Virus record (IMG/VR): IMGVR_UViG_3300027741_000205
Coordinates: 1 to 29,071 of that record
From: a virus
Length of the DNA stretch: 29,071 bases
Direction: 5' to 3' (one strand)
Every line of letters begins with the position of its first letter. Position 1 is the stretch's first letter. Positions 1 through 29,071 of the stretch are shown here, in pieces. The translations under genes and the position numbers were made by a program. The notes below the pieces were generated by a model. That model was not told the origin of the DNA. It ran no database searches and saw nothing but the letters and a program-made list of their open reading frames with translations.

Positions 1-1
1 C

Positions 2-604
2 TTAAAAGATGGTACAGTTATTGATAAACTTCTACAAGCTCTAATCGTAACCAAGGTTAACTATGATGAGTTATTGATCGGAGATAAGAATGCTATCTTG
101 GTTGCTGCTCGTGTATTAGGATATGGTAAAGACTATACTTTTGAAACCGTTAATTCAAATGGTCAAAAAGAGAAGGTGACCTGTGACCTGTCTAAACTAA
201 GAGATAAGCCCTTAGATGAAACACTTGTTAAACAGGGTTTAAATGAGTTTTCTCTTGATCTTCCTACCACCGGTACTACTATTACATTTAAGCTATTATC
301 TCATGGAGACGACAAGAAGATCGATGCAGAGATTAAAGGCTTATTAAAGCTATCACCTAAAGGTTCTTTTGATAGAACCACAAGACTCAAACACATCATC
401 ACATCAGTGAATGGAGATAGAGATCAAAAAGCTATCCGTGAATTTGTCGATAATTACTTGGTTGCAAAAGATTCAAGAGTATTGAGAAGTTATTACGAAA
501 AAGTATCTCCAGACGTAGAATTAAAACACTACTCAGACGATGCAGAGGAGGGCATTGATATCCCAATCGGGCTAGATTTTTTTTGGCCAGGGTCAGACGA
601 GTAG
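2..604 (+). CDS. T4 gp26-like baseplate/tail assembly protein, 5' partial
   Basis: The reading frame is open from base 2 of the window, so the true start lies upstream; the TTG at 74 is not a natural start. The stretch DELLIGDKNAILVAAR followed by LGYGKDY is the pattern I know from the T4_baseplate (gp26) family, where an invariant 'GDrnaill' segment precedes a Cys-containing small domain. The C-terminus ends in LDFFWP, also typical of this family. T4 gp26 acts in assembly of the baseplate hub and central spike. The next genes are a gp51-like gene and the tape measure, which is the slot where other tailed phages keep their tail-assembly chaperones. A run of eight T (577-584) encodes the FF of FFWP, just before the stop. 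Family call fairly sure; exact role inferred. Confidence 0.7.
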   Translation, partial: LKDGTVIDKLLQALIVTKVNYDELLIGDKNAILVAARVLGYGKDYTFETVNSNGQKEKVTCDLSKLRDKPLDETLVKQGLNEFSLDLPTTGTTITFKLLSHGDDKKIDAEIKGLLKLSPKGSFDRTTRLKHIITSVNGDRDQKAIREFVDNYLVAKDSRVLRSYYEKVSPDVELKHYSDDAEEGIDIPIGLDFFWPGSDE

Positions 605-635
605 GATAGGTCTATTCTCAGAAATACACGAAATT

Positions 636-851
636 GTGTTTCATGGTCAGGGAGGATATGATTGGGAGACGATCTATAATATGCCGATTTGGTTGAGGAA
701 GTTCACTTATAACAAAATGAAAGTATATTACGAGAAGAAGAATGCTAGTAATAATACACAACCTCAAGACCCAGCTCAGATATTTAAACCCAATATCCAA
801 CAACCTCCAGCAGACTATGTAACAAAAACTAAATCGGCGGCTAAGAAATAG
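636..851 (+). CDS. gp51-like small tail/baseplate assembly protein; possible frameshift extension of the preceding gene
   Basis: The first recognised start is GTG at 636, giving 71 residues with VYNMP-like text (IYNMPIWLRKF) and a Lys/Gln-rich tail. The same frame is open upstream as far as base 576, and its codons there read RIGLFSEIHEIV directly before the GTG. That text looks like part of the same conserved domain, so the protein probably begins earlier than 636. No ATG exists in that extension. One explanation is ribosomal slippage from the upstream gene on the T8 run (577-584), net +1 or -2. The alternative is initiation at GTG 636 or at a non-standard codon. The stop codon lies inside the stem of a terminator. 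Small proteins with a 'MPv..R' motif beside gp26 are usually hub assembly factors; function inferred by position. Confidence 0.55.
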   Translation: MFHGQGGYDWETIYNMPIWLRKFTYNKMKVYYEKKNASNNTQPQDPAQIFKPNIQQPPADYVTKTKSAAKK

Positions 852-861
852 TCGCCTTTTT
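836..861 (+). terminator. Rho-independent terminator with embedded stop codon
   Basis: GGCGGCTA (836-843) pairs with TAGTCGCC (849-856), an 8-bp stem with one G-T pair and a 5-base loop (agaaa), followed by five T (857-861). The TAG stop of the small gp51-like gene forms the start of the 3' arm. It ends the gp26/gp51 transcript before the tape-measure gene. Confidence 0.8.
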
Positions 862-862
862 C

Positions 863-876
863 CTATTTATATGTAC
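863..876 (+). promoter_or_regulatory. CTATTTAT motif, copy 1 (putative phage promoter element)
   Basis: CTATTTATATGTAC lies directly after the terminator and 21 bases before the ATG of the tape-measure-like gene. The same CTATTTAT core recurs in front of five other genes in this window (near 11185, 12100, 16496, 18883 and 19557). A promoter role is inferred from recurrence and from its place between a terminator and a start. Confidence 0.4.
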
Positions 877-891
877 AAAGTATAAAATATA

Positions 892-3354
892 ATGGCAAAT
901 ACACCGTTTGATCAACAAGGCTTAGAGAATGCAGTCGACCAGAGTAGGGCGTTGGTAGATAATGCTAACGAGTTGCAGAGGATTTACAAGAAAGCTGGGT
1001 CAGCTATACAGGATACTTTTGCACAAGCTACAAAATCTCTATCTAAAGATCTAACCAACCTAGCTAGTCAGTTTGATAAGTTATCTACGAACGATTTAAA
1101 AAGATTAGACGCTGCTAAATTACAGAAGAAACTTGCAGACGATATATTAAAGCTTCAACAAGAAGCAGGTAGAATCGAAAGAGGTACCTTACCTATCGCG
1201 CAAAGACAGGCCGATCTTGCAAGAGCACTTAAGACTGCTGCTGAAAGGAGATACGCTATTGCAAAAGCATCTAACGGTGTAGATTCCCTAGCGGCAACTA
1301 GAGCAAAAGAGGTTCTAAACAGGGTTACAGAAATGAACGATAAAGCAAAAGAGAAGTTAAGAGTAGAACAAGATGCTGTTGACACTGCTAAAGAATTAGT
1401 AACCCAAGCACAAGAACAAAACACTAACTTAGATGTGTATATTAAGAACTGGGATAAAGCAAACTTAAAAATTAAAGCAGGTGCAGGGCTATTAAAAGCT
1501 ATGGGCAAGATCCCCATAGTCGGAAGTATAATGGATGCCGATGCGGGATTAAAAGCTATGAGTCTTTCAGCAAGACAGGGAGAAAATGTTTTCAAATCAT
1601 TCGGAAAAGGCATCTCAGCAGCATTTGAAGGTATCTCTAAATCAACTGTTATCCTAGCAATTATAGACGCTGTCTACAAAGTAGTTAAGTTTTTTGTAGA
1701 AGCAATGTTTGAAGCTGATAAGAATGTTACAGCACTCTCCCGTAGTATGTCTATCAGTAAAGATGAGGCCGGAGAGCTATACAAACAAATGTACAATACA
1801 GCAACTGCTGCTAAGTATCATGCAACTCTACAAGAGGGTATACTTGTTTCACAGAAAGAGATCTTTAGAGCTCAAATGTCTTTTAATGAAGCAATGGGAA
1901 CTTCAGTGATGTTAACTGAGACTATGCAAACTCAATTAGCAGTAGCTCAAAGTGATATTAAATTGTCTGATGAGGCGATGATAGGATTAGCACAGAGTGC
2001 TTTAGCAACAGGTCAAGGAGTTGAAGATATAGAAAAAACCATATTAGGAACTACTGCCAGTATCCAAAAAGGAGTAGGCCTTAATCTAGATAACAAGAAA
2101 ATTCTTGAATCTGTATTAAAACTCTCTGCAGGCATAAAGTTAAATTTTAAGGGTAACTATGAGTCTATGACCCTTGCAGTCACTCAAGCAAAAATGTTAG
2201 GGACCACTCTTGAGAAGATAGACAGTACTACTAGCTCTTTATTAAATTTTGAATCATCGATTCAAGCTCAATTAGAGGCTGAACTACTTACAGGTAAAGA
2301 AATTAATCTAAATGCAGCTAGGTACTATGCACTAACCAATCAAACTGAGAAGCTAACAGATGAGATTGCTAAAAATATAGGAGATTACGATACATATTCG
2401 AAAATGACCCGTATCACTCAAGAATCTTATGCTAAATCTTTAGGAATGTCTAGAGACGATATGGCTGAGATGCTATTCCAGCAAAAAGCTATGAATGCTT
2501 TGAAAAAAGCTGGAAATTACGATAACGGTAAGAGTTTATTGGAGAATTACAGGGTATTGAAAGATACAGGAAACCTTACAGATGAAATAAGAGATGCTGC
2601 TGGAGCTACAGTCCTAAAAAATCTAGAAAATTTAGATGCACAGGAAAAATTTGCTAAAGCTCTAGATAAGGCAAAAGAAGCTTTTACTCAGTTAGTAACA
2701 GGGGGCACACTAGATAAATTAGCAAATCTAATCATAAAACTAGTAGATACTCTAACCGGTGGACAGGCTACTGCAGATGCAGCAGAACAAAAAAGACAAG
2801 AAGCAGCGAAAACTACTGGCGATCAAAGCAAGCAGTTGCTAAGTCAAGCAGCAGATTTACAAAAGCAATCTGAAAGTAGTTCAAAAACAGCAGGAGCAGC
2901 TAAAGGAGCCAGCATGGGAATAGCAGCAGCAATCGGCGGATTAGTACTAGGCACTCTCTTAGATGTTACAGGTATTGGTGCTGCATTAGGCGTACCTCTT
3001 CAAGCAGCTTCCTTAGCAACAATTACAGCAGCTCTAGGAACAGGTGCCGCTGTTGGAGCAGGTGCAGGATATCTAGGAGCAGAAGCACCAAAACCTACTG
3101 CAATGTCTGCAAAAGACTTTACCCTAAAAACCCTACCTGAAGACACCATTACAGTTCAGGGAGGAACTAAGCTAGGAAGAACAGATGAAATGGTTGCAGA
3201 ATTAAAAGAGCAGAATCGTATTTTGATGGCTATCCTAGCCAAGGATACCACTATAAAGGTAGATGGCCAAACACTAGCAAATACCGTAGGTGTAAACGTA
3301 CCGGTGAGTTATGGAAATTTATTAAACCCAGGATCATCAACATATTATTCATAA
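892..3354 (+). CDS. Tape-measure-like tail protein
   Basis: An 820-residue protein, mostly helical. Residues about 10-190 are rich in Ala, Lys, Glu and Gln in a coiled-coil-like pattern. A hydrophobic helix lies near residues 248-277 (STVILAIIDAVYKVVKFF). A long Gly/Ala-rich hydrophobic region spans about 670-735 (GMGIAAAIGG-type text). This mix of long coiled coil with internal hydrophobic, membrane-compatible segments is typical of tape-measure proteins, which set tail length and may enter the host envelope during DNA entry. Its position, after gp26/gp51-like genes and before tube-cap and baseplate hub genes, supports the call. It is longer than T4 gp29 (about 590 residues). Sequence identity to gp29 itself is not visible to me, so the call rests on composition and order. 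Confidence 0.65.
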   Translation: MANTPFDQQGLENAVDQSRALVDNANELQRIYKKAGSAIQDTFAQATKSLSKDLTNLASQFDKLSTNDLKRLDAAKLQKKLADDILKLQQEAGRIERGTLPIAQRQADLARALKTAAERRYAIAKASNGVDSLAATRAKEVLNRVTEMNDKAKEKLRVEQDAVDTAKELVTQAQEQNTNLDVYIKNWDKANLKIKAGAGLLKAMGKIPIVGSIMDADAGLKAMSLSARQGENVFKSFGKGISAAFEGISKSTVILAIIDAVYKVVKFFVEAMFEADKNVTALSRSMSISKDEAGELYKQMYNTATAAKYHATLQEGILVSQKEIFRAQMSFNEAMGTSVMLTETMQTQLAVAQSDIKLSDEAMIGLAQSALATGQGVEDIEKTILGTTASIQKGVGLNLDNKKILESVLKLSAGIKLNFKGNYESMTLAVTQAKMLGTTLEKIDSTTSSLLNFESSIQAQLEAELLTGKEINLNAARYYALTNQTEKLTDEIAKNIGDYDTYSKMTRITQESYAKSLGMSRDDMAEMLFQQKAMNALKKAGNYDNGKSLLENYRVLKDTGNLTDEIRDAAGATVLKNLENLDAQEKFAKALDKAKEAFTQLVTGGTLDKLANLIIKLVDTLTGGQATADAAEQKRQEAAKTTGDQSKQLLSQAADLQKQSESSSKTAGAAKGASMGIAAAIGGLVLGTLLDVTGIGAALGVPLQAASLATITAALGTGAAVGAGAGYLGAEAPKPTAMSAKDFTLKTLPEDTITVQGGTKLGRTDEMVAELKEQNRILMAILAKDTTIKVDGQTLANTVGVNVPVSYGNLLNPGSSTYYS

Positions 3355-3358
3355 CAAG

Positions 3359-5473
3359 ATGCCACTAATAACATCAAAGACAAACTTAAAGAGTTTAAAA
3401 TACGGTAACGATAGACCAGGTAATGGATCTAGCGGTCAACCATATCTACAGTTTGCTATACCCGAAAATGCTACCAAAGAAGAACTAAACTACTATCAAA
3501 ACAATAAAAATAGCTTGGATTTTCCTGGCGTTGGAGCAGGTTTTGATCTAAACCAAGGAGGTGCATATGCTAGTCAAGCAGCTAAATACGATCAATTACG
3601 TATCAGTAAGTTCTTCAAGGATAAGTCCAGAGGACCTTTATTCATAGCCAAACAAGAAGCTCTACAGTTAGCCAATCCTAAGATACAGACCGGAGACAGT
3701 ATTAGTTTTGGTTCGGATTTATCGTCAATTGGTATCCTTGAAAATACTAGAATCTATAATGGAGGTTTGAATACACTAGCCCAGGTCGGTGTACAGGGTA
3801 CAGGGTTTCATTTCGATAGACATGGAACGGTACCAATAAATCCTTTCCAGGCTAAGTATGAATATGTAGCTAGTGAGACTCTATCCAATAATCCTAGGAG
3901 ATTGGTTACCTTATATCAATCAAAGATACTAGGTGTAATTGGCGATGCAGCTACTAAAAAAGCAATGACTAAGTTAGCGATATCAAGTAATCCTAACCTA
4001 CTAATTCAGTATGCTGGCGGACCGACTTCGATAGGAGGTATAGGGTTAACAACTATACATAGGAGAGTTATTACAGGAGACACAGTAGAAGTAAGAGCTA
4101 GAGGTGGAGCAAACACAGTTGCTTACAATGTAGCACTACTTGCAGATATAAATCACAACGGAGGCAGTCTATCAGGTAGAAAAATATTCCCTACAGAGGA
4201 AAATTTGGTAGACCTATACACACTTAACATAGCTGATACTCCAACTGTAAACCCAACTATTCTTAAAACCTTTAATACAGGAAGTACTCTACCAAGAGTT
4301 GATTACACAGATCTAAAAATATTTCCACTTGGTATAGAGAAAGATGAAGTTTCAATACACAACTTTACCTACGCACTAAATTACCAGGGTTTAAAATCAG
4401 CAGGAGAAAAGTCTCAAAATGGAATCTCAAGCATAAGGCAAGATTTTAGAAAAACTATAGTAGAGGAGCTACCCTTCGCTGCAGGTAAGGTACCTTACAA
4501 CGATAATTATAGAAACGGTAAAAATCTTTCGCAAGGGTATGGAACAGGTGATCCTGGATCTCCAAGTAGATTAAGAGTAAATTACTCTGATATAAGCGAG
4601 ATAGGTCAAGACATGGTAAACTACCAGGATATTATACCGAGATACGATTACACTAGAGACACTGTACCAAAGGACTTAATCAAGTTTAATATCGAAACAA
4701 TCGAAGTAGATAGCCCGGATCAGCCAGGTGAAGGAGCAGCTGGTGCTAGCCTATTAGTATTTAGAGCTTTCTTGACTGCAATCCAAGACAATCACTCAGC
4801 AGAGTACTCACCGGTGAAGTATGTGGGCAGAGGAGAAAACTTCTATGCTTACAATGGATTTACACGTAATTTATCGTTCTCATTTAAAATAGCTCCACAG
4901 ACTAGACAGGAGATGGCCCCGCTATATAAGAAATTAAACTATTTAGTATCTCAACTATACCCAGATTATCAGAGTTTTATTAGAACAAATGGAAATAACT
5001 TAGGTAATGGATTTATGAGAGCACCTATAACTAGATTAACTATAGGAGACTACATAGTAAGACAACCAGGCTTTTTCACAGCTATGAATATAACCATACC
5101 AGACGATTCACCTTGGGAGATCGTAGCTGACCCGCAAGGTAAAGATATGGGAATGTATGAATTACCACACGTCTTAGAAGTATCCTGTCAATTTACTCCT
5201 ATACACGATTTCTTAGCAAGAAGATCTTGGATACCGAGCGGTAATTTCCCAGGCACTTCTACGAATGCTAATATAACACCGTTGATAACACCAAACCCTA
5301 ACAACACCTTAACAGGTAATGAGTTTGGAATAGGTAAAAACACTCAAAATGAACCAAAAGTACAGGTTGTAAACCCTTCGCCAGGCACAATTCCCCCTCC
5401 CGTAGCTGCTACAGTTACTCCTGTAATTACTAATAAGCTAACAGGTAATTTTCAATCTGCTTTTAATGTTTAA
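3359..5473 (+). CDS. Tail tube-cap/initiator-like structural protein
   Basis: A 704-residue protein starting 5 bases after the tape measure stop. The N-terminal half is rich in Asn, Gly and Tyr, with RISKFFKDKSRGPLFIAKQ near residue 80. The C-terminal part carries MAPLYKKLNYLVSQLYPDY, then LTIGDYIVRQPGFF, then SPWEIV and LPHVLEVSCQFTPIHDF. That 'reach the YP, LTIGDY, PGF, SPWEI, LPH-L-VS-FTPIHD' succession is what I associate with tube-like domains in T4-like tail tube-cap and initiator proteins (gp48/gp54 type; gpU in P2). The order tape measure, this gene, gpX-like, hub matches contractile-tail logic. The specific T4 equivalent cannot be fixed from sequence alone. A Pro/Thr/Asn-rich stretch closes the protein. 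Confidence 0.5.
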   Translation: MPLITSKTNLKSLKYGNDRPGNGSSGQPYLQFAIPENATKEELNYYQNNKNSLDFPGVGAGFDLNQGGAYASQAAKYDQLRISKFFKDKSRGPLFIAKQEALQLANPKIQTGDSISFGSDLSSIGILENTRIYNGGLNTLAQVGVQGTGFHFDRHGTVPINPFQAKYEYVASETLSNNPRRLVTLYQSKILGVIGDAATKKAMTKLAISSNPNLLIQYAGGPTSIGGIGLTTIHRRVITGDTVEVRARGGANTVAYNVALLADINHNGGSLSGRKIFPTEENLVDLYTLNIADTPTVNPTILKTFNTGSTLPRVDYTDLKIFPLGIEKDEVSIHNFTYALNYQGLKSAGEKSQNGISSIRQDFRKTIVEELPFAAGKVPYNDNYRNGKNLSQGYGTGDPGSPSRLRVNYSDISEIGQDMVNYQDIIPRYDYTRDTVPKDLIKFNIETIEVDSPDQPGEGAAGASLLVFRAFLTAIQDNHSAEYSPVKYVGRGENFYAYNGFTRNLSFSFKIAPQTRQEMAPLYKKLNYLVSQLYPDYQSFIRTNGNNLGNGFMRAPITRLTIGDYIVRQPGFFTAMNITIPDDSPWEIVADPQGKDMGMYELPHVLEVSCQFTPIHDFLARRSWIPSGNFPGTSTNANITPLITPNPNNTLTGNEFGIGKNTQNEPKVQVVNPSPGTIPPPVAATVTPVITNKLTGNFQSAFNV

Positions 5474-5484
5474 ACATAGAAAAT

Positions 5485-5790
5485 ATGTCAAATAGATACC
5501 AACCCATACCCGTAATTAAAACACCATCAGGTAAAAGATATTACCTAAATAATATTTATCCGGACATCCCTGTTACAGAAAATGATATTTATATTATACC
5601 GACTATAGGAGATAGACTAGATCTATTAGCGTATACCTACTACAAGGATAGTAATTTGTACTGGGTTATAGCATCCGCTAACGCACTACCTGGAGATAGC
5701 TTAATACCGCCGCTAGGTAAACAACTGAGAATACCGGCAGATGTACAGAATATACAGGTGAGCTATACAAGAATTAATTCAATAAGATAA
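5485..5790 (+). CDS. LysM/gpX-like baseplate protein (gp53 N-domain type)
   Basis: A 101-residue protein. Residues about 40-85 read GDRLDLLAYTYYKDSNLYWV, then IASANALPGD and PLGKQLRIP. This is the LysM-type fold pattern of P2 gpX and the N-terminal domain of T4 gp53: a GDrLD-La-ryYGD-s-lWwvIa-aN core followed by a 'G-lrIP' strand. In contractile tails such proteins clamp baseplate parts around the tube and hub. It sits 11 bases after the tube-cap-like gene and 14 bases before the hub gene. It lacks the C-terminal half of full-length T4 gp53 (about 196 residues), so it is closer in length to gpX or Afp7-like proteins. Confidence 0.7.
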   Translation: MSNRYQPIPVIKTPSGKRYYLNNIYPDIPVTENDIYIIPTIGDRLDLLAYTYYKDSNLYWVIASANALPGDSLIPPLGKQLRIPADVQNIQVSYTRINSIR

Positions 5791-5804
5791 ACTAAAAAAG
5801 TTAT

Positions 5805-8800
5805 ATGTTAACACCCGATAATGTAATTGGAGGAGCACTCGACGATGGAATTATTAAACAGTTAGAAAAGAGAATAAACATACTCGGTCAAACAGGTCAA
5901 AGATCTCACACAGATTTACTGTATCTTGGAAACAAGAACTGTTGGGTTAAAATGACTTCGTTTACTGATATAGTAGCTGATGCAGATAAGATAGCTAAAG
6001 CAATGGGAGGAGAAGTACAGTTTGGCGGTAGAGATGATCTAGCCAGACAATGGACACTATCAGGAGGAGTATCGACTGCAGGAGATGGAGTAGATAAACC
6101 AGTTACGATGAGATCCGGAATTGGAACTAAAGATGATCCTTATAGTGGAGCGTATGGAGCTGGGGGTATCGGAGAGTTAGGGTATAGACCTATGCCTGGT
6201 ATTGAATCTCTAACAGTTGAATCTATGCCACCACTTGGTGCTACCTATCAAGCAACAGTTAAGATCAAAGCCTGGAATCTAAACCAGTTATCTATCTTAG
6301 ATATGCTATACTTTAGACTAGGATTTAGTTGCTTGATTGAATGGGGACATAGTACATATGTTGATAATGAAGGGCATGTTAAAACTACAATTGTACAGAC
6401 TATAGATGCTTTCACAAAAGGAATTACTTCAGACGATATTAAAGATCAAATACAGAAAAAAAGAATAGAGAGCGGTTATAACTATGATGCGATGCTAGGG
6501 TTTATTACAAACTACGAATGGGTACAGAGTAGAGACGGAAGTTATGACTGTACAGTTAGAGTTACAGGTCTAGGTTCATTAGCTGAATCTCTAAAGATTA
6601 ACAACCAGGAAAACATGCCTGCAGTAACACAGCCTCCACAAGGTGGTGCTGCTTCAAATCAAACAACACCGTTGATAATAGACTCAGCATTAAAAGGTTT
6701 CCTAACCGAAGTTAAAAACTTTGCCAACGCTAATGCTCATAGTACAACTCCTAATTTAGCAGGTTTTGAAGCTAAGATGAAAGAAGTATTCTCAACAGGT
6801 AAAGATTATCTAAACCTAATAGATTCGAGTAAAAAACCTGGTGATATTTACGATAATTTTAAACACGGGTTTAGTAGGAGGTATATGAGGGATAGGAGTA
6901 AAGGTATGGTAGCAAATCAGGTAACGCCTCTAAAGCTAGCAGACTTTGTAAAATACACTACTCTATCTGTACAGACTACAACCAAAACATCCTCACCTAC
7001 CTCAACTACGGTCCTGCCATATATACCTCTAAGCCTTTTACTGGCTTACATTAATAACTCATGTCTAATTTATACAGGGGATAGTGATAGAAAGCAAGTA
7101 GTGTACCTGGATTTCCATCCGGATACGAACTTGTGTCTACACGTACCTCAACAGATATCTATCGATCCTACAGTTTGCTTGGTAGACTGTTATGCAACTA
7201 CAGCAGAACTACAGGACCTGTTACTAAAGAAGGGTATCACAGATTTAAGTAAGATAGTATCACCCGGTCCGTTAACGGCAGAATGTACGGTAAACGATAA
7301 GATACGTGTAACCGGTCTATTGTTTGCGGATAAGAGTAGTCCGTATAGAGGACATACTATGAATATCTTTGTTAATGTGGACTATCTTTTAAGGACCTAT
7401 GATGCATTAATGTCAAATGATCCGAAAAAGAATATTATCCTTAATGTGTATTTAAAACAAGTTTTAACAGACATATCTAAAGCAATCGGAGGTATTAATA
7501 TCTTTAGTATTATACCCGATCAAACTACCGATGTAATTACGATATTTGATACACAGAATTTAGCAGGTGATAAAGAGGAAATACCTGAAATACCGGTCTT
7601 TGGATTAGGAACTGCAACAGTTAGGGAGTATAGCTTAAAAACTGATGCTAGTACCGCTCTAGGAAGTACTCTAGCTATTACAGCACAGTACGACCCTAGT
7701 AGGGATGATCTAAATAAATCAGGTTTAAATAGAGATGGAAGTGGTTTTGTAGCAATCAATAAAAGACTTCAAGATAGGTTAAAGTTACACCCGAGTACTA
7801 ATGCAAGTCCGGTTAGAGCAATACTCCCATCTGCGCAACAACAGCTTGATAAAATATTAGCAGATAATAAAGCTAAGGTACAATACGAACAACAGAAAGC
7901 AAATGTAATTGATTCGACAGCAACGTCGTTAAATCGAGATATTCAAGCTCAAATTCAAATACAGAACTTTAAACAGCAATCAGCTGTAATTCTAACACCG
8001 GAAGAAGCTATAGCAAAGTTTAATAGAACTCAAGTAATACTGGGGAGTACTCCTGCACCGACATTAACCCCTGAACAAATAGCACAGCAGGCTGAAGCTA
8101 CTAAACAAGCAGCAGCTCAGCAGATTGAAGAGCAAAACTATGTACAGGCTAATGCATTTAATAAACAACTAACCTATACGTATGGATTTAGTAACGCATC
8201 TCGTGGTGTAATACAACTCAATCAAGACAATATACCAGGGGTTTTAAACTACTACACAGATGCACTATTAAAAGTAAAGAATAGTAGCGATATAGTTAAA
8301 GGCACTATAACAGCAAACGGGATCTTACCGTTATCTCTAAATATGACCCTGGATGGAATTAGCGGTATACCACTATTTGAAGCATTTACTTTACCGGGGA
8401 ATAGATTACCGATTCAGTACTGTTCAACTAAAGGAGTGCATGCCAAGCCTCTAGTAGGCTTTACTATAGTAGGCGTTAGCCATACTATTCAGAATAACCA
8501 ATGGACTACTTCGATTAAAGGCCAGATGATCAATCTACCGGAAGGTACACCAATTAAAAAAATTACACAGCCGCAACCTAGAACTTACATACCAGGTGTT
8601 AGACCTGATTCAGGGTACAAGAATACAGCCCTGTATAAAGATGCAGCCTTTCAAACTAGGTTACAGCAACTATGTACAAAATGGAAAATTAACGCAGATG
8701 ACTTACTAAGGATATTCTACGCTGAATCTAGATTAAATCCAGCAGATAAACTCTATACTGATTCAGGTGGAAATAGTTTTAGCGGTCCAGGACCGGGTAG

Positions 8801-9185
8801 ACACTTACTAGCTGTAGGTTTAATTCAATGGACACCCGATAATGTACAACGAGGTGGTACACCAGGACCGGCTTATACCCTGGAGCAAATCTCTACTATG
8901 TCTGGAGTTGAACAACTTGATTTAGTAGATATGTACTTTACGTATTGGAAGCGTGCAGGTAAAGACGTTACACAAGGAAATATCTTAACACTGTATAGTC
9001 TAGTATTTATTCCTACACTATTTAAACCTTTCCAATCAGGAAATCCAACCGATATTGTCAAGTACGGTAGAACATCACCTGAAAGAATATCAAAACAAAA
9101 TCCTGCAATCGCTAGAGCAGCAGGTAAGAAACCTGGCGAACCATTGACTATTCAAGATTTTAGACGATACGTAGACACAGTATAA
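5805..9185 (+). CDS. Baseplate hub protein with C-terminal lytic transglycosylase-like domain
   Basis: An 1126-residue protein. Residues 131-185 (PGIESLTVES, then ATVKIKAWNLNQLSILDMLY, then LIEWGHS) look like the gp27/gpD-type hub domain found in contractile baseplates. Residues about 665-785 are a Gln/Ala-rich, coiled-coil-like linker. The last ~180 residues resemble the SLT lysozyme-like fold: LLRIFYAESRLNP places a candidate catalytic Glu at residue 974, followed by GLIQWTP. This suggests that the hub itself carries the peptidoglycan-cutting enzyme, where T4 uses a separate gp5 with lysozyme. It starts 14 bases after the gpX-like gene. Hub call fairly sure; catalysis inferred from the Glu and GLIQW-type motif. 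Confidence 0.7.
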   Translation: MLTPDNVIGGALDDGIIKQLEKRINILGQTGQRSHTDLLYLGNKNCWVKMTSFTDIVADADKIAKAMGGEVQFGGRDDLARQWTLSGGVSTAGDGVDKPVTMRSGIGTKDDPYSGAYGAGGIGELGYRPMPGIESLTVESMPPLGATYQATVKIKAWNLNQLSILDMLYFRLGFSCLIEWGHSTYVDNEGHVKTTIVQTIDAFTKGITSDDIKDQIQKKRIESGYNYDAMLGFITNYEWVQSRDGSYDCTVRVTGLGSLAESLKINNQENMPAVTQPPQGGAASNQTTPLIIDSALKGFLTEVKNFANANAHSTTPNLAGFEAKMKEVFSTGKDYLNLIDSSKKPGDIYDNFKHGFSRRYMRDRSKGMVANQVTPLKLADFVKYTTLSVQTTTKTSSPTSTTVLPYIPLSLLLAYINNSCLIYTGDSDRKQVVYLDFHPDTNLCLHVPQQISIDPTVCLVDCYATTAELQDLLLKKGITDLSKIVSPGPLTAECTVNDKIRVTGLLFADKSSPYRGHTMNIFVNVDYLLRTYDALMSNDPKKNIILNVYLKQVLTDISKAIGGINIFSIIPDQTTDVITIFDTQNLAGDKEEIPEIPVFGLGTATVREYSLKTDASTALGSTLAITAQYDPSRDDLNKSGLNRDGSGFVAINKRLQDRLKLHPSTNASPVRAILPSAQQQLDKILADNKAKVQYEQQKANVIDSTATSLNRDIQAQIQIQNFKQQSAVILTPEEAIAKFNRTQVILGSTPAPTLTPEQIAQQAEATKQAAAQQIEEQNYVQANAFNKQLTYTYGFSNASRGVIQLNQDNIPGVLNYYTDALLKVKNSSDIVKGTITANGILPLSLNMTLDGISGIPLFEAFTLPGNRLPIQYCSTKGVHAKPLVGFTIVGVSHTIQNNQWTTSIKGQMINLPEGTPIKKITQPQPRTYIPGVRPDSGYKNTALYKDAAFQTRLQQLCTKWKINADDLLRIFYAESRLNPADKLYTDSGGNSFSGPGPGRHLLAVGLIQWTPDNVQRGGTPGPAYTLEQISTMSGVEQLDLVDMYFTYWKRAGKDVTQGNILTLYSLVFIPTLFKPFQSGNPTDIVKYGRTSPERISKQNPAIARAAGKKPGEPLTIQDFRRYVDTV

Positions 9186-9196
9186 TTTAACCAATC

Positions 9197-9799
9197 ATGC
9201 CAATAAGATATTACCCATTAAATAGAGTATTAACTAACCAGAAAACAAATGGAGGAGAGTTTACATTAAACGGTTCAAACTATTCCGGTTACTACTATAA
9301 GACCTACAACGGTCAAGTCTTTACTGGAAAAGATCCCGTACAAGGACCTTCTCAGATATTACAACCTACCGATCTAGCTTCTAATGCTAGTACTAATGGC
9401 CAGGAAGCCTTTCGAACCGGCCGATCTGCTAGTGCAGGCAGTCAACCTACCTTTCAAATCCCTGTACCGTATTACCCCAAACCAACGCCTACAGACTATA
9501 AACGAGGATCTATAATAAGATACTTTGTTAAAAAGAGAGGACAATCGGGGTATGTTATCGAGGTTGATAAGTCAACTCATGACTCTCTACTCAAATCAGA
9601 TAGTGAATACGATTACATTACGTATGAAACTACGAGTCTATTTTGGCAGATCAGCGGTCCTCAACACGATACCATTCAAAATGGAGGTAAAGTATCCGGG
9701 ATCATTGATACAAACCGTAGATTGACTATGATGAAAGATCCTACTTTCCCTGGCCTGACTGCTTTTATTGGTGGGGACTATAACAAGTTTATTAAATAA
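9197..9799 (+). CDS. Putative virion structural protein, function unknown
   Basis: A 200-residue protein 11 bases after the hub gene. The N-terminus reads RYYPLNRVLTNQKTNGGEFT, then NGSNYSGYYYKTYNGQVFTG. A 'tNGgef-l-G--Y-GyYH/Y---G-v-tG' pattern recurs, as I remember it, in short structural proteins beside T4-like baseplate genes. The middle is Pro/Ser-rich, and the C-terminal half is a compact mixed domain ending FPGLTAFIGGDYNKF. There are no signal peptide, membrane segments or cysteines. I do not recognise a named family. Position suggests a baseplate or tail accessory protein expressed with the preceding operon, since no terminator separates them. Confidence 0.45.
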   Translation: MPIRYYPLNRVLTNQKTNGGEFTLNGSNYSGYYYKTYNGQVFTGKDPVQGPSQILQPTDLASNASTNGQEAFRTGRSASAGSQPTFQIPVPYYPKPTPTDYKRGSIIRYFVKKRGQSGYVIEVDKSTHDSLLKSDSEYDYITYETTSLFWQISGPQHDTIQNGGKVSGIIDTNRRLTMMKDPTFPGLTAFIGGDYNKFIK

Positions 9800-9823
9800 T
9801 TAGAATTTGCATGTGTAAAAGGT

Positions 9824-9854
9824 TTGGAAGTATGAAAATAAGTTCATAACTTCA
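9824..9854 (+). promoter_or_regulatory. Bacteroidota-type promoter, TTGG-N20-TAACTTCA
   Basis: TTG (9824-9826, in GTTTGGAAG) is separated by exactly 20 bases from TAACTTCA (9847-9854), a match to the TAnnTT core of the Bacteroidota -7 box. It lies 17 bases before the start of the polymerase gene, in the gap between structural and replication modules. Exact spacing shared with five other sites in the window raises its credibility. Confidence 0.5.
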
Positions 9855-9871
9855 AACTAAATAAAGGTTGT

Positions 9872-11194
9872 ATGTATTTCATAGTTGAGACTAAAGAACA
9901 ATTACAGAGATTGTTAGTATACGAGAGTTGTTATGTACAGGTAGTTTTACAGAACGATAATTATCACCCATACCTAAATAAGGTTTGTTTAGTATACCTA
10001 AGAAATCAATACAAGGGATATATCTTACCTATTGACCATAGTGAGACTTTTAGTCTTGATCTGGAAGATATACAAGCACATCTAGCTAATTACAAGACTC
10101 TATACTGCCCGGATCTAAAACTAACTACAAGTTTTATTAAACATCAAAACATTATAGACCTAAACCAGGTTGTATTAGATCAAGAGAATAAACATATCAT
10201 ATTCGATTATACTCCAAAAGTATATCAAAACTTCTACACCGACCACACCTATAATACCAGCATAAATCAAATCATCCCAGTAACTAAACACTACGAGAGA
10301 TGTGAGAATTTATACGAACATCTAAAAGACTATATAGGAAAGGAGACCGACCATAAATTCTACCAAGAACTAACCCAACAATACCTTCTAATAGAACAAA
10401 ATGGAATAGGCCTGGATAAGAATAGATTCAATAGATTCTACGATCCAACCTGGGAACCTTATTCAATTAAGGATAATGTAATCTATACTTCCTACAACCT
10501 ATACAACCTAACCACCCGGCCCACTAATGCATTCAATGCTATAAACTTCCTGGCCCTAAACAAGGAAGATGGTTCGAGACAATCTTTCATACCCAAGAAT
10601 GATTTATTTGTGGAGTATGATTTTGAAGCCTATCATCTAGCTTTGATTGCTGACTTGGTCGGTCATACATTTGACCCGTCTCTATCCATACACACTCAGT
10701 TAGGTAGAATCTATTTTGATAAAGAGGAACTATCGGAGGAAGAATACCAACAAGCTAAATTGATAAGCTTTAGACAGATGTATGGAAGTGTACAGAAGGA
10801 GTATAAAACCATACCTTTCTTCCAAAAAATAGAGGCATACATAGAAAACCTGTGGAATGAGTATCAAGAGAACGGAAAGACTATACTTAGAACAGGGAGA
10901 CCCTTGCATCTCCCAAAGAACTCTTTAAACCCACAGAAAGTATTTAACTATGTAATTCAAAACGCAGAAACCCATTCTAACGTAGAAATCTTAAAAGAGA
11001 TAAATCAATTACTACAGGGTAAGAAAAGTCAAGTAGTACTAGTGGTCTATGATTCATTCCTGGTAGATTATTCTCTAGAAGATGGTAAACAAGTACTAAC
11101 CGGTATTAGAGAGATTGTAAACAAGAGAGGATTAAGGATAAGAGGAAAAGTTGGTAAGAATTACGATTCTCTACAGATTTCCAGCTATTTATAA
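9872..11194 (+). CDS. Divergent, short family A DNA polymerase-like protein
   Basis: A 440-residue protein. From residue 243 it follows Pol I order: motif A is VEYDFEAYHLALIA (Asp250), then SIHTQLG with His274, then the O-helix QAKLISFRQMYG (Lys296, Phe300, Tyr304), RPLHLPK (343-349), NYVIQNAETHSNVEIL, and motif C VVYDSFLVD (Asp394). YNLTTRPTN (about 210-219) matches the 'TGR' region. Pol I's HDE in motif C is YDS here, and the O-helix Arg aligns with Tyr. The first ~100 residues resemble a 3'-5' exonuclease fold (KVCLVYLRNQYKGYILPIDH), but the expected DxE is missing. At 440 residues it lacks a full 5' nuclease and most of the thumb of E. coli Pol I (928). It takes the place expected for T4 gp43 (family B). 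Family call strong; replicative role inferred from neighbours. Confidence 0.72.
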   Translation: MYFIVETKEQLQRLLVYESCYVQVVLQNDNYHPYLNKVCLVYLRNQYKGYILPIDHSETFSLDLEDIQAHLANYKTLYCPDLKLTTSFIKHQNIIDLNQVVLDQENKHIIFDYTPKVYQNFYTDHTYNTSINQIIPVTKHYERCENLYEHLKDYIGKETDHKFYQELTQQYLLIEQNGIGLDKNRFNRFYDPTWEPYSIKDNVIYTSYNLYNLTTRPTNAFNAINFLALNKEDGSRQSFIPKNDLFVEYDFEAYHLALIADLVGHTFDPSLSIHTQLGRIYFDKEELSEEEYQQAKLISFRQMYGSVQKEYKTIPFFQKIEAYIENLWNEYQENGKTILRTGRPLHLPKNSLNPQKVFNYVIQNAETHSNVEILKEINQLLQGKKSQVVLVVYDSFLVDYSLEDGKQVLTGIREIVNKRGLRIRGKVGKNYDSLQISSYL

Positions 11195-11198
11195 TATA
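11185..11198 (+). promoter_or_regulatory. CTATTTAT motif, copy 2
   Basis: CTATTTATAATATA overlaps the last codons and stop of the polymerase-like gene. Its core ends 22 bases before the ATG of the next gene, nearly the same distance as for the copies before the tape-measure, gp32 and 16524 genes. Confidence 0.38.
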
Positions 11199-11214
11199 TA
11201 AAACTGAGAACATA

Positions 11215-11577
11215 ATGAAATTTAGAAATCCAACTAACGAAGAAGTTAGAAGAATGCAAAAAATTGCAGGTATTTTGAAAGAAGACAGTATAGATCTTAA
11301 ATCTATGTTAGAAGATTATATGGATTATAAATATACAGCAGACCAAGGATTTGGAGAAAGTGCAGAACATGCAGAAGCTAAGTTACTAGAACTAGCAGAT
11401 AAGATTACAGCACAAAAAGGTAAAGAATGGTTTGACACTTTTGATGAATTAAGCAGTTTGACTGTAGTTTATCAAGAATACGCAGGACCAGAAGAAGTAG
11501 AAAAAATAGAAGAGGAGATGAAAGAACTGGCAAACAAATTAGGATCTCCAGTTACAGATTTAATAAGTTCAATGTAA
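11215..11577 (+). CDS. Small acidic protein, function unknown
   Basis: A 120-residue, Glu/Asp-rich, probably all-helical protein with no Cys. It is not a family I can name. The N-terminus MKFRNPTNEEVRRMQKIAG, then ILKED, is a short amphipathic leader followed by an acidic junction. A similar layout (MKF-NP) opens the gene at 19575. Short cleavable leaders ending in (L/I)-x-E are known from T4 proteins packaged in the prohead; 'ILKE' would fit that rule, but this is only an analogy. It has its own CTATTTAT motif upstream and sits between the polymerase-like gene and another unknown gene. Confidence 0.5.
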   Translation: MKFRNPTNEEVRRMQKIAGILKEDSIDLKSMLEDYMDYKYTADQGFGESAEHAEAKLLELADKITAQKGKEWFDTFDELSSLTVVYQEYAGPEEVEKIEEEMKELANKLGSPVTDLISSM

Positions 11578-11613
11578 CCTGAAGATAAAAGATACCAAAA
11601 CCAAATAAAAGTT

Positions 11614-12030
11614 ATGACAGAACAGATAAATATTTACGAATTGGGGAATAAATTATTTTGTACATTTACACCTAAGTTAAACTTAGAAGAAACACTCGCT
11701 ACAGTTACGACGCATTACAGCATACTATACAGCAAAGTATTTGTATTAGAGATTGTAGATGGAGAAGAATTTATATTAACCTACAATATCGACCCCCACA
11801 ACTCAAGCAACTCCGTACTCCCGAGTACAATTCTACTACATAGAAAGAAAGAAACCAATACACTCTACACCATCAACGGCTTGAATGCTCTAATTCGCCA
11901 GGTGAATAATGGAGTAATCGACCCTCAATACAGGGTAAACTGGACAGACTATAGAAACACAGTCCTACTAACTCAAGGTCCAGACCTAAGACAACTAAAA
12001 ACAAAAATTTACCGCATCGTAGCTCTTTAA
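11614..12030 (+). CDS. Conserved-looking phage protein of unknown function upstream of gp32
   Basis: A 138-residue protein starting with a typical leader for this genome (AATAAAAGTTATG). Features are TILLHRKKETNTLYTINGLN (residues about 73-92), then NWTDYRNTVLLT and a basic end, LKTKIYRIVAL. The pattern of a folded globular domain with a basic C-terminus would fit a nucleic-acid-associated protein. T4 keeps gp33 and gp59 near gp32, but I see no motif that identifies either. No cysteines or membrane segments. A promoter follows its stop, so gp32 can be expressed separately. Confidence 0.5.
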   Translation: MTEQINIYELGNKLFCTFTPKLNLEETLATVTTHYSILYSKVFVLEIVDGEEFILTYNIDPHNSSNSVLPSTILLHRKKETNTLYTINGLNALIRQVNNGVIDPQYRVNWTDYRNTVLLTQGPDLRQLKTKIYRIVAL

Positions 12031-12042
12031 TTAAAAAAAGAG

Positions 12043-12073
12043 TTGGAAAGCATTATTATTTATCATATCTTTG
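12043..12073 (+). promoter_or_regulatory. Bacteroidota-type promoter for gp32, TTGG-N20-TATCTTTG
   Basis: TTG (12043-12045, in AGTTGGAAAG) is followed after exactly 20 bases by TATCTTTG (12066-12073), a perfect match to TAnnTTTG. This is the best host-type promoter in the window. Transcription would start near 12080 and leave an unstructured AT-rich leader of about 49 bases before the gp32 start. In T4 such a leader is the target of gp32 autoregulation; here that is inference. Confidence 0.65.
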
Positions 12074-12099
12074 ATAGATGATAGTATTAACTATTTTAA

Positions 12100-12111
12100 T
12101 TATTTATTCAC
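12100..12111 (+). promoter_or_regulatory. CTATTTAT-like motif, copy 3 (TTATTTATTCAC)
   Basis: The core ends 21 bases before the gp32 ATG, matching the spacing of copies 1, 2 and 4. A related TTATTTATCAT lies at 12056-12066, inside the host-type promoter. If functional, gp32 would have two promoters, one host-type and one phage-type. Confidence 0.3.
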
Positions 12112-12128
12112 AATAAAATCAAAACAGC

Positions 12129-12944
12129 ATGGGTATGGATTTATCAGCCATCAAAAACAAGCTGACTTCTCTTCAACAAAAGAGTGGAGGGGGTCAAAAA
12201 AGAGACCTATCACAGGTGATTTGGAAACCGTCTGTGGGGAAACATTCAGTAAGGATCGTACCGTCGGCGTACGACAAATCAAATCCTTTTAAAGAGGTAT
12301 TTTTTCATTACGGTATCGGAAACCGTACAATGATCTCATTGTTAAATTTCGGTGAAAAGGACCCTATCGTTGAGTTCGCAGATCAGTTAAAAAAGACTAG
12401 CGACAAAGACAACTGGGCTATGGCTAAAAAGCTAGCACCTAAGATGAGAGTGTTTGCACCTATCATCGTAAGAGGTGAAGAAGACAAAGGTGTGAAGTTA
12501 TGGGAGTTTGGTAAGCAGATCTACATAGAGTTATTAGCAATCGCTGAAGACGAAGATGTACAAGATTACAGCGACCCGGTAGAGGGTAGAGATCTAACTA
12601 TTGAGACAACTGATGCTGCTACCAATGGTACAGGTTATAATCAGTCAAAGGTAAGAGTAAGAACTAAGATCACACCTCTATCTTCAGATTCTGAACAAGT
12701 TAAATTATGGTTAACAACCCAACCAGAAACCTTAACACTATTCAAGAAGTATGGTTATGAAGAGATGAAGAATTCGTTATTGGAGTGGTTGAATCCAAGT
12801 GAAACAGCAACAGATGATGATACGGTAGTACCTACAGCACCAGTGGCAGAGAAACCAAAATCAAATTATTCTCTAGCTGCTAAACCAGTAAAAGACGTTG
12901 ATAAAGCATTCGACGATTTATTTAAAGACGACCTTCCTTTCTAA
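12129..12944 (+). CDS. 32: Single-stranded DNA-binding protein, gp32-like
   Basis: A 271-residue protein (T4 gp32 has 301). A basic N-terminus (AIKNKLTSLQQKSGGGQKRD) would correspond to the cooperativity 'LAST'-like region. A core follows with WKPSVGKHSVRIVPS and FFHYGIGNRTMISLLNFG, typical of gp32 relatives in T4-like phages. An acidic tail ends in DKAFDDLFKDDLPF, the kind that recruits replication partners. There is no Cys in the whole protein, so the zinc site of T4 gp32 (three Cys and one His) is absent; DPIVEFA occupies the place of the usual Cys-containing segment. It precedes uvsX, the 5' nuclease and helicase genes, a standard replication block. Stabilises ssDNA in replication and recombination. 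Confidence 0.8.
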   Translation: MGMDLSAIKNKLTSLQQKSGGGQKRDLSQVIWKPSVGKHSVRIVPSAYDKSNPFKEVFFHYGIGNRTMISLLNFGEKDPIVEFADQLKKTSDKDNWAMAKKLAPKMRVFAPIIVRGEEDKGVKLWEFGKQIYIELLAIAEDEDVQDYSDPVEGRDLTIETTDAATNGTGYNQSKVRVRTKITPLSSDSEQVKLWLTTQPETLTLFKKYGYEEMKNSLLEWLNPSETATDDDTVVPTAPVAEKPKSNYSLAAKPVKDVDKAFDDLFKDDLPF

Positions 12945-12972
12945 TTAACAAAAAAACAACAACAAAAACAAT

Positions 12973-14046
12973 ATGGCTAAAGCATCTCTAAATGCAAAGT
13001 TATCTAGTGCGATCAACGCTACACCTGATTTGAGCGGGTTTAAGAAATCAAAAAACCTATCTTCATCTCCGGTAAAGTTTAAGGATCAAACCTGGATACC
13101 TTTATCACAAGCATTCCAAGACACAGTAAGTGTACCTGGAATCCCTATCGGGCATATAACGTTATTGAGAGGTCATTCAGATACAGGTAAGACGACTTGT
13201 TTACTAGAAGCTGCCGTACAGTCACAGAAGATGGGCATCTTACCTGTTTTGATTATCACCGAGATGAAATGGTCTTGGGAACATGCCCGTCAGATGGGCT
13301 TCCAATTCGAAGAAGTAGCCGATCCTGTAACTGGAGAGGTTGTGGACTATGATGGATTCTTTTTATATGTCGACAGAGAGAAATTAGGAACTATTGAAGA
13401 TGTTGCTGCATTTGTAGTAGATATCTTAGATGAACAGAAGAGAGGTAAACTACCTTATGAACTATGCTTCTTCTGGGATTCAGTAGGTTCAATTCCTTGT
13501 AGAATGTCGGTAGAGAAAGCATCCAATAACAACGAATGGAACGCAGGAGCGATGTCGACTCAATTCGGTAATTTCATCAATCAGAAGTTTCCTTTATCAC
13601 GTAAATCAAACCAAACCTATACAAATACTTTTGTAGCCATTAATAAGGTGTGGGTCCTAAAACCCGGTACACCAATGGAGCAACCAAAGCTAAAGAATAA
13701 AGGTGGGGATACGATGTACTTTGATGCTAGTATGGTGGTTACATTTGGAAACATCGCTAACTCAGGTACCAATAAGATCAAGGCAACCAAAGGTGGTAAA
13801 ACAGTACAATTTGCTAAACGTACTAAAATCTCCTGTGATAAAAATCACGTCACAGGTGTAGAGACGGAAGGTAAGATTGTCATGACCTCACATGGCTTTA
13901 TAGCTGACGATAAGAAAGCAATCGATCAATATAAAAAAGATCACTCACAAGAATGGTTATCAGTTTTAGGATCAACAGACTTCGATCTTATTGAAGAAGC
14001 GGCAGAGGATACACGAGATATCTTCGATGCTTCAGAAGCAGAATAA
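12973..14046 (+). CDS. uvsX: UvsX/RecA-like recombinase
   Basis: A 357-residue RecA-fold ATPase. Walker A is GHSDTGKT (67-74), Walker B is LCFFWD (164-169), and IITEMKWSWEHA follows the P-loop domain, giving Glu97 as the likely catalytic residue. NEWNAGAMSTQFGNF and FVAINKVWVLKPGTP fit the L1/L2 region of UvsX proteins. The C-terminus is acidic (EEAAEDTRDIFDASEAE), as in UvsX and RecA. It catalyses strand exchange and starts recombination-dependent replication, loading on DNA covered by gp32, whose gene is 28 bases upstream. The leader is a run of CAACAACAAAAAC-type sequence without a Shine-Dalgarno site. Length is close to T4 UvsX (about 391). Confidence 0.85.
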   Translation: MAKASLNAKLSSAINATPDLSGFKKSKNLSSSPVKFKDQTWIPLSQAFQDTVSVPGIPIGHITLLRGHSDTGKTTCLLEAAVQSQKMGILPVLIITEMKWSWEHARQMGFQFEEVADPVTGEVVDYDGFFLYVDREKLGTIEDVAAFVVDILDEQKRGKLPYELCFFWDSVGSIPCRMSVEKASNNNEWNAGAMSTQFGNFINQKFPLSRKSNQTYTNTFVAINKVWVLKPGTPMEQPKLKNKGGDTMYFDASMVVTFGNIANSGTNKIKATKGGKTVQFAKRTKISCDKNHVTGVETEGKIVMTSHGFIADDKKAIDQYKKDHSQEWLSVLGSTDFDLIEEAAEDTRDIFDASEAE

Positions 14047-14051
14047 AGTAT

Positions 14052-15071
14052 ATGAATAAAGAATTTCAAGCTATCATTGATAGCCTAAAAGAATCCAAGC
14101 AAGAGTCTTCGCATCGAAACAGCAAGATCTTGCTTGTCGATTCTCTCAACACCTTCCTAAGGAGCTTTGTAATGATCAATCACATCAATCCACAAGGCAA
14201 TCATATCGGAGGATTAACAGGGTATCTAAAGTCTATAGGGTTTGCAATCCGACACATCAAACCAACGCGTGTCATCCTGGTCTTCGATGGGCATGGAGGA
14301 TCTACAAATAAAAGATACCTATATCCAGAGTATAAAGCTAACAGAAAGATTAATAAGATATCTAACTGGGAAGGCTTTGAAACTCAAGCAGAAGAATCAG
14401 ATGCAATCACAAACCAAATCGTACGACTGGTAGACTATCTAAAATGTCTTCCGGTAGATTTATTGAGTATTGATAAGGTGGAGGCAGACGATGTCATAGG
14501 CTATATCACCGGTAAAGCAGGTACTTCGGTACATATCATGTCTTCGGATAAAGATTATCTTCAATTAGTCTCTGATAGAGTAACGGTTTATTCACCGATC
14601 AAGAAAAAATTCTATACCCCTAAAAGTGTAAAAGAAGAATACGGTGTATCAGCAATCAACTTTCTAACCCAGAAGATCCTTCTAGGAGATAAATCCGATA
14701 ATGTACCCGGTGTACATGGAATAGGTATGAAGACGTTATTAAAAATGGTACCCGAATTAGGGGGAGATGAGTTGGTTACGATTGAAAAGATTTTAGAACA
14801 CGCAGAACTAACGCAGGATAAGTTTAAAAAGATTCATGATTTTAGACAACAGCTACTAATCAATAAACAGTTAATGGATCTACATGATGTTAACCTACCG
14901 GAAGAAGATATAGTTACGGTAGATAATGTTATAAACAATCCAAACAGTGTCTTAGATAAGGCAAGCTTTCTAAAATTATACAATGAAGATTATTTAGGAA
15001 ATTCTATACCCAATGTATCTACATGGATCTACGACACCTTCGATTATCTCCGACATTTCAAGGTCAACTAG
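14052..15071 (+). CDS. rnh: 5' nuclease of the T4 RNase H / FEN family
   Basis: A 339-residue protein that removes RNA primers and 5' flaps on the lagging strand. Metal-binding acidic residues are visible in order: LLVDSLN (Asp30), VFDG (Asp79), VEADDVIG (Glu144, Asp146, Asp147), SSDKDYLQLV (Asp166, Asp168) and LGDKSDNVPG (Asp213, Asp216). GVHGIGMKTLL is the helix-three-turn-helix. PEYKANRK is the conserved helical-arch basic patch. The start is 5 bases after uvsX. The separate 5' nuclease complements the short family A polymerase at 9872, which lacks such a domain. Length is close to T4 RNase H (305). Confidence 0.85.
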   Translation: MNKEFQAIIDSLKESKQESSHRNSKILLVDSLNTFLRSFVMINHINPQGNHIGGLTGYLKSIGFAIRHIKPTRVILVFDGHGGSTNKRYLYPEYKANRKINKISNWEGFETQAEESDAITNQIVRLVDYLKCLPVDLLSIDKVEADDVIGYITGKAGTSVHIMSSDKDYLQLVSDRVTVYSPIKKKFYTPKSVKEEYGVSAINFLTQKILLGDKSDNVPGVHGIGMKTLLKMVPELGGDELVTIEKILEHAELTQDKFKKIHDFRQQLLINKQLMDLHDVNLPEEDIVTVDNVINNPNSVLDKASFLKLYNEDYLGNSIPNVSTWIYDTFDYLRHFKVN

Positions 15072-15102
15072 TTGGCTAAGAAATAAAAAAACATTAAATT
15101 AG
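15072..15102 (+). promoter_or_regulatory. Bacteroidota-type promoter, TTGG-N20-TAAATTAG
   Basis: TTG (15072-15074, in AGTTGG) is followed after exactly 20 bases by TAAATTAG (15095-15102), one mismatch from TAnnTTTG. It ends 6 bases before the helicase start, so the transcript would be leaderless or nearly so. The TTG begins right after the stop of the upstream gene, inside a CAACTAGTTG palindrome. Confidence 0.42.
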
Positions 15103-15108
15103 TTATAT

Positions 15109-16488
15109 ATGACATCACTATCAAAATTGAGTACGTATGGAGTAGGATTCCAAGTCAAAGTACTAGCTTCGCTATTAAAACATAAAGAATTCCTACAGAA
15201 CATACACGACGTATTAGAACCTGAATCTTTTGATAATCCAGCACATAAATGGATTGTTGAAGAGATAGGAAGATACTACAGAACCTATAACACCACCCCC
15301 TCTCTAGATTCTCTACAGGTAGAGGTGAAGAAGATTTCAAACGAAGTATTGAAAGTATCGGTTATCGAACAGCTAAAAGAAGCCTATAAGATAACTAACG
15401 ACGATAAGGAATACGTAGAGCAAGAGTTTTCTACCTTCTGTAAGAACCAACAATTAAAGAACGCTCTATTTTCATCTGTAGATCTACTACAATCCGGGCA
15501 GTATGATAGTATTAGGAGTATTATTGACCAAGCTCTAAAAGCAGGTCAGGATAAGAATATCGGACACGAATACGTTAAGGATATTGAGACTAGGTATAGA
15601 GTAGAGGATCGATCTTCGATACCTTCGGACTGGGAGAAGATCAACGAGTTATTAATGGGTGGGTTAGGTGCAGGAGATTTCGGTATTATATTCGGTAATC
15701 CTGGCGGTGGTAAATCATGGTGCTTAGTTTCTCTAGGTGCTACCGCAGTAAAACTAGGCTATAACGTACTACACTATACTCTAGAGTTATCTGAATCTTA
15801 TGTTGGAAAACGTTACGATGCTTACTTCTCAGGAATACCCGTAGATAAACTAGGCGAACACCGCAAAGAAGTAGAGGAACTAATCGCTACCCTACCCGGC
15901 AAACTAATCGTTAAGGAGTATTCACCCGGCCGTGCTTCGATATCAACTATTGAATCCCATGTACAGAAATGTAAGGACTTGGGTATCGTACCAGATATCA
16001 TCATAATCGATTACGTCGATCTATTGAAATCAAAGAGAAAATCGACAGAGAAGAAAGAAGAGATCGATGACGTTTATACAGCAGCCAAAGGATTGGCTAG
16101 AGAATTAAAAGTACCAGTCTGGACTGTATCACAGGTTAATCGTGCTGGGGCTAAGGATAATATCATTGAAGGAGATAAAGCAGCAGGTTCGTATGATAAG
16201 ATGATGATTGCCGATTTTGCAATGTCGCTATCAAGACAAAGACAGGATAAGGTCAATGGTACGGGTAGATTTCATATTATGAAGAATAGATATGGGATGG
16301 ATGGTATGTCGTATGGTGCTACTGTAGATACTTCAACAGGTAAGATTGTGATCGAGACTTCGGAGTTAGGAGAGGATGTCGTAGCTCAACCCATGCAATT
16401 AGGAAGTGGGTCTGGATTTGGGGTATTTAATCAAAGCGAAAAAGATTTACTAAGTAAAAAGTTCTATGAATTAGGTAATATTGGATAG
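15109..16488 (+). CDS. 41: Replicative DNA helicase, gp41/DnaB-like
   Basis: A 459-residue RecA-type hexameric helicase. The N-terminal domain (about 1-150) is helical and DnaB-like (VGFQVKVLASLLKHKEFL, PAHKWIVEEI). Walker A is GNPGGGKS (196-203) and Walker B is PDIIIIDYVDLL (295-306). WTVSQVNRAG, near residue 345, is DnaB motif H4, with the Gln that senses the DNA and nucleotide, and KAAGSYDKMMIADFAMSLSR leads to the arginine-finger strand. Length agrees with T4 gp41 (475). It unwinds DNA ahead of the fork on the lagging strand with a primase, which is not in this window. It has its own promoter-like element immediately upstream. Confidence 0.85.
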   Translation: MTSLSKLSTYGVGFQVKVLASLLKHKEFLQNIHDVLEPESFDNPAHKWIVEEIGRYYRTYNTTPSLDSLQVEVKKISNEVLKVSVIEQLKEAYKITNDDKEYVEQEFSTFCKNQQLKNALFSSVDLLQSGQYDSIRSIIDQALKAGQDKNIGHEYVKDIETRYRVEDRSSIPSDWEKINELLMGGLGAGDFGIIFGNPGGGKSWCLVSLGATAVKLGYNVLHYTLELSESYVGKRYDAYFSGIPVDKLGEHRKEVEELIATLPGKLIVKEYSPGRASISTIESHVQKCKDLGIVPDIIIIDYVDLLKSKRKSTEKKEEIDDVYTAAKGLARELKVPVWTVSQVNRAGAKDNIIEGDKAAGSYDKMMIADFAMSLSRQRQDKVNGTGRFHIMKNRYGMDGMSYGATVDTSTGKIVIETSELGEDVVAQPMQLGSGSGFGVFNQSEKDLLSKKFYELGNIG

Positions 16489-16495
16489 ATACAGA

Positions 16496-16509
16496 CTATT
16501 TATTAATAC
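16496..16509 (+). promoter_or_regulatory. CTATTTAT motif, copy 4
   Basis: CTATTTATTAATAC is identical over 14 bases to copy 5 at 18883. The core ends 20 bases before the ATG at 16524. It follows the helicase stop by 7 bases. Confidence 0.42.
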
Positions 16510-16523
16510 AAATAAAGATTATT

Positions 16524-16721
16524 ATGAGTCAGAGTATTTTAAGCATATACAAGAAAAGTGGGAACGTATTGAATCCCATAAAATATCCGGTAACTAAACC
16601 TACTAGCAGATTAGTAAAAGAAGCTACTGGTGCTACTGCACCGCCGCATACTACTCTGAGCTCTATTAAGCCTCCGCAGAACTATACTTTTTACATCAAC
16701 TCTCTACGCCCTAACGTATAG
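16524..16721 (+). CDS. Small Pro/Thr/Ser-rich protein, function unknown
   Basis: A 65-residue protein, MSQSILSIYKKSGNVLNPIK at the start and PPQNYTFYINSLRPNV at the end. It is basic, without Cys or a membrane segment. The first eight residues (MSQSILSI) resemble the start of the next gene (NISQSILSD), which may be chance. It has an upstream CTATTTAT motif and is followed by a clear terminator, so it is probably a real single-gene unit. No family recognised. Confidence 0.5.
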   Translation: MSQSILSIYKKSGNVLNPIKYPVTKPTSRLVKEATGATAPPHTTLSSIKPPQNYTFYINSLRPNV

Positions 16722-16757
16722 TAGAGTTTTAGACCACAATTTTTCAAATAATACAAG

Positions 16758-16785
16758 CCCCTATCCTTACTAGTTAGGGGTTTTG
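16758..16785 (+). terminator. Rho-independent terminator
   Basis: CCCCTA (16758-16763) pairs with TAGGGG (16775-16780) around an 11-base loop, followed by TTTTG (16781-16785). It separates the small gene at 16524 from the ribonucleotide reductase gene. With the rest of the gap (16722-16825) it leaves no room for another gene. Confidence 0.75.
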
Positions 16786-16814
16786 TAATCTTAACAACTT
16801 AACAAATAAATTGA
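16783..16814 (+). promoter_or_regulatory. Possible Bacteroidota-type promoter, TTG-N21-TAAATTGA
   Basis: TTG (16783-16785) overlaps the T-run of the terminator, and TAAATTGA (16807-16814) follows after 21 bases. It ends 11 bases before the ATG of the reductase gene. Weaker than the other sites, because the -33 box lacks the second G and the spacing is one longer. Confidence 0.33.
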
Positions 16815-16825
16815 ACAGTAAAACT

Positions 16826-18673
16826 ATGAACATTTCCCAAAGCATTTTATCGGATGTGACAGTCCATATGAAGTATGCAAGATTTAACAAAGAACTAGAA
16901 AGAAGAGAGACCTGGAATGAGATCGTGGATCGTAATAGAGACATGCACATCGAGAGATTCCCGGATCTAAAACAAGAGATCGTAAAAGCCTACGAATTGG
17001 TACATGCCAAGAAGGTCTTACCTTCGATGAGATCTCTACAATTTGGTGGAAGACCGATTGAATTAAATAACGCACGTATCTACAACTGCTCCTTCTTACC
17101 AATCGATGACTATCGATCATTTTCAGAAGCAATGTTTTTATTGTTATCTGGATGTGGAGTAGGATTCTCAGTACAAGGACATCACGTAGATCAACTACCT
17201 GAGATTAAAGTACCTACTAAGACTAAACGTTTCTTGGTGAGTGATAGTATAGAAGGGTGGGCGGATGCTATCAGAGCATTATGTAAGGCTTATTTTACCG
17301 GTAGCCCTTTACCTAAATTTGATTTCAGAGACATACGCAAAAAAGGAGCTCTCCTAATCACATCTGGAGGTAAAGCACCTGGACCAGAACCTTTAAAAGA
17401 GTGTTTATTCCAGATTCAAAAGATCTTCGAAAGAAAGGCTACAGGAGAGAAACTAACCACTCTAGAGTGTCATGATATAGTTTGCTTTTTAGCAGATGCG
17501 GTACTATCAGGAGGTATTCGTAGAGCGGCTCTAATCTCTCTATTCAATCTCGATGATGAAGCAATGTTGACTTGTAAGTTCGGTAATTGGTGGGAGCAGA
17601 ATCCTCAACGTGGCCGTGCTAACAACTCAGCAGTCATATTAAGACATAAGATCGATGAAGAGGAATTTTACAAGTTATGGAAGAAGATTGAATTATCAGG
17701 TTCAGGAGAACCAGGCCTATACTTCTCCAACGATAAAGACTGGGGTACGAATCCATGTTGTGAGATCGCTCTACGTCCATATCAGTTCTGTAACTTATGT
17801 GAGGTAAATGTATCTGATATTGAATCTCAAGAAGATTTAGATCAAAGAGTTAAAGCAGCAGCACTAATCGGTACCCTACAAGCTGCTTATACAGATTTCC
17901 ATTACCTAAGAGATATCTGGAAGAAGACCACAGAAAAGGATGCTTTACTAGGAATAGGAATGACGGGTATTGGTTCAGGTAAGATCCTAAACTACGACTT
18001 AGAAAAAGCAGCTAAATTAGCCAAAGACGAGAATGCACGTGTAGCAGATATCTTAGGCATAAATAAGGCAGCGAGAGTTACTACGGTTAAACCTTCTGGT
18101 ACTAGTTCTTTAGTCCTAGGTACATCATCAGGTATACATGCCTGGCATAATGATCACTATATAAGAACGGTGAGAGTGGGTAAGAATGAAGCTATCTACA
18201 ACTACCTATTTATCAATCACCCTGAATTAGTAGAAGATGATTTCTTCAAGCCTACCATTCAAGCTGTAATCTCAGTACCGCAAAAAGCACCACAAGGTTC
18301 TATACTAAGAACTGAATCAGCTTTAGAGCTACTAGAAAGAGTTAGAAAGTTTAATACAGAATGGGTTAGAGCTGGACATAGAAAAGGACAGAACACCAAT
18401 AACGTATCAGCTACTATTTCAATCAAGGAGAATGAATGGCAGGAAGTTGGACAATGGATGTGGAAGTGGAAAGATACCTTTAACGGGTTATCTGTTTTAC
18501 CATTCTCAGATCATACTTATGTCCAAGCCCCATTTCAGGATTGTACCGAAGAGAAGTATAATGAAATGTTACACCACTTACATGCCATAGATCTAAGTAA
18601 GGTTATTGAATTAGAAGACAATACAGATTTAACCGATCAGGTAGCCTGTGCAAATGGAAGTTGCGAAGTTTAA
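16826..18673 (+). CDS. nrdJ: Class II (adenosylcobalamin-dependent) ribonucleotide reductase
   Basis: A 615-residue protein reducing ribonucleotides for DNA synthesis. I chose ATG 16826; an in-frame TTG at 16811 would add only 5 residues. PSMRSLQFGG, YNCSFLP (Cys88), NPCCEIALRPYQFC (Cys311, Glu313, Cys322), TVKPSGTSSLVLG and the C-terminal CANGSC (Cys608, Cys613) fit the monomeric RTPR group. In Lactobacillus leichmannii RTPR the thiyl Cys408 and Cys419 are 11 apart and Cys731/Cys736 are 5 apart. The spacings here, 311/322 and 608/613, are identical. It is shorter than RTPR (739), mostly between Cys88 and Cys311. No NrdB-type radical subunit is needed or present. T4 itself uses class I NrdAB. 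Dependence on host or scavenged B12 is inferred. Confidence 0.85.
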   Translation: MNISQSILSDVTVHMKYARFNKELERRETWNEIVDRNRDMHIERFPDLKQEIVKAYELVHAKKVLPSMRSLQFGGRPIELNNARIYNCSFLPIDDYRSFSEAMFLLLSGCGVGFSVQGHHVDQLPEIKVPTKTKRFLVSDSIEGWADAIRALCKAYFTGSPLPKFDFRDIRKKGALLITSGGKAPGPEPLKECLFQIQKIFERKATGEKLTTLECHDIVCFLADAVLSGGIRRAALISLFNLDDEAMLTCKFGNWWEQNPQRGRANNSAVILRHKIDEEEFYKLWKKIELSGSGEPGLYFSNDKDWGTNPCCEIALRPYQFCNLCEVNVSDIESQEDLDQRVKAAALIGTLQAAYTDFHYLRDIWKKTTEKDALLGIGMTGIGSGKILNYDLEKAAKLAKDENARVADILGINKAARVTTVKPSGTSSLVLGTSSGIHAWHNDHYIRTVRVGKNEAIYNYLFINHPELVEDDFFKPTIQAVISVPQKAPQGSILRTESALELLERVRKFNTEWVRAGHRKGQNTNNVSATISIKENEWQEVGQWMWKWKDTFNGLSVLPFSDHTYVQAPFQDCTEEKYNEMLHHLHAIDLSKVIELEDNTDLTDQVACANGSCEV

Positions 18674-18681
18674 AAACAATA

Positions 18682-18861
18682 ATGAAACTAGACTTTATAC
18701 TAAACATACACTACTACTTAGAGAACGGTAGAGTGGTATTTACAGAAAGGTATCATAAGGAGAGAGGACAGTGCTGCGGGTCAAAATGTAAACACTGTCC
18801 TTTTACCCCTAAATATATAAAAGGAACAAATACCCTACACCAGCCACCACCTGCTCAGTAG
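18682..18861 (+). CDS. Small Cys-rich protein of DUF5522 type
   Basis: A 59-residue protein. I chose ATG 18682, after the leader AAAAACAATA; the in-frame ATG at 18661 lies inside the end of nrdJ. FILNIHYYLENGRVVFTERY, then HKERGQCCGSKCKHCPF, gives the pattern YYLENGR-VFT--YH--RG-CCG--C-HCP. That matches the short DUF5522 proteins I know from cellular genomes, including Bacteroidota. The four clustered Cys (CC-x3-C-x2-C) plus His suggest a metal site. Function unknown. Its presence in a phage beside a ribonucleotide reductase suggests capture from a host. The stop lies inside the following terminator. Confidence 0.65.
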   Translation: MKLDFILNIHYYLENGRVVFTERYHKERGQCCGSKCKHCPFTPKYIKGTNTLHQPPPAQ

Positions 18862-18868
18862 GTGTTTT
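18848..18868 (+). terminator. Rho-independent terminator with embedded stop codon
   Basis: CACCTGC (18848-18854) pairs with GTAGGTG (18858-18864), with one G-T pair and a 3-base loop, followed by TTTT (18865-18868). The TAG stop of the DUF5522-like gene (18859-18861) forms part of the 3' arm, the same arrangement as at 836-861. Confidence 0.7.
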
Positions 18869-18882
18869 ATATAGGTATAAAC

Positions 18883-18896
18883 CTATTTATTAATAC
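18883..18896 (+). promoter_or_regulatory. CTATTTAT motif, copy 5
   Basis: CTATTTATTAATAC, identical to copy 4, follows a terminator. Here the core ends only 9 bases before the ATG of the first leucine-rich-repeat gene, versus about 20-22 at most other copies, so if it is a -10 type box the transcript would be leaderless. Confidence 0.42.
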
Positions 18897-18899
18897 TAT

Positions 18900-19556
18900 A
18901 TGATTAAACTATTAGATATATTAAGAGAAATTGAAGGATCTATATTAGTTCCTAGACGTTCTAAAGAAGAGCGTGAGAAGAATCATGCAATAATTATACA
19001 GAAAAAAATTAAACAGTATATAGCCGATGGTGGTAAAGGTAATCTTGATTTAAGTTATACTCCAATTACTTCATTACCTCAAGGTTTAAAAGTGGGAGGA
19101 GATCTTTGGTTAAGGGGTACTAAAATAACTTCATTACCTCAAGATTTAGAGGTAGAAGGTGATCTTTATTTAAGCTATGCACCAATTACTTCATTACCTC
19201 AAGGTTTAAAAATAGGAGGAAATATTGGTTTAAGCAATACTAAAATCACTACATTACCACAAGATTTAAAAGTAGGAGGTAGTCTTAATTTAAGCTATAC
19301 TCCAATCACAATACTACCTCAAGGTTTAGAAGTAGAAGGTAGTCTTAGTTTAAACGATACTCCAATCACTTCACTACCTAAAGATTTAGAAGTAAGAGGA
19401 AGTCTTAATTTAAGTAATACCCCAATAACTTCATTACCGGGAGATTTAAAAGTAGGTGGCAGTCTTAAGTTAAACGATACACCACTATCTAAAAAATACA
19501 CTAAAGAACAAATTAAACAAATGTACCCTGGTATAAAAGGTAACGTTAGAGTATAA
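18900..19556 (+). CDS. Leucine-rich-repeat protein, paralogue 1 (7 repeats)
   Basis: A 218-residue protein. Residues 1-46 are a leader (MIKLLDILREIEGS) plus a charged helical part (REKNH, QKKIKQYIADGGKG). Seven perfect 20-residue repeats follow, each of the form G-x-L-x-L-x-x-T-(P/K)-I-T-(S/T)-L-P-x-x-L-x-V-x. An eighth, partial repeat leads into a shared cap, SKKYTKEQIKQMYPGIKG. This is a short LRR solenoid, as in bacterial 20-residue LRR proteins with LP-x-x-L. Two paralogues lie downstream with 5 and 4 repeats. Such repeats usually bind proteins. There is no catalytic domain, signal peptide or membrane segment. Real function unknown. Confidence 0.7.
   Translation: MIKLLDILREIEGSILVPRRSKEEREKNHAIIIQKKIKQYIADGGKGNLDLSYTPITSLPQGLKVGGDLWLRGTKITSLPQDLEVEGDLYLSYAPITSLPQGLKIGGNIGLSNTKITTLPQDLKVGGSLNLSYTPITILPQGLEVEGSLSLNDTPITSLPKDLEVRGSLNLSNTPITSLPGDLKVGGSLKLNDTPLSKKYTKEQIKQMYPGIKGNVRV
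19038..19457 (+). repeat. Seven tandem 60-bp repeats inside LRR gene 1
   Basis: The unit is 60 bases (20 codons) starting at GGT/GGA codons, repeated seven times without indels from 19038 to 19457. ACTTCATTACCTCAAG and similar words recur exactly one unit apart. TP-I and TK-I repeats alternate in the first part. Copies differ mostly at solvent-face codons. Confidence 0.85.
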
Positions 19557-19570
19557 CTATTTATTATTAC
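19557..19570 (+). promoter_or_regulatory. CTATTTAT motif, copy 6
   Basis: CTATTTATTATTAC begins directly after the stop of LRR gene 1. Its core ends 10 bases before the ATG at 19575, nearly the same short spacing as copy 5. This would let the next gene be transcribed independently. Confidence 0.4.
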
Positions 19571-19574
19571 AACT

Positions 19575-20321
19575 ATGAAATTTACAAACCCAAAACTACT
19601 AAGAGAGAATAGAGTCACTATTCTAGAAAATGTAAAGCTAGGCAAGCAATACGTTCAACAAGGCAAACTATCTGAGGAAGATCTAAAGAAGCTTATCGAA
19701 ATAGATCCAACACCTCAAAAGAAATACGTTGGGTGGATGTCTAAGATTTGGATAACAGAGAAACCTGATCTAGATGATCTACGCAATACTGTTGAAGAGT
19801 ATAACACCTTTCTTAACAAAGGTAAGGTTAAGACCAAAGATATTAATCAGTTTAAATCTTTTAAAGCTTTACACGATGAAGTAAATCAAATCAATCAATC
19901 AGGAGAAGCAGTATCGGTAAAAGATCTAGAGAGTGATTACGATACCGTAATAGACAATGATCGATTACTAATCATGTCTCCACACACTCACGAAGCATCT
20001 CGTAAGTTAGGTTTATCTTATTTCTCTTTTAGAGATTGTGAAGGCGGAGGTAAAGATTCAGCTTGGTGTACCACTTATAAAGCCCCCGATCACTTTAATG
20101 ATTACTATTACACTAACAATGTTACCTTTTATTATATTAAAGTAAAATCTCCAGAATTAATACAAAAGCTAAAAGAAGCTTTTCCTAAGAGGTATAAAGA
20201 ACTAGAAGTAGTAGCACTAGCGGTATTAGACGGCGGTAAGATTGACGGGTATGATGGTTTGGATAAACAGATGAGTGCCAAGGACATTAAAACATTTACA
20301 AATATAATTGGTATAAAGTAA
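19575..20321 (+). CDS. Unknown phage protein with a SAWCTT motif, between LRR genes 1 and 2
   Basis: A 248-residue protein beginning MKFTNPKLLRENRVTILENV, a leader similar in style to the gene at 11215. The C-terminal half has FRDCEGGGKDSAWCTTYKAP, then FNDYYYTNNVTFYYIKV, and VVALAVLDGGKID. A 'S-WCT---...-F--Y----(I/V)-FYYI' pattern recurs, as I recall, in uncharacterised proteins of large phages and is sometimes found beside LRR modules. No catalytic family can be named. It ends 1 base before the start of LRR gene 2, so the two are probably co-expressed. It splits the LRR paralogue array, and I see no insertion-element ends around it. Confidence 0.5.
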   Translation: MKFTNPKLLRENRVTILENVKLGKQYVQQGKLSEEDLKKLIEIDPTPQKKYVGWMSKIWITEKPDLDDLRNTVEEYNTFLNKGKVKTKDINQFKSFKALHDEVNQINQSGEAVSVKDLESDYDTVIDNDRLLIMSPHTHEASRKLGLSYFSFRDCEGGGKDSAWCTTYKAPDHFNDYYYTNNVTFYYIKVKSPELIQKLKEAFPKRYKELEVVALAVLDGGKIDGYDGLDKQMSAKDIKTFTNIIGIK

Positions 20322-20322
20322 T

Positions 20323-20859
20323 ATGATTAAACTACTAGACATACTAAGAGAAAGTGAGGAATCAATATTAGTTCCAAGACGTTCTAGAGAAGAACGTGAG
20401 AAGAATCACTTAATAGCTGTACAGAAAAAGATTAAACAGTATATAGCCGGTGGTAGCAAAGGTGATCTTGATTTAGCACATACTCCAATCACCACCATAC
20501 CTCAAGGTTTAAAAGTAGGAGGAGATCTATGGTTAAGTGGTACTAAAATAACTTCACTACCTCAAGGTTTAGAAGTAAGAGGATATCTTGATTTAAGCAA
20601 TACTAAAATCACTACATTACCACAAGATTTAAAAGTAGGAGGTAGTCTTAATTTATACGATACCCCAATAACTTCATTACCACAAGATTTAGAAGTAGGA
20701 GCATCTCTTTGGCTAGTTAATACACCAATCACTTCACTACCTAAAGATTTAGAAGTAAGAGGAAGTCTTAATTTAAGTAATACACCGATATCAAAAAAAT
20801 ACACTAAAGAACAAATTAAACAAATGTATCCTGGCATAGAAGGTGAAGTATTCGTATAA
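20323..20859 (+). CDS. Leucine-rich-repeat protein, paralogue 2 (5 repeats)
   Basis: A 178-residue paralogue of the gene at 18900, with leader MIKLLDILRESEESILVPRR, the same helical segment, five full 20-residue LRR units, one partial unit and the same cap SKKYTKEQIKQMYPGI. It starts one base after the stop of the WCTT gene. Compared with paralogue 1 it has lost or never had two repeat units, while both ends are nearly unchanged. This points to duplication with slippage or unequal recombination inside the repeat. Confidence 0.7.
   Translation: MIKLLDILRESEESILVPRRSREEREKNHLIAVQKKIKQYIAGGSKGDLDLAHTPITTIPQGLKVGGDLWLSGTKITSLPQGLEVRGYLDLSNTKITTLPQDLKVGGSLNLYDTPITSLPQDLEVGASLWLVNTPITSLPKDLEVRGSLNLSNTPISKKYTKEQIKQMYPGIEGEVFV
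20461..20760 (+). repeat. Five tandem 60-bp repeats inside LRR gene 2
   Basis: Five units of exactly 60 bases from GGT at 20461, with no indels; a partial sixth follows from 20761. The unit phase is the same as in LRR gene 1. Confidence 0.85.
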
Positions 20860-20866
20860 AAATAAA

Positions 20867-21343
20867 ATGATTAAATTACTAGACATACTAAGAGAAAGTG
20901 AGGAATCTATACTGGTTCCTAGACGTTCTAAAGAAGAACGTGAGAAGAATCATGCAATAGCTACCCAAAAAAAGATTAAACAATATATAGCCGATGGTGG
21001 TAAAGGTGATCTTAATTTAAGCAATACACCAATAACTACCTTACCGCAAGGTTTAAAAGTAGGAGGAGATCTTTATTTAGATGATACTAAAATAACATCT
21101 CTACCTCAAGATTTAGAAGTAGGAGGGAGTATTAATTTAAGAAACACTCCAATCACTACAGTACCTCAAGGTCTAGAAGTAAAAGGATATCTTGATTTAG
21201 GTAATACTAAAATAACATCCCTACCTAAAGATTTAAAAGTAAGAGGTAACCTATACTTATGGTTTACACCGATATCTAAAAAATACACTAAAGAACAAAT
21301 TAACCAAATGCATCCAGGTATAAAAGGTGAAGTATACGTATAA
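20867..21343 (+). CDS. Leucine-rich-repeat protein, paralogue 3 (4 repeats)
   Basis: A 158-residue paralogue of the genes at 18900 and 20323. I chose ATG 20867, because the MIKLLDILRESEESI leader then aligns with the other two; an in-frame GTG at 20843 would add 8 residues inside the previous gene. It has four full 20-residue units, a partial fifth and the cap SKKYTKEQINQMHPGIKG. It is the shortest of the series 7, 5, 4. It starts 7 bases after the stop of paralogue 2. No regulatory motif separates them, so they are likely one transcript. Confidence 0.7.
   Translation: MIKLLDILRESEESILVPRRSKEEREKNHAIATQKKIKQYIADGGKGDLNLSNTPITTLPQGLKVGGDLYLDDTKITSLPQDLEVGGSINLRNTPITTVPQGLEVKGYLDLGNTKITSLPKDLKVRGNLYLWFTPISKKYTKEQINQMHPGIKGEVYV
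21005..21244 (+). repeat. Four tandem 60-bp repeats inside LRR gene 3
   Basis: Four units of exactly 60 bases from GGT at 21005, with a partial fifth from 21245. No indels. Confidence 0.85.
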
Positions 21344-21351
21344 AAATAAAG

Positions 21352-21382
21352 TTGTTACTTTGAAATAAAGTACTTATCTTTA
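21352..21382 (+). promoter_or_regulatory. Bacteroidota-type promoter, TTG-N20-TATCTTTA
   Basis: TTG (21352-21354, in AGTTGTTAC) is followed after exactly 20 bases by TATCTTTA (21375-21382), one mismatch from TAnnTTTG. It lies 14 bases before the ATG at 21397 and heads the transcript that leads into the 7-deazaguanine cluster. Confidence 0.6.
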
Positions 21383-21396
21383 TATCAAAATAAGTT

Positions 21397-21855
21397 ATGC
21401 AAGTACAGAGTAAGGAGTTTATTTTAACTCAAATCGGTCATCTCAAACCTATTAAGTACAACAAGTTTCAATGGTGGAGAAACTATCAACCACCCCAACC
21501 CTTGAGTGAATACCGACCTATGTTGGACCGTATTATTAACGGAGATTATGATACATCACCCTATTATTGGATGGCTCAACTAGCTATTCATGAAATGAAG
21601 GAAAAGATGGATGCAGTGGCTTGCCCTGAGAAGAAGAGAGATATACAGGGTTTATATATGGAAAAGTATCGTAGATTGATTCAAGACTACGAAAAAGATG
21701 AAGCACAGAGATTGGTAAACCTTAGGAAAGGATTTGCAAAGTATTTCCGTATCAGTCAAGAAGAGGTTATAGAGTTGATGGATAACTTCGATGGTAATCT
21801 AGAAGAACTACATAACCATATCGAACAAATCAGTAATACAAAGTTGGCGGCTTAG
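21397..21855 (+). CDS. Unknown helical protein upstream of the deazaguanine cluster
   Basis: A 152-residue protein beginning MQVQSKEFILTQIGHLKPIK, with KFQWWRNYQPPQPLSEYRPM near residue 25-45 and a long charged helical part. It has one Cys (VACPEKKRD). Possible winged-helix or UBA-like text appears near the end (EEVIELMDNFDGNLEELHNH; the last 30 residues resemble a UBA-type three-helix fold). I cannot name the family. It is the first gene after a good host-type promoter and sits two genes before queC, so it may be an early gene. Confidence 0.5.
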   Translation: MQVQSKEFILTQIGHLKPIKYNKFQWWRNYQPPQPLSEYRPMLDRIINGDYDTSPYYWMAQLAIHEMKEKMDAVACPEKKRDIQGLYMEKYRRLIQDYEKDEAQRLVNLRKGFAKYFRISQEEVIELMDNFDGNLEELHNHIEQISNTKLAA

Positions 21856-21874
21856 CCAATATTCCTTATATTAA
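21844..21874 (+). promoter_or_regulatory. Possible promoter, TTGG-N20-TATATTAA
   Basis: TTG (21844-21846), at the end of the previous gene, is 20 bases before TATATTAA (21867-21874), the same -7-like word as at 25401. It is 19 bases before the ATG at 21894. TTGGC-GGCTTA-GCCAA (21844-21859) could also form a small hairpin, which makes the assignment less certain. Confidence 0.38.
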
Positions 21875-21893
21875 TAAAAAACAAATACACGTT

Positions 21894-22169
21894 ATGAATG
21901 AATTTTTATCCCTCTTTGATTTCCTAGGCTACCCGGCAGGTAAGAACTTAGGTGAATCCGTTTACAAGTATGCATTAGAGCAAAAAACTCCTGTATCTAC
22001 CCGACAAGTATCGACCCGAACCTACACAGGCAAGGTAATGTTATATACTAGACCTTTCCTAAGAGAGTTTTTCGGTAACCCAGCCTATAAAAGCATTATA
22101 GATGCTGATGGACTAGCCCGTAAAGCAAAAGCAGAAAACTATTACACTAAATCAACATCAACCCTTTAA
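21894..22169 (+). CDS. Small unknown protein preceding queC
   Basis: A 91-residue protein, MNEFLSLFDFLGYPAGKNLG at the start, then VSTRQVSTRTYTGKVMLYTR and PFLREFF. It is basic, mixed alpha/beta and has no Cys. It ends 5 bases before queC and likely shares its transcript. I do not recognise a family. Tight linkage to the modification genes is its only functional hint. Confidence 0.5.
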   Translation: MNEFLSLFDFLGYPAGKNLGESVYKYALEQKTPVSTRQVSTRTYTGKVMLYTRPFLREFFGNPAYKSIIDADGLARKAKAENYYTKSTSTL

Positions 22170-22174
22170 ATTAT

Positions 22175-23095
22175 ATGAGTAAAAAACAAGCAGTCCTTGC
22201 ACTTTCAGGAGGTATGGATTCAAGTACATTACTACTTCATCTACTTGCCAATGGCTATGAAGTAACCGCTCTATCATTCGACTATGGTCAAAAGCATAGA
22301 GTAGAATTAGAACGAGCACAATCGTTAGTAGAATACGTTAATACATCACCGACTAGAGCATATCCAGCAGATAGAGCTCCTGGAGGCTGGGGAGAGGTAT
22401 ACCCTAAAGTGAAACATCAAGTAATTAAACTAGACGGTCTAGCTCAGCTCTTAAATTCAGCTTTAGTTACAGGTGGTAAAGATGTTCCTGAAGGACATTA
22501 CGAACAGGATAACATGAAAGAAACTGTTGTACCTAATCGTAATAAGATCTTTAGTTCATTGATTCAAGCAGTTGCTCTATCTCTAGCTACTACCGGTGAA
22601 AAACATCAAGTAGCAATTGCATTAGGAATACATGCTGGAGATCATCAAATATATCCAGACTGTAGACAACAATTCAGAGATGCTGATATGGAAGCATTTA
22701 GAGTAGGTAACTGGGATTCTGAATTAGTAGAATTCTACACTCCGTATATAGATGGTAATAAATTTACTATATTAGAAGATGGATTACAATGTTGTGATAT
22801 CTTAGGTTTAGATTTCGATGAAGTATATAAAAGAACTAATACATCGTATAAACCAATATTCATACAGAATCCAAATTTACCACACGATATAGGAACAATA
22901 GTTTCTACCCACCCAACAGATCCTATATTTGGTACATGGTACTCAGACTATAAATCAGCAGCATCAGTAGAACGTATTGAAGCATTTATTCGTTTAGGCC
23001 GTCCAGATCCAGTAGAGTATGCTGACGAAACAGGTCCTGTTAGCTGGCAATTTGCAAAGAGTCAAGTAGAACAGGTATTAGCAGAATTTCATTAA
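22175..23095 (+). CDS. queC: QueC-like 7-cyano-7-deazaguanine (preQ0) synthase, zinc site missing
   Basis: A 306-residue PP-loop ATPase that converts 7-carboxy-7-deazaguanine to preQ0 using ATP and ammonia. PP-loop is LSGGMDSST (10-18); FDYGQKHRVELERA (35-48), VVPNRNKIF, and IHAGDHQIYPDCR are QueC hallmarks. The usual C-terminal zinc-binding Cys cluster is absent: the protein has only three Cys, none after residue 208, and the segment aligned to CG-C-SC-LR reads TWYSDYKSAASVERIEAF. An insertion (SPTRAYPADRAPGGWGEVYP, about 58-77) and a longer C-terminal region make it larger than E. coli QueC (231). It starts 5 bases after the small gene upstream and is followed by dpdA and queF. Family call strong; whether it is active without zinc is open. 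Confidence 0.8.
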   Translation: MSKKQAVLALSGGMDSSTLLLHLLANGYEVTALSFDYGQKHRVELERAQSLVEYVNTSPTRAYPADRAPGGWGEVYPKVKHQVIKLDGLAQLLNSALVTGGKDVPEGHYEQDNMKETVVPNRNKIFSSLIQAVALSLATTGEKHQVAIALGIHAGDHQIYPDCRQQFRDADMEAFRVGNWDSELVEFYTPYIDGNKFTILEDGLQCCDILGLDFDEVYKRTNTSYKPIFIQNPNLPHDIGTIVSTHPTDPIFGTWYSDYKSAASVERIEAFIRLGRPDPVEYADETGPVSWQFAKSQVEQVLAEFH

Positions 23096-23111
23096 TTATT
23101 AAACAACAAAC

Positions 23112-23900
23112 ATGATGAAAATATCCCACGAAATACCTAAGCAGTTATTTCCCTACCATGATCTAATTTCGGCATACCCCTATGTCTTAGGTCACTTACT
23201 AAACCAAGACAAAGAGTATGCTGACTACTATAGAGAGAGGCTAAAGACTGCTTCCTATTCTATCTTAGATAATTCAGCTTTTGAATTAGGAGAGTCAATA
23301 CCCATGGGGGAGTTATATGAATTAGGAGAAGAATACAAACCAACCCATCTAGTATTACCCGATAAGGTTAATGACTATATGCAGACCTTGACTAATGCTG
23401 AAAACTATCTAAGTAACTTCAAATCCGATGACTTAGAGTATATTGGAGTATGTCAGGGAGAGACTTTCGAACAGATCGCTAACTGTATTGATTTCTACAC
23501 CGAACACAAAGTAGATATCATAGCATTACCTTTCGATCTAATACCTCAATCAGATTTCGTAACAGTTCGATTTAGATTCCTAAACTGGTGGTATGCCAAC
23601 AGGTTTACCTACGCAAATCAAGGTAAGTATAAGTTCCATTTACTTGGATGCCAAGATCCGGTAGAGTTTCAGTTATATAAGTACTATCAACCGCATCTAA
23701 CCAAACACTTGTATTCTCTCGATACCAGCTCTCCAATCATCAACGGATGGTTAGGTAATGAATTAGGTGAACACGGTCTAGTACAACCTAAACCCAAAGC
23801 AAAACTAGCCGATAACCTAGATATCGAGCTAACACCCGAACAAATAGATCTAATCTTTCAAAATATAAAAATCTTTAAAAGCTATGTCAATAAACACTAG
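23112..23900 (+). CDS. dpdA: DpdA-like DNA guanine transglycosylase
   Basis: A 262-residue TGT-fold protein that would exchange guanine in DNA for a 7-deazaguanine base. The layout follows TGT: YSILDNSAFELG (Asp53, aligned to the DSGGF loop), a LPDKVND segment, IGVCQGETFEQI (aligned to V-QGG), a HLLGCQDP segment, and LYSLDTSSPIINGW (Asp204 is a candidate nucleophile position). There is no CxCxxC zinc site. It is much shorter than bacterial TGT (about 370), as is normal for phage DpdA. It lies between queC and queF and overlaps queF by 17 bases (ATG 23884). Starts at 23112 or 23115 (MM) are equivalent. I cannot decide which DpdA subfamily it belongs to. Confidence 0.72.
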   Translation: MMKISHEIPKQLFPYHDLISAYPYVLGHLLNQDKEYADYYRERLKTASYSILDNSAFELGESIPMGELYELGEEYKPTHLVLPDKVNDYMQTLTNAENYLSNFKSDDLEYIGVCQGETFEQIANCIDFYTEHKVDIIALPFDLIPQSDFVTVRFRFLNWWYANRFTYANQGKYKFHLLGCQDPVEFQLYKYYQPHLTKHLYSLDTSSPIINGWLGNELGEHGLVQPKPKAKLADNLDIELTPEQIDLIFQNIKIFKSYVNKH

Positions 23901-24816
23901 TAACCTTTCAATGAGCGATTACGCAGCTAGATCTCTAGGCTCCGCAAACTCATACGCTGTCTACACAGAAACCTTCGATCCTTCGCAGCTAAATCCAATG
24001 CCACGTTCAGCAGCACGTCAAGACTGGGGAATAACCGGTAATGAATTTGTTGGATATGATGTCTGGCATTGTCACGAAGCAACTTTTCTTATAGAGAATG
24101 GATTACCGCTAGCAGGTACTCTAAAAATCATCTGTCCTTCTACCTCAGAATTTATGGTAGAATCAAAATCATTTAAGCTATACCTCAATACGTTTGATAT
24201 GTGTAAGATGGGTAAGACTGTAGATGAAGCTATTTACAATTATGAAACACAAGTTCAAAAAGATATCAGTCAATGTATTGGTGCAAATGTTGAAGTTAAA
24301 TTCTTTAGATCTGGAGATGATCGCAAACTTAGCTACGATCCTGGTACAGGTTATGTAGATTTATACGAGAGTTTAACCGATAAAGAATTAGAGGCATTAG
24401 AGATCACAGACTATCAAGCTAAGGAATTCTACAGTATCATCGACGATACATCTGCGCTACCTGGAGACTTTTCATTCTTTACAAACGTCCTAAGATCAAG
24501 ATGTAGACATACCAAACAAAAAGATACCGGTACGGCATTTTTTAATATCGTAACACATAAAGGTACAGTTAATAAACAAGAGTTACTAAAACTAGTTATT
24601 TCTCTAAGAGAGGTAAACGAGTTTCATGAGTTTTGTGCTGAAAAACTATATACCGAAATCATGAAGAACCCAATGGTGAAGGAATGTAGTGTGATGTTGT
24701 TATATGCTAGAAGAGGATCTTTAGATATATGTCCAGTGAGAGCGACTAAAGAATCTTTAGTTAGTATAGGTTTAAAGTCTAAATATTATTACACCACAAA
24801 AACAATGGGACAGTAA
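23884..24816 (+). CDS. queF: QueF-like preQ0 nitrile reductase (type II)
   Basis: A 310-residue two-domain protein that would reduce the nitrile of preQ0 to aminomethyl (preQ1) with NADPH. The QueF motif ESKSFKLY is at 93-100. The catalytic Cys is Cys207 in LRSRCRHTKQKDTGT, which parallels LKSNCLITHQPDWG of E. coli QueF. NEFHEFC supplies the His-Glu pair, and RRGSLDICPVRAT matches the C-terminal RRGGLDINPWRS. Length is close to E. coli QueF (282). WHCHEATFL near 61-69 belongs to the N-terminal half. The start overlaps dpdA; an in-frame ATG at 23914 is an alternative. It could act on free preQ0 or on the base already in DNA; the sequence does not tell. Confidence 0.82.
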   Translation: MSINTSNLSMSDYAARSLGSANSYAVYTETFDPSQLNPMPRSAARQDWGITGNEFVGYDVWHCHEATFLIENGLPLAGTLKIICPSTSEFMVESKSFKLYLNTFDMCKMGKTVDEAIYNYETQVQKDISQCIGANVEVKFFRSGDDRKLSYDPGTGYVDLYESLTDKELEALEITDYQAKEFYSIIDDTSALPGDFSFFTNVLRSRCRHTKQKDTGTAFFNIVTHKGTVNKQELLKLVISLREVNEFHEFCAEKLYTEIMKNPMVKECSVMLLYARRGSLDICPVRATKESLVSIGLKSKYYYTTKTMGQ

Positions 24817-24819
24817 GAT

Positions 24820-25389
24820 ATGGCATTTGCTAAACTTGATTGGACAGTATTTGTAAGTCAAACGGGAAAGGAGGTCTACGACATTTGTAACCTCCTTAAT
24901 GCCGTACCTAAAATACTAGTCACAAATAATCCTAAGAGACTAAACGAAAAAGTAGCTACATTCTTAAAAGCAGAGGGATGTGAGTTAAAAACAATACCGT
25001 TTAATCCCCTATTAGAACATTATCTCCAAGAGGATATCCTAAACAGTAATATCATAACACTTCACGGATATCTACGAATCCTCCCAGGGCAATTCATTGC
25101 TAGCTATAGTCCTCGGACAATCTATAACGGACACCCTGGATTGATAACTTACTACGAGGAATTGAAGGGTAAAGATCCTCAAATTAGAGCATGGGAGGGT
25201 AAATACCCTACCGTTGGTTCGGTAGTCCATAAAGTAACCGAAGGAGTGGACGAAGGTGAGGCGGTTAGGTTTACGGCTGTTAACAATACCGCAACCTCAT
25301 TAGACGAAATGTATGACCTGTTAAGAGAAACTTCTTTAGATAGTTGGAAGAAATTCTTTAAAGAGAATATCTTTAAGTTGGAAGATTGA
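24820..25389 (+). CDS. dpdN: PurN-fold formyltransferase, candidate dPreQ1 formyltransferase (DpdN-like)
   Basis: A 189-residue protein with the 10-formyl-THF hydrolase/formyltransferase fold. The catalytic triad of GAR transformylase is visible: IYNGHPGL gives Asn103 and His105, and VTEGVDEGEAV gives Asp144 (E. coli PurN uses Asn106, His108, Asp144). GYLRILPGQFI is the conserved 'GfmrIl' segment, and YPTVGSVVHKV matches G-TvH-V. Located 3 bases after queF inside a deazaguanine cluster, it most likely formylates an aminomethyl-deazaguanine rather than making purines. Published phage work describes 7-(formylamino)methyl-7-deazaguanine and predicts a formyltransferase, DpdN; I assign that by context. 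A host-like PurN copy for purine synthesis is the alternative. Confidence 0.68.
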   Translation: MAFAKLDWTVFVSQTGKEVYDICNLLNAVPKILVTNNPKRLNEKVATFLKAEGCELKTIPFNPLLEHYLQEDILNSNIITLHGYLRILPGQFIASYSPRTIYNGHPGLITYYEELKGKDPQIRAWEGKYPTVGSVVHKVTEGVDEGEAVRFTAVNNTATSLDEMYDLLRETSLDSWKKFFKENIFKLED

Positions 25390-25408
25390 ATAGAATAACT
25401 TATATTAA
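25378..25408 (+). promoter_or_regulatory. Possible promoter, TTGG-N20-TATATTAA
   Basis: TTG (25378-25380, in AGTTGGAAG) lies 20 bases before TATATTAA (25401-25408), overlapping the end of the formyltransferase gene. It ends 6 bases before the ATG at 25415. The same ten-base word CTTATATTAA occurs at 21865-21874 and 27474-27483. Confidence 0.42.
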
Positions 25409-25414
25409 GACTAT

Positions 25415-25924
25415 ATGAAAATACTTGTAGGCAGCCATGGCGTAGGCAAAAGCACGCTACTAAAAGAAGTTCAGAGAACATATCCAGACTACTACATTAC
25501 AGACGGGTTTTCTAGACCTGTGTATAAGATTAGTAAGATGCTAGACTTCTCTGAGCATGAAAAGCAGATCGTTATCAACGAACTCTCTATCTGGGCATAT
25601 CAAAACTACCTAACACATCAAAACGTGTTATCTACCCGTAGTATTATTGACTGTATAATCTATACCAGGATCTTGCATCCAAGTATTGATGTTAGTCCGA
25701 TGATAGAGTTATTTGAGGAGACTAAACATCAAGTTGATAACTTCTTCTATATACCGATTGAATTCGGATTTGTATACGACCCCGAAAGATTAAACGAAGA
25801 ACTCCAGAAGAAAGTAGATGGATTATTCGTAGACTTTATTAGAGAGTATGTACCGACAGAAAAACTTATTACCATCACAGGAACTATTGAACAAAGACTA
25901 GAACAAATATCAAAATACTTATAA
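25415..25924 (+). CDS. P-loop ATPase/kinase-like protein of unknown substrate
   Basis: A 169-residue protein with Walker A GSHGVGKST at residues 6-14 and a kinase-like size. IIDCIIYTRI, in the position of Walker B, supplies an Asp. The 'SH-G-GKST' loop with a short helical body is seen in AAA_28/NadR-type phage nucleotide kinases. It is transcribed between the formyltransferase and QueD genes, with its own promoter-like element. A nucleotide or polynucleotide kinase role would fit, but nothing in the sequence fixes the substrate. It could be unrelated to the deazaguanine pathway. Confidence 0.6.
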   Translation: MKILVGSHGVGKSTLLKEVQRTYPDYYITDGFSRPVYKISKMLDFSEHEKQIVINELSIWAYQNYLTHQNVLSTRSIIDCIIYTRILHPSIDVSPMIELFEETKHQVDNFFYIPIEFGFVYDPERLNEELQKKVDGLFVDFIREYVPTEKLITITGTIEQRLEQISKYL

Positions 25925-25925
25925 A

Positions 25926-26388
25926 ATGTTTCAATCAACTAAATTATTTGATGGGTACTCTACAGTCTTCCGCCAGTGGAGAGCTGAGGGTACCCATTGT
26001 TAGCAAATTTTTACACGGCTATGGCATATCCTTTAGGGTGTGGTTTGAAGGAGAGCTAGACTATAGAAACTGGGTATGGGATTTTGGCGGTATGAAGAGA
26101 GCTAAGACAGCTATCGATGGAATGAATCCAAAGATGTGGATGGATCATATGTTCGATCACACTACCTTGATAGCCGTAGATGATCCGTACTTGGAGAATT
26201 TTAAAAGAATGGATGCAGAAGGCATTATACAGCTACGCATCATTCCAGCTACTGGAGCAGAACAATTTGCCAAGTATGTCTACGATAAGCTAAGTAGCTT
26301 TGTAGAAACTGAAACCGATGGCAGAGTTAAGATAGCTCAGGTAGAGTTTATGGAACACAGTAAAAATACAGCAATCTACAAACCATAA
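25926..26388 (+). CDS. queD: QueD-like 6-carboxytetrahydropterin synthase interrupted by a frame break
   Basis: QueD makes 6-carboxytetrahydropterin, the second step of preQ0 synthesis. From ATG 25926 the frame reads MFQSTKLFDGYSTVFRQWRA, then EGTHC, and stops at TAG 26001-26003. In the +1 frame the text continues SKFLHGYGISF, then RNWVWDFGGMK, MFDHTTLIA, DDPYLENF, an ATGAEQFA segment and MEHSKN-TAIY. Together these give the full QueD pattern, with the catalytic Cys as the last codon before the break. Skipping one base at TGT-TAG-C joins the halves into about 153 residues, near normal length. So either the ribosome shifts +1, the sequence has an error, or the gene is broken. The 3' part alone lacks the Cys. 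The normal second zinc His (HGH) is HGY. Confidence 0.7.
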
Positions 26389-26394
26389 TCAAAT

Positions 26395-26880
26395 ATGCAA
26401 AAGAACAATATAACATCTAGAGGAGTATTTAAGACCTATAACTACGAACTCACCTTTGATTACACCGCAAATCAATCCGGTGACTATGAAGTAGCAGAGG
26501 CTGAAGTTAAGAGAATAGGAATTGGCTGGGTGGAGGAAACACTTGGAGGAGATACATTAATACAGAGTCCTGTACAGCCTATGACTAAAGATCAGAAGGT
26601 ATGGAATATGTCTTTAAACGGTAAGGATCAAGACTGTGAACCTACGATACAGAATATAGTTAGAGAGATTTTCTTAGCTATGGCAGTTATATTTGAATCC
26701 AATCCAGCTCTACAGATACATCTAGTGACTGCTTATGAATCAGAAGCTGGTTTTGCTACCTGTACCAAGGAATCTATCACACCTCAACAAGCACAGAATT
26801 GGTTATCGGTAAACTACACACCTCTTAAGAGCTATGCAGATTCAAAGAGTTATGTAGAATATCAAGACCCTAAAGCTTAA
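26395..26880 (+). CDS. Possible T-fold (QueD-related) protein, function unknown
   Basis: A 161-residue protein 6 bases after the QueD gene. CEPTIQNIVREIFLAMAVIF, then LQIHLVTAYESEAGFATC, resembles the 'PT-EN-a--i---l ... v-v-Et' end of QueD/6-pyruvoyl-tetrahydropterin synthases. YELTFDYTANQSGDYEVAEA and VEETLGGDTLIQ could correspond to the first half. No zinc-binding HxH is present, so if it belongs to the family it is a diverged, perhaps non-catalytic partner. This is a weak resemblance; an unrelated fold is possible. Confidence 0.4.
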   Translation: MQKNNITSRGVFKTYNYELTFDYTANQSGDYEVAEAEVKRIGIGWVEETLGGDTLIQSPVQPMTKDQKVWNMSLNGKDQDCEPTIQNIVREIFLAMAVIFESNPALQIHLVTAYESEAGFATCTKESITPQQAQNWLSVNYTPLKSYADSKSYVEYQDPKA

Positions 26881-26898
26881 AACAACAAATAAAAAGTT

Positions 26899-27033
26899 AT
26901 GCACGAATTACTACACACATTACAGCATGGGTTGGGTTTATGCGGAGAACAGCACCTTACCTTCTTAGGAGTATTAAACGAATACCCAGCCCTACAGTAC
27001 TGTTTAAATTACGTTAAATCAATTTTAAATTAA
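26899..27033 (+). CDS. Small 44-residue protein
   Basis: ATG 26899 follows a leader (AATAAAAAGTT) identical in style to other genes here, and the frame runs to TAA 27031-27033, 3 bases before the next ATG. It fills an otherwise 156-base gap. The product, MHELLHTLQHGLGLCGEQHL, then TFLGVLNEY and a hydrophobic end, has two Cys and four His. His and Cys spacing (H6, H10, C15, H19) hints at a possible metal site but fits no named motif. Real gene judged from leader, fit in the gap and low random chance. Confidence 0.5.
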   Translation: MHELLHTLQHGLGLCGEQHLTFLGVLNEYPALQYCLNYVKSILN

Positions 27034-27036
27034 GAT

Positions 27037-27471
27037 ATGTCATATTCAAGATGGAGCACTAGTACGTGGTATACCTACTGGTCGGCAAGCAGTCCAAGTT
27101 GTAGATTTAGATTACCAACCAAGAAGCTAAGATACTCTCAAATCTTCGAAATCTGCGGTATACCTGACTACCAGGTTACTTATGGAGATTTAATGACAAA
27201 GGATATAGGAGCGATCCTAGATCAAGTAAAGACTTATTTCTTACAGCCTATCAAAAAAGATATGCTAGTGGATATTGTAGATGGTACATGGATCTATGAA
27301 GAAAAAGAGATACCAGGAACAACCTATACCGAACAAGAGATGATGGAGTTAATGGGGTACTTAAATGAATTTACTAAAGATGTTAGTAACTCGTTTAAAT
27401 TAAAAACTTTCTTCTACGAAAATTGGTACCTACCTATTAGAAATAAAGTACGTAGGTTATTCAACAAATAG
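27037..27471 (+). CDS. Unknown protein with an aromatic N-terminus
   Basis: A 144-residue protein. The first 23 residues are unusually rich in Trp, Tyr and Ser (MSYSRWSTSTWYTYWSASSP), followed by CRFRLPTKKLRYSQIFEICG and a charged C-terminal part ending in a basic helix (RNKVRRLFNK). It has no recognised motif. The aromatic start is not a signal peptide, since it has no hydrophobic core. It begins 3 bases after the 44-residue gene, so the two are likely translated together. Confidence 0.5.
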   Translation: MSYSRWSTSTWYTYWSASSPSCRFRLPTKKLRYSQIFEICGIPDYQVTYGDLMTKDIGAILDQVKTYFLQPIKKDMLVDIVDGTWIYEEKEIPGTTYTEQEMMELMGYLNEFTKDVSNSFKLKTFFYENWYLPIRNKVRRLFNK

Positions 27472-27497
27472 TCCTTATATTAACTAACAATAAAAAC

Positions 27498-27737
27498 ATG
27501 GAGGAAAAAACTATGAAGTGTCTAAAGAACAGAAAAACATCAAACATCGTCAGAGTATCTGACCAACAAGCCCAACAAATGGTAGGTACTCAGTGGGAGT
27601 ATGTATCTAAATCCGAGTGGAAACAAGTTACTAGAAAAATAGTTAAAATAGCAGAAGAACCTATAAAAGGTGGAGATGCAATAGCAGAAACTATTGAAGA
27701 AAAAAGATTAAAACATAAAAAACAAAAATCTAAGTAA
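27498..27737 (+). CDS. Small Lys-rich protein of unknown function
   Basis: Up to 79 residues. Two starts are plausible. ATG 27498 has the A-rich leader common here. ATG 27513 gives MKCLKNRKTSNIVRVSDQQA, a natural-looking domain start, and is preceded 8 bases earlier by GGAGG (27500-27504), a rare Shine-Dalgarno match for this genome. The text V-Q--AQ-MVG--WEYVSKSEWK recurs in small phage proteins of a 'WK(Y)(V/I)-KSEWK' kind. The C-terminus is a run of Lys, Arg and His. TATATTAA lies upstream at 27476-27483, without a good TTG. It overlaps the queE start by one base. Confidence 0.55.
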   Translation: MEEKTMKCLKNRKTSNIVRVSDQQAQQMVGTQWEYVSKSEWKQVTRKIVKIAEEPIKGGDAIAETIEEKRLKHKKQKSK

Positions 27738-28585
27738 TGAGTAAAATAGATCCAAACAAGCTGTTAATCAGCTCAGACTTCTACTCCGTACAAGGAGAAG
27801 GTATATCAACAGGAATACCATCATATTTCGTTCGCTTAGGTATATGTAACCTAACTTGCGGTATGAGTAGAGCATTCACTAACGCTTTATTAAAAGAAGC
27901 ATCATTAGCCGATGGTGAAATATTTAAAGGCGATTTAGAACTAGAAGGTAAAGCAACCTGGACCTGTGATTCAACATCACAATGGCTATGGAGAGGTGAA
28001 GATAAGGAGTTTCAATATCTGATTGATCAATGGAAAGAACAAGATATCTACGAAGATATTAGAAAGGGTACTATCCATATCATTTGGACTGGTGGTGAAC
28101 CTACAATTAAAGGACATCAAGAAGCTATTAGCAATTTCTTCAAATATTGGGATCAAGTAGATCCAATAAGACCAGGAACATATGGTAAAACTCCATACTA
28201 TGAAATAGAAACAAATGGCACAATAATAATCGATGATATACTATGGGGTTCACTAGACCAAATCAACTGCTCACCAAAGCTATCCAACTCAGGTATGACT
28301 GAGAAACAACGTATTAACCCAGACGCTATTAAGCGTATAATGGAACACAGCTTGTACCAGTTTAAGTTTGTTGTTAGCGTAGAGGATGACATCAAAGAGA
28401 TATTCAGAGACTTCATTGAGCCGTTTAATATACCGTTGAAGAATGTAGTAATAATGCCTGGAATGGATAGTCAGGATCAATACCATGAAAGAACACATTT
28501 CATATTAGAAATGGCAAAGAAGTACAGAATCAGAGGACTCAGTAGACTTCATATTTCTGCCTACGATAAGACGCTTAACGTTTAA
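27737..28585 (+). CDS. queE: QueE-like 7-carboxy-7-deazaguanine synthase (radical SAM)
   Basis: A 282-residue radical-SAM enzyme that turns 6-carboxytetrahydropterin into 7-carboxy-7-deazaguanine. SSDFYSVQGEGISTGIPSYF (12-31) is the QueE signature. The iron-sulphur ligands appear as Cys37 and Cys41 (GICNLTCG) and Cys77 (ATWTCDS), a Cx3C-x35-C layout with a long insert, rather than the compact CxxC end. IIWTGGEPTI (115-124) is the SAM-binding GGEP motif. Later YEIETNGT and INCSPKLSNSG match QueE. The start overlaps the previous gene by one base (TAATGA type). It completes the pathway with QueD and QueC. Confidence 0.85.
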   Translation: MSKIDPNKLLISSDFYSVQGEGISTGIPSYFVRLGICNLTCGMSRAFTNALLKEASLADGEIFKGDLELEGKATWTCDSTSQWLWRGEDKEFQYLIDQWKEQDIYEDIRKGTIHIIWTGGEPTIKGHQEAISNFFKYWDQVDPIRPGTYGKTPYYEIETNGTIIIDDILWGSLDQINCSPKLSNSGMTEKQRINPDAIKRIMEHSLYQFKFVVSVEDDIKEIFRDFIEPFNIPLKNVVIMPGMDSQDQYHERTHFILEMAKKYRIRGLSRLHISAYDKTLNV

Positions 28586-28586
28586 T

Positions 28587-28787
28587 ATGGAAATTATAGT
28601 TGAATCGGAAGAACTAAAACAACGACTGCTTGAAGAGAGTAAGTATGTTCATGATTATGTTTACATTAAACGAAGTAGAAAAACAGGTAAAGAAACTTGG
28701 CATGGATTAGATAGTGATAAAGCCGGAATACTAATGCATTTCTACACTAATCCAGATATGATTAAAGTAAAAACATTAAACGTATAA
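28587..28787 (+). CDS. Small unknown protein after queE
   Basis: A 66-residue, Lys/Glu-rich protein starting 1 base after the queE stop. MEIIVESEELKQRLLEESKY, then VHDYVYIKRSRKTGKE. No Cys and no recognised family. The last five residues (KTLNV) equal those of queE because of the junction repeat. Tight coupling supports a real gene; function unknown. Confidence 0.5.
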   Translation: MEIIVESEELKQRLLEESKYVHDYVYIKRSRKTGKETWHGLDSDKAGILMHFYTNPDMIKVKTLNV

Positions 28788-28788
28788 T

Positions 28789-28983
28789 ATGGAACTAGAT
28801 ATCCCTAAACCAAAATGCTATTTAGTATGTGGAGAGATGGATTACGAACCGCATGACTTTGAATACGCTAAAGTATTCTTTAATAAAGCAGATGCTGAAT
28901 CATATGTTAAAGAAATACTAGAGAAAAAATCTTACTACGGCTACCCAGAAATTATTGAATTAGATCTATTAGTAAAACATTAA
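28789..28983 (+). CDS. Small unknown protein
   Basis: A 64-residue acidic protein starting 1 base after the previous stop. MELDIPKPKCYLVCGEMDYE, then an alpha/beta part, FNKADAESYVKEILEKK. It has two Cys (10 and 14). Not recognised. It starts inside the second junction repeat, and the third copy follows it. Confidence 0.5.
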   Translation: MELDIPKPKCYLVCGEMDYEPHDFEYAKVFFNKADAESYVKEILEKKSYYGYPEIIELDLLVKH

Positions 28984-28992
28984 ACGTATAGT

Positions 28993-29071
28993 ATGAAAAA
29001 GACTAGTAATAAGTGGAAAACAGATAACTGCGGTAGATGCGGAAAAACACATCAAAACTACACTGGTAAAC
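28993..29071 (+). CDS. CxxC-containing protein, 3' partial
   Basis: ATG 28993 follows the third junction repeat. The visible 26 residues, MKKTSNKWKTDNCGRCGKTH, then QNYTGK, include CGRC and a nearby His, compatible with a small zinc-ribbon. The frame is open to the end of the window, so the gene is cut. Family unknown. Confidence 0.5.
   Translation, partial: MKKTSNKWKTDNCGRCGKTHQNYTGK

Follow-up and report, generated by a model that had tools for sequence, protein, structure and literature searches.

The queD gene in the analysed viral DNA (29,071 nucleotides, hereafter the window) is interrupted directly behind its catalytic-site cysteine codon by the four bases TAGC, and the same kind of interruption, each time preceded by a strong hairpin in the coding sequence, recurs in at least nine further IMG/VR contigs. 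Judged from the sequences, the gene is probably decoded by programmed translational bypassing, with hairpin and gap acting as a small mobile insertion, which in some phages is associated with an HNH endonuclease gene. The parts of the interrupted gene are as follows (L numbers denote the other contigs).

25926..26003, + strand: queD ORF1, 25 codons, the last being the catalytic-site Cys codon, then TAG; the protein agrees with 80 of 80 intact relatives up to THC
25950..25998, + strand: coding-sequence hairpin with arms 25950–25971 and 25978–25998; outer stem GATGGGTACTC / GAGGGTACCCATT, which extends to base 1 of the Cys codon; MFE −28.5 kcal/mol
25998..26000, + strand: proposed take-off codon TGT (Cys); TGT or TGC is the last codon before the stop in 10/10 broken alleles
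26001..26004, + strand: coding gap TAGC, with the stop TAG first; missing in 80/80 closest relatives; same gap in L082–L086 and L194, 5 nt in L195, 7 nt in L175 and L180
26002..26004, + strand: proposed landing triplet AGC, of the form NGY, which would form two of three pairs with tRNA-Cys (GCA); AGC, AGT, AGT and CGT in the four gap types
26005..26388, + strand: queD ORF2, resuming at AAA and running as KFLHGYG... to TAA; PF01242; all 39 conserved columns kept

Translation of frame 0 from ATG 25926 gives MFQSTKLFDGYSTVFRQWRAEGTHC, followed by the stop codon TAG at 26001–26003. The downstream half belongs to the PTPS/QueD family (PF01242, E 6.8e-13) and lies in a +1-class frame that stays open to 26388; the match of the window protein to the NCBIfam QueD model falls below the cut-off of that model. 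A Cys preceding the HGx motif of the PTPS domain is present, and its spacing is canonical only across the gap. The closest intact relatives (best 80, IMG/VR) have an unbroken frame and read THC-[RKQS]-F-[LM]-HGYG in every case, and the break at the window junction (TGT-TAGC-AAA-TTT-TTA-CAC-GGC-TAT) is therefore described as a 4-nt insert. The initial annotation had placed a real frame break correctly at the catalytic Cys, but had assumed one extra base and a Cys one residue too far from the HGY motif. Skipping the four bases instead gives C-K-F-L-H-G-Y with the usual spacing, whereas a +1 shift would add one residue.

A degenerate scan of IMG/VR for THC followed by TAGC and FxHGYG identified five contigs, L082–L086. 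When any gap of 4–34 nt was admitted and no stop was required, two further true queD genes were found, L175 and L180, with gaps of 7 nt (TGATAGT and TGACCGT, respectively), and L194 (TAGC) and L195 (TAAGT, 5 nt) emerged from a search for THC followed by a stop. Including the window, there are at least ten interrupted alleles from different metagenomes, with four gap types of 4, 5 or 7 nt. A stop codon (TAG, TAA or TGA) directly follows the Cys codon in 10/10 broken alleles, a feature that the search demanded for L194, L195 and the TAGC set only; L175 and L180 were retrieved without this condition. NGY precedes the resume codon throughout (10/10; AGC, AGT, AGT or CGT), i.e., TGY at take-off is answered by NGY at landing and two of three bases match. 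L175 and L180 differ in the middle of the gap and retain its length, the stop and the final GT. Once skipped, each of the four gap types leaves C-[K/R]-[F/Y]-[L/I]-H with zero added residues. The 5-nt gap of L195 shifts ORF2 to another frame, which excludes a common +1 slip, and a sequencing error is ruled out by the presence of this type of break in nine further contigs from other metagenomes. Most relatives have an unbroken queD, an outcome that the initial annotation had expected to speak against recoding; the idea survives, since the break is conserved in another set of relatives. What underlies the break is larger than was seen at first, namely a conserved, probably mobile candidate bypass site of 4–7 nt.

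The exact 30-nt junction of the window occurs in no other IMG/VR contig. No such break was found in bacterial genomes, where six pattern matches turned out not to be queD, nor among GenBank isolates, where the immuto phages and MA9V-3 are annotated with unbroken genes. A backup copy was not found either, each record holding one queD locus where detected. When 6870 stops followed by another open frame were screened in all loci, the broken queD genes dominated the top, and none of the other candidates convinced as a second gene with this architecture. Decoding by a suppressor or special tRNA was considered and rejected: the window contains no tRNA, and one tRNA-Met is located near queD in L175. 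Stop reassignment was likewise dismissed, as 5 of the 31 window ORFs counted terminate at TAG, and each of the three stops is in use among the broken relatives. A sequence search of the PDB returned one match, a protein kinase, which is spurious. L194 shows a second frame slip within ORF2 at a T7 run (TTTTTTT), which is either genuine or a fault of the assembly.

In each broken allele, a single long hairpin spans 49 nt, the last of which is also the first base of the Cys codon. For the 51-nt segment, all ten broken alleles gave MFE values between −25.3 and −30.3 kcal/mol, as compared to a mean of −10.4 (sd 2.9) for 93 distinct intact relatives; the lowest value among the latter, −24.6, belongs to a different fold. 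The outer 11-bp stem has 10–11 pairs formed in broken alleles and a mean of 6.1 in intact ones, one of which (L064) reaches 10. None of 5000 codon-usage-weighted synonymous sequences attained the energy of the window hairpin, which is thus not due to chance, and the mean of these randomisations (−10.4) equals that of the intact relatives. Compensatory base-pair changes were identified at columns 14–48 (AU/UA), 15–47 (CG/UA) and 21–42 (AU/GC). The change at 15–47 is found in L194, where it even turns EGTHC into EDTHC, and the inner stem of L195 pairs through quite different bases. The covariation comprises 10 double-changed cells and scores 0.178 versus 0.099 when shuffled, with 0/500 shuffles as high, a shuffle statistic that is inflated by related sequences; sliding the partner destroyed the signal. 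It should be noted that the covariation fits an RNA hairpin and a DNA inverted repeat equally well.

Sequence comparison indicates that the frame downstream of the gap is under purifying selection. L083 and L086, sisters with full support that are each interrupted by TAGC, show pS 0.59 and pN 0.07 in ORF2 (dN/dS 0.058), and the seven broken alleles long enough to score violate 0–1 of 39 conserved columns. In the ORF2 tree, where many forks are unresolved, the broken alleles are scattered and well supported branches force at least five changes. The upstream part of the window gene stands out against its surroundings:

25921..26010, + strand: proposed transferred block, an island about 99% identical to the broken queD of L084 within flanks of about 77%

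Along the alignment with L084, identity is 97–100% from about −80 to +10 and about 77% on either side; the last 66 nt before the gap are identical, while ORF2 is 74% identical. In 726 intact pairs of comparable ORF2 identity, the 5' part is at most 91% identical. Such an island is not dictated by constraint alone, because L195 and L175 retain the hairpin at 77–79% identity to the window. The same pattern is seen between L194 and the window (95% against 66%). From these profiles, the island of about 90 nt shared by the window and L084 looks to have been transferred between phages.

In L082, L085 and L194, queD is immediately preceded by a gene for an HNH protein; such a neighbour within 100 nt was found beside three broken copies and beside none of 93 intact ones. 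The domain is PF13392 (E 8e-12 in L194, 1e-12 in L085), with the PHROG annotation "intron-like DNA endonuclease", and the neighbours in L194 and L201 match PHROG HNH families. Over its N-terminal 85 residues, the HNH protein shares 61–63% identity with proteins whose genes lie inside the split nrdB of T-even phages, at the position of I-TevIII, whereas the C-terminus is unrelated to them. An IMG/VR scan for the family returned full-length members in L082, L085, L194 and L201, all four directly upstream of queD, and all four combine an HNH domain with a fixed place beside the presumed target, as is characteristic of free-standing HNH homing endonucleases. The queD gene of L201 is intact but diverged at the site (SHCEKLHGY). 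A relationship to T4 MobA was not detectable. An I-TevIII-like HNH gene directly upstream of queD is absent in L084, L195, L086, L175, L180 and the window, where this place is taken by a thymidylate-kinase-like gene; the homing part of the model would thus draw on the relatives and not on the window. L083 carries a different, weakly matched possible nuclease upstream of queD. Further probable GIY-YIG- or HNH-like ORFs were recognised by eye at −2699..−1916 in L085, +1547..+2177 in L082, +2363..+3041 in L086 and +1316..+2093 in L175 (relative to the end of the Cys codon), suggesting that the surrounding 7-deazaguanine cluster is a homing hot spot.

In the proposed mechanism, the ribosome would read the 25 codons of ORF1 and stall when UGU in the P site holds peptidyl-tRNA-Cys and the A site is occupied by the stop codon. 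The tip of the strong hairpin, located in the mRNA just translated, would fold outside the exit channel, and zippering of the remaining pairs, which can form only if the mRNA moves forward, would pull the mRNA until the tRNA lets go. The tRNA-Cys (anticodon GCA) would then move 4 nt downstream, re-pair on AGC at positions 2 and 3 and resume at AAA, giving full-length QueD with the Cys in place. A hop of tRNA-Cys onto NGY would fit all broken alleles. Hairpin and gap may spread between phages by recombination; the gap would break the target of the HNH endonuclease in queD, and bypassing would keep QueD alive. Against bypassing stand the non-identical take-off and landing codons, and ORF1 of the window, with only 25 aa, shows no KKYK-like nascent-peptide signal. 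Whether the insertion amounts to a self-contained mobile recoding cassette, i.e. selfish DNA in a catalytic site that exploits a hairpin-driven ribosome hop in place of RNA or protein splicing, is spread by a dedicated homing endonuclease and is repeatedly gained and lost among flavobacterial phages, is a question on which we are evenly divided.

That the two halves of QueD are joined by programmed recoding, as put forward in the initial annotation, is strongly supported by the recurrence, the covarying hairpin and the purifying selection, whereas the prfB-like +1 slip suggested there is disfavoured by offsets of +4, +5 and +7. In such a slip, tRNA-Cys would move by one base at UGU-UAG-C and Ser (AGC) would be inserted to give C-S-K-FLHGY. 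The window and its 4- and 7-nt relatives all fall into the +1 class, and such shifts typically occur with a stop codon in the A site, but the frame of L195 differs, re-pairing of UGU to GUU or GCU is poor (the former already recognised in the initial annotation), and no Shine-Dalgarno element is present at the 3-nt spacing of such shifts. Moreover, the shift would add one residue between Cys and HGY (two with the 7-nt gaps), as observed in 0/80 closest relatives, and we regard it as unlikely. Independent initiation of ORF2, for instance at the out-of-frame ATG 25951 inside the hairpin, would yield two polypeptides. The ATG of GATGGG does open the ORF2 frame in the 4- and 7-nt alleles, and phages do split genes beside homing endonucleases; still, in L195 this ATG lies outside the ORF2 frame and the product would have an unrelated N-terminus and no Cys, which makes this reading very improbable.

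A role at the DNA level only, with insert and inverted repeat serving as endonuclease protection or recombination site and QueD lost or unneeded, would agree with the HNH gene adjoining three broken copies, with the transferred island and with an inverted repeat that would exist in DNA too. It is quite improbable in view of an ORF2 that stays open with its conserved columns kept (dN/dS 0.058 between two broken sisters), and of gaps that all begin with a stop, end with GY and vary in the middle (TGATAGT/TGACCGT), a pattern that protection alone does not need. An ordinary frameshift pseudogene or an assembly error might be expected from a metagenomic contig whose exact 30-nt junction is found in no other and whose relatives are mostly unbroken, yet it is contradicted by the recurrence of the architecture in at least nine more contigs, as well as by the conserved hairpin and the selection, and is hardly credible. 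The initial annotation also proposed that the break makes QueD, and with it the DNA modification, adjustable; this is conceivable but unsupported, and a tolerated, apparently mobile insertion fits the pattern better.

The closest precedent for bypassing is T4 gene 60, where a UAG follows the take-off codon, a partly formed 5' stem-loop outside the exit channel pulls the mRNA while completing, with the tRNA landing at a matched codon (PMC5009743; PMC11194080). The broken queD genes share the stop directly after take-off, a 5' hairpin upstream of the take-off codon that is proposed to pull the mRNA, and out-of-frame resumption. They differ in that the gap measures 4–7 nt rather than 50 nt and has no room for a take-off stem-loop, the landing triplet is not identical to the take-off codon, and the hairpin is much stronger and abuts the take-off codon. 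The KKYK signal and the stem-loop within the gap that characterise gene 60 are missing in queD, with its short ORF1 devoid of KKYK. The gene mobA lies near gene 60, and the gap there is thought to protect against the nuclease. Some broken queD genes resemble this pair in having an HNH homing-endonuclease gene just upstream, and in both cases the gap is missing in most relatives. According to one review, bypassing appears unique to gene 60 among T4-related phages (PMC3014915), whereas the queD break concerns a metabolic gene and recurs across many phages. The byps of Magnusiomyces capitatus mitochondria are likewise short inserts that are apparently skipped in translation, with two-of-three landing pairing accepted or proposed, but they are reported as context-independent at 81 mitochondrial sites, whereas in queD a single site in phage DNA has a hairpin of its own. 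In prfB the stop codon also occupies the A site at the shift; in queD the offset is not +1 in all members, there is no matching slippery re-pairing, and a hairpin replaces the Shine-Dalgarno element. The terminase of Streptomyces phage Hau3, a likely case of bypassing, also has a short coding gap in a phage gene that is proposed to be bypassed, but it is tied to a rare UUA codon and, in the text consulted, no covarying hairpin or homing endonuclease is reported.

In the open-access literature searched, neither bypassing nor frameshifting was found described for phage queD. The recurrence of the break behind a strong hairpin points to a previously undescribed, apparently mobile signal for ribosome hopping. 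Knowledge of bypassing in phage has come chiefly from a single case, T4 gene 60, to which queD would add a second, independent family. The natural variants provide comparative rules on gap length, stop identity, landing pairing and hairpin covariation, and the apparatus, made up of no more than a hairpin, a single codon, a stop and four bases, is small enough for exhaustive testing. The data further suggest that the pairing of homing endonuclease and bypass signal arose more than once; alongside introns and inteins, such a pairing would allow selfish DNA to reside in essential sequence by a third route. Gene finders would call the interrupted queD genes broken.

The window queD sits in a 7-deazaguanine cluster that resembles that of Flavobacterium phage immuto, and the window phage probably infects flavobacteria. 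Such clusters modify phage DNA against restriction (PMC6884629). The other members are:

22175..23095, + strand: QueC (PF06508, E 3.9e-37)
23884..24816, + strand: QueF (PF14819 and PF14489)
27737..28585, + strand: QueE (phrog_2076, QueE-like, E 1.7e-37)

The QueE protein (27737–28585) carries a long insert in its Cys-rich loop (CNLTCGMSRAFTNALLKEASLADGEIFKGDLELEGKATWTCDST) that is common to several relatives and has no Pfam match. An ORF at 23112–23900 corresponds to phrog_19058 (unknown); in the cluster of phage immuto, an annotated DpdA DNA-guanine transglycosylase is encoded shortly before the formyltransferase, kinase and QueF genes, and the window ORF is likely a divergent DpdA. Outside the cluster, three paralogous ORFs (MIKLLDILRE...) at 18900–21343 each contain repeats like TPITSLPQGLKVGGDL; the first two are separated by an unrelated ORF (19575–20321), and the set looks like a tandem duplication of a repeat protein.
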